DNA from: Cryptosporangium arvum DSM 44712
Lineage (GTDB): Bacteria > Actinomycetota > Actinomycetes > Mycobacteriales > Cryptosporangiaceae
Assembly: GCF_000585375.1 (NCBI RefSeq)
Contig: NZ_KK073874.1
Span: forward strand, 5,053,251-5,117,250
Length of the DNA stretch: 64,000 nt
Reading direction: 5' to 3'
The translations under genes and the position numbers were made by a program. Below the pieces are notes generated by a model. It had not been told where the DNA came from. It saw only the letters and a program-made list of their open reading frames with translations, and did not search any database. Below, one piece after another: positions 1 through 64,000 of the stretch (positions are counted from its first letter, which is position 1; every line of letters begins with the position of its first letter).

Positions 1-108
1 GCGGTGCCGGGGGACGCGCGGTCGCGTCTGCAGGGTGAGGCCGAGGCTGCCGCGGTGGCCGCCGAGGCGATCGGGGCCGAGCTCGTCCTCACCGCGGCCG
101 CGGCCTGA
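1..108 (+). CDS. C-terminal end of an unidentified protein (partial)
   Basis: Reading from base 1, frame 1 is open for 35 codons and stops at TGA 106-108. The tail is Ala/Glu-rich and helical in character, ending with four alanines. Third positions are almost all G or C, as in neighbouring genes, which supports a real reading frame whose start lies outside the window. Too little remains to name a family. It converges with the TSUP permease gene that ends at 166. Confidence 0.5.
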   Translation, partial: AVPGDARSRLQGEAEAAAVAAEAIGAELVLTAAAA

Positions 109-165
109 GGGGTCCACCGGCGTCCCCGGGCCGCCGGAGCCCCGGCCCAGGGGCGCGGCCGGGGT

Positions 166-918
166 TCAGAGGAGCATGGTGACGGCGGCGGTGATGCCGG
201 CCAGCACGATCAGGACCCGCAGGAGGGTGGCCGGGAGGCGGCGGCCGATCAGGGCGCCGACGTAGCCGCCGCCCGCCGAGCCGAGCGCGAGCAACCCCGC
301 CGCGGCCCAGTTCACGTCGGCGACCACGACGAACAGCACCGACGCGACGACGTTCCCGGCCGCGATCGAGAGCGTCTTCAGCGCGTTCACCACGCGCATC
401 GGAAGGTCGGCGCCGAACCCGAGCACGGCCATCATCATCACGCCCGACCCGCCACCGAAGTACCCGCCGTACACACCGACGACGACGCACGCCGCGGTCG
501 TGACGGCGGAGAGCCGGGCCCCGCCGCGCTCACGACGGCGCAGCCGCTTCGAGAGGAACGGCTGCGCACCGACGAGCAGGCAGGTCACCAGGATCAGGTA
601 CGGAACCACGGCGGCGAACACCCCGGGCGGCAGGGCCAGCAGCAGCACCACGCCGAGCACCGCGCCGCCCGCGCAGGTCACCAGCACGACCGTCGTCACC
701 AGCGGCTGTTCGCGCAGTTCGCGGCGGTAGCCGAACGAGCCGCTGAGCCCGGCCGGCGTCAGCCCGATCGTGTTCGAGACGTTCGCGACGACCGGCGGGA
801 GCCCGACCGCCAGCAGCACCGGGAAGCTCAGCAGCGACGCGAACCCGACGGTGGAGATCAGCAGCCCGGACCCGAGCCCGGCGAACAGCACCAGCGCGTA
901 CTCGACCGGTGAGTTCAC
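166..918 (-). CDS. TSUP (TauE/SafE) family sulfite/sulfonate exporter-like permease
   Basis: A 250-aa membrane protein with about eight hydrophobic segments. It shows two halves with TSUP-type glycine patterns: GLGSGLLIS near residues 15-23, with NTIGLTPAGLSGSFGYRREL following in the first half, and GGYFGGGSGVMMMAVLGF near 151-168 in the second half. TSUP proteins move small organosulfur or organic anions across the cytoplasmic membrane; the substrate cannot be read here. The start is ATG at 918, facing the MatC-like carrier gene across a 64-bp gap that contains a 16-bp palindrome, so the two are probably co-regulated. Family assignment is firm; substrate is unknown. Confidence 0.85.
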   Translation of the reverse strand: MNSPVEYALVLFAGLGSGLLISTVGFASLLSFPVLLAVGLPPVVANVSNTIGLTPAGLSGSFGYRRELREQPLVTTVVLVTCAGGAVLGVVLLLALPPGVFAAVVPYLILVTCLLVGAQPFLSKRLRRRERGGARLSAVTTAACVVVGVYGGYFGGGSGVMMMAVLGFGADLPMRVVNALKTLSIAAGNVVASVLFVVVADVNWAAAGLLALGSAGGGYVGALIGRRLPATLLRVLIVLAGITAAVTMLL

Positions 919-934
919 CGCAGCAGCATATCTA

Positions 935-950
935 AGTGACCCTAGTCACT
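935..950. promoter_or_regulatory. Palindromic operator candidate between divergent TSUP and MatC-like genes
   Basis: AGTGAC-CCTA-GTCACT is a perfect 6-bp inverted repeat with a 4-nt spacer. It lies in the 64-bp gap between two divergent transporter starts (918 minus strand, 983 plus strand), where a dimeric repressor could control both. The cognate regulator is not in the window. Confidence 0.5.
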
Positions 951-982
951 CTAACCTGGACACATCGACCGGGAGGTGTGTC

Positions 983-2461
983 ATGGGACCGGAATGGGTG
1001 GCGATTCTCGCGCTGATCGCGCTGTTCGTCGCGGGTACCGCGTTACCGATCAACATGGGCGCGCTGGCGTACGTGGCCGCGTGGCTCGTCGGGATGTACT
1101 CGCTGGGACTGGACGAGAAGGAGATCCTCGCCGGGGTCAGCGGTGACCTGATTTTGACGCTCATCGGCGTGACGTACCTCTTCGCGGTGGCGCGCAACAA
1201 CGGCACCGTGGACGTGATCGTGAACTCCGCGGTGCGTGCCGTCGGCGGGCGGGTCGCGCTCATCCCGTGGGTGATGTTCGCGGTGACCGCGGTGCTCACC
1301 GCGATCGGCGCGGCCAGCCCGGCGGCGTGCGCGATCATCGGCCCGATCGCGCTCGGGTTCGCCGGCCGGTACGGGATCAACCCGTTGATGATGGGCATGT
1401 TCGTCGTGCACGGCGCGCAGGGCGGGGGCTTCTCGCCGATCAGCATCTACGGGACGATCACCAACTCGGTGATGGAGGAGGCGAACCTCCCGACCGGCGA
1501 GATGACGGTGTTCCTCGCGAGCCTCGCGATCAACCTGGTGATGGCCGCGATCCTGTTCGCGCTGTTCGGCCGGGGTCTCCTGCGCCGCCGGGTGGCCCCG
1601 GACCACACCGAGGAGACGCCCGAGGCCGTCGGCGCGACGGCGCCCTCCCTCTCCGGAGACGCGCGGGCGGCCGGGTCCGGCGGGGACCGGCCGGTCTCCG
1701 GTGGGACCGCCGGAGGCGGCGCGGGAACGGGTCGCGCCGCGGACGATCCGCCGGACGACGGGGCGGACGGCGGCGGGGCCGAGCGGGACGGGGTGACGCG
1801 GCCGCGGACCGCCGAGACCGGCGGCACCGGGGCGGCGGCGGAGGCCGCGGGTGGGGAGCGCACCGGTGGCCGCCGGGACCACGTCCTGACGCTCGTCGCG
1901 TTCGCGCTGGTGGCGATCGTGGCGCTGGTCTTCGACAAGAACATCGGGTTCGTGGCGATCACCGCCGCGGTCGTGCTCGCGATGCTCTCCCCCACCCAGC
2001 ACCGCGACGCGGTCAAGCAGGTCGCCTGGCCGACCGTGCTGCTCGTCGCCGGTGTCAGCACGTACGCGGCGATCCTCAACGAGGCCGGCTCGCCGGAGTT
2101 CGTCGGGAAGTGGGCGGCCGGGCTCGGCGCCGTGGCGATCGGCGCGCTCGTGCTCTGTTACGTCGGCGGCGTCGTGTCGGCGTTCGCGTCGTCGACCGCG
2201 CTCCTGCCGGTGATCATCCCGATCGGAGTGCCGCTCGTCGTCGACGGCGGGATCAACGCGGCGCTGTTCGTCGCCGCGCTCGCGATCTCGTCGACGATCG
2301 TCGACGTCAGCCCGTTCTCCACCAACGGCGCGCTGATCCTCGCCAACCGTCCGGAAGCGGTCCCGGAGGCCCGCTTCTACCGCCAGATCCTCACCTACAG
2401 CGTGATCGTGGTGCTGGTGGGACCGCTGCTGGTCTGGGCGGCGCTCGTCCTGCCCGCGTAG
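983..2461 (+). CDS. MatC-like dicarboxylate/malonate carrier, SLC13-related membrane transporter
   Basis: A 492-aa permease. The ATG at 983 was chosen because GGGAGG lies 7 nt upstream and the first helix follows directly. The N-terminal half matches the MatC N-terminal domain pattern: LPINMGALAYVAAWLVG, GDLILTLIGVTYLFAVA, NNGTVDVIV, AIGAASPAACAIIGPIALGFAGRYGINPLMMG (segments quoted separately) and GGGFSPISIYGTI. MatC carriers import malonate or other C4-type dicarboxylates. Residues about 205-300, between the two membrane halves, are a Gly/Ala/Asp/Arg-rich low-complexity stretch with no hydrophobic segments, longer than the usual central loop. The C-terminal half resumes with DHVLTLVAFALVAIVALVF and a conserved STNGALI segment. 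Confidence 0.85.
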   Translation: MGPEWVAILALIALFVAGTALPINMGALAYVAAWLVGMYSLGLDEKEILAGVSGDLILTLIGVTYLFAVARNNGTVDVIVNSAVRAVGGRVALIPWVMFAVTAVLTAIGAASPAACAIIGPIALGFAGRYGINPLMMGMFVVHGAQGGGFSPISIYGTITNSVMEEANLPTGEMTVFLASLAINLVMAAILFALFGRGLLRRRVAPDHTEETPEAVGATAPSLSGDARAAGSGGDRPVSGGTAGGGAGTGRAADDPPDDGADGGGAERDGVTRPRTAETGGTGAAAEAAGGERTGGRRDHVLTLVAFALVAIVALVFDKNIGFVAITAAVVLAMLSPTQHRDAVKQVAWPTVLLVAGVSTYAAILNEAGSPEFVGKWAAGLGAVAIGALVLCYVGGVVSAFASSTALLPVIIPIGVPLVVDGGINAALFVAALAISSTIVDVSPFSTNGALILANRPEAVPEARFYRQILTYSVIVVLVGPLLVWAALVLPA

Positions 2462-2533
2462 CGCGCCGGCGTTCAGCCCGGCCGGGGCCCGGCGGGACGG
2501 GCGTGGACCCGCGCCGGGCGGGATGATCCGGGG

Positions 2534-3703
2534 GTGAGCACAACACGGATCGGGGTCGTGGGGGCGGGCATCGTCGGGCTGGCGATCGCTCGCCGGCTGG
2601 CGGGGCGCGGTGCGGACGTCGTCGTCTTCGAGAAGGAAGCGGACCTGGCCCGGCACCAGACGGGACACAACTCCGGCGTCGTGCACGCCGGGATCTACTA
2701 CCCGCCCGGGTCGCTGAAAGCGACGCTCTGCCGACGCGGGGTGGGCCTGCTCAAGGAGTTCTGTGCCGGGCACGAGCTGGTCTACCGGGAGATCGGCAAG
2801 GTCGTGGTGGCGCGCGACGAGACCGAGGTGGTGCGGCTGAAAGGACTCGAGGAGCGATCGCACGCCAACGGCGTCCCGGGGGTGCGGTGGCTGTCGGCGC
2901 CCGAGCTGCGGGAGATCGAGCCGCACGTCGTCGGCGCGGCGGCGCTGCACTCGCCGACGACCGCGATCGTCGACTACGTGGCCGTGGCGCGGGCGCTGGC
3001 GGCCGACCTCACGGCCGCGGGCGGAGAGGTGCGCTACGGCGCGCCGGTCACCGCGATCGAGCCGGTCGGCGACCGGCTGCGGGTGCGCGGGGAGGTGCTC
3101 GACCGGCTCGTGCTCTGCGCCGGGCTGCAGTCCGACGTCGTCGCGCGACTGGCCGGCGACGACGCGGGCCCGGCGATCGTGCCGTTCCGCGGGGAGTACT
3201 ACCGGCTGACGCGCCCGGACCTGGTCCGCGGCCTGGTCTATCCGGTGCCGGACCCGGCGTACCCGTTCCTCGGCGTGCACCTGACCCCACGCGTGGACGG
3301 CACGGTCGACGTCGGTCCCAACGCCGTGCTCGCCACCGCGCGCGAAGGCTACCGGCGCCGGGACGTCGACCTGCGCGACCTCGGCCGGACGCTGGCCTGG
3401 CCGGGGTTCCGCCGGCTGGCCGCGAAGCACTGGCGCGCGGGGGTGCGCGAGATCCGGGGGTCGGTCTCGAAGCGGGCGTTCGCGGCGGCGGCCCGCGACT
3501 ACGTGCCCGCGTTGTCGGCCGCCGACCTGGTGCCGGCCCCGGCCGGGGTGCGTGCGCAGGCCGTCGACCGGGACGGGTCGCTCGTCGACGATTTCCGCAT
3601 CAGCACGCTCGGCCCGGTCACCGCGGTGCGCAACGCCCCCTCCCCGGCGGCGACGTCCTCGCTGGCGATCGCCGAGTACGTCGTCGACCGGATGCCGTCG
3701 TGA
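2534..3703 (+). CDS. lhgO: L-2-hydroxyglutarate oxidase (LhgO-type FAD-dependent oxidoreductase)
   Basis: A 389-aa flavoprotein of the DAO family. The N-terminal Rossmann motif VGAGIVGLAIARRL (residues 9-22) and the acidic end of beta-2 (VVFEKE) bind FAD. HQTGHNSGVVHAGIYYPPGS is the signature that separates LhgO from generic glycine oxidases. The enzyme oxidises L-2-hydroxyglutarate to 2-oxoglutarate and passes electrons to the respiratory chain, a metabolite-repair role. The GTG start at 2534 follows a G-rich stretch. The gene converges with the SDR pseudogene, with only 3 bp between the two stop codons. Confidence 0.9.
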   Translation: MSTTRIGVVGAGIVGLAIARRLAGRGADVVVFEKEADLARHQTGHNSGVVHAGIYYPPGSLKATLCRRGVGLLKEFCAGHELVYREIGKVVVARDETEVVRLKGLEERSHANGVPGVRWLSAPELREIEPHVVGAAALHSPTTAIVDYVAVARALAADLTAAGGEVRYGAPVTAIEPVGDRLRVRGEVLDRLVLCAGLQSDVVARLAGDDAGPAIVPFRGEYYRLTRPDLVRGLVYPVPDPAYPFLGVHLTPRVDGTVDVGPNAVLATAREGYRRRDVDLRDLGRTLAWPGFRRLAAKHWRAGVREIRGSVSKRAFAAAARDYVPALSAADLVPAPAGVRAQAVDRDGSLVDDFRISTLGPVTAVRNAPSPAATSSLAIAEYVVDRMPS

Positions 3704-3706
3704 GCC

Positions 3707-4388
3707 CTACTTCGCGGTGAAGCCGGCGTCCACCGGGAGCGTCACCCCCGTGACGTAGCGGGCGTCGTCGCTGACCAGCCAGGCCACCGCGTTGCTGACG
3801 TCGATCGGCTCGATCATGTCGACCGGCATGAGGTTCGTCATCGTGTCGCTGCCGTCGTGGTTCTCGGCGAGGAACGCGGCGACCGCGTCGTTCAGGATCA
3901 TCGGCGTGTTCACCCCGGTCGGATGGATCGAGTTGACCCGGATGCCCTGCGGGCTCAGCCAGTTGGTGAACGTCCGCATCAACCCGACGACGCCGTGCTT
4001 GGCGGCCGCGTACGCGACACCACCCGGGCCGCCGCCCGAGCCGGTGCCCCTCAACCCCATCGGTGTTCCGGACGCCGATCCGGTTCACGTCGATGACGTC
4101 GACCGGTCCGAGCGCGGCCTCACCCTCGCTCACCGCGGCTTTCAGCGCGGTCAGGTCACGCACGTCGGCCGGCCGCGCGACGATGCGCCGGTCGAGCGCT
4201 TCGACCAGCCGGACCGTTTCGGCCAGGTCGTCGGGCCGAGCCATCGGATACCCCACCGTGCGGATCTGGCCGCAGAGATCGACCGCGACGACGTCCGCGC
4301 CCTCCTCGGCGAGCCGGACCGCGTGACTGCGGCCCTGCCCCCGTGCGGCACCGGTGATGAACGCGACCTTGCCGTCGAGCTTCCCCAT
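3707..4388 (-). pseudogene. SDR-family oxidoreductase broken by internal deletions and a frameshift
   Basis: The N-terminal part (MGKLDGKVAFITGAARGQGRS, from ATG 4388) is a clean classical SDR start with the TGxxxGxG coenzyme motif and resembles mycofactocin-associated SDRs. The sequence between GPVD and VIDVNRIGVRNT is missing about 28 residues that normally carry the NAG motif. After NT another 15-20 residues, including the catalytic serine segment, are absent, and the frame shifts. The C-terminal part resumes in a different frame at GLRGTGSGGG (about 4060), keeps the YAAAKH catalytic Tyr-Lys pair and ends in DAGFTAK at 3707. The joined length is about 227 codons against roughly 275 for intact members. 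It lies next to the ArsR operator and may once have been that regulator's target. Confidence 0.85.
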
Positions 4389-4411
4389 GCCGCGTCACGG
4401 TCCCGATTGAC

Positions 4412-4431
4412 AGGCAAGTCTGTACTTGCCT
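4412..4431. promoter_or_regulatory. Perfect 8-bp inverted repeat upstream of arsR, probable ArsR operator
   Basis: AGGCAAGT-CTGT-ACTTGCCT has 8-bp perfect arms and a 4-nt spacer, 11 bp before the ArsR start and 23 bp before the divergent SDR pseudogene start. ArsR-family dimers bind 12-2-12 or similar palindromes overlapping their own promoters, so autoregulation of the arsR-VOC pair is the simplest reading. Confidence 0.65.
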
Positions 4432-4442
4432 ATCGTTCCGGC

Positions 4443-4721
4443 ATGGCGGACGTGTTCAAGGCGCTGGCCGACCCGACCCGCCGCACGATCCTCGACGAAC
4501 TGCGCGAACGCGATGATCAGACGCTGTTCGAGCTCTGCGGCCGGCTCACGATGAAGCACGGCCTGAGCTCGTCCCGGCAGGCGATCTCGCAGCATCTCGA
4601 CGTTCTGGAGGAGGCCGGACTCGTCACCACCAGGCGCGCGGGCCGGTACAAGTACCACCGGCTCGACACCTCTCCCCTGCGGGCCATCGTCGAGCGGTGG
4701 CCGCTCACCGACCAGGAGTAA
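4443..4721 (+). CDS. ArsR-family winged-helix transcriptional regulator
   Basis: A 92-aa protein with the ArsR fold through its whole length. It begins FKALADPTRRTILDELRE, has the recognition-helix region SSRQAISQHLDVLEEAGLV and ends with the wing TTRRAGRYKYHRLD. No cysteine cluster typical of metal sensors is visible, so the ligand is probably organic. The ATG at 4443 lies just after a perfect palindrome (4412-4431). Its stop is 3 bp from the start of a VOC protein, a frequent ArsR-VOC arrangement in actinobacteria, so the pair is an operon. Confidence 0.9.
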   Translation: MADVFKALADPTRRTILDELRERDDQTLFELCGRLTMKHGLSSSRQAISQHLDVLEEAGLVTTRRAGRYKYHRLDTSPLRAIVERWPLTDQE

Positions 4722-4724
4722 GCG

Positions 4725-5114
4725 ATGCGGATCCACCTCACGAACGTCTTCGTGGACGACCAGGCCACGGCGCTGACCTTCTACACCGACGTCCTCGGGT
4801 TCCGGAAGAAGGAGGACGTCCCGCTCGGCGACGACCGGTGGCTCACCGTGGTCTCCCCCGAGCAGCCCGACGGACCCGAGCTGCTGCTCGAGCCGTCGGG
4901 GCACCCGGTCGTGCGGCCCTACAAAGAGGGGCTGGTCGCCGACGGCATCCCCGCCGCGTCGTTCGCGGTGAAGGACGTCGCCGCGGAGTTCGCGCGGCTG
5001 CGTGAGCGGGGTGTGGTGTTCACCCAGGAGCCCACCGACCTGGGCCCGATCGTCCTGGCCGTGCTCGACGACACCTGCGGCAACCTCATCCAGCTCGTCC
5101 AGCACAAGCACTGA
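4725..5114 (+). CDS. VOC (glyoxalase/bleomycin-resistance) superfamily protein
   Basis: A 129-aa single VOC-domain protein with the two beta-alpha-beta-beta-beta modules. It begins MRIHLTNVFVDDQATALTFY and has the pattern TDVLGFRKKEDVPLGDDRWLT typical of VOC proteins co-transcribed with ArsR. The C-terminal DDTCGNLIQLVQHK strand supplies the second metal-ligand position region. Function could be small-molecule binding, isomerisation or sequestration; no substrate can be assigned. It starts 3 bp after arsR and is followed by an MFS remnant on the other strand. Confidence 0.85.
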   Translation: MRIHLTNVFVDDQATALTFYTDVLGFRKKEDVPLGDDRWLTVVSPEQPDGPELLLEPSGHPVVRPYKEGLVADGIPAASFAVKDVAAEFARLRERGVVFTQEPTDLGPIVLAVLDDTCGNLIQLVQHKH

Positions 5115-5125
5115 CCGGCTCGACG

Positions 5126-5700
5126 TCACGCCGCGCGCACGACCATGATCGCCGCGGCGAGGAAGGCGGCGCCGGTCAGCAGCGCCGATGGGGCCCCGCC
5201 CCCGGCGCCGCACCGCGGCCGGGCCGTCGACGTCCGGCTGCACGAGACGCAGCGCGAGCACGCCGGGCAGTCACATCGGCACCCCCAGCCCCGTGAACCA
5301 CACCACCGGGTCACCCGGCGGCCCGGCGTCGACCAGCACGAGCGCGACCGAGCCGGTCGCGAGCTCGTCGCTGATCCAGGCCACGTCCGCGCCGCTCGCG
5401 AACGTCCACGCCAGGCCCCACCGCAATGGCGTGGCCAGCGGCGCCCCGAAACCGCCGACCAGCCTGGTCGCCATCATCGCCGGACCCGTCAGCGCGTAAG
5501 ACACGACCAGCGACCACTTGCGACTGACCCGGTCGGCCAGGACCCCGGCCGGTACCGCGAGCAGCAACGCCACCGCCGACCGGCCGACACCGGTCAGCAC
5601 CAGCTGCGACGCGGTCAGTCGCGCGTCGGCGACCAGGGAGAGGCTGGTGACCAGCCACCACCCGGCCGCCGGACGGACGCCGCCCCGAGATCCCTCGCCA
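5126..5700 (-). pseudogene. Remnant of a major facilitator superfamily transporter
   Basis: On the minus strand from about 5690 the reading GWWLVTSLSLVADARLTASQ, then VGRSAVALLLAVPAGVLADR and VSRKWSLVVSYALTGPAMMA, is a typical MFS TM1-TM2-motif A-TM3 region. It is open to 5271 and ends with an abrupt stop. A short piece in other frames (ALRLVQPDVDGPA and ALLTGAAFLAAAIMVV) near 5130-5270 resembles a linker and a terminal helix. Most of an approximately 400-residue transporter is missing, with no clear start codon. The remnant lies downstream of proW on the same strand. Confidence 0.65.
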
Positions 5701-5729
5701 CCGCCCGACCCTGCGCGACCCGCCTCCCG

Positions 5730-6629
5730 TCACCCGCCCGTCGGCGCCGGCTCCGGTACCGGCGCGGAGCGGGACGCGCGCCGGGGCAGCCGGCGGCGGA
5801 ACCGCCCGGCGCCGAGGCCACCGGTCACCCGGTCCAGGAAGATCGCCAGGATCACGACCGCGAGCCCGCCCTCGAACCCGGTGCCGATGTCCAGCTGAGT
5901 CACCCCGCGCACCACGATCTCCCCGAGTCCCCCGGCCCCCACCATGCCGGCGATCACGACCATCGACAGCGCCAGCATGATCACCTGGTTGACCCCGGCC
6001 ATGATCGACGGCAGCGCCAGCGGCAACTGCACCTGACGCAGCACCTGGCCCGGCCGCGACCCGAACGCGTGCGCGGCCTCCACGATCTCCGGGTCGACCT
6101 GCCGGATCCCCAGCTCGGTCAGCCGCACCGCGGGCGGGATCGCGAACACCGTCGTCGACACCGTGCCGGGCACGACGCCGATCCCGAAGAAGAACACCGA
6201 CGGGATCAGGTAGACGAACACCGGCAGCGTCTGCATGAAGTCCAGCACCGGACGCACGATCGCCCCGGTCCGGGAGCTGCGCGCCGCCAGCACGCCGAGC
6301 GGCACCCCGATCAGCACCGCGGCGAACGCGGCGATCAGCACGACGGTCAGCGTCTGCATCGCCGCGGTCCAGAGCTCCATCGAGACGACGAGCAGGAACG
6401 CCGCCACGGTGAACACGACCAGCTGCCACGACCGCGCCGCCACCCAGGCCAGCACCGCGAACACCGCGATCACCACCCCGTAGGGCGGCGAGTGCAGCAC
6501 CCGGTACAGCGCGTTGATCACCTGCGTCACGAACGACGCCAAGCCGTCGAACACCCCACCGAAGTGGTCGAGCAGGAACGTCACCAGCGCGTCGACCCAC
6601 TCGCCGACCGGGACCCTAGGCACGGACAC
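5730..6629 (-). CDS. proW: Glycine betaine/choline ABC transporter permease
   Basis: A 299-aa ProW-type permease with about six to seven membrane segments. Signatures include VLDFMQTLPVFVYLIPSVFF and the EAA loop region VDPEIVEAAHAFGSRPGQVL, which contacts the ATPase. It ends in a basic cytoplasmic tail. It forms the membrane channel of the osmoprotectant importer. Start ATG 6629 lies inside the 3' end of proV (14-bp overlap), so translation is coupled. Confidence 0.9.
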   Translation of the reverse strand: MSVPRVPVGEWVDALVTFLLDHFGGVFDGLASFVTQVINALYRVLHSPPYGVVIAVFAVLAWVAARSWQLVVFTVAAFLLVVSMELWTAAMQTLTVVLIAAFAAVLIGVPLGVLAARSSRTGAIVRPVLDFMQTLPVFVYLIPSVFFFGIGVVPGTVSTTVFAIPPAVRLTELGIRQVDPEIVEAAHAFGSRPGQVLRQVQLPLALPSIMAGVNQVIMLALSMVVIAGMVGAGGLGEIVVRGVTQLDIGTGFEGGLAVVILAIFLDRVTGGLGAGRFRRRLPRRASRSAPVPEPAPTGG

Positions 6630-7692
6630 CGCCCAGGGCCGAGAGCAGGACGCGGTCGGACACCACGCCGACCAGCCGGCCGTCGTCGACCACGACCAGG
6701 GGCGCGGTCAGGGCCAGGTGCAGGAACTCCACCAGCGGCCGGTCCGGCGCGACGACGTGGTAGGAGTCCGCGACCCGCGCCGAGAGGTCCGGCTCCCCGG
6801 CGTCGAGCGCGGCGGCCACCTCGGACGACCCGACCAGACCTAGCAGCTTGTCGTCGCCGTCGAGCACGAAGACGTCCGAGCCCAGGACGTCGGCCGGGGC
6901 CGTGGACAGGGCCGCGGTCGACGTCGCCGGACGCATGACCGCGGACGCGGTCAGCACCCGGGCCCGGTCGACGTCGGCGACGAACTCGCCGACGTAGTCG
7001 TTGGCCGGCGCGGACAGGATCTCCGGGCCGGTGCCGCACTGCTGCACCCGGCCGTCCTTGAGCACCATGATCCGGCTCCCGATCCGCATCGCCTCGTTGA
7101 GGTCGTGGGTGACGAACACGATCGTGCGGGGGCGGTCGGCCTGCAGGTCCAGCAGCAGGTCCTGCATGTCCCGGCGGATCAGCGGGTCCAGCGCGCTGAA
7201 CGGTTCGTCCATCAGCAGCACGTCGGGGTCGGTGGCGAGCGCCCTGGCCAGCCCGACGCGCTGACGCTGGCCGCCGGAGAGCTCGTGGGGCCTGGCGTCA
7301 CCGCGGTCGCCGAGGCCCACGCGCTCCAGGGCCTGATCGGCGCGTTCCAGCCGCTCCGCCGCCGGAACGCGCCGGACCTCCAACCCGTACGCGGCGTTCT
7401 GGCGCACGGTCCGGTGCGGGAACAACGCGAAATGCTGGAAGACCATGTTGACGCGCCGGTTACGCACCTCGCGCAGCTCCGCCGCCCCCAGCCCGGCCAG
7501 GTCGACGCCGTCGAACGTCACCGTGCCCGACGTCGGCTCGACCAGGCGGTTGATCATGCGCAGCAGCGTCGACTTACCGGAGCCGGACAGGCCCATGAGG
7601 ACGAACAGCTCGCCCTGAGCCACCTCGAACGTGACCTCGTCCACGGCTCGTTTCGTGCCGTAGACCTTCGTCAGGCCGGTGCCGGTGATCAT
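6616..7692 (-). CDS. proV: Glycine betaine/choline ABC transporter ATP-binding protein with CBS domains
   Basis: A 358-aa ATPase. Walker A GLSGSGKST is at residues 34-42, followed by LSGGQRQR and the Walker B segment DVLLMDEPFSALD. The last roughly 100 residues hold CBS-type sequence (SDVFVLDGDDKLLGLV and APLVVVDDGRLVGVVSDR). In OpuA/ProV systems this part senses ionic strength. The start at 7692 overlaps the proX stop by 4 nt (ATGA). Confidence 0.93.
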   Translation of the reverse strand: MITGTGLTKVYGTKRAVDEVTFEVAQGELFVLMGLSGSGKSTLLRMINRLVEPTSGTVTFDGVDLAGLGAAELREVRNRRVNMVFQHFALFPHRTVRQNAAYGLEVRRVPAAERLERADQALERVGLGDRGDARPHELSGGQRQRVGLARALATDPDVLLMDEPFSALDPLIRRDMQDLLLDLQADRPRTIVFVTHDLNEAMRIGSRIMVLKDGRVQQCGTGPEILSAPANDYVGEFVADVDRARVLTASAVMRPATSTAALSTAPADVLGSDVFVLDGDDKLLGLVGSSEVAAALDAGEPDLSARVADSYHVVAPDRPLVEFLHLALTAPLVVVDDGRLVGVVSDRVLLSALGGVRA

Positions 7693-8639
7693 CCGCCCAC
7701 CACCGCGGCCACGCCGTCCTTGCCGTCGGCGGTCCGCACGCCGTCGAGCCACTTCGTGACGACGTCCTCGTTCGACGCCAGCCAGGCCGACGCGATGTCC
7801 TTCGCCGGCTTCTTCTGCGGGCCGAACGCGTCGATCCACTGCGAGGCGGTCTCGGCGTCGACGGTGATCTGGGACAGGAACTTCGCCAGGTTCGGGTCGT
7901 CGGACGTGAGGCCCTTGCGGGTCAGCACCCGGATCTCACCGGCACCCGGCCAGACCTTCTGCGGGTCGTCGAGGAACGTCACGTCCCACTTCACGACCAT
8001 CCAGTGCGGCTTCCAGGCCAGGAACACCACCGGCTGGTTCCTCGCCACCCGCCGGGTGACCTCGGCCAGCATCGCCTCGGTGCTGCTCGGGGTCAGCTTC
8101 CAGTCGCCGAGCCCGTAGGCGTCCTTCGATATCGCGTCGAGAATGGCCTGGTTACCGGGGGTGCCGGGCTCGATGCCGAGGATCTCCTTCTTGAACTCGG
8201 CCGCGTGCTCGTCCAGGTCGGCCAGCGACGTGACGCCGAGCTTCGACGCCTGGGCACCGGGGATGCCCGGCGCGTACTGGGTGCCGGTGAGCAGCGTCCC
8301 GGTCACCTCGACCGAACCGGCGTCGATGAGCTTGCCGAACACCGACTCCTGCGACGGCCACCAGTTGCCCAGGTACGCGTCGGCCTTGCCGGTGGAGAGT
8401 GCCTGGGCCCCCAGCGGCACCGCGACCTCCTGCACGGACGGCGAGTAGCCGAGCTTGGTCAGGATGTCGCTGACGATCTGGTTCTCGACGATCAGGTCCT
8501 CCCAGGGTTGCTGGACGAGCCGGACCGACTTCGTCGCGTCGCCGCCCTCGTTCTCACCGAAGGCGGTGTCGCCGGAGTCCCCGCAGGCCGCCAGCACCGC
8601 GGTCAGGGCGAGGGCGCCGGCCACGAACCGTACTTTCAT
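7689..8639 (-). CDS. proX: Glycine betaine/choline-binding lipoprotein
   Basis: A 316-aa substrate-binding lipoprotein. The signal peptide ends at the lipobox LAAC with Cys19 as the lipidated residue. The mature part has the ProX/OpuAC fold and tryptophans expected for the quaternary-amine aromatic box, e.g. YLGNWWPSQ and FLAWKPHWMVVKWD. The ATG at 8639 has a good AAGGAG site 7-8 nt upstream. Only 9 bp separate it from the DUF3604 gene upstream, so the transport operon is read from that gene's promoter. Confidence 0.93.
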   Translation of the reverse strand: MKVRFVAGALALTAVLAACGDSGDTAFGENEGGDATKSVRLVQQPWEDLIVENQIVSDILTKLGYSPSVQEVAVPLGAQALSTGKADAYLGNWWPSQESVFGKLIDAGSVEVTGTLLTGTQYAPGIPGAQASKLGVTSLADLDEHAAEFKKEILGIEPGTPGNQAILDAISKDAYGLGDWKLTPSSTEAMLAEVTRRVARNQPVVFLAWKPHWMVVKWDVTFLDDPQKVWPGAGEIRVLTRKGLTSDDPNLAKFLSQITVDAETASQWIDAFGPQKKPAKDIASAWLASNEDVVTKWLDGVRTADGKDGVAAVVGG

Positions 8640-8648
8640 CGCAACTCC

Positions 8649-11636
8649 TTAGTCGGTGTCCACCCAGACCGGGGAGGACCAGGCCATCTCGCCGTCCACC
8701 TGGATGACGCGGACGTAGTAGTAGGCGCCGTCGCCCACGTCGTCGGTCCAGTGCAGACGCTGCTCGCGGGTGCCGAGCGAGGTGAGGCCCCCGGTCGCGC
8801 GGAGCACGGTCAGCCGCCCGCCCTCGCCGCCGGGCAGCTCCAGACCGACGAGCTTCGCCAGTCTCGTACGCACCCCGCCGAGGGTGACCGTCGCGTCGGG
8901 CGGGCCCACCAGCGTCAGTTCGACGCCGCCGCGCTGCGCGCCGTAGGGCTCCCCGAACGACTTGGTCGACGCGCGCCAGCGGGCCGACGTGCGGCTGACC
9001 GCGGTGAGTTCCGGCGACAGGTACGGGGTGGCCAGGATCTCGCCGCCCTCGATCGTCAGCTCGCCGGACCAGTCGGTGGTCACCGCACTGCGGCCGAACT
9101 CGATCCGGATCGGGAGCTCGAGGTGCCCGTCGGCGAGGTCGAGAGCCGGGCGGAGTTCGCGGATCGTCTCGCCGTCGCGGACCAGCTGGATCCGGGCCAG
9201 GTCCCGGTACCCGCGGGCGTAGACCTCGATCCCGACCGGGCCGGTGCGCCGGATCTCCGAGCCCATGAACGCGCCGCCGACCCGGACGTCGACGAGCACG
9301 TCGCGGGTGGTGGCGCCGAAGACGCGCCGGTCGGTCAACGCGGTGAAGACACCGTCACGGGTGAGCCGGTCGGCGAACGCTCCGACGTAGCTGGCGCCGT
9401 TGCCGTGATCGGAGCTGGCGATCAGGCCGAAGCGGTGGCCCCGGGCCAGGCCGTCGGCGACGAACGTGCCGTGCCGGGTGGCGTCGGAGTACTGGCGGAA
9501 GACGCCGTCGGCCTCGTAGTTGCCGCGGCAGGCCTGGAAGACCTCGACCAGCCGCAGGTACCGCGGGTCGGCGTAGTCCCAGTCGTACGGGATCATCGCC
9601 GAGCCCGGGTGGTGCGGGATCGTGAGCGCCGGGTGGTCCGGGTGGCGGCGCAGGCTGGTCCACAGCTCGTCCGGCGTCCGTGAGCCCTGCGCGAACGACG
9701 AGTAGATCGGGGCGCCGCGCTCCACCGAGCCGTAGATGACGTTCTGGTGGCCGGTGTCGCCGGTCCATTCGAACCCGTAGAACGGGACGAAGCGATCGTC
9801 GACGCGGAACAGGTCGGCGATCTTCTGGATCGACCACCACTGGTACGCGCTGCTGTTCTCGGAGTGGTCGGTGACCGCCCAGAAGTCGTAGTCGCAGACG
9901 TCCCAGCCGTAGCGGTAGAAGTCGTCGAGCGACGGTTCGTCGCCGGAGGTGCAGCGGCTCACCAGCGAGTGGCGGTGCAGGTCGCCCCAGTAGAGCGTGA
10001 GCGTCTCGCCGTCGACCTCGGTGGTGTAGCGGTCGGGAGCCGCGCCGAGCCAGGTGCGGGCCTCGCGCCGGGTGCTGCTCTCGACGAGCGCGAGCGGCCG
10101 CTCGGCGCGGGCCGGCCCGGTCGCTGACGGGCGGGTGGCGGAGCGGATCACGCCCACGCCGTGCAGGCCGTGCCACACCACCGAGCCGAGGTGCTCGAGC
10201 AGCACCGGGCACTCGCGCCCGCCGAACCCCTCGGTCCAGGTGAGGCTGCGCTCCAGCCGCCCGTCGGCCTGCCAGGCGACGCGGACGCCGTCGGGCGCGG
10301 CGCAGATCGCCGGCTCCTCCAAGGTGCCGTCGCTGCCGCCGAACGTGACCGGGGCCGACCAGCCGTCCGGGCCGAGCGTCTGGGCGGCGACCTCCCAGTA
10401 GTAGGTCATCAGCGGCAGCTGGCGGTGCACCCGGTAGGCGACGGTCAGACCGCCGTCCGGGTCCGCGACCAGGCGCGGCAACCCGCCGGGTACGACGTTC
10501 AGGCCGGGGGCGAGCACCCCGCCGGCCTCCCGGAGCCCGTCGTCGGTCACCCGCACCACACGCAGCGCCGCGGCGACGTCGGGGAGAAGTTCGGGTGGGA
10601 CGGAGTCGCCGGACTCGCGGGCGCCGGCGACCGCGGGGGCGTCGGCCAGCTCCGCGGCCGGGCGCAGGCGGGTGGGGCCGGAGCCGCCGTGACCGTGCAC
10701 GGCGATGAGGTCGAACGCGCACCAGACCGCGCCGTCGGTGGTGACCGCGAGGCTCGGGTGCAGCGCGTAGTCGGTACCGGAACTCACCGGGCGGATCGGC
10801 CCGGCGCCGGTGCGGACGACGACCCGGTACGAGCCGTCCACGTACTCCGACCAGGCGTAGACGCTGGAGCCGCCGGGCGTCGCGGCCACCGCGGGGTCCC
10901 AGGCGTTGCCGGCGGCGCCCGCGCTGACGAGCACGGTCTCGCCCCAGACGCCGTCGCGGTACCGGCGCGAGAAGATGCCGAAGCCGGTGCCGTGCGGGCC
11001 CTGCCAGACGGCTTCGAGCCCGTCGGGGGTCGCGACGACCTCCTGGTTGAAGCTCGGGTGGCCGCTGTCGCTGATCCGCTCCGGTTCGCCGTCGACGGGG
11101 TGCGCGAGGACGGCGACGTGCCCGGCGGCGTCGGCCCGGCCGTAGAGGACCCAGGCGACGCCGTCGGGGGCGAAGACCGCCGACGGGCGGAAGCAGTCGC
11201 CCGGATCCGGCGTGAGCACGCGCCGCTCGCCGTCGAGCTCGGCGACGATCCGCTCCCCGGCGCCTTCCTCCCAGTCGATCCAGACGTACAGCTCCCGCCC
11301 GTCGGCCGCGACGGCGACCGCGGGCCGCGCCGCCGCGCCCTCGGCCGGGGTGGAGACGTCGCGGCCGGGGACGCGGTGGTGGCCGGGGAGGTGGGGTGCC
11401 GCGGCGAGGCGGGCGTCGGCGGTGGCCAGGTAGTCGGTGAGGCGTCCGCCCCCCTCGTCGACCCACATGTAGCGCAACGGGTCGGGGTCGAGCGCCGCGA
11501 CGACGCCGGACACGTCGCGTGACCCGTCGATCGCCGCGGCCAGCCGCCGGTTGAAGGCCAGCACCCGCTCGAGGTCGGCGCGCTGGCGGTCGGTGTAGCC
11601 GTCCGCGTGATGATCGAGACCGCAGCACTCCATCAT
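8649..11636 (-). CDS. Large DUF3604 (PHP-like metal hydrolase) protein heading the proXVW operon
   Basis: A 995-aa protein starting MMECCGLDHHADGY. The second half is a DUF3604 domain of PHP-like type, with metal-ligand style motifs LYWGDLHRHSL, AVTDHSENS, LTIPHHPGSA and LIASSDHGNGAS in the expected order. The first half has repeated beta-strand/aspartate-glycine units (AVAADGRELYVWIDW, VATPDGLEAVWQG, AATPGGSSVYAWSEY, AVTTDGAVWCAFD) spaced like propeller blades. No signal peptide or membrane helix is seen, so it is probably cytoplasmic. ATG 11636 was chosen because GGGAGG lies about 7 nt upstream; a GTG 48 nt earlier is possible. Its stop is 9 bp from proX, suggesting that it acts on a substrate brought in by the importer, such as a choline or betaine ester. 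That role is inferred only from position. Confidence 0.8.
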   Translation of the reverse strand: MMECCGLDHHADGYTDRQRADLERVLAFNRRLAAAIDGSRDVSGVVAALDPDPLRYMWVDEGGGRLTDYLATADARLAAAPHLPGHHRVPGRDVSTPAEGAAARPAVAVAADGRELYVWIDWEEGAGERIVAELDGERRVLTPDPGDCFRPSAVFAPDGVAWVLYGRADAAGHVAVLAHPVDGEPERISDSGHPSFNQEVVATPDGLEAVWQGPHGTGFGIFSRRYRDGVWGETVLVSAGAAGNAWDPAVAATPGGSSVYAWSEYVDGSYRVVVRTGAGPIRPVSSGTDYALHPSLAVTTDGAVWCAFDLIAVHGHGGSGPTRLRPAAELADAPAVAGARESGDSVPPELLPDVAAALRVVRVTDDGLREAGGVLAPGLNVVPGGLPRLVADPDGGLTVAYRVHRQLPLMTYYWEVAAQTLGPDGWSAPVTFGGSDGTLEEPAICAAPDGVRVAWQADGRLERSLTWTEGFGGRECPVLLEHLGSVVWHGLHGVGVIRSATRPSATGPARAERPLALVESSTRREARTWLGAAPDRYTTEVDGETLTLYWGDLHRHSLVSRCTSGDEPSLDDFYRYGWDVCDYDFWAVTDHSENSSAYQWWSIQKIADLFRVDDRFVPFYGFEWTGDTGHQNVIYGSVERGAPIYSSFAQGSRTPDELWTSLRRHPDHPALTIPHHPGSAMIPYDWDYADPRYLRLVEVFQACRGNYEADGVFRQYSDATRHGTFVADGLARGHRFGLIASSDHGNGASYVGAFADRLTRDGVFTALTDRRVFGATTRDVLVDVRVGGAFMGSEIRRTGPVGIEVYARGYRDLARIQLVRDGETIRELRPALDLADGHLELPIRIEFGRSAVTTDWSGELTIEGGEILATPYLSPELTAVSRTSARWRASTKSFGEPYGAQRGGVELTLVGPPDATVTLGGVRTRLAKLVGLELPGGEGGRLTVLRATGGLTSLGTREQRLHWTDDVGDGAYYYVRVIQVDGEMAWSSPVWVDTD

Positions 11637-11704
11637 GGGCAGAACCCTCCCGTCCGGCGTCGAAGGAGGACAATCCCCTGGCACGGGGGGACCGATACCA
11701 ATTC

Positions 11705-11721
11705 CCTACCGACGCCATAGG
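11705..11721. promoter_or_regulatory. Candidate LysR-type binding site between divergent genes
   Basis: CCTA-(9 nt)-TAGG forms an interrupted dyad containing a T-N11-A core, the general shape of LysR-family sites. It sits 8 bp before the lysR start and 68 bp before the divergent DUF3604-proXVW operon, where such a regulator would be expected to bind. The arms are short, so this is tentative. Confidence 0.35.
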
Positions 11722-11729
11722 ATTTACGA

Positions 11730-12620
11730 ATGGACCGCCGTCAGCTGGAGTACTTCCTCGCCATCGTCCAGACCGGCGGCTTCACCAGCGCCGGCCGGCG
11801 CCTGCGCGTCGCCCAGCCCTCGCTCTCCCAGGCGATCCGCGCCCTCGAACGCGACCTCGGCACCCCGCTCTTCGACCGCCTCGGCCGCGGCGTCGGCCTC
11901 ACCGCCGCCGGGGAGGCCCTGGTCCGCCCGGCCAAACAGGTGCTGCGCGACTTCGCGACCGCCCGCGCGTCGGTGGAGAGCGTGCTCGGCCTCACCGGCG
12001 GACGGCTCGACATCGTCGCGCTCACCACGCTCGCCGTGGACCCGCTGGCCGCGCTCATCGGCCGCTTCCGCGCCGCCCACGAGCGCGTCGACGTGCGGGT
12101 CACCGACCCCGAGCTCGACGACGCGGTCACCGGCATGGTGCTCGAGGGCGACTGCGAGCTCGGCCTGGCCGAGTCACCCGGCGGCGTCGAGGGGCTGGAT
12201 CACCTGCGCCTGCGCGATCAGGAGTTCTTCGCCGTGCTCCCCCCGGGCTCGGCGATCGACGTGGCCCGCCCGATCGAGGTGGCCGAGCTCGCCACCTGGG
12301 CGCTGGTGTCCACGCCGGAGGGCACCGCGATGCGCACGCTCGTCGACCGCGAACTCGGCCGGTGCGGCACCGCGCCCCGCATCGCGGTCGAGACCACCCA
12401 CCGCGCCGCGATCGTCCCCCTGGTCCTGGCCGGAGCGGGCGCGACCGTCTTACCCCCACGCCTGGCCGAGGACGCCGCCGGTCGCGGCGCCGTCGTCGTG
12501 CCGACCACCCCCCGCCTCGTCCACGGCGCGGTCATGATGTGGCGCAGCGGCCAGCTCTCCCCGGCCGCCCGCGCCTTCGTCGACCTGACCCGCCTGGACG
12601 GGACCGCGCTCCCCACCTGA
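11730..12620 (+). CDS. LysR-family transcriptional regulator
   Basis: A 296-aa LTTR. The N-terminal winged helix-turn-helix is clear: MDRRQLEYFLAIVQTGGFTS, AQPSLSQAIRALERDLG, LFDRLGRGVGLTAAGEALV. Residues from about 90 on form the periplasmic-binding-protein-like effector domain (LDIVALTTLAVDPLAALIGRF). It diverges from the DUF3604-proXVW operon with a 93-bp gap, the classical arrangement for an LTTR controlling its neighbour, so the likely ligand is a choline/betaine-type compound or its precursor. No ribosome-binding site is obvious before ATG 11730. Confidence 0.9.
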   Translation: MDRRQLEYFLAIVQTGGFTSAGRRLRVAQPSLSQAIRALERDLGTPLFDRLGRGVGLTAAGEALVRPAKQVLRDFATARASVESVLGLTGGRLDIVALTTLAVDPLAALIGRFRAAHERVDVRVTDPELDDAVTGMVLEGDCELGLAESPGGVEGLDHLRLRDQEFFAVLPPGSAIDVARPIEVAELATWALVSTPEGTAMRTLVDRELGRCGTAPRIAVETTHRAAIVPLVLAGAGATVLPPRLAEDAAGRGAVVVPTTPRLVHGAVMMWRSGQLSPAARAFVDLTRLDGTALPT

Positions 12621-12672
12621 CCGGACGAACGAGGGCTCGCTGCTCGGGCCGGGCGACGAATAAGCTGCCGGT

Positions 12673-13605
12673 ATGGCTCCCGAACCGACGCCGGCCGAGG
12701 TGCTCGTCCTCCGACGGGCGCTGGAGGGGTCGGTGCTGCCGCGTCACCAGGCCGGCGGTTCGCCGCAGCGTTTACTCACCAGCCTGCTCGGTGAGCACTG
12801 GCTCGACGTGGACGCCGCGGTGCCGCTCGGGGTGCTCATCGACCTGGTCGCGGAGTTCGGCATCAGCGAGACCAGCGCGCGAGCCACCGCGAACCGGCTG
12901 GTCAAGCGGGGTGTGCTGGAGGCGGGCAAAGTCGGGCGACACGCCTACTACCGGCTGTCGGACACCGGCCGGCAGGACATCCGGCACAAGACCGGTACCG
13001 TGCTGGGCTTCGGCCCGTCGGCCCGCCCCTGGGACGGCCGGTGGACGCTCGCCGCGTTCAGCGTCCCCGAGGAGCAGCGCCGGTTGCGTCACCAGTTGCG
13101 CAGCTACCTGCGCTGGCTCGGGTTCGCGCCGCTCTTCGACGGACTCTGGATCTCCCCGCACGCCGGGCTCGACGCGCTCCGCGAGGTGTTCCAGGCCGTC
13201 GGCGTCGACAACCTGAGCGCGTTCCGGGTCGTGGAGACCGCGGTGGGGTGCGCACCGCTGACCGCGTGGGACCTGACCGAGATCCAGGCCGCCTACCAGA
13301 CCTTCGTCAAGGACCACGGCGCACTGCCCGAACAGCTCCAAGCCGGGTCGGTGACGCCGGCCGCGGCGCTCGTGCAGCGCACCCACCTGCTCGAGACCTG
13401 GCGGATCTTCCCCGGCCTCGACCCCGACCTGCCGGCCGAGCTGCTGCCGGAGGACTGGCCCCGCCCGGCGGCCCACGCGCTGTTCAGCGAGCTCTACGAC
13501 GGGCTCGGGGAGTTGGCGACGCTCCGCTTCCGGCAGATCGTCGCCAACCACGAACCCGACCTCGCCCCGCTCGTCGGCCACCACACGGTGGCCAGCTGGG
13601 CCTAG
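12673..13605 (+). CDS. PaaX-family transcriptional regulator, paralogue 1
   Basis: A 310-aa PaaX-like repressor. It has an N-terminal winged helix (SPQRLLTSLLGEHWLDVDAA, then FGISETSARATANRLVKRGV), a central segment WDGRWTLAAFSVPEEQRRLR with LRWLGFAPLFDGLWISPH, and a C-terminal PaaX domain. PaaX proteins respond to aryl-CoA thioesters in phenylacetate catabolism, but no paa genes are near. A close paralogue lies at 17405 on the same strand, and the two bracket the minus-strand capA-ABC operon. The stop overlaps the end of the capA-like gene by 4 bp. Confidence 0.9.
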   Translation: MAPEPTPAEVLVLRRALEGSVLPRHQAGGSPQRLLTSLLGEHWLDVDAAVPLGVLIDLVAEFGISETSARATANRLVKRGVLEAGKVGRHAYYRLSDTGRQDIRHKTGTVLGFGPSARPWDGRWTLAAFSVPEEQRRLRHQLRSYLRWLGFAPLFDGLWISPHAGLDALREVFQAVGVDNLSAFRVVETAVGCAPLTAWDLTEIQAAYQTFVKDHGALPEQLQAGSVTPAAALVQRTHLLETWRIFPGLDPDLPAELLPEDWPRPAAHALFSELYDGLGELATLRFRQIVANHEPDLAPLVGHHTVASWA

Positions 13606-14717
13606 CCCACGGCGGGCAGCGTGATCAGGCCTTCCTCCCGGCGGAACTCCGTGTCGAGGCCGGCGCGGCGGGTGATGTCCTCGATGTAGTCGGCGACCCG
13701 GTCGTCGGTCGCGGGCCGGGGCACGGCCTCGTCGTCGATCCGGAACGGGATCAGCCCGGCGGAGACGAGCCGGCCGTCGTCGGCGAACGTGCACGTCGCG
13801 AGCGCGGTGTTCCGGCTCTCGGGATGGAACGGGTACGTGGGCATGGCCGGGTCGGGCGCGAAGCCGAACAGCTCCACCCGCTTCTTCGCCCAGGCGGTGC
13901 GCTCGGCGCTCTCGCCGCCGGTCGGGTTGAGCGCCTGGGTGACCGTGACGAAGTTGCCGAGCCCGTGGTAGATCGGCGCACCCCGGTAGATCTCGACGCC
14001 GCGCATGATGTGCGCGTGGTGGGCGATCACCACCGACGCCCCGGCGTCGACCGCGGCCCGCGCGACCTGCGGCTCGTACATCTCGATCTTGGCCGGGGTG
14101 TGCCCGACGCCCTTGTGGAGCGCGACCACGACCGCATCGGCCTGCTCGCGGGCGGCGCGCACGTCGGCGGCCATCGCGTCCAGGCTCGCCGGGTCGGCGA
14201 ACGTGAAGATCTCCGGCGGGCCGCCCGGGCTGGCGTGGTCCAGCTCGTAGTGCGTGAGCACCCGGACGTAGGCGCAGCCGGCCTTCTGGCTGCGTGCCCA
14301 CGAGTCGCGCGGCCCGACGCAGTTGTAGCTGAGCACCGCGATCGTCGGGCCGGCGGTGGTGACCACGGCCGGGGTCCGCGCCTCGACCAGGTTCGCTCCG
14401 GCGCCCGCGGTCACCAGCCCGGCGTCCCGGCAGGCGGCGATCGTGTCGAGCACGCCCTGCTCACCGACGTCGAACACGTGGTTGCCGGCGAGCGTGGCGA
14501 CGGTGAACCCGGCCGCGCCGAGCGCCTTGAGGTGCGCCGGGTCGGCCGGCGGCGCGGGCACGTCGGTGGAGAGCTGCGCGGTCGACGTGCTGTGCGGCAC
14601 CTCGACGTGCCCGACCACGACGTCGGCGCCGCGCAGGATCTCGCGCGAGCCGTCGAAGAACGAGTCCGGGTCGGGCTCGTCGAGAACGAGGTCTCCGGTG
14701 GCGAGCAGGGTGGTCAT
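13602..14717 (-). CDS. CapA-family metallophosphatase-like protein, probably cytosolic
   Basis: A 371-aa protein of the CapA/PgsA (poly-gamma-glutamate synthesis) family with a calcineurin-like fold. Motifs in order are TLLATGDLVLDEP (metal Asp), HVEVPH, LAGNHVFDVG and IAHHAHIMRGVEIYRG, all containing the expected metal ligands. There is no signal peptide or transmembrane anchor, unlike membrane PgsA proteins, so it should act in the cytoplasm. Its ATG overlaps the stop of the ABC ATPase (ATGA, 14714-14717), making it the last gene of a translationally coupled four-gene operon. A role in hydrolysing or modifying the imported compound is suggested only by this linkage. Confidence 0.88.
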   Translation of the reverse strand: MTTLLATGDLVLDEPDPDSFFDGSREILRGADVVVGHVEVPHSTSTAQLSTDVPAPPADPAHLKALGAAGFTVATLAGNHVFDVGEQGVLDTIAACRDAGLVTAGAGANLVEARTPAVVTTAGPTIAVLSYNCVGPRDSWARSQKAGCAYVRVLTHYELDHASPGGPPEIFTFADPASLDAMAADVRAAREQADAVVVALHKGVGHTPAKIEMYEPQVARAAVDAGASVVIAHHAHIMRGVEIYRGAPIYHGLGNFVTVTQALNPTGGESAERTAWAKKRVELFGFAPDPAMPTYPFHPESRNTALATCTFADDGRLVSAGLIPFRIDDEAVPRPATDDRVADYIEDITRRAGLDTEFRREEGLITLPAVG

Positions 14718-15490
14718 CGGGCGGCTCCCAATCTGAAGCGGGCGAGGAACTCACGCAGCCGGGGTGTCTGGGGATCAGTGAACAGCTCGGCGGGCGGACC
14801 GGTCTCGACGACCCGCCCCCCGGCCAGGAAAACGACGCGGTCGGCGACGTCGCGGGCGAACGCCATCTCGTGCGTGACCAGCAGCATCGTCGTACCGGCC
14901 GCGGCCAGGTCGCGGACGACCCTGAGCACCTCGTCGACGAGCTCCGGGTCCAGCGCGCTGGTCGGCTCGTCGAACAGCATGATCCGGGGGCGGGTGGCCA
15001 TCGCCCGCGCGATCGCGACCCGCTGCTGCTGCCCGCCGGAGAGCTGCCGCGGGTACTTCTCGGCGTGGTCGGAGAGCCCCATCGTGGCCAGCAGCTCATC
15101 GGCCCGGGCGACGGCCTCGGCCCGCGGTACGCCGTGCACGAGCACCGGCGGGTCGACGACGTTCTGGCGCACCGTGCGGTGCCCGAACAGGTTGAACTGC
15201 TGGAAGACCATGCCCATCCGGCGACGCTGGGCCGCGACCGCCTTCTCCGGCAGCACCCGCAGGTGGGAGCCGGTGCGTTTGCGGCCGAGCAGCTCACCGT
15301 CGAGGTACATCGCGCCGTCGTCGATCGCCTCGAGCTGGTGCACGCAGCGCACCAGCGTCGACTTGCCGGAGCCGGAGGGGCCGATGACCGCGACGACCTC
15401 ACCGGCGTCCACGTCGAGGTCGACGCCGTCGAGCGCGACGTGGTCGCCGTAGCGTTTGCGCAGGCCGCGGACCTCCAGGACCCGGGTCAC
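14714..15490 (-). CDS. Polar amino acid-type ABC transporter ATP-binding protein (GlnQ/ArtP-like)
   Basis: A 258-aa ATPase starting at GTG 15490 (VTRVLEVRGLRKRYGDHVAL). Walker A is GPSGSGKST near residue 39. GMVFQQFNLFGHRTVRQN is the Q-loop form typical of amino-acid importers, and LSGGQQQRVAIARAMA with IMLFDEPTSALDPE complete the site. The start overlaps the permease stop by 4 nt and the stop overlaps the capA start by 4 nt. It powers uptake by the membrane permease encoded just upstream. Confidence 0.93.
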   Translation of the reverse strand: MTRVLEVRGLRKRYGDHVALDGVDLDVDAGEVVAVIGPSGSGKSTLVRCVHQLEAIDDGAMYLDGELLGRKRTGSHLRVLPEKAVAAQRRRMGMVFQQFNLFGHRTVRQNVVDPPVLVHGVPRAEAVARADELLATMGLSDHAEKYPRQLSGGQQQRVAIARAMATRPRIMLFDEPTSALDPELVDEVLRVVRDLAAAGTTMLLVTHEMAFARDVADRVVFLAGGRVVETGPPAELFTDPQTPRLREFLARFRLGAAR

Positions 15491-16353
15491 CGGTGCGCTC
15501 CCCGGCCGAAGTACCTCTCCAGGCGCTGCTGGCCGAGGCTGAACAGCGAGACGACGACCAGGTACCAGAGCACCGCGACGATCAGCAGCGGCACGACCTG
15601 GTAGGTGCGGCCGTAGATCGTCTGCACCGAGTACAGCAGGTCGGCCATCGCGATGACGCTCACCAGCGAGGTGCCCTTGAGAACGGTGATGAACTGGCTG
15701 CCGGTGGGCGGGATGATCGTGCGCATGGCCTGCGGCAGCACCACCCGGAAGAAGATCTGGCGGCCGCGGTACCCGAGCGACTTCGCGGCCTCGGTCTGGC
15801 CCCCGTCGACGCCGAGCAGGCCGCCGCGCACGATCTCGGCCAGGTACGCGGCCTCGTTGAGCCCGAGCCCGAGCACCGCGGCGGTCACCGGGGTGATCAG
15901 GTCGTTGCTCGACCAGCTCGCGAACTCCGGCCCGAACGGGACGCCGACCGAGATCCGCGGCAGCAGGTAACCGAGGTTGAACCAGAAGATCAGCTGCACG
16001 AGCGGCGGGATGGACCGGAACACGGTCACGTAGGCGGTGCCGGCCCAGCGCAGCGGCGCGAACATCGAGAGGCGGCAGGCCGCGATCGTCGTGCCGAGCA
16101 CCAGCCCGACCAGCATCGCGGCGACCGCCAGCAGGATCGTGGTGCCCAGCCCGCGCAGCACCGAGGCGTCGAACAGGTACTGCCCGACGACGCCCCACTC
16201 GAACGCCTCGTTGAACACGAGGAACCGCCCGAGCTGGGCGGCCAGCACGACCAGGACGGCGCCGAGGACCCAGTGGCCCCACCGCACGTGGCCCTTCGCG
16301 TGGGCGGCGTAGTCGGTGGGGTCCGCGCGGTCGGGGGCGGTCACGGTGGTCAC
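15487..16353 (-). CDS. Amino acid ABC transporter permease (HisM/GlnP family)
   Basis: A 288-aa permease. The GTG at 16353 was chosen because it overlaps the binding-protein stop by 4 nt (GTGA), matching the other junctions of this operon. It shows a His/Glu/Gln-type membrane domain: LRGLGTTILLAVAAMLVGL, VFRSIPPLVQLIFWFNLGYL and the EAA loop EAAKSLGYRGRQIFFRVVLP. Since only one permease gene is present, it presumably works as a homodimer. Confidence 0.92.
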   Translation of the reverse strand: MTTVTAPDRADPTDYAAHAKGHVRWGHWVLGAVLVVLAAQLGRFLVFNEAFEWGVVGQYLFDASVLRGLGTTILLAVAAMLVGLVLGTTIAACRLSMFAPLRWAGTAYVTVFRSIPPLVQLIFWFNLGYLLPRISVGVPFGPEFASWSSNDLITPVTAAVLGLGLNEAAYLAEIVRGGLLGVDGGQTEAAKSLGYRGRQIFFRVVLPQAMRTIIPPTGSQFITVLKGTSLVSVIAMADLLYSVQTIYGRTYQVVPLLIVAVLWYLVVVSLFSLGQQRLERYFGRGAHR

Positions 16354-17267
16354 GACTTCGCGGCCACGTTCAGCGCCGGGGCGTCCACCGCGACGTCGGT
16401 GAGGCCGTAGCTCTTCATGATCGTGTCGTACGTGCCGGTCTCGAAGAGGACCGTGAACGCGTCGAGCAGCACCGGTCCGAGCCCGCCGGTCTTCGGCGCG
16501 AGCAGCGCCAGCGCGTCGACGCCGGCGCCCTGCTCGTCGCTCTGCAGCACGTAGCCGTACTGGCCCTTCGCGGCGTTGCGGATGTCGAGCGCACCGGCCT
16601 GGGTGGCGCCGAGCGCGTCGGCCCGGCCCGAGCGCACCGCGAGGATCGTCGCGTTGGTGTCGGCGAGCGGCTGACCCTTGACCGCCGGCGCGCCCGACGT
16701 GCCGCACCAGGTCGAGAGGGCCTTGAGCTGACCCTCGACGATGCTGCCGGAGACGTACGCGACGGTGCGGCCGCACAGGTCGGCGGCCTTCTTGACGTCG
16801 GAGTCCTGTTTGAACAGGTACGCCGTCCGCGAGGTCATGTAGACGACGTTGTCGAAGTCCTTCTCGCGTTCCGGCGTGTCCTTCACCGGCCCGTTGAACG
16901 CGTCGAACCGGCCGGCCTTCATACCGGTGAGCGCGGCGGGCAGACCGGCGATCACCTCGATCCGGGTCTTGACGCCGAGCACGGCCCCGAGGGCCTTCTG
17001 CAGCTCCGGGTCGAACCCGGTGACCGTGCCGTCCTGGGCCACGACCCGGTACGGCGGGTGCGGGTCGCCGGCGAAGACGATCTCGCCCTTGTCCTGGATC
17101 GCTTGCGGCAGTTTGTCGTGGAGTTCCTTCCGGAACAGGGCCTTGGCGTCGACCGAGGGGGCTTTGGATCCTGGCTCACCGGTGTCGGAGCCGCCGCCGC
17201 AGGCCGACAGCGCCAGCACGACGACTCCCAGCGCCCCGGCCAGGGCGGACCTCGCTAACGTCAACAT
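16350..17267 (-). CDS. Amino acid ABC transporter substrate-binding lipoprotein
   Basis: A 305-aa extracellular solute-binding protein of family 3. The signal peptide from ATG 17267 ends in LALSAC with Cys23 for lipidation. A GAGGGG site lies 6-7 nt upstream of this ATG, while an ATG 18 nt earlier has none. Binding-fold signatures include DPHPPYRVVAQDGTVTGFDP and GRTVAYVSGSIVEGQLKAL. It begins the operon binding protein-permease-ATPase-CapA-like. Likely ligand is a polar or acidic amino acid or a small peptide; specificity cannot be read. Confidence 0.92.
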   Translation of the reverse strand: MLTLARSALAGALGVVVLALSACGGGSDTGEPGSKAPSVDAKALFRKELHDKLPQAIQDKGEIVFAGDPHPPYRVVAQDGTVTGFDPELQKALGAVLGVKTRIEVIAGLPAALTGMKAGRFDAFNGPVKDTPEREKDFDNVVYMTSRTAYLFKQDSDVKKAADLCGRTVAYVSGSIVEGQLKALSTWCGTSGAPAVKGQPLADTNATILAVRSGRADALGATQAGALDIRNAAKGQYGYVLQSDEQGAGVDALALLAPKTGGLGPVLLDAFTVLFETGTYDTIMKSYGLTDVAVDAPALNVAAKS

Positions 17268-17293
17268 CTCTGACCCCTCTGTCATTGAGACGG

Positions 17294-17324
17294 ATTATCT
17301 GACGCGCGCCAGGACGACTGTCAC
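17294..17324 (-). promoter_or_regulatory. Candidate promoter of the ABC-capA operon
   Basis: On the minus strand, GTGACA (17319-17324) and GATAAT (17294-17299) resemble -35 and -10 boxes separated by 19 nt, 27 nt before the start of the binding-protein gene. The spacing is longer than ideal. The divergent PaaX paralogue begins at 17405. Confidence 0.4.
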
Positions 17325-17404
17325 GCGTCGAGGTGCTGAGTGTCGTACGCCGCACCCCCTCCGCGTCAAGAGATCGGCCGGAATCGAGCGCCTAGAGTGC
17401 TCAT

Positions 17405-18301
17405 GTGACAGTTTTTTCGCCGAACGCCCGATCAAGCGTGCTTCCACGCGCGCGCGTCGGCGCCAATCCGCAGCACCTGCTGGTGACGCTGCTCGGTGAC
17501 TTCTGGCTCGACGAGGACGCCGAGGTGCCGCTCGGGGCCGTCGTCGAGATGATGGCCGCGTTCGGGACGTCGACCGCGAGCGCGCGGCGGGCGATCTCCC
17601 GGCTGGCCGACCGCGGGACCGTGCTGAGCACGCGCACGGGCCGGCGCGCCCGGCTGCGCCTCTCCCCCGCCGCGCGCGCGAGCGTCCGCGAGGCCGCCGG
17701 GCGCATCATGCGCTTCGGCCGGCCCGGCGACGACTGGGACGGGCACTGGACGCTCGTCGCGTTCAGCGTGCCGGAGGAGCGGCGCCAGGTGCGTCACCAG
17801 GTCCGTACCGCGCTGCGCTGGCTCGGGTTCGGCGCTCTGTTCGACGGTGTCTGGATCTCACCGCGGACGTCGGTCACCGCGGTCGAGGACGCCCTGCGTG
17901 GGCACGCGCTGGACGCGATGTCGATCTTCCGGGTCGAGACGGTGGGGTCGCCGCCGCTGGAGGCCTGGCCGCTGGCGGGCGCCGAGGCCGCCTACCTCGA
18001 CGTGCTCGCGACGTACCGGCCGATCCGCGACCGGGTGCGTGCGGGCGCGGTCGGCGGGGCCGAGGCGCTCGTCGCGCGGGTACGCCTGATGGACGCGTGG
18101 CGGCGGATCCCGGCGCTGGACCCCGGGTTGCCGGACCCGCTGCTCCCGAAGTCCTGGCCCCGCGCCGCCGGGTACGCGCTGTTCGCCGAGGTGTACGACA
18201 CGCTCGGCCCGCTGGCCGAGTACCGCGCCCGGCAGGTCGTCACCCAGCACGACCCGGACCTGGCCACGGTCGCCCGCCACCACGCCTCGGCGGACTGGTG
18301 A
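17405..18301 (+). CDS. PaaX-family transcriptional regulator, paralogue 2
   Basis: A 298-aa PaaX-like protein starting at GTG 17405. It shares the whole architecture with the protein at 12673: NPQHLLVTLLGDFWLDEDAE, a winged helix with TSTASARRAISRLADRG, WDGHWTLVAFSVPEERRQVR, LRWLGFGALFDGVWISP and the C-terminal domain ending in RHHASADW. It is divergent from the amino-acid ABC-capA operon with a 137-bp gap and is the likelier of the two to control it. No Shine-Dalgarno sequence is evident before the GTG. Confidence 0.9.
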   Translation: MTVFSPNARSSVLPRARVGANPQHLLVTLLGDFWLDEDAEVPLGAVVEMMAAFGTSTASARRAISRLADRGTVLSTRTGRRARLRLSPAARASVREAAGRIMRFGRPGDDWDGHWTLVAFSVPEERRQVRHQVRTALRWLGFGALFDGVWISPRTSVTAVEDALRGHALDAMSIFRVETVGSPPLEAWPLAGAEAAYLDVLATYRPIRDRVRAGAVGGAEALVARVRLMDAWRRIPALDPGLPDPLLPKSWPRAAGYALFAEVYDTLGPLAEYRARQVVTQHDPDLATVARHHASADW

Positions 18302-18310
18302 ACCCGCGGG

Positions 18311-18375
18311 CTACCGGAGCGCGGTCGTGATCAGCAGCGCGCCGACCGGCAGCAGCAGCCCGACAGATCGGCCGG
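18311..18375 (-). pseudogene. Possible 3' remnant of a membrane protein gene
   Basis: Between the PaaX stop and the MetE-like gene the minus strand reads SVGLLLPVGALLITTALR then TAG. This looks like the last transmembrane helix and basic tail of a membrane protein, in a different frame from the MetE-like gene that ends at 18376. No upstream part is found. It is short enough to be chance. Confidence 0.25.
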
Positions 18376-19398
18376 TCAGGCGAGCTCGGCGCGGAGGATC
18401 GCGGAGGCCTCGGCGAGAGCGCGCATCTTGCCCTGGGCGGACTCGCGGGGCAGGTACTTCATGCCGCAGTCGGTGGAGAGCACGATGCGCTCGGGCGGGA
18501 CGTAGGCGAACGCCCGGCGCACCCGGTCGGCCACGACCCGCGCGGACTCCACCTCGTGGGTCGACAGGTCGATCACGCCGAGGATGATCGTCTTGCCGGC
18601 CAGGTCGGCCAGGACACCGAGGTCGAGCTTCGACTGCGCGGTCTCGATCGAGATCTGGTCGGCGGTGCACGCGGCCAGCTCGGGCAGGAACGAGTACCCG
18701 GCCGGCCGCTCGTGCACCAGCGCCGCGTACCCGAAGCACAGGTGCACGGCCGTGGTGCCGACGACGCCCTCGAGCGCGCGGTTGAGCGCTCTGACGCCGA
18801 ACTCGCGGGCGATCTCGGGGCGGGCCTGCAGCCACGGCTCGTCGATCTGGACGATGTCCGCGCCCGCGGCGTGCAGGTCCTTGATCTCCGCGTTCACCGC
18901 GGCCGCGAGGTCCATCGCCGCGGACTCGGCGTCGGGGTAGTGGTCGTTCTGGGCCTGCTGCGACATCGTGAACGGCCCGGGCACGGTCATCTTGACGATC
19001 TTGTCGGTGTGCGCGCGCAGGAAGCGCACGTCCTCGACCTGGATCGGCGCCGGCCGGCTGATCGGCCCGGCGAGCCGCGGGACCGGGTACGGCTCGCCGT
19101 TGCGGTTGATCGTCGAGCCCGGGTTGTCGATGTCGACGCCCTCGAGCGCGGTCGCGAAGTGGTTCGAGTAGCTCTCCCGGCGCATCTCGCCATCGGTGAC
19201 GATGTCGAGCCCGGCCTCCTCCTGGGCCCGGACGGCCACCAGCGTCGCGTCGTCCTGGGCCTCGGCGAGCTGGTCGGGCGCGACCCGCCACAGCTCCTTC
19301 GCCCGCACCCGCGGGGGCATCCGGCCGGCCAGCTTGGACCGGTCGATCAGCCATTCGGGCTGCGGGAGACTACCGACCACCGACGACGCGAGCAGCAT
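18376..19398 (-). CDS. Cobalamin-independent methionine synthase C-terminal domain-like enzyme
   Basis: A 340-aa TIM-barrel protein corresponding to only the C-terminal catalytic half of MetE. The zinc-site pattern is present: AVHLCFGY (His-x-Cys) and LSTDCGMKYLP (Cys), with VQIDEPWLQ in between. The N-terminal half of true MetE is absent, as in the stand-alone MetE-C family, whose members transfer methyl groups from varied donors or act in sulfur-compound degradation. It begins MLLASSVVGSLPQPEWLIDR. It is 9 bp downstream of a DUF6295-type gene on the same strand, so they are likely co-transcribed. Confidence 0.85.
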   Translation of the reverse strand: MLLASSVVGSLPQPEWLIDRSKLAGRMPPRVRAKELWRVAPDQLAEAQDDATLVAVRAQEEAGLDIVTDGEMRRESYSNHFATALEGVDIDNPGSTINRNGEPYPVPRLAGPISRPAPIQVEDVRFLRAHTDKIVKMTVPGPFTMSQQAQNDHYPDAESAAMDLAAAVNAEIKDLHAAGADIVQIDEPWLQARPEIAREFGVRALNRALEGVVGTTAVHLCFGYAALVHERPAGYSFLPELAACTADQISIETAQSKLDLGVLADLAGKTIILGVIDLSTHEVESARVVADRVRRAFAYVPPERIVLSTDCGMKYLPRESAQGKMRALAEASAILRAELA

Positions 19399-19407
19399 GG
19401 CCCGAAC

Positions 19408-19683
19408 TTACGCCAGGCTCTCCTCGATCAATCCGGGTGGGGCCGCGTCGAGCATCGCGAGGATCGACTCGGCGAGGCGGCGGGCCGCCGCCGGATCGAG
19501 TTCCACCGCCACCCGGGCCGCGGCGCCGCGCTGCGGGTTGCGGAAGTCGATGTTGAGCGTGTGGGCCTGCGGCGCGGACACCGGGTGGTCGAAGTACACG
19601 GTGGCGTCGGTGAGCGGGAACCAGCCTTCGCGGCCCTTGCCGGCGCCGCTGATCGCCAGCGTCGCGGTCTCGTAGGTGCACAT
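19408..19683 (-). CDS. DUF6295-family small protein
   Basis: A 91-aa protein with the pattern MCTYETATLAISGAGKG, GWFPLTDATVYFDHPV and HTLNIDFRNPQRGAAARVAV, which I recognise from memory as the actinobacterial DUF6295 family. The function of this family is unknown. It lies 2 bp after the dienelactone hydrolase stop and 9 bp before the MetE-like gene, so the three form one operon. The conserved histidines and N-terminal Cys might bind metal, but this is speculation. Confidence 0.75.
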   Translation of the reverse strand: MCTYETATLAISGAGKGREGWFPLTDATVYFDHPVSAPQAHTLNIDFRNPQRGAAARVAVELDPAAARRLAESILAMLDAAPPGLIEESLA

Positions 19684-19685
19684 CG

Positions 19686-20429
19686 TCAGGCCCCCAGGTG
19701 CTCGCCGAAGAAGGTGTGGATCCGCTGCCAGCCGTCCACCGCGACCTCCGGCCGGTAGGAGGGGCGGTCGGTCGAGAAGAACGCGTGGCCGGCGCCGTCG
19801 TAGCGGTGGAACTCGTAGGGCTTGCCGGCGTCCTTGAGGGCCTGCTCGAGCTCGTCGACGTGCTCCGGGCTCGGGTACTTGTCGTCGTTGCCGAACAGGC
19901 CCAGCAGCGGAGCGCGCAGCTCCGGCGTCCGCGCCACGAGCGGGCCGACCCGCAGCGGGAACCCGTCCGGCGGCGTCCCGACCACGAACGCGCCGTAGCA
20001 GTCGACGGCCGCGTCGACGTCGACGCTCAGCGCGGCCAGGAACGACTGCCGTCCGCCCGAGCAGTAGCCGATCGTGCCGACCCTGCCGTTCGACCCGGGC
20101 AACGCGCGCAGGTGGGCGACCGCACCGGCCGCGTCGCCGACGAACCGCTCGTCGGGCACACCGCCGTTCGCCCTGGCCACCGCGGCCGCGTCGTCCGGCT
20201 CGGCGCCGGGCGCCTCCCGGCTGTAGAGGTTCGGGCAGATCGCGGCGTAGCCCAGCGCGGCGAAGCGCCGGGTGATCTCCTTCGTCGCCGCGTCGTACCC
20301 GGGCAAGTGGTGGATGACGACGACGCCGCCGCGCGGACCGTCGTCCGCCGGGAGCGCCAGGTAGGCCTCGATGTCGTCACCGTTCGCACCCTCGATGCGC
20401 ACGGTGTCCGCTCGCAGATCGCCGATCAA
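19686..20429 (-). CDS. Dienelactone hydrolase family protein
   Basis: A 247-aa alpha/beta hydrolase. The nucleophile elbow is GYCSGG with Cys in place of Ser, the hallmark of dienelactone hydrolases. The catalytic Asp lies in LFGNDDKYPS and the His in DGAGHAFFS. DLH enzymes open cyclic lactones in aromatic catabolism, but many homologues act on other esters. It leads the DLH-DUF6295-MetE-like operon. The start at 20429 is followed upstream by a 75-bp gap with nested palindromes and a divergent HTH regulator gene. Confidence 0.88.
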   Translation of the reverse strand: MIGDLRADTVRIEGANGDDIEAYLALPADDGPRGGVVVIHHLPGYDAATKEITRRFAALGYAAICPNLYSREAPGAEPDDAAAVARANGGVPDERFVGDAAGAVAHLRALPGSNGRVGTIGYCSGGRQSFLAALSVDVDAAVDCYGAFVVGTPPDGFPLRVGPLVARTPELRAPLLGLFGNDDKYPSPEHVDELEQALKDAGKPYEFHRYDGAGHAFFSTDRPSYRPEVAVDGWQRIHTFFGEHLGA

Positions 20430-20472
20430 CGGAATCTCCTTCGTCGGTTGCTGCGACCAACCCTATCGTTGG

Positions 20473-20494
20473 ACGTAATTACGTAGTTGCGTAA
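20473..20494. promoter_or_regulatory. Nested palindromes between DLH operon and HTH regulator
   Basis: ACGTAATTACGT (20473-20484) is a perfect 12-bp palindrome. It shares its right half with TTACG-(6 nt)-CGTAA (20479-20494). The overlapping dyads lie 10 bp before the HTH regulator start and about 44 bp before the divergent hydrolase operon. They are AT-rich in an otherwise GC-rich region, so they stand out as operator sequence. Confidence 0.6.
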
Positions 20495-20504
20495 TAATGG
20501 AGTG

Positions 20505-20996
20505 GTGACCGATGAACCGCTAGCCGATCGGGTAGCCGCGCTGGAGCGCCGGCTGGATGCGCTGGAAAGCGCCGGTGCGGGGCCGTCCCCCGTCCCGGAC
20601 GACGTCTTCTGGGCCCTGGAAGGCCTGAAGGCACGCTCCGACAACGCCGTGCTGTTCACCGGGACGGTCGCCCTGCCCAGCGGCGAGCAGTACGACTGGC
20701 AGTACGGCACGCCCGTGCCCGACCTGCTGGAGGCGGACTGGTCGGCGTGGGCCGACCGGCTCGCCGCCCTGGGTCACCCGGTGCGCCTCCGGTTGCTCCA
20801 CCGGATCCTCTCCGGCGCACGCACCACCGCGGAGCTGGCCGACGACGAGGAACTGGGCACGACCGGCCAGCTCTACCACCACCTCCGCCACCTGGTCGCG
20901 GCCGGCTGGCTGCGGTCGGCGGCCCGCGGACGCTACGCCGTGCCGCCGGAACGGGTGGTGCCCCTGCTCGTCATCCTCTCGGGAGTACGGACATGA
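20505..20996 (+). CDS. Helix-turn-helix (ArsR-like) transcriptional regulator
   Basis: A 163-aa protein. An N-terminal heptad-like stretch (ADRVAALERRLDALESAG) suggests a short coiled coil. The C-terminal part is a winged helix: LAALGHPVRLRLLHRILSGA, TTAELADDEELGTTGQLYHHLRHLVAAGWL. GTG 20505 is chosen; GTG 20502 is equally possible. Its stop overlaps the ATG of the serine hydrolase gene (ATGA), so both are one operon. The nested palindromes just upstream make autoregulation likely. Confidence 0.82.
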   Translation: MTDEPLADRVAALERRLDALESAGAGPSPVPDDVFWALEGLKARSDNAVLFTGTVALPSGEQYDWQYGTPVPDLLEADWSAWADRLAALGHPVRLRLLHRILSGARTTAELADDEELGTTGQLYHHLRHLVAAGWLRSAARGRYAVPPERVVPLLVILSGVRT

Positions 20997-22501
20997 CCAC
21001 TACCGTCACCCCAACCCCTCGTCCCGCGCGGGTGCCCCGGCGCACCGCGCTGATCGGCGCCGTCGTCGCGGTCGCGGTCGCGGCGCTCGCGTTCCTGGTG
21101 GGGCCGGCGCCCAACCGGCTGCCGGACACCCACCGCGGCGACGACGCGCTCGCCGAGCGGGTGCTCGACGTCGTCGGCGACGAGACCGGCGGCTACCGCG
21201 GCCTCGCCGTCGCGCGTGTCGACCGGGCGGGCGCCGTGACCACGCTCGTCGGCGACGACGCCGGTGGACCCCGGTTCGAGATCGGCTCGGTGGGCAAGGT
21301 GTTCACCGGCATGCTGCTCGCGGACCTGGTCGCCTCGGGCGAGGTCCGCGCCGACGAGACACTGCGGACCGTCTTCGCGGATCGGGAGTTCGCCGACCCC
21401 GAGGTCGGCGACGTGACGCTCGCCGAGCTCGCGAGCCACCGGTCCGGGCTCCCCCGGCTGGGCGGCGGCCCCGGCGCCCTCCTGACCAACGCCTGGACCA
21501 ACCTCACCGGCGGCGACCCGTACGGCCAGAGCGTCGAGGACCTGCTGCGTGAAGCCTCCGCGACCTCGGTCGGCGGCGGACGCGGCGAGGTGCACTACTC
21601 CAACCTGGGAGTGGCGCTGCTCGGCCAGGCGCTGGCCGAGCGCAGCGGCACGCCGTACCCGCGGCTGGTCACCGAGCGGATCCTGCGTCCACTCGGGATG
21701 TCGGAGACGACGATCGGCGCCCCCGCCACCGGCCAGTGGGCCGAGGGCGCCACCGCGTCCGGCCGCCGCACCGCCGGCTGGACCGGCGCCGGGTACGCCC
21801 CGGCCGGCATCGGCGTCCGCTCGACCGCGGCCGATCTGGCGAAGCTCGTCGCCGCGACGATGAACGGCACCGCACCCGGCGCCGACGCGACCACCCCGCG
21901 CTGGGCCGACGGGGACGACCGGCGCGTCGGCTACGCGTGGTTCACCGATCGCGCCGACGGCCGCGACCTCACCTGGCACAACGGCGGCACCGGCGGCTTC
22001 CGGTCCTACGTCGGCCACGACCGCGCGGCGGGCGAGGGCGTCGTCGTGCTCGGCAACACCGACCGGGACGTCGAGTGGATCGGGATCCGCCTGCTGGGCG
22101 CCGACGCCGAGCCCTCGGACACCGCGCCGGTGACCTGGCAGTGGGCGGTGACGATCGTCCTCGTGCTGTACCTGGCGCTGACGCTGCCGTTCCTGGCGAT
22201 CGCCCGGCCCGGGGAGGCGCCCTGGTACCGGTCGGCGCCCGACCGCCTGCGCGTGGTGCAGTCGGCGCTCGCGGCCGTCGCGGTGGCACTCATCGCGTTC
22301 CGGCTCGGCGACTGGCTCACGATCCCGCCGGTGTTCTGGTCGCTCGGCGTCGGCGCGGCGGCCGGTGGCGCGGTGGTTCTCGCGCTGCGGTGGCGTGCGC
22401 TGCCGCGGCGAGCCGGCGGCATCGCCTGGGTGCGGTGGCTCGGTGCGGTGTCGTCGGTCGCGGCGAGCGTCGTCGTGACGCTGCTTCTGGTTCTGGCCTG
22501 A
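20993..22501 (+). CDS. Membrane-bound beta-lactamase-fold serine hydrolase (class C/AmpH-like)
   Basis: A 502-aa protein. An N-terminal membrane anchor (residues about 23-42, TALIGAVVAVAVAALAFLVG) precedes a penicillin-binding-protein-like hydrolase domain. Motifs are SVGK (Ser-x-x-Lys, in FEIGSVGKVFTGM), YSN (in VHYSNLGVALLGQ) and HNG (in WHNGGTGGFRSY), the third replacing KTG. After residue about 375 come four hydrophobic segments. The catalytic domain should face outside, acting on peptidoglycan peptides, esters or lactams. It is translationally coupled to the HTH regulator upstream. Confidence 0.85.
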   Translation: MTTTVTPTPRPARVPRRTALIGAVVAVAVAALAFLVGPAPNRLPDTHRGDDALAERVLDVVGDETGGYRGLAVARVDRAGAVTTLVGDDAGGPRFEIGSVGKVFTGMLLADLVASGEVRADETLRTVFADREFADPEVGDVTLAELASHRSGLPRLGGGPGALLTNAWTNLTGGDPYGQSVEDLLREASATSVGGGRGEVHYSNLGVALLGQALAERSGTPYPRLVTERILRPLGMSETTIGAPATGQWAEGATASGRRTAGWTGAGYAPAGIGVRSTAADLAKLVAATMNGTAPGADATTPRWADGDDRRVGYAWFTDRADGRDLTWHNGGTGGFRSYVGHDRAAGEGVVVLGNTDRDVEWIGIRLLGADAEPSDTAPVTWQWAVTIVLVLYLALTLPFLAIARPGEAPWYRSAPDRLRVVQSALAAVAVALIAFRLGDWLTIPPVFWSLGVGAAAGGAVVLALRWRALPRRAGGIAWVRWLGAVSSVAASVVVTLLLVLA

Positions 22502-22510
22502 CCGACGACA

Positions 22511-22550
22511 CAGGGCCCGTGTCCGGCACGAATGCCGGGCACGGGCCCTG
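22511..22550. terminator. Strong bidirectional hairpin terminator
   Basis: An 18-bp stem (one G-U pair) closes a CGAA tetraloop: the left arm runs 22511-22528 and the right arm 22533-22550. It sits 10 bp after the serine hydrolase stop and 19 bp after the convergent cspA stop, so it can end both transcripts. The plus strand continues with GAGTGTTTAGCG, a weak T-rich tail. Confidence 0.85.
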
Positions 22551-22569
22551 AGTGTTTAGCGAAGTCTAG

Positions 22570-22773
22570 TTACAGCGGCGTGATGTTCGACGCCTGCGGG
22601 CCCTTCTGGCCCTGCGTGATGTCGAACTCGACGGACTGACCGTCGGTCAGCTCCTTGTAGCCCTGTCCCTGGATCGCCGAGTAGTGGGCGAAGACGTCAG
22701 GTCCGCCTCCATCCGGGGCGATGAACCCGAATCCCTTCTCCGAGTTGAACCACTTCACGGTGCCAGTAGCCAT
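22570..22773 (-). CDS. cspA: Cold-shock protein, CspA family
   Basis: A 67-aa single cold-shock domain. RNP1 is KGFGFIAPD and RNP2 is VFAHYSAI; it starts [18 protein letters not shown]. These proteins bind single-stranded RNA/DNA and melt RNA structure. ATG 22773 has GGAGGA 8 nt upstream. The 5' leader has a CG-rich hairpin followed by eight T residues, which may act as a leader control element. Housekeeping gene, family certain. Confidence 0.97.
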
Positions 22774-22789
22774 GCTTTGTAATCCTCCG

Positions 22790-22816
22790 AAAAAAAACCT
22801 CACGCCCCGAACGGGG
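22790..22816 (-). promoter_or_regulatory. cspA leader hairpin and T8 tract
   Basis: On the minus strand CCCCG-TT-CGGGG (22816-22805) is followed by CGTGAGG and then eight T residues (22797-22790), directly before the GGAGGA ribosome-binding site. The T run is exceptional in this GC-rich genome. It resembles an intrinsic terminator or attenuator with the U-tract displaced by 7 nt, or a cold-sensitive leader element. Confidence 0.45.
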
Positions 22817-22872
22817 ACGCCACCTTCAGCTTTCCCCATCTGTCAAGCCAATGGGTGAAGGCACGCCGAAGG

Positions 22873-25084
<2,212 letters not shown>

Positions 25085-25086
<2 letters not shown>

Positions 25087-25101
25087 GCGGGCGGCCCGCT
25101 C
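25085..25101 (+). terminator. Short hairpin at the argG stop codon
   Basis: GAGCGGG-CGG-CCCGCTC forms a 7-bp stem with a 3-nt loop starting inside the argG stop codon. No T-tract follows, so termination is plausible but unproven. Confidence 0.35.
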
Positions 25102-25122
25102 GGGGCGGCGGTATCGCCCTGA

Positions 25123-25935
25123 GCGGGTTCCGGTTCAGGCGCTCGCGCCTGGGCGGCGCTCGACATGCTCGGTGCTCGCGGCTGGCCGCGCTTCACGCGG
25201 TTGGGTGCTTGGGTTTGGCGGGCGCCGGATGCCGGGGGTTGGCGGTGCACGAGGGCTTCGGGTGGGCGGTGCGCGACGGGCCCGGATGCCCTCCCCTGGC
25301 GGCGTACCACGGGCTCGGATGCGTGGTGCCGCTGCCGTGCGCGCCGGGCCGGGGACGCTCGCCGCTGACGGCGCACAACGGGCCGGGGACGCTCGCCGCT
25401 AACGGCGCACAACGGGCCGGGGACGCTCGCCGCTAACGGCGCACAACGGGCCGGGGATGCTCGCTGCGGTTGCGCTCGACTCGGCCGGATGCTCGGCACC
25501 CGGCGGCCACGGATGCCGGGGTTGGCGGCGCATGGCCGCCCGAATGCTCACCCTGTCGACGTACGACGGGCACGAACGCGTGCCGCTGCCGGTACCCGAC
25601 AGGCCGCGGATGCTCGCTGACGGCGGCGCACAGCGGGCCGAGGATGCTCGCCGCTAACGGCGTACAACAGGCCAGGGATGCTCGCGGCAGTGGCGCTTGA
25701 CTCGGCCGGATGCTCGCGCCTGGTGGTGCCCGGCGGGCTCGGGATACGCGCGGTCGGCGATGTTGGCGTCGTCGGATGCTTGCGTGTCGCGGGCGGTCGA
25801 TGGGCGCGGGTCGCTCGCGGCCGGTAGCGCTCGACACGGTCGGGTGCGCGCGCCTGTCTGTGCTCTGGATGGCGCGGCTCCGATGCTTGCGCCTGGCCGC
25901 GCTCGGCGGGCTCGCGGTTCGGCGCGGAGATTGCC
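25123..25935. repeat. Degenerate minisatellite array, 34-bp core unit
   Basis: The core 25346-25481 holds four consecutive 34-bp units starting at 25346, 25380, 25414 and 25448. Units 2 and 3 are identical, unit 1 differs at one base, and unit 4 diverges in its second half. Related units return at 25635 and 25669, and the key word GGATGCTCG (or GGATGCTTG) recurs many times across the whole stretch with irregular spacing. A 34-bp period is not a multiple of three, so every frame cycles through unrelated amino acids. The long open frames here come from GC richness, and the array is non-coding. Confidence 0.8.
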
Positions 25936-26237
25936 ATGGGCTCCGCCACCTAGGGCGTGTTTCCACGTTTCAGGAGCCGTGGGCGTGGCCAGGCGGCGAG
26001 CGGCAAGGCGGAGGTCGTTTCGGCCGCGGCCGGCTCGTGGGCAGCTGTCGTGTCCGGATGGGCCGACAACGCTGCCGGTCGTCGCCCGGGCCGCGGCCAC
26101 GGTTGGCTGCCGGCTTGGGAACAGACCGGAACCCAGGCGCCGGGCCGCACAGCGCGACGTCGAAAAGGGGGCCGGTGCGCAGTCTCTACCGAGGCCCTAC
26201 GCCTGTTCCGACCGACCGGTCCGCCTCCCCTAACGGG

Positions 26238-26352
26238 CCGAGCCGCGCTCTCCCAACCGGCCGAGCCGCGCTCTCCCAACCGGCCGAGCCGCGCTCTCCC
26301 AACCGGCCGAGCCGCCTCTTCCGACGGGCCAGGCCGCCTCTTCGAGCGGGGC
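26238..26352. repeat. Tandem array of 23-bp units
   Basis: Units beginning CCGAGCCGC start at 26238, 26261, 26284 and 26307, exactly 23 bp apart, with a degenerate fifth from 26330. The first three units are identical (CCGAGCCGCGCTCTCCCAAC plus CGG) and later ones change to a CCTCTTCCGAC-type middle. The unit is unrelated to the 34-bp array upstream and the 22-bp array downstream. Confidence 0.8.
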
Positions 26353-26683
26353 GTGCGCCTGGCAGGTCCGACTTCGCGACCAGATCCAGCGGGCGGCCGC
26401 TTCGCTCGCGGCCGCGCCGGGCCCGTCGACCTCCGGCACCGCCACCCCGAACCCCTCCGCGAGCGCGGGCCGTGACACCGGCGCTTGGCGTGGTCGCGAT
26501 CTCGGTGCGGAACTCCGGGTCGGCAACCCCGGCCCGAGCTGCCCCTCGTGATCCATCGATGACCCGGCCAGCGCAGCGGTGCGGATCGACGCGGCGGATC
26601 GCGCCGAACAGGTCGGCGGTACCCGGCCCCGCGGCAACTTCGGCTCGCCGCTCCGCCATCGCGATCACCACCCTCCGCCGCAG

Positions 26684-26775
26684 CCACCCCGATCGGACAC
26701 CGCGGCCACCCCGATCGGACACCGCGGCCACCCCGATCGGACGCCGCCGCCAACCCCGATCGGATCCCACCCGCC
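26684..26775. repeat. Tandem array of 22-bp units containing CGATCG
   Basis: Units CCACCCCGATCGGACACCGC plus GG start at 26684, 26706, 26728 and 26750. The first two are identical and the last has a one-base insertion. Each carries the palindromic hexamer CGATCG, so the array presents evenly spaced dyads about two helical turns apart. Confidence 0.8.
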
Positions 26776-27038
26776 ACGCGGACCATCGCCCTCGACATCG
26801 CGGGTCCCAACCTCCACCCGACTCTGACCCGATCTCCGTGGCCGCTGGCCCCAGCGGTGGTCGACGCCCGGCTCAGGGCGCCACCCTCCCGTCACCCACT
26901 CACACCCACGGCCGACACCGCCGCTGCCCCCATCGTGGCCTCGGGTTTTGCCGGTCCCGCGCCGCCCACCACGCCGCGTCCGCTCCCCTCGCCACCCGGC
27001 AACCGACCGCTGCGGGAACTCCTGTCGTACCCCGCACG

Positions 27039-27044
27039 TAGGGT
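27039..27044 (+). promoter_or_regulatory. -10 element of secA2, leaderless spacing
   Basis: TAGGGT lies with 6 nt between it and the GTG start of secA2, the spacing expected when transcription begins at the start codon. No Shine-Dalgarno sequence is present. A -35 box is not obvious. Confidence 0.45.
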
Positions 27045-27050
27045 TTAGCT

Positions 27051-29360
27051 GTGAGGACGACTGGATCCGGATGGCGGGAACGGTTCACCGGGGCCGTGCA
27101 CCGGCTACGGAACGAGCCCGGCACTACCGACCTGACGCCGCTGCAGCCCCTGGTGGATGCGGCGGAGACGCGGCGGGACGAGTTCGCGGAGCTCGACGAC
27201 GACGCGTTGCGTGAGGCCGCGCGGGCGCTGCGTACGGGCGAGGTGCTGAGCGACACCGACCTGGCCGAGTTCTGCGCGATCGCGCGGGAGACCGGCCGGC
27301 GGGTGTGGAGCCTCGACGCGTTCGACGTGCAGTTGCTGGCGGTCGTCAACATGCTGCGCGGGCGGGTCGTCGACATGGCCACCGGCGAGGGCAAGACGCT
27401 CGTCGGCGTGCTGGTGGCAGCCGCGTTCGGGTGCGCGGGGCGGCGCGTGCACGTGCTGAGCGTCAACGACTACCTGGCCCGGCGCGACGCGGCCTGGTCC
27501 CAGCCGTTCTTCGACGAGTTCGGGCTCACGGTCGCGTCGGTCACCTCCGATCTGGACGACGACGCCCGCCGCGAGGCCTACGCCGCCGACGTCGTCTACG
27601 CCCCCGTGCACGAGGTCGGCTTCGACCTGCTGCGTGACCGGCAGCGCACCGCCCCCGGCGACACCGTGCTGAGCCCACGCGACGTCGTGATCGTCGACGA
27701 GATCGACGCGGTGCTGCTCGACGAGGCGCTGGTCCCGCTGGTGCTGGCCGGTGAGGCCGGGCCGGTGGTGGCGGCCCGCGAGCTGGCCGCCCACCTGCGC
27801 CACTTCCGCCTCGGTAAGCACTACGAGGTCGACGACGACCGGCGCAACGCCACGTTCACCGACGCCGGCCTGGCGAGCGTCGAGACGTTCCTGGGCGTGG
27901 AGAACCTGTTCCATCCCGAGCACGTCGCGCTGCTCACCGCGGCGAACCTCGCGCTGCACGCCCAGGTGCTGGTCGAGCGGGACGTCGACTACCTGGTGCG
28001 CAACGACCGGGTCGAGATCATCAGCGCGTCGCGCGGCCGCACGGTCGACAAGCAGCGCTGGCCCGACGGGCTGCAGACCGCGGTCGAGGTCAAGGAGGGG
28101 CTGGACGTCTCGACCGCCGGGGAGGTCCGCGACCAGATGCTGATCCGGTCGCTGGTCACCGGGTACACCACGGTCACCGGCATGAGCGGCAGCGCGCGTG
28201 AAGCCGCCGCGCAGATCAGCGAGTTCTACGACCTGACGATCGGCGTCGTGCCGCCGGCCACGCCGCTGGTGCGCGACGACGAGCCGGACCGCCTCTACGC
28301 CGACGCCGAGTACCGCGACGAGGCGCTGATCACGTTCCTCACCGACGCCCACGAGAAGGGTCAGCCGCTGCTGATCGGCACCCGGGACGTCGCGACGTCG
28401 GAGGCGTGGAGCGACCGGCTGAAGGCCGCCGGCATCGACCACGTGGTGCTCAACGCACGCAACGACACCGCCGAGGCGGAGATCATCGCCGACGCGGGGC
28501 GGCGGGGCGCGGTGACGATCTCCACCCAGATGGCCGGGCGCGGGGTGGACATCCGGCTCGGCGGGGTCGCCGCCGAGGACGACCCGGCGCTGGCCGAGGC
28601 GGTCCGTGAGCTCGGCGGGCTGTGCGTGGTCGGCATCGGGCGTTACGACTCCGCCCGCCTGGACCGCCAGCTCCGGGGTCGCTCCGGCCGCCAGGGCGAC
28701 CCGGGGCGCTCGGTGTTCTTCACCAGCCTCGACGACGACCTCGTGCTCGAGCACGCGCCCGACCACAACGCGGTGCAGAAGCTCGACAACGAGGGCTCCG
28801 TGCTCGACAAGGGCCTGCGCAAGCACGTCGACCACGCGCAGCGGGTGGCGGCCGGGAAGCTCGACCAGATCCACCGCAAGACCGTGCGCTACGACGAGCT
28901 GGTCGAGAACCAGCGGGCCGCGACGATCGAGTGGCGCACCGCGATCCTCGCCGCCGAGGAGCTCGACGACCTGCACGAGTGGGTGTGGGTCGAGCACGAG
29001 CACACGCTCGACGTGGTCCGGCAGGTGCTGCTGTTCCACCTGGATCAGGCCTGGGCCGAGCACCTCGCCGAGCTGGCCACCATCCGCGAGGGCATCCACC
29101 TGCGCATCCTTGGCCGGGAAACCCCGCTGGACGAGTTCAACCGGCTCGCGATCGACGCGTTCCGGTCGTTGCAGGCCCACGTCCGCGAGGCCGCCGAGGA
29201 GACGCTGACGACGCTCGAACCGGGCGACGGCGTCGACCTGGCCGAGGCCGGCCTGCGGCGCCCCACGTCCACCTGGACCTACCTGGTGGCCGACACACCG
29301 TTCGGCACCCCGGAGGAACGCTTCTTCGAGGCCCTCGTCGGGCGGCGCGGACGCGGCTAG
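27051..29360 (+). CDS. secA2: Accessory Sec system translocase ATPase SecA2
   Basis: A 769-aa SecA-type motor. NBD1 carries Walker A MATGEGKTLVGV and the DEAD-type box VIVDEIDAVLLDEA. The preprotein cross-linking region and NBD2 follow, with TGMSGSAREAAAQISEFYDL, STQMAGRGVDIRLGG and RQLRGRSGRQGDPGRSVFF. It is shorter than housekeeping SecA (about 900 residues) and lacks the C-terminal zinc-binding tail, as for actinobacterial SecA2, which exports a subset of proteins. GTG 27051 is used because a -10 element lies right before it. Its stop overlaps the convergent PPOX gene by 4 bp. Confidence 0.93.
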   Translation: MRTTGSGWRERFTGAVHRLRNEPGTTDLTPLQPLVDAAETRRDEFAELDDDALREAARALRTGEVLSDTDLAEFCAIARETGRRVWSLDAFDVQLLAVVNMLRGRVVDMATGEGKTLVGVLVAAAFGCAGRRVHVLSVNDYLARRDAAWSQPFFDEFGLTVASVTSDLDDDARREAYAADVVYAPVHEVGFDLLRDRQRTAPGDTVLSPRDVVIVDEIDAVLLDEALVPLVLAGEAGPVVAARELAAHLRHFRLGKHYEVDDDRRNATFTDAGLASVETFLGVENLFHPEHVALLTAANLALHAQVLVERDVDYLVRNDRVEIISASRGRTVDKQRWPDGLQTAVEVKEGLDVSTAGEVRDQMLIRSLVTGYTTVTGMSGSAREAAAQISEFYDLTIGVVPPATPLVRDDEPDRLYADAEYRDEALITFLTDAHEKGQPLLIGTRDVATSEAWSDRLKAAGIDHVVLNARNDTAEAEIIADAGRRGAVTISTQMAGRGVDIRLGGVAAEDDPALAEAVRELGGLCVVGIGRYDSARLDRQLRGRSGRQGDPGRSVFFTSLDDDLVLEHAPDHNAVQKLDNEGSVLDKGLRKHVDHAQRVAAGKLDQIHRKTVRYDELVENQRAATIEWRTAILAAEELDDLHEWVWVEHEHTLDVVRQVLLFHLDQAWAEHLAELATIREGIHLRILGRETPLDEFNRLAIDAFRSLQAHVREAAEETLTTLEPGDGVDLAEAGLRRPTSTWTYLVADTPFGTPEERFFEALVGRRGRG

Positions 29361-29755
29361 GCGTACGCCCAGCCGCTCCAACGCGTCACCTCGATCGTGA
29401 GCACCGGGCCGGTGGGTGGCCGGTCCCGGTACTGCGGGTACTTGGCGACGAGCGCGTCGGTGGGCCCGTCGGTCACCCGCGCGAGACCGTCGGCGCGCAC
29501 CCACCAGAGCTGGGTCCACTCGTCGGCGTAGAAGTCGGCCAGCACGCAGACGTGCGGGTTCTCGGCGACGTTGCGCAGGCGGCGCAGGTTCGTGTGCCGC
29601 TTCGGCTTGTGGTCCACCGCGATCAGGATCGTGTCCCGCTCGACCGCGAACGTCGCCGGTACGAGGTGGGGCACGCCGCCGGCGTCGGCCGTGGCCAGCC
29701 GCACCACGCGGGCCTCGGTCAGCCGGCGGCGGGCCTCGGGCTCCGGGAGCTGCAC
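29357..29755 (-). CDS. PPOX-class (pyridoxamine oxidase-like) F420/flavin-dependent protein
   Basis: A 132-aa split-barrel protein: RRRLTEARVVRLATADAGGV, HLVPATFAVERDTILIAVD, KPKRHTNLRRLRNVAENPHV and ADFYADEWTQLWWVRADGLA. This pattern fits the TIGR03668-type PPOX proteins of F420-producing actinobacteria. They reduce or bind small molecules with F420 or flavin; the substrate is unknown. GTG 29755 is chosen as the start because the family begins with this helix. It overlaps the end of the alpha/beta hydrolase gene upstream by 37 bp, consistent with coupling. Confidence 0.82.
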   Translation of the reverse strand: MQLPEPEARRRLTEARVVRLATADAGGVPHLVPATFAVERDTILIAVDHKPKRHTNLRRLRNVAENPHVCVLADFYADEWTQLWWVRADGLARVTDGPTDALVAKYPQYRDRPPTGPVLTIEVTRWSGWAYA

Positions 29756-30474
29756 GCGTCTCTCACCACTTCCACCCAGGTCTCCGGATCGTCCCAGAAG
29801 AACGAGTGCGCGCCGGGCAGTTCGACGTAGCGGCCACCGGGGGTGCTCGCGGCGAGCCGGCGGCACCAACCGGCCCGGGACAGCCGGTCCTCGCTCCCCC
29901 GCAGCACCAGCGCGGGCACCCGCAGGGCGCCGACCGGCTCCTCGATGCGGAACGCGAGGTGCGACCGGATGAGCCGCGCGATCCGGACCGGCCCCGACCG
30001 GGCCCACTCCGGCCCCTGCGACCGGATCAGGCCGCCGCGCTCCTGCCGCCCGTCACGCAGCCAGCCCACCCCGAGCCGGAACGCACTGCGCCGGGCCGGG
30101 TCGACGATCGGCCCCACCAGGAGCGCCACGACGACGTCGTCACGCCCGGCCGACGCCGCGGCCGCGACCTGGGTGCCGCTGGAGTGCCCGCCGAGCACTA
30201 CCGGCCCGAGCGCGTACGTGTCGAGCCAGCCGGCGACCGCGTCGGCGAAACGGGTGACGTCGACGCCGCCGGAGCGCGGGAGTTCGAGCAGGTGGGCGCG
30301 GGTCCAGCGGCCGAAACCGGCGAGCCCGGTCAGCAGGTAGTCGGCGACCGACAGGCCCGGCACGACCACGACCTGGGGGACGCCGGGCCGCGCGGTCCCG
30401 ATCGACCGGCACCGAAGTCGCCCGAACGGACCGTTGTGATACGTAGTCGTCACCTCAGCGTGCAAAGAGTGCAT
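29719..30474 (-). CDS. Alpha/beta hydrolase
   Basis: A 251-aa alpha/beta hydrolase. The nucleophile elbow is GGHSSGTQ (Ser in GHSSG). The acid is probably the Asp in LRGSEDRLSRAGW and the histidine is in LPGAHSFFWDDPE. No signal peptide is visible, so it is cytoplasmic. The substrate cannot be inferred. It is 9 bp downstream of the broken ADP-ribosylglycohydrolase gene on the same strand. Confidence 0.82.
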   Translation of the reverse strand: MHSLHAEVTTTYHNGPFGRLRCRSIGTARPGVPQVVVVPGLSVADYLLTGLAGFGRWTRAHLLELPRSGGVDVTRFADAVAGWLDTYALGPVVLGGHSSGTQVAAAASAGRDDVVVALLVGPIVDPARRSAFRLGVGWLRDGRQERGGLIRSQGPEWARSGPVRIARLIRSHLAFRIEEPVGALRVPALVLRGSEDRLSRAGWCRRLAASTPGGRYVELPGAHSFFWDDPETWVEVVRDACSSRSPRPAAG

Positions 30475-30483
30475 ACCCCGGTC

Positions 30484-31464
30484 CTACCCGCGGCGGGCGA
30501 GGAGGCGCGCGGCGAGCGCGGGGAGATCGAGCGCGGGGTTCGCGGCCGCGAGCCGGTCGCGGATCGGGGCCGGCACGGAGTTCCAGCCGACGTGCGCCCC
30601 GACGACCGCGCCGGTCATCGCGGCGATCGTGTCGCAGTCGCCCCCGAGGCTCGCCGCGTGCCGGCAGGCGTCCCACAGGTCGTCCGGGAAGAGCGCGGCG
30701 ACCGCCAGCGCCGCCGGCACCGCCTCCTGGGTGGCCAGGCCGGTCCCGACCAGCCGGTAGATCCGGTCGAGGTCCGGTTCGGCCAGGCTCAGGGCCCACT
30801 CGATCCGGGCGGCGACGTCGGCGCCCGGCACGTAGTGGCCGCGTTCGGCGCCCCGCCGGGCGGCGGCGACCGCTTACCCGAGCGACTCGCGCAGGGTGCG
30901 GCCCTCGACGCCGGAGCTGACCGCGGCCGCGATCGCCGCGGCACCGGCGATCGCGACCCCGGTGTGGTGGGTGACGCGGCACGCCTGCTCCACCGCGTCG
31001 ACCAGGGCGTCGAGCGGCCGGGGGCGGACACCGACCCCGATCGGCGCGATCCGCATCGCGGCGCCGTTGGTGTCACCCCAGCGGCCGGTCTCGTCCGGCG
31101 GGACGCCCCGCGCGACCGCGGCGAGCGCACGCCGGGTCGAGGGGCCGAGCAGGTCGAGCGAGCCCTCGGCGCGCATCCGCTCCTCCCAGGCGAGCAACGC
31201 GTCGGCGAACGCCCGCGGATCGACCCGGCCGTCCCCGGCGACGAACAACCGCGCGAGGATCACGGCCTGATCGGTGTCGTCGGTGACCCGCCCGGCCGGT
31301 AGGCCCCGGCTGATCTCGTTGTCGTCCGGGCCGGGGTACAGGTCGTCGAGCACCGCCCCGTAGCGGCGGCGGATCGCGTCCCGGGGCTGGTTCTGGGTCG
31401 GCATCCCGAGCGCGTCGCCCAGCGCCAGCCCGCCGAGCGCCCCGAGCGCGCGGTCACGCGTCAC
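30484..31464 (-). pseudogene. ADP-ribosylglycohydrolase family gene with one in-frame stop codon
   Basis: From GTG 31464 the protein reads VTRDRALGALGGLALGDALG with the family's metal motif GRVTDDTDQAVILARL, then RWGDTNGAAMRIAPIGVG, up to RTLRESLG. A TAA at 30874-30876 interrupts it. After the stop the same frame continues with AVAAARRGAERGHYVPGADV and the C-terminal metal motif SLGGDCDTIAAMTGAVVGA, ending at 30484. There is no frameshift, so a single substitution explains the break. Intact, the enzyme (about 326 residues) would remove ADP-ribose from proteins or small molecules, using two Mg ions bound by both motifs. Separately translated halves are unlikely to be active; readthrough or a sequencing error remain possible. 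It overlaps the preceding gene by 4 nt. Confidence 0.85.
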
Positions 31465-31946
31465 CGCGGCCGGTAGCCGTTCTCGGCCAGCGCCCGGCCG
31501 TGCCGTGCGTAGTGCTCCGGCTCGGACGGGACGGTGGTCGCCAGGCCGTCGACGTAGCGGTTGAACATGGAGAACGCGGCGGCGATCAGCACCGTGTCGT
31601 GGATGGCCGCGTCGTCGGCACCGGCCTCCCGGGCCCGCGCCACGTCCCGCTCGGTCACCGAGCGGCCGTCCACCCGCACCTTCTCGGCGATCGCCAGCAA
31701 CGGCTCCAGCCCGGACCCGGCGCCGGCGTCGAGCTCCCGGGCCACCGCGCCGTGGGTCTCGGCGCAGAACACGCACCCGTTGCCGTGGGACACGTGGGCG
31801 GCGATGGTCTCGCGCTGGGCCGGCGTGAGCGGCGACGGCCCGCGTAAGAGCGTCTCGGCCAGCGCGGTGAGCGGCGCGGCGACGTCGGGGCGGGCGGCGA
31901 GCAGCCCGACCAGTCCGGGCAGCGGCGGCAGATCGATGTGGGGCAT
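31461..31946 (-). CDS. Carboxymuconolactone decarboxylase/AhpD-like protein
   Basis: A 161-aa all-helical CMD-family protein. NGCVFCAETHGAVA carries the CxxC pair and following His of the AhpD-type active site, preceded by the conserved RETIAAHVSHGN. Such proteins act as alkylhydroperoxidase-like thiol peroxidases or reductant carriers. Its stop overlaps the ADP-ribosylglycohydrolase start by 4 nt (GTGA), so both are transcribed together. Confidence 0.85.
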   Translation of the reverse strand: MPHIDLPPLPGLVGLLAARPDVAAPLTALAETLLRGPSPLTPAQRETIAAHVSHGNGCVFCAETHGAVARELDAGAGSGLEPLLAIAEKVRVDGRSVTERDVARAREAGADDAAIHDTVLIAAAFSMFNRYVDGLATTVPSEPEHYARHGRALAENGYRPR

Positions 31947-32000
31947 GCCGCCACGCTAAACCGCTCGCCGTGCCCGCACCCCCGGCGTACGGTGCCGGGC

Positions 32001-32276
32001 ATGAACGATCAGGTCCTCCGGCGCTACGTCCGCGACGACCGGCTGGTCGGCTTCCCGGCCCGCTGGACGCGCAAGCTCGCCGTCCTCGGCCACGTCAGCA
32101 CGCACACGTTCGTCCCAGGCGAGCGGTACGACGAGCAGACCGTCAACGAGCGGCTCGGGCCGTGGTGCGACGGCGGGCCCGTCGACCACGTCGCGCTGCG
32201 TCGCTACCTGGTCGACGTCGGTTACCTCAGCCGGGCCGGCGGCGAGTACTGGATGACCGGTCCCGCTCTGAGCTAG
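32001..32276 (+). CDS. DUF2087 domain protein
   Basis: A 91-aa protein matching DUF2087: VLRRYVRDDRLVGFPARWTR, VPGERYDEQTVNERLGPWCD and DHVALRRYLVDVGYLSRAGG. In longer proteins this domain follows an HTH and reads like a C-terminal regulatory module; here it stands alone. ATG 32001 is the first start after the divergent CMD gene. Its 3' end overlaps the convergent ABC permease gene by 50 bp. Confidence 0.82.
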   Translation: MNDQVLRRYVRDDRLVGFPARWTRKLAVLGHVSTHTFVPGERYDEQTVNERLGPWCDGGPVDHVALRRYLVDVGYLSRAGGEYWMTGPALS

Positions 32277-33450
32277 GCGTGCGCAGCGCGGCACGCACCG
32301 ACAGGCGCGACCCGGTGTGCAGCACGCCGCGCCGGTAGACCGCACCGGCCACCCGCACCGTGCCGGCCAGCGCGATCAGCGTCAGCACCACCGCGAGCGC
32401 CATCTGCCAGGCCGGGGCGACCCCGAGCGCACCCCTCGCCGGCATCAGGATCGCGGTGAACGGCGGGATCATCGACAGGACCTCCACCAGCTCGCTGCGG
32501 GGATCGCGGATCAGCAGGTTGAGCCCGAGCACGAAGATGATCACGAGCAGCATGATCAGCGGCGAGATCACGCTCTGCATCTCCTCGAACCGCGACACCA
32601 GCGCCCCCGCCGCCGCGAACACCGACGCGAACAGGAAGAACCCCAGCAGGTACCACCCGAGCAGCGACACGAACGTCCCGATGCCCACCGCGGGCAACGT
32701 CAGCTGCCCGGCGGCGGTCGCTCCGACCAGGCCCACCCCGCCCAGGATCACCAGCTGGACCAGCCCCACCAGCCCGATGCCCACGACCTTGCCGAGCAGC
32801 AGCTGCCACGGCCGCACGGTCGCGAGGAGCAGCTCCACGACCCGGCTGGTCTTCTCCTCGACCACCCCCTGGGCCACCCCGGTGCCGTAGCTGATCAGCG
32901 CGATGTAGAGCAGCGTCATCGACACCGCGGCCAGCACCAGCCGCTGCCCCTCCTGCGGGTCGGAGGCCCGGTACGCGTCGACGCGCACCCCGGCCCCGGC
33001 GACCGCCCGCTGCACCGCGGCCGGGTCCGCCCCGGCCTGCGCCAGCGAGGCCTGCAGGGCGCGCTGCTGCAGTACGGCGGTGAGGATCCCGCGCACGGTG
33101 TCGTCGAGCTCGTCCTCGACGACCGCGGTCGGAGCCGACGCCGACCCGGTGATCAACGCGTCCAGGTCACCGTCGCGCACCTGCTCGCGGCCGGCGGCCT
33201 CGTCGACGACGCGCACCTCGAGGTCCTCGTCGAGGCTCGTCGCCACGGCCTCGATCGCGGGACGCAGCTCGGTCGTCGGCCCGGACAGCGCGATCGTCGG
33301 CCCGGACGAGCCCGCCAGCCACACCGACAGCACCAGGTAACCCGCGATCACCACGAGCAACCCGACCGTGCCGATCACGAACGACTTGGCCTTCAGCCGC
33401 GTGCGCAGCTCGCGCGCGGCGATCAGCCAGACCACGGACGTGCTGCTCAC
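32227..33450 (-). CDS. ABC-2 type exporter permease (NatB-like)
   Basis: A 407-aa membrane protein. One N-terminal helix (KSFVIGTVGLLVVIAGYLVL) is followed by an approximately 140-residue extracytoplasmic domain, then about five C-terminal helices with VVEEKTSRVVELLLATVRPW, the hallmark of ABC-2/NatB permeases. It pairs with the ATPase encoded directly upstream (GTGA overlap at 33447-33450). Likely exports Na+ ions, a lipid or a drug; direction is outward by family. The GTG start at 33450 is set by that overlap. Confidence 0.88.
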   Translation of the reverse strand: MSSTSVVWLIAARELRTRLKAKSFVIGTVGLLVVIAGYLVLSVWLAGSSGPTIALSGPTTELRPAIEAVATSLDEDLEVRVVDEAAGREQVRDGDLDALITGSASAPTAVVEDELDDTVRGILTAVLQQRALQASLAQAGADPAAVQRAVAGAGVRVDAYRASDPQEGQRLVLAAVSMTLLYIALISYGTGVAQGVVEEKTSRVVELLLATVRPWQLLLGKVVGIGLVGLVQLVILGGVGLVGATAAGQLTLPAVGIGTFVSLLGWYLLGFFLFASVFAAAGALVSRFEEMQSVISPLIMLLVIIFVLGLNLLIRDPRSELVEVLSMIPPFTAILMPARGALGVAPAWQMALAVVLTLIALAGTVRVAGAVYRRGVLHTGSRLSVRAALRTPSSERDRSSSTRRRPG

Positions 33451-34349
33451 GGCTGAGCTCCCTCGTCGGTCACGACTTCCCGGAACAGTTCGGTGAGCGT
33501 CGGCCGGTGCGGCCGGAACTCGGTGACCGGCCCGGCCGCGAGCGCGGCACGCAACACGTCCTGGTCGTCCACGTCGTCGGCGAGCGCCAGCACGTGCCGG
33601 GTCCCGTCGTCCGAAACGAGGTCGACGCCGGGCAGAGCCGGATCCCAGTCGCCCCGGACCTCCACCGTGACCTGCCGCTTCGAACTGCGCAGCGCGTCGA
33701 CGGTGTCGCACGCGACCAGCCGCCCGGAACGGATGATGCCGACCCGGTCGCACAGCCGCTGCACCAGGTCGAGCTGGTGGCTGGAGAACAGCACCGGCAC
33801 GCCGGCCGCCGCCCGTTCGGCGAGCACGCTGCTCATCACGTCGACCGCGACCGGGTCGAGGCCGGAGAACGGTTCGTCGAGCACGAGCAGGTCGGGGCCG
33901 TGCAGCAGCGCGGCCGCGAGCTGGACCCGCTGCTGGTTGCCGAGGCTCAGCGCGCCCACCTCGCTGGTGCGCCGCTCGCCGATGCCGAGCCGGTCGGTCC
34001 ACTCGACGACGGCCGCGCGGGCGTCGACGCGGCTCAGGCCGTGCAGGCGGGCCAGGTACTCCAGCTGGTCGGCGACGGTCATCTTCGGGTAGAGACCGCG
34101 TTCCTCCGGCATGTAGCCGATGCGGCGGGCCGCCTCGAGCGTGATCGGGGCACCGCGCCAGCGGACCGCACCGCCGTCCGCCGCGAGGACGCCGAGCGCG
34201 ATCCGCATGGCCGTGGTCTTCCCGGCACCGTTGCTGCCGACGAACCCGAAGATCTCGCCCGGGCGGACGGCGAACGAGAGGTCGTCCAGCGCGACGACGT
34301 CGCCGTAGCGTTTGGTGGTGCCGTCAAATTCCAGCGTGTTGTCGGCCAT
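33447..34349 (-). CDS. ABC exporter ATP-binding protein (NatA-like)
   Basis: A 300-aa ATPase. Walker A is GSNGAGKTTAMR, the signature LSLGNQQRVQLAAALL (LSxGxxQ variant) and Walker B LLVLDEPFSGLDPVAVD. A C-terminal DUF4162-like region (TVEVRGDWDPALPGVDLVSD) follows, as in NatA/drug exporters. ATG 34349 has AAGGGA 6-8 nt upstream. It overlaps the upstream membrane-protein gene by 26 bp and is coupled to the permease. Confidence 0.9.
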   Translation of the reverse strand: MADNTLEFDGTTKRYGDVVALDDLSFAVRPGEIFGFVGSNGAGKTTAMRIALGVLAADGGAVRWRGAPITLEAARRIGYMPEERGLYPKMTVADQLEYLARLHGLSRVDARAAVVEWTDRLGIGERRTSEVGALSLGNQQRVQLAAALLHGPDLLVLDEPFSGLDPVAVDVMSSVLAERAAAGVPVLFSSHQLDLVQRLCDRVGIIRSGRLVACDTVDALRSSKRQVTVEVRGDWDPALPGVDLVSDDGTRHVLALADDVDDQDVLRAALAAGPVTEFRPHRPTLTELFREVVTDEGAQP

Positions 34350-34899
34350 TCGGTCCCTTCGTCGGGCGTACCTGGCGATCATTGTCCCGGGCGGCCGGGA
34401 TCGAAGCACCGAGGATCACCAGTCCGGCCAGCGGCAGCAGATCCAGGTTCACGACGATCGCCAGGTAGCCGAGCAGTACGAGCACCGGGCTCCAGTAGGC
34501 GCGGCGGGCGGCGATCGCGAGCAGCAGCACCAGCACCGTGAACCCGATCGGGTACAGCGGCGCGACCGGGTCGAGCGGCGTGGCGTGGTCCCGGTAGCGC
34601 AGGTTCATCTCGGCGCGGTCGGCGGCGCCGGAGGCGACGACCAGGTCGACGACCACGGTGTGGACGAACGCGGCCAGGCCCAGCAGCGTCGCGCCGGCCG
34701 CGACGAACGCCGGGACCGTGCGCAGGCGACGCCCGAGGTCGACCGCGACCCCGCCGAAGCCGAGCAGGGCGACCAGGAACAGGACATGACCGATCGTCCA
34801 GGCCGGACCGGGACCGTGGCTGCCGTCGAGGCCGTCGAAGAGGCGGACGACGCCGTACGCGGCCAGCAGGAAGGGCGGGGCGAGGTAGGAGAGTCTCAT
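34324..34899 (-). CDS. Conserved hypothetical membrane protein
   Basis: A 191-aa protein with about six hydrophobic segments (e.g. LVALLGFGGVAVDLG, FVAAGATLLGLAAFVHTVVV, GFTVLVLLLAIAARRAYWSP). ATG 34899 is taken because the first helix follows at once. I do not recognise the family. Its end overlaps the ABC ATPase gene and its start follows the response-regulator gene's end by 60 bp on the same strand, so it may be an accessory of the two-component/ABC-exporter locus. Confidence 0.65.
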   Translation of the reverse strand: MRLSYLAPPFLLAAYGVVRLFDGLDGSHGPGPAWTIGHVLFLVALLGFGGVAVDLGRRLRTVPAFVAAGATLLGLAAFVHTVVVDLVVASGAADRAEMNLRYRDHATPLDPVAPLYPIGFTVLVLLLAIAARRAYWSPVLVLLGYLAIVVNLDLLPLAGLVILGASIPAARDNDRQVRPTKGPNGRQHAGI

Positions 34900-34959
34900 G
34901 CCGCGAGCCTGGCCCGCCCCGGTGGGTCCCCGCATCGCCGTGACGAGCGAACCCGGCGG

Positions 34960-35613
34960 CTAGCTCCCGGGGACGATCAGGCCGGTCTCGTAGGCCGCGA
35001 TCACGGCCTGGATGCGGTCGCGGAGGCCCAGTTTCGCGAGCACGTTGCTCACGTGGGTCTTGACCGTGTGCTCGCTCACCACGAGCTCGGCCGCGATCTC
35101 GGCGTTGGACAGTCCACGCCCGAGCAGCGTGAGCGTCTCCTGCTCGCGCGGGGTGAGCACCGCCAGGCGCGACGGCGCGATCGTCCCGCGGTCGCGTCCG
35201 CGGGTGAACTCCGCGATCAGCCGCCGGGTGACGGTCGGCGCGAGCAGGGCCTCCCCGCCGGCCACGACACGCACCGCGTGCACGAGGTCGTCGCGGCGCA
35301 GATCCTTCAGCAGGAACCCGCTGGCGCCCGCGGCCAACGCGTCGTAGACGTAGTCGTCCTGGTCGAACGTGGTCAGCATGATGACCTTGGCCGGGGTCTC
35401 GGCGCAGATCCGGCGGGCGGCGCCGAGCCCGTCGAGCGTCGGCATCCGCACGTCGAGCAGGACGACGTCGGGCGCGTGGGCGTGCGCGGCGGCGACGGCC
35501 TCCACCCCGTCGCCGGCCTCGGCGACGACCGTGAAGTCGGGCTGCGCGTCGAGGATCATGCTGAACCCGCTGCGGACCAGCTCCTGGTCGTCGGCCACGA
35601 CGATCCGGATCAT
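34960..35613 (-). CDS. NarL/LuxR-family response regulator
   Basis: A 217-aa two-domain regulator. The receiver has acidic DD at residues 8-9 and the phospho-acceptor in VVLLDVRMPTLDG (about Asp54), with Lys in GFLLKDLRRDD. The C-terminal LuxR HTH is LTPREQETLTLLGRGLSNAE IAAELVVSEHTVKTHVSN. Its ATG overlaps the kinase stop (ATGA at 35610-35613), so it is the kinase's partner. The ABC-2 exporter downstream is a plausible target. Confidence 0.93.
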   Translation of the reverse strand: MIRIVVADDQELVRSGFSMILDAQPDFTVVAEAGDGVEAVAAAHAHAPDVVLLDVRMPTLDGLGAARRICAETPAKVIMLTTFDQDDYVYDALAAGASGFLLKDLRRDDLVHAVRVVAGGEALLAPTVTRRLIAEFTRGRDRGTIAPSRLAVLTPREQETLTLLGRGLSNAEIAAELVVSEHTVKTHVSNVLAKLGLRDRIQAVIAAYETGLIVPGS

Positions 35614-36776
35614 CCGGGCAGCCACGCGGTCACCAGGAACCCGTCCTCCACCGGACCGGCCGACGCGGTACCGCCGCCGGCCGCCGCCCGCTCGGCGATC
35701 CCGATCAAACCGTGCCCCCCGGCGGCACCCGCACCGGCCTTCGACCACGCGCCGAAACCGCCCGAGCCGCCGGAACCGTCCGAGCCGCCGGAACCGTCGT
35801 CGCGGATCTCGACGGCCAGACCGTCGGGCCACCAGGTCAGGGTCACCGTCGCCCGCGCCGCGTCGGCGTGTTTCACGGTGTTCGTCAGAGCCTCCTGGGT
35901 GATGCGGTACGCGGCGAGCTCGGCGTCGGGCGCCAGCCGGACCGGGTCGCCGACCTCGGTGAGCACGACCGGCAACCCGGTCCCGCGCACCCGCTCGACG
36001 AGCGCGGGGATGTCGGCGACGGTCGGCTGCGGCGCGAGCGCCCTGGCGTCGCCCGCGGTCTTGAGGACACCGAGCGAGCGCCGCAGCTGAGCCATCGCGT
36101 CGCGGCCGGACTCGGCGATCGCGTCGAAGGCCTGCTCGGCGCGCGCCGGGTCGGAGCGCACCACCAGCGGCCCGGCCTCGGCCTGCACGACGATGACGCT
36201 CACCGCGTGCGCGAGGACGTCGTGCAGGTCGCGGGCGATGCGGGCGCGTTCCTCGGCCACCGCGCGGGCCGCGTCGGCGGTGCGCTGGTGTTCGAGTTCC
36301 TCGGCCCGGGCGGCGAGGGCGTCACCGCGCTCGCGGTACAGGCGGGCGACCGTGCCGAGCATCCAGGCCGCGATCGGCAGCAGCAACGTGAACAGCAGCT
36401 GCGGGACCGTGTTGTGCTTGACGAAGATCGCGCCCGGCGGAATCGTCACGACCTGTCCGATCAGGATCGACCAGCGCTGCCAGGGCACCGGGCCGAGGTC
36501 GGCGATCGTGTACGTGGCCACCAGCGCCCCGTACTGCAGCTGCTGGCCGGGCCGGGCGTAGGCCGAGGTCAGCAACCCGAACGCGAGCACGATCAGTGCG
36601 ACCGTGAACGGGGCGCGACGCCGCCAGACCAGCGGGATCACCGTCCCGGCGCTGAACGCGACGCCGAGCGCGTCGGCCTCACCGGGGTCGGCCGCCCCGA
36701 CCTGACCCGCCACCGGGACCGCCACGACGGCGGCGATCAGCAGGTCGACGCGATAGCGCGATAACCAGGGACTCAC
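35610..36776 (-). CDS. DesK/NarX-type sensor histidine kinase
   Basis: A 388-aa kinase. About five N-terminal membrane helices are followed by a dimerisation helix with H-box EERARIARDLHDVLAHAVSV (HisKA_3). The ATPase domain has N-box YRITQEALTNTVKHADA and G-box GGHGLIGIAERAAAGGG. Between the D-box EIRDDGSG and GHGL lies a Gly/Ser-rich insertion (GGSDGSGGSGGFG) encoded by two copies of an 18-bp direct repeat, lengthening the ATP lid. It is coupled to the response regulator by a 4-nt overlap. Confidence 0.92.
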   Translation of the reverse strand: MSPWLSRYRVDLLIAAVVAVPVAGQVGAADPGEADALGVAFSAGTVIPLVWRRRAPFTVALIVLAFGLLTSAYARPGQQLQYGALVATYTIADLGPVPWQRWSILIGQVVTIPPGAIFVKHNTVPQLLFTLLLPIAAWMLGTVARLYRERGDALAARAEELEHQRTADAARAVAEERARIARDLHDVLAHAVSVIVVQAEAGPLVVRSDPARAEQAFDAIAESGRDAMAQLRRSLGVLKTAGDARALAPQPTVADIPALVERVRGTGLPVVLTEVGDPVRLAPDAELAAYRITQEALTNTVKHADAARATVTLTWWPDGLAVEIRDDGSGGSDGSGGSGGFGAWSKAGAGAAGGHGLIGIAERAAAGGGTASAGPVEDGFLVTAWLPG

Positions 36777-36847
36777 CGCCCCAGTCTGCCGCCCGGGGGC
36801 CGGGCGCGCCTCGCCGACGCGGGCGAACCCGCACCTCCCCCGCGCGA

Positions 36848-36883
36848 GCGAGCCGGGGCGGGGGTGCGCCCGCCCCGGCTCGC
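36848..36883 (-). terminator. GC-rich hairpin terminator of the gntP operon
   Basis: A 15-bp perfect stem (core AGCCGGGGCGGG pairing with CCCGCCCCGGCT, loop GGTGCG) lies 2 bp beyond the gntP stop codon. There is no T-tract, as is common in high-GC actinobacteria. Confidence 0.7.
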
Positions 36884-36885
36884 GG

Positions 36886-38421
36886 CTACAGCAGCGCCCA
36901 GACGATGAGCGTCATGACGAATCCGACCACCGAGAGGATCGTCTCGAGCACGGTCCAGGTGGCGAGCGTCTGCTTCACCGACATGTTGAAGTACCGCGAG
37001 ATGATCCAGAACCCGCCGTCGTTGACGTGGCTGGCGATGATCGAGCCCGCGCTGATCGCGATCACCAGCGTGGCCAGCTGCGCGGGCGAGTAGCCTTCGT
37101 TCTCGACCAGCGGCGCGATGATGCCGCCAGTGGTGACCAGGGCGACGGTCGCCGAGCCCTGGGCCAGCCGCAACGCGCACGAGATCAGGTACGCGAGCAC
37201 GATGATCGGCAGACCGGCGTCGGACAGCGTGCCGGCGAGCGCGTCACCGACACCGGTCGACGAGATGACCTTGCCGAAGAACGCACCCGCGCCGACGACC
37301 AGCAGGATCATGCCGACGGGGCGCAGCGACGCGGCGGTGACCTCGGAGAGCTCCGCGACCGTGCTCCCGCGGCGCACGCCGAGCAGCCAGAACGCGAGCA
37401 GCACCGCGATGGTCAGCGCGACCGCCGGGTTGCCGAGGAACGTGAGCACCGCGAGCAGCGTGCTCTTCTCCAGCCAGACCGTGCCGAAGGTCGCGCCGAG
37501 GATCAGCACGAGCGGCACCAGGATGATCGCGAGCACGGTCCCGAGCGCCACCGGCCGCCGCTCGGAGGCGCCGACCGGTCCGGCCGGGGTGCGCGGCCCG
37601 TCGTCCGCGCCGTCGTCACCGTCGGCCGCGTCGCCGGAACCACCGGACGGCCGCTCGGCCGTCGTCACACCCGCGGAGCCACCCGACCCGGAATCGGCGG
37701 CCGGGCCGCCGACCGTGACCCGCTGCTGGGCCTCGGCCTCGGCCACCTCGGCCGGCACCTCCACCCGGACGCGCGGGCCGATCCAGTAGGGCCAGGCGAT
37801 GCCCGCGGCCGCGAACGCCGGGAGGCCGCAGATCACGCCGATCAGGATCACCCAGCCGAGGCTGACGCTGAGCAGGCCCGCCGCGGCCGTGGGGCCGGGG
37901 TGCGGGGGCAGGAACGCGTGCGTCATCGACAGCCCCGCGAGCATCGGCAGCGCGTACAGCGCCAGCGAGCGCCCGCCCCGCAGCGCGGCCACGTACACCA
38001 GCGGCGCGAGCACGAAGATGCCGATGTCGAAGAACACCGGGATACCGAAGATCAGCCCGGCCAGCCCCATCGCCACCGGGGCTCCGCGCTCACCGAACCG
38101 CCCGGTCAGCTTCTCGACCAGCACGTCCGCGCCGCCGGAGCGTTCCAGGATGCCGCCGAGCACGGTACCCAGGCCGACGATGACCGCGATGTGACCGAGG
38201 ATCCCGCCGAATCCGGTCTCCAGCACCGAATCGGAGGCTTTCAACGCCGTGCCGACGATCTGCGACACCGGCAGCCCGGCCGCCAGCGCCAGCGAGAACC
38301 CGGCGATCAGCAGGGCGATGAACGGCTCGAGCTTGACCACGATGATCAGCGCGAGCAGCACGGCTATCGCCGCCGCGCAGAGGAGGAGCAACCCTCCGGT
38401 CGAGTCCTGTAACCAACTCAC
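36886..38421 (-). CDS. gntP: GntP-family gluconate/sugar-acid:H+ symporter
   Basis: A 511-aa permease with about 12-13 helices. Family signatures are LGTVLGGILERSGGADVL, FGIPVFFDIGIFVLAPLVYV, MTHAFLPPHPGPTAAAGLL, ALRLAQGSATVALVTTGGII and SHVNDGGFWIISRYF. GntP proteins import gluconate and related aldonates. Residues about 228-292, between the halves, are a Gly/Ser/Asp-rich low-complexity loop. It is the last gene of a minus-strand operon with aldolase, deacylase and PLP enzyme, so an amino-sugar acid is a likely cargo. GTG 38421 overlaps the aldolase stop by 4 nt and has GGAGG upstream. Confidence 0.92.
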   Translation of the reverse strand: MSWLQDSTGGLLLLCAAAIAVLLALIIVVKLEPFIALLIAGFSLALAAGLPVSQIVGTALKASDSVLETGFGGILGHIAVIVGLGTVLGGILERSGGADVLVEKLTGRFGERGAPVAMGLAGLIFGIPVFFDIGIFVLAPLVYVAALRGGRSLALYALPMLAGLSMTHAFLPPHPGPTAAAGLLSVSLGWVILIGVICGLPAFAAAGIAWPYWIGPRVRVEVPAEVAEAEAQQRVTVGGPAADSGSGGSAGVTTAERPSGGSGDAADGDDGADDGPRTPAGPVGASERRPVALGTVLAIILVPLVLILGATFGTVWLEKSTLLAVLTFLGNPAVALTIAVLLAFWLLGVRRGSTVAELSEVTAASLRPVGMILLVVGAGAFFGKVISSTGVGDALAGTLSDAGLPIIVLAYLISCALRLAQGSATVALVTTGGIIAPLVENEGYSPAQLATLVIAISAGSIIASHVNDGGFWIISRYFNMSVKQTLATWTVLETILSVVGFVMTLIVWALL

Positions 38422-39035
38422 GTCAATCCTCCGGTGAACTCGGTGGCGCGTCGGGTGATGCCGGCCCAGTCGCCGGCCTCCACAGCAGAGGGCGGGACCA
38501 CACCGGTCCCGGCGGTGACGGCGGCGGCCCCCGCCGCCAGGAACTCGCCCGCGTTGTCGGCGGTGACGCCCCCCGAGGGCACCAGCCGTAACGACGGGTA
38601 CGGCCCGTGCAGGTCACGCAGGTACCGGGGCCCGAAGGCCGAGGCCGGGAAGATCTTCACCGCGGCCGCTCCGAGCGCGGCGGCGCCGAGCACCTCGGTG
38701 GGGGTCAGCGCGCCCATCAGGAACGGCACACCGGCGTCCCTGGCCACCGCGGCGACCTCGGGCAGCACCCCGGGCGTCACCAGGAACCGGGCGCCGGCGG
38801 CGATCGCGCCGGACGCGTCCGCGGCCGTGAGCACGGTCCCCACGCCCACGGTCACGCCGGGGACCCCGGCCGCGGCCCGCAGGTGGTCGAGCACGTCCGG
38901 GGTGGTGAACGTCAGCTCCACGGTGCGGATCCCGCCGGCGGCGAGCGCGCCGCACAGCGCCTCCGCCGACGGCACGACCGGCGCCCGCACCACGCACACC
39001 ACCCGGTCGGCGAACATTTGCTCCAGCGCGCTCAT
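38418..39035 (-). CDS. eda: KDPG/KHG-type 2-keto-3-deoxy aldolase
   Basis: A 205-aa class I aldolase. The Schiff-base lysine is in AAVKIFPAS, the catalytic Glu in RTVELTFTTPDVLDHL and the phosphate-binding Arg in VCVVRAPVV. GVGTVLTAADA and LVTPGVLPEV complete the barrel pattern. Eda cleaves 2-keto-3-deoxy-6-phosphogluconate to pyruvate and glyceraldehyde 3-phosphate. ATG 39035 overlaps the deacylase stop by 4 nt. With the KDG kinase gene at 41934 it forms the lower half of a sugar-acid pathway. Confidence 0.92.
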   Translation of the reverse strand: MSALEQMFADRVVCVVRAPVVPSAEALCGALAAGGIRTVELTFTTPDVLDHLRAAAGVPGVTVGVGTVLTAADASGAIAAGARFLVTPGVLPEVAAVARDAGVPFLMGALTPTEVLGAAALGAAAVKIFPASAFGPRYLRDLHGPYPSLRLVPSGGVTADNAGEFLAAGAAAVTAGTGVVPPSAVEAGDWAGITRRATEFTGGLT

Positions 39036-40603
39036 CGGCGCACCGCCCGGCCCGGGGTCGCGTCGGTCCGCCGCCCGTCGTCGATCACGCGGACGCCGTC
39101 GACGAAGACGTACGGAATGCCGACCGCCGGCCGGCGGGGATCGGCGAACGTGGACCCGGCGGCGACCGTCGACGGGTCGAACAGCACCAGGTCGGCGATC
39201 GCGCCGGGGCGCAGCACCCCGCGGTCGGTGAGCCCGAGCCGGGCGGCGGAGCGACCGGTCATGCGCGCGACGCACTCCTCCAGGCCGAGCACACCCTCCT
39301 CGCGCACGTAGTGGCCGAGGTAGTGCGGGAACGTGCCCCACGCCCGCGGGTGCGGGCGGCCGCCGACGAGCAGGCCGTCGCTGCCGACCGTGTGCCTCGG
39401 GTGCCGCATGATCGCGCGGACGTTGGGCTCGTGCCCGACGTGCTGCAGGATCGTCGTGCCCAGCCGGTCGCGGCGGAGCACGTCGACGAAGACCTCGAAC
39501 TCCTCGCGGGCCTCCGCCGCGGCGATCTGCGCGATCGTGGAGCCGACCAGATCGGACAGCTCCTCGTTACGCACGCCGGAGATCTGCAGCGTGTCCCACT
39601 CGGCGACGACGCCGTGGCAGCCGTCGGAGCCGGTGACCTCGACCTGCTCGCGGATCCGCGCCAGCGCCGCCGGATCGGCCAGCCGCTCCAGCGTCGCGGC
39701 CGGGCCGCCGGTCGCCGACCAGCTCGGCAGCACCGCCGCGAGCGTCGTCGAGCCCGGCAGGTACGGGTAGGTGTCGAGCGTGACGTCGAGGCCGTCGGCG
39801 AGCGCGTCGTCGATGAGCGCCAGCAGCTCGGCGGCCCGGCCCCGGTTCACGCCGAAGTTCATCGTCGCGTGCGTGAGGTGCAGCGCGACCCCGCTGCGCC
39901 GCGCCACCTCGACCATCTCCGCGTACGCCTCGAGCGCCCCGCGACCGTAGGAACGCTGGTGCGGCGCGTAGAACCCGCCGTACCCGGCGACGACCCGGCA
40001 CAGCGCGACCAGCTCGTCGGTGTCGGCGAACATGCCGGGCACGTAGGTGAGCCCGCTGGACATCCCGACCGCGCCCTGCTCGAGCCCGTCGCGGACGAGC
40101 CCGGCCATCGCCTCGATCTCGGCCCCGGTGGCGGGCCGGTCCTCGGTGCCCACCACCATCATCCGGACGCTGCCCTGCGGCACCAGGTAGCAGACGTTGA
40201 CCGCGGCACCGGCGTCCACCCGGTCGAGGTACTCGCCGACGGTCCGCCACGGGAGGTCGCCGGGCACACCGTTCCACCCGGCGAGCTGGTCGCGGAGGAT
40301 CGCCAGTGTCTCGTCGGTGGCGGGGGCGTAGCTCAGGCCGTCCTGGCCGACGACCTCGGTGGTGACGCCCTGGGTGGTCTTGGCGAGGTGCTCGGGGTCG
40401 GTCACGACGGCGAGGTCGGAGTGGGCGTGCATGTCGATGAAGCCGGGCGCGAGCACGAGCCCGCCGGCCTCCAGCACCGGCCCCTCGGCGGGGACGTCGC
40501 CGAGCGCGACGATCCGCCCGTCGACGATCAGCGCGTCACCGCGGTAGGCCGGTGCACCGGTGCCGTCGACGATCGAGGCCCCCCGGACGCGGAAGGTACT
40601 CAT
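39032..40603 (-). CDS. N-acyl-D-amino acid deacylase (D-aminoacylase family amidohydrolase)
   Basis: A 523-aa metal-dependent amidohydrolase. The HxH pair is His59/His61 in GFIDMHAHSDLAV. The family signature MSSGLTYVPGMFADTDELV is intact, and the C-terminal aspartate lies in HTVGSDGLLVGG. The usual GHGxLR stretch is replaced by VPQGSVRMM, so the metal or substrate site departs from classical D-aminoacylases. Those enzymes release D-amino acids from N-acyl forms; close relatives deacetylate N-acetyl-D-glucosaminate. The start at 40603 and the 4-nt overlaps on both sides place it in a coupled operon with the PLP enzyme and the aldolase. Confidence 0.9.
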   Translation of the reverse strand: MSTFRVRGASIVDGTGAPAYRGDALIVDGRIVALGDVPAEGPVLEAGGLVLAPGFIDMHAHSDLAVVTDPEHLAKTTQGVTTEVVGQDGLSYAPATDETLAILRDQLAGWNGVPGDLPWRTVGEYLDRVDAGAAVNVCYLVPQGSVRMMVVGTEDRPATGAEIEAMAGLVRDGLEQGAVGMSSGLTYVPGMFADTDELVALCRVVAGYGGFYAPHQRSYGRGALEAYAEMVEVARRSGVALHLTHATMNFGVNRGRAAELLALIDDALADGLDVTLDTYPYLPGSTTLAAVLPSWSATGGPAATLERLADPAALARIREQVEVTGSDGCHGVVAEWDTLQISGVRNEELSDLVGSTIAQIAAAEAREEFEVFVDVLRRDRLGTTILQHVGHEPNVRAIMRHPRHTVGSDGLLVGGRPHPRAWGTFPHYLGHYVREEGVLGLEECVARMTGRSAARLGLTDRGVLRPGAIADLVLFDPSTVAAGSTFADPRRPAVGIPYVFVDGVRVIDDGRRTDATPGRAVRR

Positions 40604-41853
40604 CCGAACACCGTCCGGACCACGTCGACCACCGCCGGTTGGGCCGCCGACGCGTCGTCCACGACCGGCAGCAGGCCCCACTTGTCGAACGTGGTGCATG
40701 GGTGGGACAGACCGAGCCGCAGCACGTCGCCCACCCGGACGTTCTCGGCGTCGCCGGTGAGGCGCACGAACGTGTGCTGGTCGGCGAGCGCGGTGACCTC
40801 GGCGCCCGGCACCGGCTCGGCCGGGGAGACGCCACCGCGCCGGATCGCCTGGACCTCCGGCAGCCCCTCGTCGAACGGCAGGTCGCGTTTGCCGCCGTCG
40901 GCGAGCGCGAGGCCCGGCTCGGGGCGCGAGATCACGCGCACCCAGCCGTGCAGCGCGGCCCGCAGGCGCGGCCCGGTCTCCCGGTTCGACGGGGTGATCC
41001 CGCGGTAGAACCCGTCGTCGTGGGCGAGGTAGGCCCCGGCGCGCACGACCACCCGGGTGCGTCCCGGCTCGTGCAGCGGAGCCAGGGCCCCGGCGACCTC
41101 GTCGAAGTACGCGCTGCCCCCGGCGGTCAGGACGGCCTCGCCGTCGTAGAGGTCACCCAGCGCGGCGTGCACGTCCCGGAGCGACGCCAGGTAGGCGCGG
41201 ATCGTGGCCAGGCTCGCGTCGGACGCGTCGTGCGCCAGCGACCCCTCGTACCCGGCGACGCCGGCGAGCCGGAGGCCGGGCGTGCCCACCACGGCGCGGG
41301 CGGTGGCGACCGCGGCGTCGAGCGTGCGGGCACCGGTCCGTCCGCCGGGCGCCCCGACGTCGACGAGCACGTCGAGCGGTTGCGCCGAGCCGGCGACGTG
41401 CGGCGCCATCGCCTCGACGACGTCCACCCCGTCCGCCCACACCAGCACCCGCGCCGTCCGCGGCCGGCCCAGGAAACGCAGCACGCCCGGGTCGAGCACC
41501 GGGTAGGCGGCCAGCACGCACGGCAGGCCGGTGGAGAGCGCGAACGACAGCTGCCACGGGGTCGCCACGGTGATGCCCCAGGCCCCGGCGTCGAGCTGCG
41601 CGCGCCACAGCGACGGCGCCATCGTCGTCTTGCCGTGCGGGGCGAGGTCGACCCCGGCGCGCGCGGCCCAGCCGGCCATCGCCGCCCGGTTGTGCTCGAG
41701 CGCGCCGGCGTCGAGCGTCACTATCGGTGTCGGCAGCGTCGCCAGCGCCGGCCGGCCCGCCACCCACTCGGCGGCCGTCCGGCCCCACGCCTCGACCGGA
41801 ACCGCCTTCTGCTCCGGCCCCAACGGTCCGACGTTCTCCGCGTCGAATCCCAC
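40600..41853 (-). CDS. D-threonine aldolase/D-serine dehydratase-fold PLP enzyme (candidate D-glucosaminate dehydratase)
   Basis: A 417-aa fold-type III PLP enzyme. The PLP lysine is Lys75 in LAPHGKTTMAPS. The C-terminal metal pair His384 and Cys386 (LSHPCTTFDKW) is that of D-serine dehydratase-like domains. The family includes D-threonine aldolases, D-serine dehydratases and sugar-amino-acid dehydratases. Here the neighbours (deacylase, KDG kinase, KDPG aldolase, RidA, GntP) argue for ammonia elimination from D-glucosaminate to give 2-keto-3-deoxygluconate; this is inference. GTG 41853 follows GAGGAGG and leads the operon, divergent from the kinase. Confidence 0.82.
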   Translation of the reverse strand: MGFDAENVGPLGPEQKAVPVEAWGRTAAEWVAGRPALATLPTPIVTLDAGALEHNRAAMAGWAARAGVDLAPHGKTTMAPSLWRAQLDAGAWGITVATPWQLSFALSTGLPCVLAAYPVLDPGVLRFLGRPRTARVLVWADGVDVVEAMAPHVAGSAQPLDVLVDVGAPGGRTGARTLDAAVATARAVVGTPGLRLAGVAGYEGSLAHDASDASLATIRAYLASLRDVHAALGDLYDGEAVLTAGGSAYFDEVAGALAPLHEPGRTRVVVRAGAYLAHDDGFYRGITPSNRETGPRLRAALHGWVRVISRPEPGLALADGGKRDLPFDEGLPEVQAIRRGGVSPAEPVPGAEVTALADQHTFVRLTGDAENVRVGDVLRLGLSHPCTTFDKWGLLPVVDDASAAQPAVVDVVRTVFG

Positions 41854-41874
41854 GCTGCCTCCTCGGGACTGCTG

Positions 41875-41904
41875 CGTTGCGCAGGACGCAATGGGCGTTG
41901 CACA
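41875..41904. promoter_or_regulatory. Direct repeat/dyad operator in the divergent promoter, probable IclR site
   Basis: GCGTTGCGCA (41875-41884) and GCGTTGCACA (41895-41904) are near-identical and start exactly 20 bp apart, on the same helix face. The first also forms TTGCG-(5 nt)-CGCAA (41877-41891). They lie between the starts at 41853 and 41934 and could let the neighbouring IclR regulator control both arms of the sugar-acid locus. Confidence 0.55.
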
Positions 41905-41933
41905 ATTGGTCCGCACTGTTCTAGCATCGCCGC

Positions 41934-42875
41934 ATGCTGGGGGCAACGGGTTCAACGCGGCGAATCGTCTGCGTCGGCGAGGCGATGGCCGTGCTCACCC
42001 CGGCCCGTGACGTCCCGCTGCGCGACGCGGACACGTTCGTGCGCACGGTCGGCGGCGCCGAACTCAACGTGGCGCTGACGCTGGCCGGGCTCGGCGTGCC
42101 CACGGCCTGGCTCTCCCGCCTCGGCGACGACGGTTTCGGCCGGCACGTCGCCGCGGTGGCCACCGGCGCCGGCGTAGACGTCACCGCGGTCGACTTCGAC
42201 CCCGCCCGGCCGACCGGGATGTACGTCAAGGCGCCCGGCACCGCGAGCGACGGCTCCCGCCGCTCGGCGATGCTCTACTACCGGGACGGCTCCGCCGCGT
42301 CCGCGCTCTCTCCCGCGTACCTGCGCCGTCCCGCCGTCCGGCAGGCGCTGGCCGACGCGCACAGCGTGCACGTCAGCGGCATCACCCCGGGCCTCTCCGA
42401 CGACGCGGCGGCGTTCTGCGACGCGTTACCGGCGTTCTGCCCCCGGCTGACCGTCGACCTCAACTACCGCCCGGCGCTCTGGCGGGACCGCGACGACGGT
42501 GCCCTGCGCCGGTTGCTGGCCGCCGCCGACGAGGTCCTGCTCGGCGCGGACGAGGCGGTGCGTGTCTTCGGCCGCGCCGAGCCCGACGTGCTGCGCGAGG
42601 CCCTGCCCGGCGCCCGGCGCATCCTGCTCAAACAGGAGGAGCACGGGGTGCTCGTGCTCGGTGCGGAAACCATGCACGTGCCCGCGCTCGACGTCGACGT
42701 GCTCGAGCCGGTCGGAGCCGGGGACGCGTTCGCGGCCGGCTACCTCGCCGGGTGCTGGTTCGACCTGGACGTCCGCTCCGCCGTGGTGCTCGGGCACCGC
42801 TGCGCCGCGGCCGCGCTTGTCGTCCGGGAGGACCGACCGGTCACGCTGCCCGCTTGGAAGGATCTCGTCCGATGA
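41934..42875 (+). CDS. kdgK: PfkB-family 2-keto-3-deoxygluconate kinase-like
   Basis: A 313-aa ribokinase-fold sugar kinase. The N-terminal signature is GGAELNVALTLAGLGVPTAW. The C-terminal ATP/catalytic motif is VEPVGAGDAFAAGYLAG-like (EPVGAGDAFAAGYLAGC). Pattern IVCVGEAMAVLTP and GMYVKAP suit KDG kinases. It would convert 2-keto-3-deoxygluconate to the 6-phosphate, the substrate of the Eda aldolase across the divergent promoter. Its stop overlaps the IclR gene ATG by 4 nt. Confidence 0.85.
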   Translation: MLGATGSTRRIVCVGEAMAVLTPARDVPLRDADTFVRTVGGAELNVALTLAGLGVPTAWLSRLGDDGFGRHVAAVATGAGVDVTAVDFDPARPTGMYVKAPGTASDGSRRSAMLYYRDGSAASALSPAYLRRPAVRQALADAHSVHVSGITPGLSDDAAAFCDALPAFCPRLTVDLNYRPALWRDRDDGALRRLLAAADEVLLGADEAVRVFGRAEPDVLREALPGARRILLKQEEHGVLVLGAETMHVPALDVDVLEPVGAGDAFAAGYLAGCWFDLDVRSAVVLGHRCAAAALVVREDRPVTLPAWKDLVR

Positions 42876-43615
42876 GCCAGTCGGTGGCGCGCGCCCTGTC
42901 GCTGCTCGACCGGGTCGCGAGCGGCACCAGCACGCTGGGCGAGCTCGCCGCGGCCGAGGGTGTCCACAAGAGCACGGTGCTGCGGTTGCTGCGTGTCCTC
43001 GAGGACGAGGGCTTCGTGCACCACGACGGCGAGCACCGGTACCGGCTCGGCCCGCACCTGTTCCGCCTGGCGCACCAGGCGCTGGATTCGTTCGAGGTCC
43101 GGGTGGTGGCCGCGAACCGGCTGAAGGCGCTGCGCGACGAGACCGCGCAGACCGTCCACCTCGCGGTGCTCGACGGCACCACCGCGGTCTACGTGGACAA
43201 ACTCGAGCCGCGCGAGATGCCGGTGCGGATGGCGTCGCGGATCGGGAAGACCGCGGCGCTGCACAGCACCGCGGTCGGCAAGGTGCTGCTCAGCGGGCTC
43301 GACGCGGCCGAGCGCGACGAGCTCGTCGAGGCCCTGCCGTACGTGCGGTACACCGGGAACACCCCGGCCGGCCCGGCCGAGCTCCGCGCCGAGATCGCCC
43401 GCACGGCCGAGCGCGGCTGGTCGGAGGACCACGCCGAGAACGAGACGTTCATCAACTGCGTCGGCGCCCCGATCCGTGGCGCGGACGGGCGGATCCTCGC
43501 CGCGGTCTCGATCTCGGTCCCCGACGTGCTGCTCCCCTACGAGGACGTCCTCGCACTCGCCCCCGCCCTGATGAACGCGGTCGCCGACATCTCGCGCGAC
43601 TGCGGATACCGATAG
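42872..43615 (+). CDS. IclR-family transcriptional regulator
   Basis: A 247-aa protein. The winged helix (SVARALSLLDRVASGTSTLG, GVHKSTVLRLLRVLEDEGFV) precedes a GAF-like effector domain with AALHSTAVGKVLLSGL and the C-terminal cysteine region ETFINCVGAPIRGADG. KdgR-type IclR proteins sense 2-keto-3-deoxygluconate in pectin and sugar-acid catabolism; the neighbouring kinase and aldolase make that ligand plausible here. It is translationally coupled to the kinase. Confidence 0.93.
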   Translation: MSQSVARALSLLDRVASGTSTLGELAAAEGVHKSTVLRLLRVLEDEGFVHHDGEHRYRLGPHLFRLAHQALDSFEVRVVAANRLKALRDETAQTVHLAVLDGTTAVYVDKLEPREMPVRMASRIGKTAALHSTAVGKVLLSGLDAAERDELVEALPYVRYTGNTPAGPAELRAEIARTAERGWSEDHAENETFINCVGAPIRGADGRILAAVSISVPDVLLPYEDVLALAPALMNAVADISRDCGYR

Positions 43616-43622
43616 GAGTTCC

Positions 43623-44042
43623 ATGAGCACCCGCACCGCCATCGCCACCGACCAGGCTCCCCCGCCGCTGCCCCTGTTCCCGCAGGGCGTCCGGGCGGGC
43701 CGGGTCGTGCAGGTCTCCGGTCAGATCGCGACCGACCCGGCCACCGGCGAACTGCACGGCCCGGGCGACGTCGCGCAGCAGACGCTGCAGACGCTCCGCA
43801 ACATCGAGGCGATCCTGACGGCCGGCGGAGCGAGCGTCGGCGACGTCGTGATGCTGCGGGTGTACCTCGTCGACCGGGATCACTTCGGCCTGATGAACGA
43901 GGCCTACGACCAGTTCCTGAGCGAGCGGATCCCCTCGGGGGTGCGCCCCGCACGCACCACGGTGATCGTGGGCCTGCCCCGCGAGGACCTGCTGGTCGAG
44001 ATCGACGCGCTCGCGGTCATCGACGGAGCGGAAGCAGTTTGA
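43623..44042 (+). CDS. RidA family enamine/imine deaminase
   Basis: A 139-aa YjgF/YER057c/UK114-fold protein. Residues FPQGVRAGRVVQVSGQIATD, QTLRNIEAILTAGGASVGDV and RPARTTVIVGLPREDLLVEI carry the conserved Arg (RPARTTV) and Glu (DLLVEIDAL) positions of active RidA. RidA hydrolyses reactive enamine/imine intermediates released by PLP dehydratases, so it fits the PLP enzyme of this cluster. ATG 43623 has AGGAG overlapping the iclR stop, 7 bp away. The 3' end overlaps the convergent phytase-like gene by 26 bp. Confidence 0.9.
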   Translation: MSTRTAIATDQAPPPLPLFPQGVRAGRVVQVSGQIATDPATGELHGPGDVAQQTLQTLRNIEAILTAGGASVGDVVMLRVYLVDRDHFGLMNEAYDQFLSERIPSGVRPARTTVIVGLPREDLLVEIDALAVIDGAEAV

Positions 44043-44994
44043 AGTTCTCCCGTTCGACGGTCGCGCCGTCCTGGTTGTAACCGTCGTGGCAGACGAAGAC
44101 GCCGTGCGGGAAGCGGGGCCCCAGCGAACTCGCCGTGGCCTCGATCCCGACGGTGTCCTGGCAGCCGTCCACCCGGCGGCCGCTGCCGACCCGGAACCGG
44201 CCGGTGTACCGGTTGCTCACCCGGTCGTAGGTGACGAAGTCCGAGCTGCCCTGTGAGGTCGCGTAGAGGCGGTTCCCGGCGATCGCGAGTCCTTCGAGGT
44301 CGGCGGTGACCTTGCCGTCCCGGCCACCCCAGCGGGTCTTCGCGCGGTCGATCACGACCCGGCGCAGACCCGCGCCGGGGTCGGCTCGGTACCGCGAGAT
44401 CCCGAAGCGTCGTTCGCTGACGTAGAGCGCGCGCTCCCGGTCGTCGGCGACGCAGGTGTCGAGCCGGGTGCCGACCTTCCAGGCCCGGACGGCCTGCGCG
44501 GTGACCTTCGTGCCGCGCACGGTGAGCCGCCACTGTTCGACCCGCCCGCCGACCGACGTGGCGAACGCGTACAGGCCGCCGGAGCGGTAGAGGCACACGC
44601 CGTACGGGGTGACGCCGGTCGGGATCGCGGAGCGGAACACCAGCCGCCGGGACGGCCGGTCGACCGTGAACACCTTCAAGCCGTGTCCCGAGGTCGCGAC
44701 CACGACGTCACCGCGGACGTCCACCCCGGTCGGGTAGACCGCGTCGACGCGCTGGAGGCGCCGGCCGGACAGGTCGTAGGTCTCCAATGGACCTTTCTGA
44801 TCGGTGCCGATCAGCAGCGAGCGCCGCGGCCGGTCCGGATCCCGCCAGAGCGCGACGTCGAGGGCGGCCGACGCCGAGTGCCCCACCGGCTGCGTCTCGG
44901 CCGTCGCGTCCACGACCGGGTCCGGGGCGGCGGACGCCGCGCCCGGCGTCAGCAACACGAGTACGAACGTGAGGAATGCGGCAAACAGACGCAT
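44017..44994 (-). CDS. Secreted beta-propeller phytase-like protein
   Basis: A 325-aa secreted protein. The signal peptide is MRLFAAFLTFVLVLLTPGAA with cleavage near ASA-AP. The rest is propeller-like, with VVDATAETQPVGHSASAALD, SLLIGTDQKGPLETYDLSGR, ADLEGLAIAGNRLYATSQGS and VFVCHDGYNQDG, as in 3-phytase (BPP) proteins. These Ca-dependent enzymes release phosphate from phytate. It is somewhat shorter than the roughly 360-380 residues of characterised phytases, so activity is unproven. Confidence 0.85.
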   Translation of the reverse strand: MRLFAAFLTFVLVLLTPGAASAAPDPVVDATAETQPVGHSASAALDVALWRDPDRPRRSLLIGTDQKGPLETYDLSGRRLQRVDAVYPTGVDVRGDVVVATSGHGLKVFTVDRPSRRLVFRSAIPTGVTPYGVCLYRSGGLYAFATSVGGRVEQWRLTVRGTKVTAQAVRAWKVGTRLDTCVADDRERALYVSERRFGISRYRADPGAGLRRVVIDRAKTRWGGRDGKVTADLEGLAIAGNRLYATSQGSSDFVTYDRVSNRYTGRFRVGSGRRVDGCQDTVGIEATASSLGPRFPHGVFVCHDGYNQDGATVERENFKLLPLRR

Positions 44995-45008
44995 CGCGCC
45001 ACGGTAGC

Positions 45009-45037
45009 GTCACCCTCCGCCCGGGGCGGAGGGTGAC
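45009..45037 (-). terminator. Hairpin terminator after the aldo/keto reductase gene
   Basis: A 13-bp stem (outer arms GTCACCCTCCGCC and GGCGGAGGGTGAC with a 3-nt loop) lies 9 bp beyond the aldo/keto reductase stop on the minus strand and just upstream of the phytase-like gene start. No T-tract follows. Confidence 0.65.
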
Positions 45038-45046
45038 TCGCCGGGC

Positions 45047-46111
45047 TCAGTCGTCGTACTGGTCCAGGAGGACGCGGTCGGCCGGGCTGAGCCGGTCCTT
45101 GGCCGCGGCGTGCTGGTGCCAGTACGGGTAGAGCAGCGGCGGCCGGCTGGCCTTCTCCAGCGCCGCGATCTCGTCGGCGGAGAGCGTCAGCTCAGCCGCG
45201 GCGAGGTTGTCGGTGAGCTGCTCCTCGGTGCGCGCGCCGACGATCAGCGACGTGACCGCCGGGCGCGTGAGCAGCCAGGCCAGCGACACCTGCGCCCCGG
45301 ACACGCCCCGGTCGTCGGCGATCTTGCGCACGACGTCGATGGTGGCGAACAACCGGTCGGGGTAGTCGATCGGCGGCTCGCTCCACTCACCGATGTGACG
45401 CGACCCCTTCGGCCCCTCGACCTGCCCGTCCGCCCCGCGGGTGTACTTGCCCGACAGCAGGCCCCCGGCCAGCGGGCTCCACACCAGCACCCCGAGGCCC
45501 TGGTCGACGGCCGCCGGGAGAAGCTCGTTCTCGGCCTCCCGGCCGTGCAGCGAGTAGTAGATCTGCTCGCTGGCGAAACGGGGCAGCCGGTCGCGCTCGG
45601 CGATGCCCAGCGCCTTGAGCAGCTGCCAGCCGGTGTAGTTGCTGACCCCGACGTAGCGGACCTTGCCCTGCTGGACGAGCGTCTCGAGGGCGCCGAGCGT
45701 CTCCTCCAGCCGCGTCTGGCCGTCCCACTCGTGCAGCTGGTAGAGGTCGATGTGGTCGGTCTGCAGCCGCCGGAGGCTGGCCTCGGCCTCGTTGAGGATG
45801 TGGTGCCGGCTCAGCCCGGCGTCGTTGGGGCCCTCGCCCATCGGGAACCGCACCTTGGTGGCCAGCAGCCACGCGTCGCGGTGTCCCTTCAGCGCCTCGC
45901 CGACGATCTCCTCGGAGACCCCGGCGGAGTACATGTTCGCCGTGTCGATGAGGTTCACGCCGTGGTCACGGCAGAGGTCGAACTGCCGGGAGGCGGATTC
46001 GACGTCGGTGTTGCCGATGGCGGAGAACCCACCGGAGCCGCCGAACGTCATCGTGCCCATGGTCAGCGTCGAGACCCGCAGGCCGGAGTTACCTAGTTGG
46101 CGATAGTCCAT
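45047..46111 (-). CDS. Aldo/keto reductase
   Basis: A 354-aa (beta/alpha)8 NADPH-dependent oxidoreductase. Catalytic tetrad residues are visible as Asp and Tyr in VNLIDTANMYSAGVSEEIVG, Lys in LLATKVRFPMGEGPNDAGLS and His in IDLYQLHEWDGQT. The C-terminal coenzyme motif is SLIVGARTEEQLTDNLAAAE. It closely resembles general stress/YajO-type AKRs; the substrate is unknown. It diverges from an AraC regulator across a 73-bp gap, a likely regulator-target pair. Confidence 0.92.
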   Translation of the reverse strand: MDYRQLGNSGLRVSTLTMGTMTFGGSGGFSAIGNTDVESASRQFDLCRDHGVNLIDTANMYSAGVSEEIVGEALKGHRDAWLLATKVRFPMGEGPNDAGLSRHHILNEAEASLRRLQTDHIDLYQLHEWDGQTRLEETLGALETLVQQGKVRYVGVSNYTGWQLLKALGIAERDRLPRFASEQIYYSLHGREAENELLPAAVDQGLGVLVWSPLAGGLLSGKYTRGADGQVEGPKGSRHIGEWSEPPIDYPDRLFATIDVVRKIADDRGVSGAQVSLAWLLTRPAVTSLIVGARTEEQLTDNLAAAELTLSADEIAALEKASRPPLLYPYWHQHAAAKDRLSPADRVLLDQYDD

Positions 46112-46184
46112 GCCCTAACAGTGCCCACCCAAGCCGGAACTATGAATGCTTGCGAGTCCCCAAAACTTGCGCGAGAGTTCACGG

Positions 46185-47075
46185 GTGACCGCCGACCCCC
46201 TCTCCGACGCGCTCGAGCTCGTCCGGGCCCGCTGCGTGATCACCGGCGGTTTCCAGGCGTCCGGGAACTGGTCGGCCCGTTTCCGGCCGACCGCGACGCT
46301 CAAGCTCAAGGGCCTGGTCCGGGGCAGTTGCTGGCTGGTCACCGACTCCCACGCGCCCCAGCGCCTCACCCAGGGCAACGTCGCGGTGTTCAACCGCGCC
46401 GAATCGTTCGTCCTCTGCAGCGACCCGGCTCTTCCGCCGGTCGAGGAACCCGACGCCCGGCTCGGTGCGCTGGCCGACGCCGGCCCCGGCTCCACCGTCG
46501 TCATCGGCGGGCACATCGACCTCGACCGCAGCGGTGACGAGCTGCTGCTCGCGGTGTTACCGCAGCTCACCGTGCTGACCGACGCCGACCAGGTGTTACG
46601 CCTGCTCGAACAGCTGCTCGAGGAGCGCTCGGCCGGCCGGCTGGGCGCCGGTTTCGCCTCCGACCAGTACGCGCAGCTGCTGCTCGTGGCCGTGCTGCGC
46701 GCGGTGCTCACGCGGGGCGCGGCCACTCGCCCGGGGTGGCTCACGCTGCTCGCCGACCCCGAGCTGCGTCCCGCGCTGACGCTCATGCACGCCGAGCCGG
46801 CCCGGTCCTGGAGCCTGGACGAGCTGGCCCGGGCGTCGGCGATGTCCCGGACGCGGTTCGCGACCCGCTTCCGGGCGGCCTCCGGCCGGCCGCCGGTGGC
46901 CTACCTGACGCGCTGGCGCATCCGGCTGGCCGAGCGCGCACTGCGCGAGACCGACACGACGGTCGCGGCGCTGGCCGCCGAGCTCGGGTACGCCTCGGAG
47001 AGCTCGTTCAGCCACGCGTTCGCCCGCACGGTCGGGGTCTCCCCCGGCCGCTACCGGCGCAGCCCGGCCTCGTAG
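46185..47075 (+). CDS. AraC-family regulator with cupin (AraC_binding-type) sensor domain
   Basis: A 296-aa protein. The N-terminal cupin_6-type sensor includes LVRARCVITGGFQASGNWSA and KLKGLVRGSCWLVTD. The C-terminal double HTH is WSLDELARASAMSRTRFATR, then DTTVAALAAELGYASESSFS. GTG 46185 was chosen as the sensor domain begins there; an ATG at 46146 is possible. It diverges from the aldo/keto reductase, its likely target. In the gap CTTGCG occurs twice, 17 bp apart, a possible AraC direct-repeat site. It overlaps the convergent diguanylate cyclase gene by 25 bp. Confidence 0.9.
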   Translation: MTADPLSDALELVRARCVITGGFQASGNWSARFRPTATLKLKGLVRGSCWLVTDSHAPQRLTQGNVAVFNRAESFVLCSDPALPPVEEPDARLGALADAGPGSTVVIGGHIDLDRSGDELLLAVLPQLTVLTDADQVLRLLEQLLEERSAGRLGAGFASDQYAQLLLVAVLRAVLTRGAATRPGWLTLLADPELRPALTLMHAEPARSWSLDELARASAMSRTRFATRFRAASGRPPVAYLTRWRIRLAERALRETDTTVAALAAELGYASESSFSHAFARTVGVSPGRYRRSPAS

Positions 47076-48499
47076 CGTTCCCAGCCGCCGGCCCGGGTCG
47101 CTTTGCGCCGGTACATGGCCTGGTCACCGGCCCGGATGAGCTCCCGGACACCCGCCGTTCCCCCCGGCTCGGCGACCGCGACGCCGACGCTCACCCCGAC
47201 CGTGACCGTGCGCCCCTCGACCTCGATCGGCTCGCGGACGGCCGCGACGACCCGGTCCGCGGTCGTCGACACGAGCTCCGGGTCGTCGACGCCGGAGAGC
47301 AGGATCGCGAACTCGTCGCCGCCGAGCCGGGCCACCGTGTCGGTCTCGCGCACGCACCGCTGCAGCCGCCCGGCGATGGCGCGCAGCAGCTCGTCGCCGG
47401 CCGGGTGCCCGTGGACGTCGTTGACCTGCTTGAAGCCGTCGAGGTCGAGGAGCAGCAGCGCGACCTGCCCGGCGGTGCGCCGCTCCCCGAGCGCCTGCTC
47501 GAGCCGCGACTCCAGCAGCGCGCGGTTCGCGAGCGTCGTCAGCGGGTCGTGGTAGGCCCGGAACGTCAACTCGGCGTTGAGGTCGACCCGGCGCAGCGCC
47601 TCGGCCACCCGGGAGCCCCACGCGACGAGGCTGGTGGTGGGCGGTTTCACGCGCCCGGAGACGCCGAGCAGCCCGAGGTGTCGTCCGGCCGCGGTGATCG
47701 GGACGACGAGCAGGCCGCCGGGCACCGGGGGCAGGCCGGACGCCGCGCGGAGCCGGGCGTGGTCGGCGGGGCCGAGGTAGTCGACGTGCGGCCCGCCGAC
47801 CCGCGCGACGAGATCGGGCGGCGCGGTGACGCGGCCGCCGGTCTCGACGATGCGCAGCGGGCCCGCGGCGTCGTGCAGCGCCAGCAGCACCCGGGCGTCA
47901 CCCCCGGTGAGGTCCGTCGCGGTGGCCGTCGCGACCTCGTACACGGTCCGGCGGTCGGTAGCCGCCGAGAGGCGCTCGGCCCCGGCGAGCTGGGCCCGCT
48001 CCCGGGCGATCAGCCGGCCGTTCTGCTCCCCGATGCCGCGCAGGAACCAGGCCATCGGCGGCACGAGCAGACCGAACAGCACCACGGCGACGTACTCGGT
48101 CGGCGTGATCGGGCGCTGCTCGACCATCCCGACGACCAGCCGGGTGGCCGGGACGATCTGCACGAGGGCGAGACGGCACCAGAACTGGCGCCTCGTGCCG
48201 TAGTAGCTGCGGAACAGCAGGGCCCCGAAGTACCCGCCGTTCTCCGCGACCGACTCCACCACCAGTCCGGGCGCCGCGAGCACCACCCATTCCAGCGGTT
48301 CGAGCCCGGCCGGGAAGCGGTCCCGGCTCCAGCCCACCAGCCAGTGCGCCATCAGCGCGACGAGCGCGATCGCGATGCCGACGCGCAGGCCCCGGCTGCC
48401 GTGCGGGGCGCCGAGGGTCGCCGCGGTGCCGACCGCGGCGGTGAACAGCGCGTAGAACAGGAAAATCGTCCTCAGCCGGGAGAGGACGCTGCCCTCCAT
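47051..48499 (-). CDS. Membrane GAF-GGDEF diguanylate cyclase
   Basis: A 482-aa protein. Several N-terminal membrane helices (residues about 12-135) are followed by a GAF-like sensor domain (about 170-300) and a GGDEF domain. The active loop is intact: ARLGGDEFAILLSGVDD. RETD lies five residues before GGDEF and forms the RxxD inhibitory site, so the enzyme should be subject to c-di-GMP feedback. DLDGFKQVNDVHGHPAGDEL is the metal-binding region. ATG 48499 is the first start in the helix-bearing frame. It should make c-di-GMP in response to a cytosolic or membrane signal. Confidence 0.92.
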   Translation of the reverse strand: MEGSVLSRLRTIFLFYALFTAAVGTAATLGAPHGSRGLRVGIAIALVALMAHWLVGWSRDRFPAGLEPLEWVVLAAPGLVVESVAENGGYFGALLFRSYYGTRRQFWCRLALVQIVPATRLVVGMVEQRPITPTEYVAVVLFGLLVPPMAWFLRGIGEQNGRLIARERAQLAGAERLSAATDRRTVYEVATATATDLTGGDARVLLALHDAAGPLRIVETGGRVTAPPDLVARVGGPHVDYLGPADHARLRAASGLPPVPGGLLVVPITAAGRHLGLLGVSGRVKPPTTSLVAWGSRVAEALRRVDLNAELTFRAYHDPLTTLANRALLESRLEQALGERRTAGQVALLLLDLDGFKQVNDVHGHPAGDELLRAIAGRLQRCVRETDTVARLGGDEFAILLSGVDDPELVSTTADRVVAAVREPIEVEGRTVTVGVSVGVAVAEPGGTAGVRELIRAGDQAMYRRKATRAGGWERYEAGLRR

Positions 48500-48624
48500 C
48501 CGTACCGCCACCGCCGGGTCCCCCTGTCGCTCCCCGGAACATCGGCGCGCATCGCCCCCGCCTGAGCCGATCCGGGACCGGAGGCGGAGGCGGTACCGGT
48601 AAGCGGGCTCACCGACCCTCACCG

Positions 48625-49584
48625 TCACGTCGTGAGGACGATCCGGCCCTCGGCTCCCCCGGCGGCCTGGCGCTCCCACGCGTCGGTGACGTCGTCGAGC
48701 GGCACGGCCTCGTGCGCGACGGTCAGCGTCCCGGCCACGACCGCATCGGCCACCACCCGCACGGCCAGCGCCCGCTCGTCCGGCGTCAGCGCGTTGTTGG
48801 TGTACCCGAGGATCCGCAGCTGCCGGCTGCGGATCGTCGCCGAGTCGAACGGGGCGGTCTCGCCGGCCGAGCTGCCCAGGTTCACCAGCCGCCCGCCGGC
48901 CCGCAGCACCCGCAGCGCCGCGGCCGCCGGGACGCCGAACAACCCGTCCAGCACGAGGTCGGCGCCGCCGGGGCAGGCGTCGGCGAACGCCGAGGACAGC
49001 TCGTCGACGTCGTCGGACCCGAGGGTCACCACCTCGTCGGCGCCGGCCTCGCGGGCGCGCAGCCGCGCGGCCTCCGAGCGCGCCCCGGCGACCACCCACT
49101 CCGCGCCGGCGGCCCGGGCGAACCGGATCGCGGCCTGGCCCACCACGCCGCCCCCGCCGAGCACGACGACCCGCTCGCCCGCGACCAGCTCGCCCCGCCA
49201 GGTCAGGGCCGCGTAGGCCGCGACCGCGGACAGGCCGGCCGCCGCCACCGCGACCGGGTCCGCACCGGCGGGCAACTCCACCACATCGGACGCCGGGACG
49301 GTGACGACCGTGGCCATGCTGCCGTCGCCCGGCGCCATCCCGGCCGTCGTCGGGAACCAGACGCTCCGGCCCGCGTGCCGGCCCACCCCCTGGACGCCGG
49401 GCACGTAGGGCGTGGCCGGGGCGCCGAAGTACGACGTCCCGGAGGCGCAGAGCAGGTCGAGCGGCGTGATCGGCGCGGCGACGACGTCGACCAGGATCTC
49501 ACCGGCGGCCGGCTCGGGCGCCGGGACCTCGGTGACCTCGGGCGGCTGCCCGCAGGTGGTGATCCGGGCGGCTCGAAACAGCAT
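48625..49584 (-). CDS. Zinc-type alcohol dehydrogenase/quinone oxidoreductase family (MDR) protein
   Basis: A 319-aa MDR-fold protein. An N-terminal GroES-like domain (EILVDVVAAPITPLDLLCAS) is followed by a Rossmann domain with VVLGGGGVVGQAAIRFARAA and LVLDGLFGVPAAAALRVLRA. The catalytic zinc Cys/His residues are absent, so it belongs with quinone oxidoreductase-like enzymes that use NADPH. The substrate is unknown. It is divergent from the LysE transporter gene at 49725. Confidence 0.88.
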   Translation of the reverse strand: MLFRAARITTCGQPPEVTEVPAPEPAAGEILVDVVAAPITPLDLLCASGTSYFGAPATPYVPGVQGVGRHAGRSVWFPTTAGMAPGDGSMATVVTVPASDVVELPAGADPVAVAAAGLSAVAAYAALTWRGELVAGERVVVLGGGGVVGQAAIRFARAAGAEWVVAGARSEAARLRAREAGADEVVTLGSDDVDELSSAFADACPGGADLVLDGLFGVPAAAALRVLRAGGRLVNLGSSAGETAPFDSATIRSRQLRILGYTNNALTPDERALAVRVVADAVVAGTLTVAHEAVPLDDVTDAWERQAAGGAEGRIVLTT

Positions 49585-49724
49585 CGGGGGCTCCGCTCAC
49601 TCGTCCGCAGCACGGACACCCGTACGCGCCCCGATGCTAGCGTCCGCCCCGATCGACGCGGTGAACGTGCACCGGCTCGGCCGAACAGCCCGGTCGTTCC
49701 GCACGGCGATGTGAGGATCGGGGT

Positions 49725-50357
49725 ATGCCCATCGACTCGCACCTGCTCACGTTGTTCGTCGTGACGACGCTCGTCGCCATGATCACCCCGGGCCCCGACA
49801 TGTTGTTCGTGCTCGGCTGCGGCATCAAGGGCGGCCCACGGGCCGGGTTGCTGGCCACCGCGGGGGTCGCCAGCAGCGAAGCCATCCATGTCGCGCTCGC
49901 CGCCGTCGGGCTCGCGGCCCTGTTCGCGGCGGTGCCGACGGCGTTCGCGGTGGTCCGCGTCATCGGCGGGCTCTACCTGATCTACCTCGGCGTGCAGCTG
50001 ATCCGCCGCCGCAAGGGCGGGGTGACCGACGTCCCGGCCGCCGGGTCCGGGATGTCGGGGCGCCGCGCCTACCTCAACGGGCTGGTGACCAACCTGCTCA
50101 ACCCGAAGATGGTGACGTTCACGCTGGCGTTCCTCCCGCAGTTCATCGACCCGGCGCTGGGGCGGGTGTGGCTCCAGTTCGTCGTGCTCGGCGTGCTGCT
50201 GATCGTGATCGAGTTCCTGATCGACGGGTCGGTCGGGGTGCTGGCCGGGCGGATCGGTGGATGGCTGCGCAAACGCCACGCGGCCCGGCGGCGCATCGAC
50301 GTCGCCACCGGCGGGCTCTTCATCGGCCTGGGCTTCCGCCTCGCGGCCGACCGCTGA
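49725..50357 (+). CDS. LysE/RhtB-family amino acid exporter
   Basis: A 210-aa protein with about six helices. The signature MITPGPDMLFVLGCGIKGGP near residue 19 and the downstream GGLYLIYLGVQLIRRRKGGV and NGLVTNLLNPKMVTFTLAFL are diagnostic of LysE/RhtB transporters, which export basic or neutral amino acids or metabolites. ATG 49725 has GGGG just upstream. The partner AraC gene follows 46 bp later on the same strand. Confidence 0.92.
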   Translation: MPIDSHLLTLFVVTTLVAMITPGPDMLFVLGCGIKGGPRAGLLATAGVASSEAIHVALAAVGLAALFAAVPTAFAVVRVIGGLYLIYLGVQLIRRRKGGVTDVPAAGSGMSGRRAYLNGLVTNLLNPKMVTFTLAFLPQFIDPALGRVWLQFVVLGVLLIVIEFLIDGSVGVLAGRIGGWLRKRHAARRRIDVATGGLFIGLGFRLAADR

Positions 50358-50403
50358 CCGACGACGCCGGGGCCGGCTGCCTGCTCGCCGTTACCGTTGA
50401 CCC

Positions 50404-51357
50404 GTGATCGGCAACCTCGAGACGTTCCAGGACGAGTTGGCCGCCAGCGGGTTTCCGCCGCTCGTCAACAAGTTGGCCGGGGCCGGCTTCCGCGGCCGGA
50501 TCGCCACGCGTCAGCTCGGGCCGCTGCGGCTGGTCTCCCTGGACACCCCCGAGAGCTCCTGTACCGGGCGGGAGCGCGACGCCACCGACGGCGAGAACCT
50601 GGCGATCAAGGTGATGGCCCGGGGCCGGACGCGGATCGAACAGGGTCGGGGCGACGCCGAACTCGGGCCTGCCGACCTGGTGCTGCTCGATCCCACGCGG
50701 GGGCTCCGGTTCGAGAGCACCGCCGCGGCGCACGTCACGATCCTGGTCCCGCGCCGGGAGCTCCGGATCCGGCCCGCGCTCGTCGACCGGCTCGTCGGCG
50801 TCCGCATCGACGGCCGCCACGGTCCGGGCGCTCTCGTCTCCGTGCTGGCCCGGGAGTCGGCGCGATCGGCGGCCGAGTTCCGCGAGGCGGAGGCGCTGCG
50901 GTCGGCGGCCGCCGTCATCGAGCTGATCGCGGTCGCGCTGGAGGCCCGGCTGGGCGACGGACGACCGGCCCCGGACGAGCACCTGCGCAACCGGATCGCC
51001 GGCTACATCGAGGCCCGGCTGGCTGATCCCGAGCTGTCCCCGGCCGGTATCGCCGCGGCCCACCACATCTCGGTGCGCCGCCTGCACAAGCTGTTCGAGG
51101 ACCAGCCGCTCACGGTCGCGGCCCTGATCCGTCGCCGCCGCCTGGAGCGCTGCCGGGCCGAGCTGACCGGCGGTGGACGAACGGTCACCGCCGTGGCCGC
51201 CCGGTGGGGATTCTCCGACGCCACCCATTTCAGCAAGCTCTTCAAGGCGACGTACGGCTACACCGCCCGCGCGCTGGTGACCAACAACCGTGCACGGACG
51301 ACCAAGACGCGCACAGCCGGCCCGGAACAGGATGGTGGTCACCGAAGTCGGCACTAG
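50404..51357 (+). CDS. AraC-family transcriptional regulator (AraC_binding_2-type)
   Basis: A 317-aa protein. The N-terminal AraC_binding_2-like sensor (GPLRLVSLDTPESSCTGRER, LGPADLVLLDPTRGLRFEST) precedes a typical double HTH (LSPAGIAAAHHISVRRLHKL and TVTAVAARWGFSDATHFSKL). The C-terminal tail after residue 300 is basic and disordered. It starts at GTG 50404 and is followed 12 bp later by a cupin protein, so it may control the cupin gene, the LysE gene or itself. Confidence 0.9.
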   Translation: MIGNLETFQDELAASGFPPLVNKLAGAGFRGRIATRQLGPLRLVSLDTPESSCTGRERDATDGENLAIKVMARGRTRIEQGRGDAELGPADLVLLDPTRGLRFESTAAAHVTILVPRRELRIRPALVDRLVGVRIDGRHGPGALVSVLARESARSAAEFREAEALRSAAAVIELIAVALEARLGDGRPAPDEHLRNRIAGYIEARLADPELSPAGIAAAHHISVRRLHKLFEDQPLTVAALIRRRRLERCRAELTGGGRTVTAVAARWGFSDATHFSKLFKATYGYTARALVTNNRARTTKTRTAGPEQDGGHRSRH

Positions 51358-51369
51358 TCAGGAGACGTC

Positions 51370-51831
51370 ATGGCACGGGTCAACATCGTCCGCCCCGGTG
51401 AGGGTGAGATCCTCGGCAGCGGGGCGCAGCAGATCCGGATCCTGGAGAACGGCGAGCACACCGACCACCGGCTCGGGTTCGCCGAGGTCACCATTCCGCC
51501 GGGCACCCCGAGCCCGTTGCAGCACCGCCACGCCCAGCACGACGAGGGTTTCTACGTGCTGGCCGGAACGTTCCGCTTCACCGTCGGCGAGGACCATTAC
51601 GACGCCGGGCCGGGCACGTGGGTCATCGTGCCCACCGGAGCGCCGCACACGTTCGCCAACGTCGGCGACGAGAACGCGGTCATGCTGAACACGTTCACGC
51701 CGGATCTGTACGTGCAGTACTTCCGCGACTTCAAGGCGATGATCGATTCCGGGCAGCCGATCAACGCCGAGACCATGACGCCGCTGTGGAAGAACTACGC
51801 CACCGAGATCGCGGACGACTATGCCTCGTGA
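51370..51831 (+). CDS. Cupin-domain protein
   Basis: A 153-aa single-cupin protein. Motif 1 (PLQHRHAQHDEGFYVLAGTF) gives the His-His-Glu metal triad, and motif 2 (VIVPTGAPHTFANVGDENAV) the last His. The metal site is complete, so a dioxygenase, isomerase or sensing role is possible. Start ATG 51370 is preceded by CAGGAG at 51359-51364. Function is not assignable from sequence. Confidence 0.88.
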   Translation: MARVNIVRPGEGEILGSGAQQIRILENGEHTDHRLGFAEVTIPPGTPSPLQHRHAQHDEGFYVLAGTFRFTVGEDHYDAGPGTWVIVPTGAPHTFANVGDENAVMLNTFTPDLYVQYFRDFKAMIDSGQPINAETMTPLWKNYATEIADDYAS

Positions 51832-51909
51832 CGCGCCTTCCACCGGGTACACGGCACTGATGGGCCGCGTCCGGTGCTCGTCGGGGCCGGTCGCCAGGGT
51901 TCCGCTGAC

Positions 51910-52360
51910 CTACTTCCATCGGGTCTCCGGAGATTCGGACCCGTCCTGACACCAGGTTCCCGCGAAACGACGCCCCGCTCGATCGCCGGCCCAACGCCAC
52001 GAACGCACCCGGTGAAGACCCAGCTCATCGAAGGCGAACTGGAGCGTGTCAGCGACCGCTGAGGTCGCGACTCCCCGGACGGCGTGCGAGGCGCTGACCC
52101 AAGAGCCGATCGACGCGGATCGGAACGCGCCGCGGATGATCGAGTTGAGGCGGACCTGGCCGAGCAGCTCGTCGTCCTGGTCGATGATGACCAGCGACAC
52201 GCTGCGGTCGGCGGACTCGTCGGCCAGGGCCGTCCGGATGGTGCCGGTCTGGGTACCGATCGTGAAGTAGTCGTCGTCGCGTTGGGGATTCCAGGGCGCC
52301 AAATACGCGCGATTGGCTGTCAACAGGCGCAATGAACTCCGTGTCGAACGCACGACGGTG
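51910..52360 (-). pseudogene. Degraded GNAT (RimJ/RimL-type) acetyltransferase gene
   Basis: A long open stretch on the minus strand reads LLTANRAYLAPWNPQRDDDY, FTIGTQTGTIRTALADES, LLGQVRLNSIIRGAFRSASI and GSWVSASHAVRGVATSAVAD, then TLQFAFDELGLHRV. That is the ribosomal-protein N-acetyltransferase pattern. The N-terminal helix and start codon are unclear. The expected acetyl-CoA-adjacent end (NxxSxRVLEKxGF) is missing; unrelated sequence replaces it after a frame change. Third positions are less GC-rich than in the preceding genes. Confidence 0.65.
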
Positions 52361-52361
52361 C

Positions 52362-53324
52362 TCAGATGCTCGGGCCGCTGCCCTCGCCTTGAGCTCTTGC
52401 ACGGTTTCGGAGCAATGTCCGACGCCGTCGTCGGATTGCTCGAGTCCCGGTGACAGCGACGATGAACAGGAGGCCGGTGGCCGTAGCGGCCACGATCTGT
52501 CCGGTTGGACTGTCGTAGACGAGGGCTGTTCCGCCGGCGCAAAGTGCGACGGGTAGAAGGATCGTGATCCCGCACCCGGTTGCTCCCACAGCGCCGTTGT
52601 AAGCCTCCTGGGGATCCTCGGTCACGATGGCCCGGCTTGCCGCGACCGCGTCCTTCACGGCTGCGGTGGCGTAGACCGCGCCGGAGGCCTGGGGATCCAG
52701 TGGCCGTTGGCTGCGGGTAGCTGCCCACTCGGCAGCTCTGCGTGCGGCTGCAACTTTGTGCGCGGCGTCGCGCTCGGCAGCTTGCTTCGCGGCTGCTTCG
52801 CGCTGGGCTTCCTTCTGCGCAGCGGCTCTCCGCTCAGCAACTCGACGCTCGGCGTCTCGGCGAGCGGTAGCCTCGCGCGCCGCTGCTCGGCGGGCAGCCG
52901 CCTCTCGCGCGGCGGCTTTTCCTTGCTCCAGAGCCGCGCGGTAGACGACGGTGGCCCGTGCGCTGGCCGGCGAGATGAGGCCGGTCTCCACGGCGAAGGT
53001 GAACGCTGCGATCTGGTGGTGATCGGCGTACTCGACGGCACGTTTGCTGTAGTGACTGCTGGTGAAGAAGTAGAGCTGGCCCTGCCGGAGGCCACGGGCA
53101 CCGAACAGATTCTGTAAGGCGGGCGCTCCGATTCCCGCCACCTGTCGCTTCACCTGCCCGAACGCGTCCCGGGCGATGACATCCAAGCCCTTGTCCGGCC
53201 CATCCGCCGTGACCCGCGCATCGAGATGACCGAGCCATCGCATCCAGCGGGCCGCGTTGGCCTCCGCGGCACGCCAATCAGGGATGCTCTGCGCAGCCGG
53301 TGCTCCCGGTGGCCACTGCTCCAT
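52362..53324 (-). CDS. Mrr-like restriction endonuclease domain with long coiled coil and C-terminal membrane helices
   Basis: A 320-aa protein. Residues about 13-110 form an Mrr_cat/PD-(D/E)XK-type nuclease: WMRWLGHLDARVTADG, KGLDVIARDAFGQVKRQVAG (Asp...Gln-x-Lys) and LYFFTSSHYSKRAVEYADHH. Residues about 128-205 are an uninterrupted Ala/Arg/Glu-rich helix (e.g. REAAARRAAAREATARRDAE) predicted to form a coiled coil. Two hydrophobic segments follow, GATGCGITILLPVALCAGGT and ATATGLLFIVAVTG, then a basic tail. Third positions carry many A/T bases, unlike neighbours, suggesting transfer. The fusion suggests a membrane-tethered nuclease, perhaps against incoming DNA. The initiating codon is ATG 53324. 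Confidence 0.78.
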   Translation of the reverse strand: MEQWPPGAPAAQSIPDWRAAEANAARWMRWLGHLDARVTADGPDKGLDVIARDAFGQVKRQVAGIGAPALQNLFGARGLRQGQLYFFTSSHYSKRAVEYADHHQIAAFTFAVETGLISPASARATVVYRAALEQGKAAAREAAARRAAAREATARRDAERRVAERRAAAQKEAQREAAAKQAAERDAAHKVAAARRAAEWAATRSQRPLDPQASGAVYATAAVKDAVAASRAIVTEDPQEAYNGAVGATGCGITILLPVALCAGGTALVYDSPTGQIVAATATGLLFIVAVTGTRAIRRRRRTLLRNRARAQGEGSGPSI

Positions 53325-53660
53325 CCGCCCCCCAGCTCGTTGATGGACCGCCGCACCCGCGTCGGCTGGTCAGAAGCGCACGACTCTAGCGGCGATCCGC
53401 GGCTTGCTCGAACGCCCGGACGGTCAAGGTGCTGTTTCGGTTCGCCGGTCGTGGCGTCGGTCTTGTTCCATGCCAATGGACTGGTGTGCGGGCAAGCGAG
53501 TACCCGCAGGCCACGGCTCAGATCGCCGGCGGCTGCCATGTCCGCCCTGTTCCATGCCGCGGCCGCTCGCGTCGAGAGGTGTGACGGCAGCAGCACGAGC
53601 CGGTTCGCACCTTGCCACCACCTGCCTCGCCGACCGGCCTGCACGGGTAACCGAGCAAGA
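53325..53660. other. Intergenic stretch upstream of the AraC-GyrI gene
   Basis: No gene is supported here. The word TGTTCCATGCC occurs twice, about 86 bp apart. Otherwise I see no repeats or promoters except the dyad listed at 53661. Confidence 0.5.
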
Positions 53661-53675
53661 ACCGTCAAACGGTTC
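53661..53675. promoter_or_regulatory. Inverted repeat upstream of AraC-GyrI regulator
   Basis: AACCGT-CAA-ACGGTT is a perfect 6-bp dyad 25 bp before the GTG start at 53701. TACCGT (53689-53694), ending 6 nt before the GTG, could be a leaderless -10. The dyad would then overlap the promoter spacer, a position suited to autoregulation. Confidence 0.45.
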
Positions 53676-53700
53676 GCTGCCCGGTCGGTACCGTCGAGTC

Positions 53701-54600
53701 GTGCCGTTGCGGACCCGTGAACTGCTCCGACTCCTTGCCGCCATCAACTCCCGGCTGAGCGGGGATGTCTCGCTGCCGGTCCTGGCGGTGTGGGCGCACC
53801 GGTCCCAGTTCGATCTGCACCGCCAGTTCCGGCGGCTGGTGGGCGAGACACCGAAGGCCTACACGACGCGGGTCCGGCTGGCCAGCGCTGCGGCCGAACT
53901 GGTGTCCACCGACCGTCGAGTGTCGGCGGTGGCGTTCGACCACGGGTTCGCCAGTCATGAGGTCTTCACCCGGACTTTCACCCGCCACTTCGGTCACAGC
54001 CCGCGGGAGTACCGCACCCGCGGGCTCCACGTCGCTGGCCGGCGCACAGCCGCCGTGCACGCCTCGACGGTGGGTTCGACGGCGCCCTGCATCAGCCTTT
54101 ACCGCATCAGCACCGCTGAGAGGAAACCTGCTGTGCCGCTCGACATTTCCGTTCGCGACCTGTCCGCCTTCCACGCCCTCGTGATGCGCCGCCGGGTGAC
54201 CCGCGACGAGATCGCGACCGCGCTCGCAGAGAGTCTGCCAACCGTGTTCGGGTACGCCCAGCGGCACGGGCTGACCATCACCGGTCCGCCGTTCGCCCGC
54301 TATCCGGAGGTGGGGATGGGGTCACTCGTCATCGAGGGAGGCATAACCGTTGCGGCGCCCCCGTCGGCGGCACTCGACGACGGGATCGAGGCGCTCGCTA
54401 TCCCGGCGGGGCGGGCGGTGGTAGCCCTCCACCGGGGGCCTTACGACTGCCTGCCCGAGTCCTACCAAGAGATCGAGAGGTGGATGCGCGACCAGGGATT
54501 GTCCGCGGCGGCAGCGCCGTGGGAGACGTATCTGACCGATCCCGGAGAGCGCCCCGATCCGGCGACCTGGGAAACGGAAATCGTCCAACCCGTCCGGTGA
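53701..54600 (+). CDS. AraC-family regulator with C-terminal GyrI-like effector domain
   Basis: A 299-aa protein with reversed domain order. The N-terminal double HTH is LLRLLAAINSRLSGDVSLPV, RSQFDLHRQFRRLVGETPKA, then VSAVAFDHGFASHEVFTRTF and GHSPREYRTRG. The C-terminal half is a GyrI/SOUL-like small-molecule binding domain (IPAGRAVVALHRGPYDCLPE, SYQEIERWMRDQGLSAAAAP, WETYLTDPGERPDPATWET). MarA/Rob-type relatives sense drugs or lipophilic compounds. GTG 53701 is chosen from the HTH start and the -10-like element before it. Confidence 0.88.
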   Translation: MPLRTRELLRLLAAINSRLSGDVSLPVLAVWAHRSQFDLHRQFRRLVGETPKAYTTRVRLASAAAELVSTDRRVSAVAFDHGFASHEVFTRTFTRHFGHSPREYRTRGLHVAGRRTAAVHASTVGSTAPCISLYRISTAERKPAVPLDISVRDLSAFHALVMRRRVTRDEIATALAESLPTVFGYAQRHGLTITGPPFARYPEVGMGSLVIEGGITVAAPPSAALDDGIEALAIPAGRAVVALHRGPYDCLPESYQEIERWMRDQGLSAAAAPWETYLTDPGERPDPATWETEIVQPVR

Positions 54601-54714
54601 CGCCTACACGGCGCTGACCTGACAAGCCAGCAAGAATGTCGTCGTCGGAGCGTCTCGGTCCAGTGAGCGAATGCCCGACTGAGCGTCGGGGACGCGTTGA
54701 CTCTCATGTCGCAG

Positions 54715-54918
54715 TCAGATCGGCAAATACTGCTCGGCTCGTTTCCAGACCGCGATGCTGGCCTCGCGGTCCTGACTGGAGACCGCTGAACGACGCCAGC
54801 CGCCGTCGCCGGTGGCGTGCGCGACCGAGCGGTCTGTCATGTCTTCGAGCCAGCGCAGGCTGGGCAGTCGGAGAGCGTCAGAACCGCTCACGGACAGGCT
54901 CGCGACGAGCAGTTTCAC
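54715..54918 (-). CDS. Unidentified 67-aa fragment
   Basis: The minus strand encodes a 67-aa frame beginning with GTG. It contains DALRLPSLRWLEDMTDRSVA, then HATGDGGWRRSAVSSQDREA, ending in WKRAEQYLPI. The codon pattern is coding-like. It looks like the tail of a larger protein rather than a full gene because a stop lies a few codons upstream. I do not recognise the family. It lies inside a stretch of decayed genes next to the kinase pseudogene. Confidence 0.35.
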   Translation of the reverse strand: MKLLVASLSVSGSDALRLPSLRWLEDMTDRSVAHATGDGGWRRSAVSSQDREASIAVWKRAEQYLPI

Positions 54919-54924
54919 GACGAG

Positions 54925-55749
54925 GCGTACGGCGCTGTTCGGCCTGCTTCAACGCTAGGAATTCGCCGGTCGGCGCACCTCCGGCGCCAGGTCGGTCGCC
55001 CGTGCTTGAGGGTGTTCGTCACCGCACGACCGCGGCCGGAGTCTGGTCGACGACGTGGTCCTCGACCGTGATCGTGTCGATCTCCGGCCGCACGTCGAGC
55101 AGTCCGAACAGTTCGCGAGCGGCAGCCAGCTCGTCGCCGAGGCTGATGAGCACCGGCCCGCCGGTCAGCGCCCGGAGCCTGGCGTGACCGTCGATCAGTG
55201 ACCGGAGTGTGGTGAGCTGGACCCGGCAGCGTTCGACGTCGGAGTCGAGCAGGCGCAGCGCGGCCTCGTTGCACCACGGTGCCGCGACGAGCGTGCGGCC
55301 GAGCGAAAATCGTGCAGCTCGCGGGAGATCCGGAGCCGCTCCTCGTCCACGCGGGCACGGGCCATCTCCTCCCGGGTCCGGCGCAGTTCGTGGAGTACGA
55401 CGCGCTGCCGGGTCGGGACGTACAGGCCGAAGCCGCAGACGATCACCGTCGCGGCGAGCGAAATCAGGCTGATGACGGGGGTGCCGTCCGACTTCGCGAT
55501 CAGTAGCACGACGTCGGCCGCGCTGAGCAGTGCTACGGCCCACGTCCCCCGCCGGCCCACGTCCCCCGCCGGCCCGCAGCCCCTTGCGGACCAGGGCCTC
55601 GAACCGCAGGTAGCACTCGGCGACCAAGCCATTGAGCACGTCGCAGAAGACCTGGACCGGCAGCATCACGTTCCCCTGCCCGCGCTGCGCGCGAGGGCCT
55701 GCCCGACGCTGAAGACGTTCAGGAGCAGAACCAGCAGCCACACACCCAT
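54925..55749 (-). pseudogene. DesK-type sensor histidine kinase pseudogene
   Basis: Pieces of one kinase can be followed in three frames. From ATG 55749: MGVWLLVLLLNVFSVGQALA, then after a frame change VMLPVQVFCDVLNGLVAECY, then WAVALLSAADVVLLIAKSDG with RVDEERLRISRELHDF (the H-box). The expected residues after HDF are lost. SLGRTLVAAPWCNEAALRLL and PVLISLGDELAAARELFGLL follow in another frame, then VTNTLKHG (the N-box) in a further frame. The rest of the ATPase domain is not found. At least three lesions make it inactive. No response-regulator gene is adjacent. Confidence 0.8.
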
Positions 55750-55831
55750 GCCGGAGCGCTGACCCGTGACCCTGCTGTGGACGCCGCGCCGGTTTCTACA
55801 GGGATGGACGTATCGACCGACCACCGCGCCG

Positions 55832-56008
55832 ATGTCCAAAGTCATCACCGCGAAGAGCCCAGTGTTCTGGGTCATCGTCTTCGCCGCGCGATCCTCCCCC
55901 GCGCTGGCCCTGCACGGGATCGCTCAGGTCGTCGCGACGCTGCTCGTCGTCGCCTTCGTCGTGGTCGGTCTCGTCCGCGCGTGCCAGCGGCGGGCCCTCA
56001 CCGAGTAG
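55832..56008 (+). CDS. Small hypothetical membrane protein
   Basis: A 58-aa frame (MSKVITAKSPVFWVIVFAAR, LALHGIAQVVATLLVVAFVV, GLVRACQRRALTE) with one or two hydrophobic segments and more than 90% G/C at third positions. It looks truly coding despite its size and position between pseudogenes on the other strand. No Shine-Dalgarno sequence is visible, and no family is recognised. Confidence 0.4.
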   Translation: MSKVITAKSPVFWVIVFAARSSPALALHGIAQVVATLLVVAFVVVGLVRACQRRALTE

Positions 56009-56029
56009 CACCCTCGTCCGGTGGTGTCC

Positions 56030-56323
56030 GCGTGCCGGCGGCTTCGGCGTGGGTGTCGACGATGCCGATCAGGCCTTCGTCCTGACCGCCGGGTGGGTGG
56101 GCGGCCGTAGTGCCCGTGCGCGACCAGGAGCAGGATCTCCCCCACGCGGGCGGTGACGAGTTCGAGCTCCGGGGCGGGTGCCACCGGCGGCCGGACGTGG
56201 CCGAGCCGTCGCGGGGATAGCCGCCGAGGACGGCCGGGCCGGCAGGAAATAGTGCGAGTTGGCCAGCGCGATGCACAGCAGCATCGCTCCGAGAGCCAGG
56301 TCCGGCCCCACGGCGTAAGTCAT
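56030..56323 (-). pseudogene. Remnant of a DUF418-like membrane protein gene
   Basis: From ATG 56323 the minus strand reads MTYAVGPDLALGAMLLCIAL then ANSHYFLPARPSS. This resembles the first helix of DUF418-type membrane proteins. The frame then shifts, and short stretches such as LGGYPRDGS and VTARVGEILLLVAHGHYG appear in other frames. Nothing of the remaining roughly 300 residues is found. Assignment rests on a short segment and is tentative. Confidence 0.4.
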
Positions 56324-56652
56324 GTCTTCAGGCGACCGGTGCGGGCGCCGGGCTCTCAGCGGGTTTCGTCGTCACAGCGTCGACCAAGGCCGATACGGTC
56401 CCCGCCACGCCCGGCTTCATGAAACCAGGCCACGGGTACCGAACACCGTCGCTGAATCCGGCATTTGGTCTCGGTTCCTCCTTGGTCACCATTACACGAA
56501 CGGGGATGCCGGAAATCGACGGCATGCCGGGAATGGCGTCGACTGCGTCTGCACGGTCTCGTGCTGGTCCTGCACGACCTCGCCGCCGACCTGTCCGACT
56601 CCTACCCCGCCGAGCAGTCTCGGTCGTGACGTCCACTCGGAGGAGGGAATTC
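56324..56652. other. Intergenic stretch upstream of the hydrolase/pyruvate-oxidase operon
   Basis: A possible minus-strand 65-aa frame (56328-56525) has only about 72% G/C at third positions and no known domain, so I do not call it. The stretch is less GC-rich than its surroundings and probably contains the promoter of the plus-strand operon, but no clear -35/-10 pair is visible. Confidence 0.4.
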
Positions 56653-57612
56653 ATGACCCAGGTCGTCCCCGTGCTCGAACAGGCCGCCCAGGACTTCGCC
56701 GACGCGACCGCCAAGCCGCCGTTCCTGTACGAGCTGACCATCGACGAAGGCCGTCGCACCGTCGACTCGGTGCAGGACGGTGACGTTCCCGCGCCGGCGG
56801 TCGACGTGACCGACCTGACCGTGCCGGGCGGCCCCAGCGGGCAGGTGTCGATCCGGATCTACCGGCCGGCCGGCAGCTCGGGACCGTTGCCGGTGGTGCT
56901 GTACACGCACGGCGCCGGCTGGGTGTTCGGCGACGCGCACACCCACGACCGGCTGGTCCGCGAGCTGACGGTCCGGGCCGGCGCGGCAACGGTCTTCCCG
57001 AACTATTCGTTGTCGCCGGAAGCGCGGTACCCGACGGCGATCGAGGAGATCTACGCGGCTCTGCGGTGGGTCGCCGAGTCCGGGTCCGGGCACGACCTCG
57101 ACGGCACCCGCATCGCGGTCGCCGGCGACTCCGTCGGCGGCAACATGACCGCCGCGGTGACGCTGCTGGCCAAGGACCGCGGCGGACCGGCGATCGCCGC
57201 CCAACTGCTCTACTACCCGGTCACCGACGCCACCTTCGACACCGACTCCTACCACCAGTTCGCCGAAGGCTACTGGCTGCGCCGCCAGGCGATGCAGTGG
57301 TTCTGGGACCAGTACACGACCGATCCCGCCCAGCGCGCCGAGATCACCGCGTCCCCGTTGCGCGCCACGGCCGAGGAACTGTCCGGACTGCCTCCGGCAC
57401 TCGTCGTCACCGGTGAGGCCGACGTCCTGCGTGACGAGGGCGAAGCGTACGCAGCCGCCTTGCGCGCCGCCGGCGTGCCGGTGACCGCCGTCCGCTACCA
57501 GGGTGCCATTCACGACTTCGTCATGGTCAACAGCATGCGCGACACCCAGGCGGCCCGAGCCGCCACCGAACAGGGCGGGCACTTCCTGCGTGCCGCCCTG
57601 CACGCCGAATGA
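56653..57612 (+). CDS. HSL-family alpha/beta hydrolase (esterase/acetyl-hydrolase)
   Basis: A 319-aa esterase of the hormone-sensitive lipase family. The oxyanion motif is YTHGAGWVFGDAH (HGAG in place of HGGG), the nucleophile GDSVGGN, the acid in VTGEADVLRDEG and the His in GAIHDFVMVN. ATG 56653 has AGGAGGG 5-6 nt upstream. It is the first gene of a dense operon with a second hydrolase, an exporter and pyruvate oxidase. Confidence 0.9.
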   Translation: MTQVVPVLEQAAQDFADATAKPPFLYELTIDEGRRTVDSVQDGDVPAPAVDVTDLTVPGGPSGQVSIRIYRPAGSSGPLPVVLYTHGAGWVFGDAHTHDRLVRELTVRAGAATVFPNYSLSPEARYPTAIEEIYAALRWVAESGSGHDLDGTRIAVAGDSVGGNMTAAVTLLAKDRGGPAIAAQLLYYPVTDATFDTDSYHQFAEGYWLRRQAMQWFWDQYTTDPAQRAEITASPLRATAEELSGLPPALVVTGEADVLRDEGEAYAAALRAAGVPVTAVRYQGAIHDFVMVNSMRDTQAARAATEQGGHFLRAALHAE

Positions 57613-57635
57613 CGACCCCGCACGAGGAGCACCTG

Positions 57636-58352
57636 ATGAGCACCACCTCCACCGTCGTCCTGGTACACGGCGCCTTCGCCGACGCCGCCAGCTTCTCCGC
57701 CGTCGTTCCCGGCCTGCTCGCCGAGGGGATCGACGTCGTCGTTCCTGCGGTGCCCAACCGCAGCCTGATCGGCGACTCCGCCTACATCGCCTCGATCGTC
57801 CGGCAGATCGAGGGCCCGGTGCTGCTCGTCGGGCACTCCTACGGCGGCGCGGTCATCACCGTGGCCGGCGCCGAGGACAACGTCGTCGGCCTGGTCTATC
57901 TGGCCGGCTACGCCCTGGAGGAGGGCGAGAGCCTCGCCGAACTGCAGGGCCGCTTCCCCGACTCCGACCTGGCCACCGCGCTCGTCTACCGGCCCTACCC
58001 GATCGAGGGCGCCGAGGACGGCACGGACGTCTACGTCGACGTCGAGAAGTTCCCGGCCGTGTTCGCCGAGGGTGTCGACCCCCAGCTGGCGAAGGTGCTG
58101 GCCGTCTCGCAGCGTCCACTCGCCGGTGCCGCGTTCGCGGAGAAGGCGCCGGTCGCGGCGTGGAAGACCAAGCCCTCCTGGGGTCTGGTGTCGGTTGCGG
58201 ACCACACGATCAACCCCGATGTCGAGCGCTTCGGCTACTCGCGTGCCGGGATGACGGTCAGCGAGGTCGAGTCCTCGCACCTGGTGATGCTCGCCCACCC
58301 GAAGGCCGTCGTCGAGCTGATCCGCGACGCGGTCCGGGCCACCGCGCAGTGA
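57636..58352 (+). CDS. Alpha/beta hydrolase
   Basis: A 238-aa compact alpha/beta hydrolase, similar to salicylate-esterase/hydroxynitrile-lyase-like actinobacterial enzymes: VVLVHGAFADAASFSAVVPG, nucleophile GHSYGGAVITVAG, acid region SVADHTINPD and His in VESSHLVMLAHP. ATG 57636 is favoured by GAGGAGC just upstream; an ATG at 57609 overlapping the previous stop (ATGA) is an alternative. Its stop overlaps the MFS start by 4 nt. Confidence 0.88.
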   Translation: MSTTSTVVLVHGAFADAASFSAVVPGLLAEGIDVVVPAVPNRSLIGDSAYIASIVRQIEGPVLLVGHSYGGAVITVAGAEDNVVGLVYLAGYALEEGESLAELQGRFPDSDLATALVYRPYPIEGAEDGTDVYVDVEKFPAVFAEGVDPQLAKVLAVSQRPLAGAAFAEKAPVAAWKTKPSWGLVSVADHTINPDVERFGYSRAGMTVSEVESSHLVMLAHPKAVVELIRDAVRATAQ

Positions 58353-60013
58353 CCACCGGGGCGGCCCCGGCGTCGGCTGCGGCCGCCCCGACGCCCGCCT
58401 CGGGACCCGCCGCGGGTCCCTGGGCACCGCTGCGGCGGCCGGTGTTCCGCTGGGTGTGGATCGCCGCGTTCGTGGCCAACCTGGGCACCTGGATGCAGAC
58501 GGTCGGCGGTCAGTGGCTGCTGGTCGAAGGGCACAGCTCCAGCCTGCTCATCTCGCTGGTGCAGAGTGCTTCCAGTCTTCCGGTGCTGCTGCTGGTCATC
58601 CCGGCGGGTGCCGTCGCCGACTTCTTCGACCGGCGGCGGCTGCTCCTGGCGGTCCAGGGGGTCCAGGCCGTCATCGCCGGGATCCTCGCGCTCCTGACGG
58701 CGGTCAGCCGGACGTCGCCCGACGTGTTGTTGCTGTTCACGTTCCTGCTCGGCTGCGGCGCAGCCGCTCAGTTGCCGGCCTACCAGTCGTTCATCTCCGA
58801 CCTGCTGCCGCGCACCGAGCTCGGGGCCGGCGCCTCGCTGAGTTCGCTCGGCGTCAACCTCGCCCGTGCCGTCGGGCCGGCGATCGCCGGTCTGCTCGTC
58901 GCTCCGCTCGGGGTGGCATGGTTGTTCACGCTCAACGCGGTGAGTTTCCTGCTCTTCGCCGGGGCGCTGCTGACGACGAAGTCGCCCCAGTCGGCGGTCG
59001 CACCCGCGGCCCGAGCCGTCTCCTGGTCGAGCCTCGAAGCCGGCGGCCGGTACGTGCGTCACTCGCCTGCCGTGCGCCGCATCCTGCTCCGCCTGGTGTT
59101 GTTCGCCTGGCCGGTCAACGTGCTGTGGGCACTGCTGGCACCCCTTGCCGAACGCCGTCTGGGGCTGTCGGCCACCGGGTACGGGGTGCTGCTCGGCGCG
59201 GCGGGGGCCGGTGCGGTGGCCGGTGCGGTGCTCATGCCGCGCCTGCGCCGATGGCTGTCGGCGTCCCAGCTGCTCACGGCGTCCGGCGTCGTCTACGGAG
59301 CCGGTCTCGTCGGGCTGGCGTTCGTGCGCACGATGGGGGAGGCCATCGCCGTGCTGCTGCCGGTGGGGGTGGCCTGGATCGTGGTGATCGCCGGCTTGAA
59401 CGCCTCCACCCAGGCGTTCCTGCCCGACTGGGTGCGAGCCCGGGCGCTGGCGATCTACCAGATGGTGTTGTTCGCGTCGTTCGCCGGCAGTGCGGCGGCG
59501 TGGGGCGCGGTCGCCAACGGCATCGGCCTCGAGCGCTCGTTCGGCCTGGCCGGCGTGTTGCTGCTGGTCACGACGCTGGCGGGGATCTGGCTGCCGCTGC
59601 GCCGCACCGACGTGGGCGACCGCACCGCCGTCACCACCGGGCTACTGCCGGACGTCACCTCGCTCGGCATCGCGATCCCCGACGATCCGGTGGAGGTCGT
59701 CGTCCGGTACCGGGTCGCGCCCGAGCGGCAGGATGCCTTCCTCGACGCCGTCGCCGACCTGCGTAACAGCCGGCTCCGTACCGGTAGCACCCAGTGGGCG
59801 CTGTTACGTGATGCCGTCGAGGCCGAGGTCCTGGTCGAGCGCTACCGCGTAGCCTCCTGGACGGACCATCGTGACCAGCACGACCGGCGGCTCACGCGGT
59901 TCGACGAGGACGTCCGGCAGCGCGTCAGAGCGCTCGCGGATTCCGTCGACGACGCGGAGCACCTGCTGTTCGTCGACGTACCGCACCACTCGCACTTCCG
60001 GAGGACACCGTGA
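58349..60013 (+). CDS. MFS_3-type exporter with C-terminal cytoplasmic domain
   Basis: A 554-aa MFS protein of the EntS/transmembrane secretion effector type. About 12 helices run from residue 26 to 420 (FRWVWIAAFVANLGTWMQTV, GAVADFFDRRRLLLAV, LLGCGAAAQLPAYQSFISDL, NLARAVGPAIAGLLVAPLGV). A soluble domain of roughly 110 residues follows (VEVVVRYRVAPERQDAFLDA, WTDHRDQHDRRLTRFDED), like antibiotic-biosynthesis-monooxygenase folds. GTG 58349 overlaps the hydrolase stop and its own stop overlaps the pyruvate oxidase GTG, both by 4 nt. Substrate is unknown. Confidence 0.9.
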   Translation: MTTGAAPASAAAAPTPASGPAAGPWAPLRRPVFRWVWIAAFVANLGTWMQTVGGQWLLVEGHSSSLLISLVQSASSLPVLLLVIPAGAVADFFDRRRLLLAVQGVQAVIAGILALLTAVSRTSPDVLLLFTFLLGCGAAAQLPAYQSFISDLLPRTELGAGASLSSLGVNLARAVGPAIAGLLVAPLGVAWLFTLNAVSFLLFAGALLTTKSPQSAVAPAARAVSWSSLEAGGRYVRHSPAVRRILLRLVLFAWPVNVLWALLAPLAERRLGLSATGYGVLLGAAGAGAVAGAVLMPRLRRWLSASQLLTASGVVYGAGLVGLAFVRTMGEAIAVLLPVGVAWIVVIAGLNASTQAFLPDWVRARALAIYQMVLFASFAGSAAAWGAVANGIGLERSFGLAGVLLLVTTLAGIWLPLRRTDVGDRTAVTTGLLPDVTSLGIAIPDDPVEVVVRYRVAPERQDAFLDAVADLRNSRLRTGSTQWALLRDAVEAEVLVERYRVASWTDHRDQHDRRLTRFDEDVRQRVRALADSVDDAEHLLFVDVPHHSHFRRTP

Positions 60014-61761
60014 CCCGCACTGCCGCTGACGACCTGCTCGACGTTCTGGTCCAGGCCGGTGTCCGCCGGGTGTACGGGCTGGTGGGTGACTCGCTGAACG
60101 CGTTCAGCGACGCCGTGCGCCGCAGCGGGGGTTCCGCCAAGGGCGGTATCGACTGGGTGCACGTGCACAACGAGGAGGCGGCCGCGTTCGCCGCGTCGGC
60201 CGAGGCCCAGCTGACCGGTCGGTTGGCGGTCTGCGCGGGTAGCTGCGGCCCGGGTAACACGCACCTGATCCAGGGTGTGATGGACGCGCACCGCTCGGGT
60301 GCTCCGGTGCTCGCGCTGGCGTCGCACATCCCGAGCAGGCAGATCGGCACCGGCTACTTCCAGGAGACCAAGCCGGAGTCGCTGTTCGCGCAGGCCAGCC
60401 ATTTCTGCGAGACGGTCGCGCACCCGACGCAGGTGGAGCGACTGACCCGCGGCGCGATCCAGGCCGCCGTCGGCAAGCAGGGCGCCGCCGTGCTGGTGCT
60501 GCCCGGCGACGTGCTCGCCGACGACTCGGCCGACAAGCCACACCACAGCGTCGTCGTCACCGACCGTCCCCGGCCGGCACCGACCGACGCGGAGGTCCGT
60601 GAGCTCGCGGACCGGATCGCCGAGGCGGCGAAGATCGCGATCTTCGCCGGGATCGGCTGCGCCGACGCCCGCCCGGAGCTGCTCGCGCTCGCCGAGAGGC
60701 TCAACGCGCCGATCGGGCACTCCCTGCGCGGTAAGGACGTCGTGCAGTACGACAACCCCTTCGACGTCGGGATGACCGGGTTGCTCGGCTACGGCGCGTG
60801 CTGGTCGACGCTGCATGATGCCGACCTGGTGCTGTTCCTGGGAACCGACTTCCCCTACGACGATTTCCTGCCGACGCGCAACAACGTGCAGGTCGACATC
60901 GACCCGGCGCGGCTGGGCCGCCGTGCCCCGATCGTCCAGGGCATCGCCGCCGACCTGGCCTTGACGCTGCGTGCGCTGCTCCCGCTGGTGCCCGCACGCA
61001 CCGACCGGTCGTTCCTCGACCACGCCCTGCACGAGCACCACCGGATGGTGTCGCACAGCGTCGACACCTACAGCACGCACGTGGCCCGCCGCGCGCCGAT
61101 CCACCCGGAGCACCTGGCCACCGTCGTCGACGAGGTCGCTGCCGACGACGCGGTGTTCACCGCGGACACCGGGATGTGCTGCACCTGGGCCGCCCGGTAC
61201 CTCACCCCGAACGGCCGGCGGCGGCTGCTGGGCTCGTTCGTGCACGGGTCGATGGCCAACGCCCTCCCGATGGCGATCGGGGCGCAGGTGGCCTCGCCCG
61301 GCCGGCAGGTCGTCTCGCTGTCCGGCGACGGCGGTCTCGGGATGCTGATGGGCGAGCTGCTCACCGTGAAGACCCACGGACTGCCGGTCAAGGTCGTGGT
61401 GTTCAACAATTCCAGCCTCGGCATGGTGCGCTTGGAGATGCTGGTGGCCGGCGACCCGCCCTTCGAGACCGACCACGACCCGGTCGACTTCGCCGCCATC
61501 GCCGCCGGCGCGGGCTTCCTGACCCGGCGGGTCACCGAGCCGGGAGACGTGCGTGGCGCGGTGGAGGAGATCTTCGCCCACGACGGCCCGGCGCTGCTCG
61601 ACGTCGTCACCACGCCCGATGCGCTCGAGGTGCCCTCGCACCTCACCGTCGAGCAGGCCCGCGGGTTCGCCCTGGGGTTGGGCAAGGTGGTGCTCGGCGG
61701 CGGCGTCGGCAAGGTCGCCGAACTGGCCCGGCTCAACCTGCGCAACATTCCCCGTCCCTGA
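60010..61761 (+). CDS. poxB: Thiamine diphosphate-dependent pyruvate oxidase/dehydrogenase (PoxB-like)
   Basis: A 583-aa three-domain ThDP enzyme. The activating Glu is in VHVHNEEAAAFAASAEAQLT. The central domain binds FAD. The ThDP motif is LSGDGGLGMLMGELLTVKTH with KVVVFNNSSLGMVRLEM, the GDG...NN signature. The pattern ETKPESLFAQASHFCETV fits PoxB-type quinone-linked pyruvate dehydrogenases, which turn pyruvate to acetate and CO2. GTG 60010 overlaps the MFS stop. The companion genes (two hydrolases, exporter, VOC protein) are unusual for poxB, so another 2-oxo acid might be the substrate. Confidence 0.88.
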   Translation: MTRTAADDLLDVLVQAGVRRVYGLVGDSLNAFSDAVRRSGGSAKGGIDWVHVHNEEAAAFAASAEAQLTGRLAVCAGSCGPGNTHLIQGVMDAHRSGAPVLALASHIPSRQIGTGYFQETKPESLFAQASHFCETVAHPTQVERLTRGAIQAAVGKQGAAVLVLPGDVLADDSADKPHHSVVVTDRPRPAPTDAEVRELADRIAEAAKIAIFAGIGCADARPELLALAERLNAPIGHSLRGKDVVQYDNPFDVGMTGLLGYGACWSTLHDADLVLFLGTDFPYDDFLPTRNNVQVDIDPARLGRRAPIVQGIAADLALTLRALLPLVPARTDRSFLDHALHEHHRMVSHSVDTYSTHVARRAPIHPEHLATVVDEVAADDAVFTADTGMCCTWAARYLTPNGRRRLLGSFVHGSMANALPMAIGAQVASPGRQVVSLSGDGGLGMLMGELLTVKTHGLPVKVVVFNNSSLGMVRLEMLVAGDPPFETDHDPVDFAAIAAGAGFLTRRVTEPGDVRGAVEEIFAHDGPALLDVVTTPDALEVPSHLTVEQARGFALGLGKVVLGGGVGKVAELARLNLRNIPRP

Positions 61762-61777
61762 GCTCCCGGAGAGAGTC

Positions 61778-62155
61778 GTGTCCGCCGCACCGTTCCACTC
61801 GGTCATCGATGTGTTCTGCTTCGTTCCGGACCTCGAGGCCGCCACTGCCTGGTACACCGCCCGGCTGGGCGGGCCACCCGTTCTGAAGGCGCCCCAGCTG
61901 GCGCGGTTCGACCTGGGCGGCTCCCGGCTCACCGTGCACTCGATCGACGAATTCAACGACGCCGGCCCCGGCGGATGCGTCGCCTACTGGGACGTGGTGG
62001 ACGTCGACGCGGTCACCGCCGACTGGGTCCGGCACGGCGCGGTGGCCCACCGCGGGCCGAAGACGATCATGACCGGCGAACGGCTCTGCCAGCTGCTCGA
62101 CCCGTTCGGCAACCTCATCGGGATCCGGCAGGCCGCCGGTCCGCTGCCGTCCTGA
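61778..62155 (+). CDS. VOC (glyoxalase-like) superfamily protein
   Basis: A 125-aa VOC protein: SVIDVFCFVPDLEAATAWYT, ARLGGPPVLKAPQLARFDLG, VAYWDVVDVDAVTADWVRHG and LCQLLDPFGNLIGIRQAAG. GTG 61778 has GGAGAGAG a few bases upstream. It follows pyruvate oxidase by 16 bp and closes the operon. A metal-dependent isomerase or dioxygenase-like role is possible, without assigned substrate. Confidence 0.82.
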   Translation: MSAAPFHSVIDVFCFVPDLEAATAWYTARLGGPPVLKAPQLARFDLGGSRLTVHSIDEFNDAGPGGCVAYWDVVDVDAVTADWVRHGAVAHRGPKTIMTGERLCQLLDPFGNLIGIRQAAGPLPS

Positions 62156-62163
62156 GGCGCCCC

Positions 62164-62760
62164 GTGGTGCTCGCGTTCGACAGTGCCGACGTCGCCGCGG
62201 CCGACCGGGCTCGTACCGTGATCGCCGGGCTCGGTGGGGAAGGGATCCGGCTCCGGGTCACGCTGCTGTGCGCGGAAGCGTCGCTGCGGGCGCGCTGGTG
62301 GTGCCTTCCGCTGTCACCGGCCGCCGGCGTGTATCGCTACGAGGGCTCGGCGCTGCGGATGACCCGGCGAGCCGCGGACGTGGCCGCCCAGCCGACCGAC
62401 CGTCTCACGTTCGCGGTCCCCGGCTCGCCGGGCTCCACACTGTGGCAGGACGGCCGCCTCCGGCCGCTGCACGCCGACGACCTGGTCCTCATCGACGACG
62501 CGACGCCGTTCGACTACCGCGGTGGCGAAGGCTCGCTCTGCGCGGTGCACGTGTCACGCGTCGCACTGGGCGTCTCGGCCGAGCAGACCCACGCCGCCGC
62601 GTCCCACCTTCGGGACAGCCCGCTGCACGACCTGGCTCGGGACCACGTGCGCGCGCTCGGCCGGATCGCCGCCGCCGCGGGAGGTCGCTCGCTAGGCGAC
62701 GTCGGCCGCGCCACGGCCCTGCTGTTCAGCGCTCTGCTGCTCAGCTGTGACGTGTTCTGA
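62164..62760 (+). CDS. AraC-type ligand-binding domain protein lacking the DNA-binding HTH
   Basis: A 198-aa protein resembling the N-terminal AraC_binding_2 sensor of AraC regulators: TDRLTFAVPGSPGSTLWQDG, LHADDLVLIDDATPFDYRGG, AVHVSRVALGVSAEQTHAAA, and SPLHDLARDHVRALGRIAAA, the part that ends such domains. It stops at TGA 62758-62760 just where the helix-turn-helix should begin. A full-length AraC protein with a similar sensor starts 93 bp downstream. It may be a truncated paralogue or a HTH-less partner. Codon use is normal, so decay is not advanced. The start is GTG 62164 or 62167. Confidence 0.7.
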   Translation: MVLAFDSADVAAADRARTVIAGLGGEGIRLRVTLLCAEASLRARWWCLPLSPAAGVYRYEGSALRMTRRAADVAAQPTDRLTFAVPGSPGSTLWQDGRLRPLHADDLVLIDDATPFDYRGGEGSLCAVHVSRVALGVSAEQTHAAASHLRDSPLHDLARDHVRALGRIAAAAGGRSLGDVGRATALLFSALLLSCDVF

Positions 62761-62853
62761 CCGGTGATTTCCTTTCATCGGACCGGGGTACCGTCAACAA
62801 CGTTCGGCGGCACCGGCGCCCCGCGAAACCGCTCGAGAGGGGAGCCGACGACC

Positions 62854-63798
62854 GTGACCGTGCTCCTCGACACCGATCTCCTGCCGGAATCCGAGCGCCT
62901 GGACGCCCTGCACGCCGCGTTCGAGGACCGGAGTCCCCGGCGGAGCATCGTGGTGGACGCCGATCAGGCGCGCTACCGGATCGAGCGGTTCGACCTCGGG
63001 TCGGACGTCCAGCTGCTCCACACCGGTGGCAACGCGCTGCGGATCGTGCGCACCGGCCGCCAGGTTCGGTCGGACGCCTCCGAGCACGTGGCGATCGGGC
63101 TGCGTCGTCGCGGCGCCGGGATGGTGTCCACCGCGGGCACCGATGTCGAACTCCCGGTCGGGCACCTCAACTGCACGGACATGACCCGCCCCTACGAGCT
63201 GGTGCACGGCGCCGCCAATGTTCACGACGTCCTCATTCTCGGTAACGCGCAAGCGGGCGTGTCCGTCGACGTGGTCCGCGCCGCGGCGCCGGTGCTGCGG
63301 CGCAGCCCGGTCTACGACCTGGTGCGCGGGCACCTGGACAACTTGTACCGGGCGGCGACCGGTCTGGGCGGCGACCACCGGCAGCTGACGGGGCAGGCCA
63401 CCGCCGCGCTGGTGTGCGCGCTGCTGACCACGGCGGCGGAGTCCCGCGACCAGGACGACGCGATGGACGCCGCGCTCGCGGCCCGCCTCACCCTGTACCT
63501 CGAGATGCACCTGGCCGATCGCGACCTCACGGTGGAGAAGGTCGCCGCGGCGCACGCCATCTCGGTGCGGCACCTCTACAACGTGTGGGCACGCGCCGGG
63601 CACGAGAGCACACCGGCGCAGTGGATCCTCGAGCGGCGCCTGCGGCGGGCCCGGAATCTGCTCACCGAGAAGAAGTCGCGACACCACAGCATCGCGGCGG
63701 TCGCGCGTCTCAGCGGCTTCGCCGACAGCAGCCACTTCAGCCGCCGGTTCCGCCAGACGTTCGGCGTGTCACCCACTGAGTGGCGCGCGACGCGATGA
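62854..63798 (+). CDS. AraC-family transcriptional regulator (AraC_binding_2 sensor, HTH_18)
   Basis: A 314-aa protein. The sensor (ALRIVRTGRQVRSDASEHVA, LPVGHLNCTDMTRPYELVHG, APVLRRSPVYDLVRGHLDNL) precedes a double HTH: DLTVEKVAAAHAISVRHLYN, then HHSIAAVARLSGFADSSHFS RRFRQTFGVSPTEWR. GTG 62854 has GAGAGGGGAG upstream. It resembles the HTH-less protein upstream in its sensor domain and is the likely regulator of the hydrolase-exporter-pyruvate oxidase operon. Confidence 0.9.
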   Translation: MTVLLDTDLLPESERLDALHAAFEDRSPRRSIVVDADQARYRIERFDLGSDVQLLHTGGNALRIVRTGRQVRSDASEHVAIGLRRRGAGMVSTAGTDVELPVGHLNCTDMTRPYELVHGAANVHDVLILGNAQAGVSVDVVRAAAPVLRRSPVYDLVRGHLDNLYRAATGLGGDHRQLTGQATAALVCALLTTAAESRDQDDAMDAALAARLTLYLEMHLADRDLTVEKVAAAHAISVRHLYNVWARAGHESTPAQWILERRLRRARNLLTEKKSRHHSIAAVARLSGFADSSHFSRRFRQTFGVSPTEWRATR

Positions 63799-64000
63799 CC
63801 GTGCGCGAAGGAAACCAGGAGGTCGGCGTTCGCATGAATCACACCGGTCACCCGAAGTCGTGTCCGCCGTACCCGCATCCTCAAGCGACCTCGCAGCGCC
63901 GCTGCCCGGGTCAGGTGGGAGCGCGACCCCACGCCCTCAACCGGCTAGCGAACCTCCGGACAGCGGAGCAACCTCGGCTCTCCCGACCCTGGGTAACTAC
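63799..64000. other. Terminal intergenic stretch
   Basis: No gene is supported. An ATG-started plus-strand frame from 63834, with AGGAGG 13 nt upstream, runs open to the window edge (MNHTGHPKSCPPYPHPQATS). It has no recognisable domain and cannot be judged while incomplete. Confidence 0.4.

Follow-up and report, generated by a model that had tools for sequence, protein, structure and literature searches.

A predicted membrane-anchored Mrr-type nuclease with a long helical spacer, encoded by a member of a sporadic actinobacterial family

Organisation of the locus

The window analysed here, i.e. the whole stretch of 64,000 nucleotides from Cryptosporangium arvum DSM 44712, carries on its reverse strand an uninterrupted open reading frame of 320 codons with an ATG start (Table 1), and both motifs that an earlier note on this DNA had quoted were found in its translation. 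The earlier note had read the product as an Mrr_cat-like nuclease domain joined to a long helix and two hydrophobic segments, and had suggested a profile search and structure modelling as checks. Both were performed: the Pfam search returned the nuclease signature (Mrr_cat, PF04471; 32.8 bits, gathering cut-off 21, E 8.4e-8, residues 16–106), while the AlphaFold2 model of the 320-aa protein (mean pLDDT 84.8; alignment of 40 rows) consists, in this order, of a compact nuclease domain, an unbroken helix, a loose segment and a pair of hydrophobic helices.

Table 1. Features of the nuclease gene and of the adjoining gene fragment (positions in the window)
Feature	Position	Strand	Basis
Whole open reading frame, 320 aa; predicted Mrr_cat nuclease, long helix, two hydrophobic helices	52362..53324	-	Pfam, AlphaFold2
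Predicted Mrr_cat PD-(D/E)XK nuclease domain, residues 16-120	52965..53279	-	Pfam 16-106; block pLDDT 86-98; VIA-align nuclease matches
E21, putative active-site helix glutamate	53262..53264	-	E in 38/40 rows, 2 gaps
D48, putative catalytic aspartate	53181..53183	-	40/40 rows, query included
Q57-V58-K59, QxK motif	53148..53156	-	Q57 and K59 in 40/40 rows, query included
Predicted continuous helix, residues 122-204, Ala/Arg/Glu-rich, net positive	52713..52961	-	Model, block pLDDT 95-98; composition
Predicted first hydrophobic helix, residues 248-265	52530..52583	-	Hydropathy; model, pLDDT only about 46-61
Predicted second hydrophobic helix and Arg-rich tail, residues 273-313	52386..52508	-	Hydropathy; pLDDT about 79-92 to residue 310
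GNAT acetyltransferase fragment, truncated, adjoining the stop codon of the nuclease gene	51910..52362	-	Pfam Acetyltransf_3, profile 34-119 of 138

The GNAT fragment is probably not part of the nuclease system. The third-position GC content (GC3) of the nuclease gene is 0.717, as compared to 0.83–0.92 for two AraC genes, a cupin gene and the GNAT core, in agreement with the lower GC3 claimed previously. The accompanying claim, that the gene lies among decayed genes, holds only in part: the GNAT fragment and three overlapping frames at 54.9–55.7 kb, for which no Pfam match was obtained, fit this description, whereas the matches of both AraC regulators and of the cupin cover almost the entire Pfam profile. 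The overall GC content is 0.68 across positions 51001–55000 and 0.72–0.77 in the preceding 5 kb, and a 66 bp segment inside the truncated GNAT frame (51940–52005) has three other genomic copies at 80–95% identity. The nuclease gene is single-copy in its genome and is absent from the other genomes of the genus (0/3), to which the DNA of the locus gives matches scattered across many contigs, so that no empty site could be recognised. Acquisition of the gene, as previously suggested, is supported at the sequence level by this absence, by its sporadic occurrence (see below) and by its low GC3.

The nuclease domain

To retrieve relatives, an alignment of ten nuclease domains was used as query, the pattern of which was derived from actinobacterial members and includes E21. 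Since E21 lies inside the peptide pattern that fetched the rows, its conservation is not independent, and only D48, Q57 and K59, identical in all 40 aligned rows with the query included, provide independent evidence. We take the E, D and QxK residues to be an Mrr-type active site, the role of E21 being assumed from the superfamily. Averaged over the 40-row alignment, the commonest residue has a frequency of 0.67 in the nuclease, as compared to 0.16 and 0.30 in the linker and the transmembrane region, respectively; the sequences thus have a conserved nuclease and a variable spacer and anchor.

Comparison of the predicted fold with solved structures by VIA-align, in which a Z score under 8 is considered unspecific, placed AF1548, titled 'unknown function', in the best row (Z 10.0, rmsd 3.8, 108 aligned), followed by nucleases, namely the CRISPR ancillary nuclease 8bao (8.6), EndoMS (8.6), a repair endonuclease (8.5) and MspJI (8.4), with AspBHI (7.9) and the archaeal Holliday-junction resolvase 1gef (6.6) also among the fold matches. 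The predicted fold therefore matches those of solved PD-(D/E)XK nucleases. Foldseek returned no match in the PDB at E ≤ 0.001 (the best being AspBHI at 0.018), and in its viral set it returned phage proteins named 'restriction endonuclease', down to E 2.8e-6. A sequence search of the PDB produced chance-like matches taking in the helix region, mostly maltose-binding-protein fusions. Together, the profile match, the conserved active site and the predicted fold make the identity of the domain as a nuclease, also put forward in the earlier note, a well supported prediction. Neither an Mrr N-terminal domain nor any other modification-reading domain was present among the Pfam matches at E ≤ 1, and both these matches and the AlphaFold2 model place the nuclease start at residue 16, with no domain before it.

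The helical spacer

The segment behind the nuclease had been described as an uninterrupted Ala/Arg/Glu-rich coiled coil of about 80 residues. The helix itself is reproduced with confidence by the AlphaFold2 model (83 residues), and the longest stretch devoid of Gly and Pro (residues 136–207; 72 aa) contains 31 Ala, 20 Lys or Arg and 10 Asp or Glu residues. The coiled-coil part of the description was not supported, as the hydrophobic periodicity of the query linker at 3.5 and 3.6 was not above that of shuffled sequences in a simple test (p 0.23 and 0.34, respectively); a heptad coiled coil in this linker was consequently set aside as unsupported, as far as a simple periodicity test, which is no dedicated predictor, reaches. 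Opposite charges at i,i+4 were observed nine times versus 5.3 expected from shuffles (p 0.052). The linker reads better as a stable cationic single-helix spacer than as a coiled coil. Sub-threshold matches to histone H1-like and TolA models are ascribed to the composition of the helix. Long charged linkers (at least 55 residues) occur in three of the 39 other members (L014, L044 and L016), with shorter ones elsewhere, and L014, a Rhodococcus relative that was modelled likewise, is predicted to comprise a nuclease, a 103-residue helix (112–214) and two hydrophobic helices.

The C-terminal membrane anchor

The two hydrophobic segments claimed for this protein are evident from the best 19-residue Kyte-Doolittle means, 2.04 (residues 251–269) and 1.71 (residues 275–293), both above 1.6. 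Lys or Arg accounts for nine of the last 28 residues, but for none of the nine that separate the hydrophobic helices; this distribution suggests that the C-terminus forms a hairpin in the membrane with both ends in the cytoplasm. Among the genome relatives, 32 of 36 possess hydrophobic segments C-terminal to the nuclease, as compared to 121 of 368 background open reading frames of 150–450 aa from which those of the family were excluded (hydropathy threshold 1.6; p 4e-11). Because so many of the background frames pass this threshold, a single hydrophobic segment is weak evidence; however, the contrast persists at thresholds of 1.8 and 2.0 (30/36 relatives versus 90/368 and 61/368 background frames, respectively). 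The four relatives below threshold are L017, L029, L040 and L042. Membrane anchoring is thus well supported by sequence and model, as predicted hydrophobic anchors are found both in the query and in the great majority of its relatives.

Generic Mrr_cat proteins are arranged differently: in the best-scoring 30 loci, 13 have hydrophobic segments (as against 32 of 36 relatives; p 1e-4), all 13 N-terminally and one also C-terminally. A more distant relative (L055:1144-2871, reverse strand) has hydrophobic segments and a charged stretch first, Mrr_cat later, and then an FtsK_gamma-like match (24.5 bits, under the cut-off of 30.6); as its segments lie at the opposite end, tethering would be seen here in reversed order.

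Relatives and distribution

A search of genome contigs with the single protein gave no match; the alignment search retrieved 36 genomic loci, each of which has an actinomycete title, and a further four from IMG/VR. Among 72,556 plasmid records, the nuclease domain has matches in 48 at E ≤ 1e-3; Rhodococcus, Curtobacterium or Streptomyces account for 41 of these, and 19 of the 20 plasmid matches listed are annotated as 'restriction endonuclease' under the match. None of 50,697 phage records holds a relative. The gene was found in five of the 61 genomes searched, its own included, with an inner stop in one match; in relative L005, the stop falls where the nuclease domain ends. In Streptomyces, a DNA search that detects close variants only found one in four of 121 genomes, the source genome of the query counted. 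Across the phylum, 62 of 396 genomes match, yet only five places, including that of the query itself, do so at E ≤ 1e-34; since those of the lower matches that were translated proved to be other Mrr proteins or paralogues lacking the catalytic lysine, 62 genomes is not the size of the family. The protein is thus a member of a sporadic actinobacterial family.

In a tree of 48 rows and 112 columns, charged linkers appear in separate groups, L014/L044/L046 and L016/L025/L035. The query joins neither of these with support, and its position is unsure because of its long branch (1.41 versus a median of 0.14).

Members encoded on virus-like contigs include L049:7998-8474 and L051:7974-8450, each a minimal Mrr protein of 158 aa with one hydrophobic segment. 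The L049 gene has a major head protein gene on one side and a gene for a tail-spike-like protein on the other, and the two contigs share a 5.9-kb block at 91% identity.

Gene neighbourhood and mobility

Neighbouring open reading frames were taken from a simple ORF caller. Under a strict rule, no neighbour gene family recurs in at least three of 47 loci; when the rule is relaxed, the largest cluster of neighbours covers four loci. Defence genes were sought in the 138 nearest and 112 outermost open reading frames of the 36 loci, frames over 1,000 aa being dropped, and in PADLOC the near and far sets both match defence families (best 25 of 61 and best 25 of 52 families, respectively). The matches of PADLOC profiles to the query itself are weak and cover the nuclease only, as exemplified by PDC-S02 (E 6.1e-7; profile positions 215–292 of 334). 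A phage integrase is present in four of the 138 near frames, and relatives on two Rhodococcus plasmids lie 1–4 kb from relaxase genes. Transfer RNA genes occur in the compared flank of seven of 36 loci, one of them approximately 450 bp from the gene (L040), and follow no pattern.

When close relatives were compared on the same strand, 29 of 32 pairs were without homologous flanking DNA beyond the gene block, the exceptions being 118 bp, 345 bp and, in the virus-like pair, 7,144 bp; the gene block of L044/L046 extends by 369 bp. A gene-sized mobile unit was considered on this account and dropped, as a control module located beside L038 shows the same shuffling in other Streptomyces: homology ends before the nuclease in 29 of 29 loci, and L153 shares with L154–L156 (19 kb each) only that module of about 2.8 kb. 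Shuffling of flanks is hence not special to the nuclease gene, which is an accessory gene; nothing more is claimed regarding its mobility.

Comparison with known systems

As reported (PMC13190303), SNIPE (PD-lambda-1) of Escherichia coli is a nuclease bound to the membrane, where it cleaves phage DNA while this is being injected. It is built of an anchor in the inner membrane, a central domain and a nuclease on the cytoplasmic side, of which the nuclease is conserved and the anchor region diversified, and host DNA is cut if the anchor is removed. The same source describes that host DNA drawn to the membrane is not cut, that plasmid transformation is not blocked, and that SNIPE associates with tape measure proteins, through which it probably acts; for these reasons, place alone would not be the whole basis on which SNIPE spares its host. 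With SNIPE already published, the defence design is less novel than the 'little-studied' one envisaged in the earlier note.

The present protein resembles SNIPE, as described there, in being a single protein predicted to have a membrane anchor, an elongated middle part and a cytoplasmic nuclease, and in its conserved nuclease and varied anchor region. Conversely, the anchor of SNIPE is N-terminal while the one predicted here by the model is C-terminal, and the GIY-YIG and DUF4041 domains of SNIPE are absent among the Pfam families of the query at E ≤ 1. The lack of a common Pfam domain and the reversed order lead us to propose convergence of design and not membership: judged by its sequence, the protein is analogous to SNIPE and is no SNIPE member.

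Other systems share individual elements. Proteins of actinobacteria annotated as 'restriction endonuclease' with Mrr_cat have the same domain, active site and annotation, but carry their hydrophobic segments, where present among the best-scoring loci (see above), N-terminally, while the anchor predicted here is C-terminal, behind a spacer. An E. coli phage defence protein is described as having an N-terminal Mrr-family nuclease joined to a non-nuclease part (PMC9519451), in its case a beta-propeller where helix and anchor are predicted here. The ZorD protein of Zorya is stated to carry an Mrr-like nuclease domain (PMC11890865; PMC12904381) and likewise works with a membrane component; however, Zorya, as portrayed there, is made up of several genes, with the motor (ZorAB) as a component of its own, whereas no widely conserved partner was detected across the 47 loci. 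E. coli Mrr and Rv2528c, given as type IV restriction enzymes (PMC11279042), also possess an Mrr-type catalytic domain, yet their outlined architecture is an N-terminal region, a linker and a C-terminal region, as opposed to nuclease first and anchor behind. Finally, in the coiled-coil nuclease tandems (CoCoNuTs; PMC11090510) a nuclease is similarly joined to long helices, but these are presented as McrBC-type systems, and no GTPase domain is present among the query's own Pfam matches. A membrane-tethered Mrr design was not found in the open-access literature at the level of titles and abstract openings, and other journals may have it.

Proposed role and alternative explanations

We propose that the protein is a solitary, membrane-anchored DNA endonuclease of the Mrr_cat PD-(D/E)XK type that distinguishes self from non-self by place and cuts arriving phage or conjugating DNA, a reading to which we give an even chance. 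The C-terminal hairpin would sit in the cytoplasmic membrane with the Arg-rich tail inside and both ends cytoplasmic, and the stiff cationic helix, of roughly 12 nm, would suspend the nuclease beneath the membrane. An enzyme of this kind that lacks a recognition domain would have to be kept away from the chromosome; the tether would keep it off the nucleoid and position it where DNA enters, such that location and not a mark on the DNA would separate self from non-self, and phage or conjugating DNA would be cut as it reaches the inner side of the membrane. Differences in spacer and anchor would determine how far the nuclease reaches and which partner it has. Incoming DNA is put forward as the target because of the analogy with SNIPE, the scattered distribution of the family and its carriage by plasmids and virus-like contigs, and a defence role is plausible. 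Points that weigh against this reading are the four relatives below the hydropathy threshold, the stop in L005, the low model confidence of the first hydrophobic helix, the missing heptad pattern of the linker, the long branch and truncated neighbour of the query, and the finding that SNIPE spares host DNA drawn to the membrane; as to defence in particular, near and far neighbours alike hold defence families, the PADLOC matches of the query are weak, and the phage records contain no relative.

A modification-dependent (type IV-like) restriction enzyme, cutting foreign DNA by virtue of its modification anywhere in the cell and carrying its anchor incidentally, would account for Mrr_cat being a domain of Mrr and for the presence of the modification-dependent MspJI and AspBHI among the fold matches. 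We nevertheless regard it as unlikely, as no modification-reading domain is seen among the Pfam matches at E ≤ 1, the nuclease from residue 16 onwards being followed by helix and anchor only, and as 32 of 36 genome relatives have hydrophobic anchors. Rather more doubtful is an enzyme of plasmid, prophage or host that processes DNA at the membrane (in junction resolution, segregation or uptake) with no part in defence. The fold shared with archaeal Holliday-junction resolvases, the relaxase genes near the relatives on the two Rhodococcus plasmids and the sub-threshold FtsK_gamma match of L055 would agree with such a role, but the sporadic occurrence of the gene, both in Streptomyces (close variants only, source counted) and in its own genus, and the lack of a widely conserved neighbour gene argue against it.

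The gene of this particular strain might, alternatively, be decaying or have lost its function, as its long branch and the adjacent truncated GNAT gene would allow, along with its low GC3. Set against this are the open frame of 320 codons, the intact active site and the confident model of nuclease and helix, and we deem such a loss improbable.

Beyond cutting of incoming DNA by a tethered nuclease in this strain, we tentatively suggest, and hold to be somewhat doubtful, that Actinobacteria, together with the plasmids and prophages they carry, arrived independently at a single-gene equivalent of SNIPE, in which an Mrr nuclease is suspended beneath the membrane on an exchangeable helical or disordered spacer, the chromosome is spared by distance, DNA is destroyed where it enters, the helix serves as both ruler and DNA guide, and copies on phages and plasmids exclude rivals. 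If true, membrane placement of a nuclease would be a recurrent solution to the self/non-self problem, reached with unrelated nucleases (GIY-YIG in SNIPE and Mrr here), and a function would be provided for actinobacterial plasmid proteins whose sole annotation is 'restriction endonuclease'. In this family, a well-known type of nuclease would be combined with a design whose meaning has only recently emerged, and natural variants are ready for testing: variation in spacer length, anchor number and domain order makes the relation between tether and self-cutting directly testable.

Divergent relatives

Several relatives depart from the above layout. In the Streptomyces genus group, L058–L062, L064, L065 and L070 have N-termini rich in cysteine, together with a related Mrr-like domain; in this domain, by eye, the lysine of QxK is replaced by Asp in all eight and the catalytic Asp by Gly in five (L059–L062 and L070); from these replacements, they are probably nuclease-dead paralogues. 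In L039 and L041, the hydrophobic segments are followed at the C-terminus by a helix-hairpin-helix-like motif (HHH_3 in L039 at 23.5 bits, with a cut-off of 27). The plasmid-borne L012:8980-9903 is a tandem of two Mrr-like domains, with two Mrr_cat stretches, the second of which is by eye without the QVK motif. On a Curtobacterium plasmid (L010:7291-9747), the family member and a SIR2 family gene are neighbours in divergent orientation.
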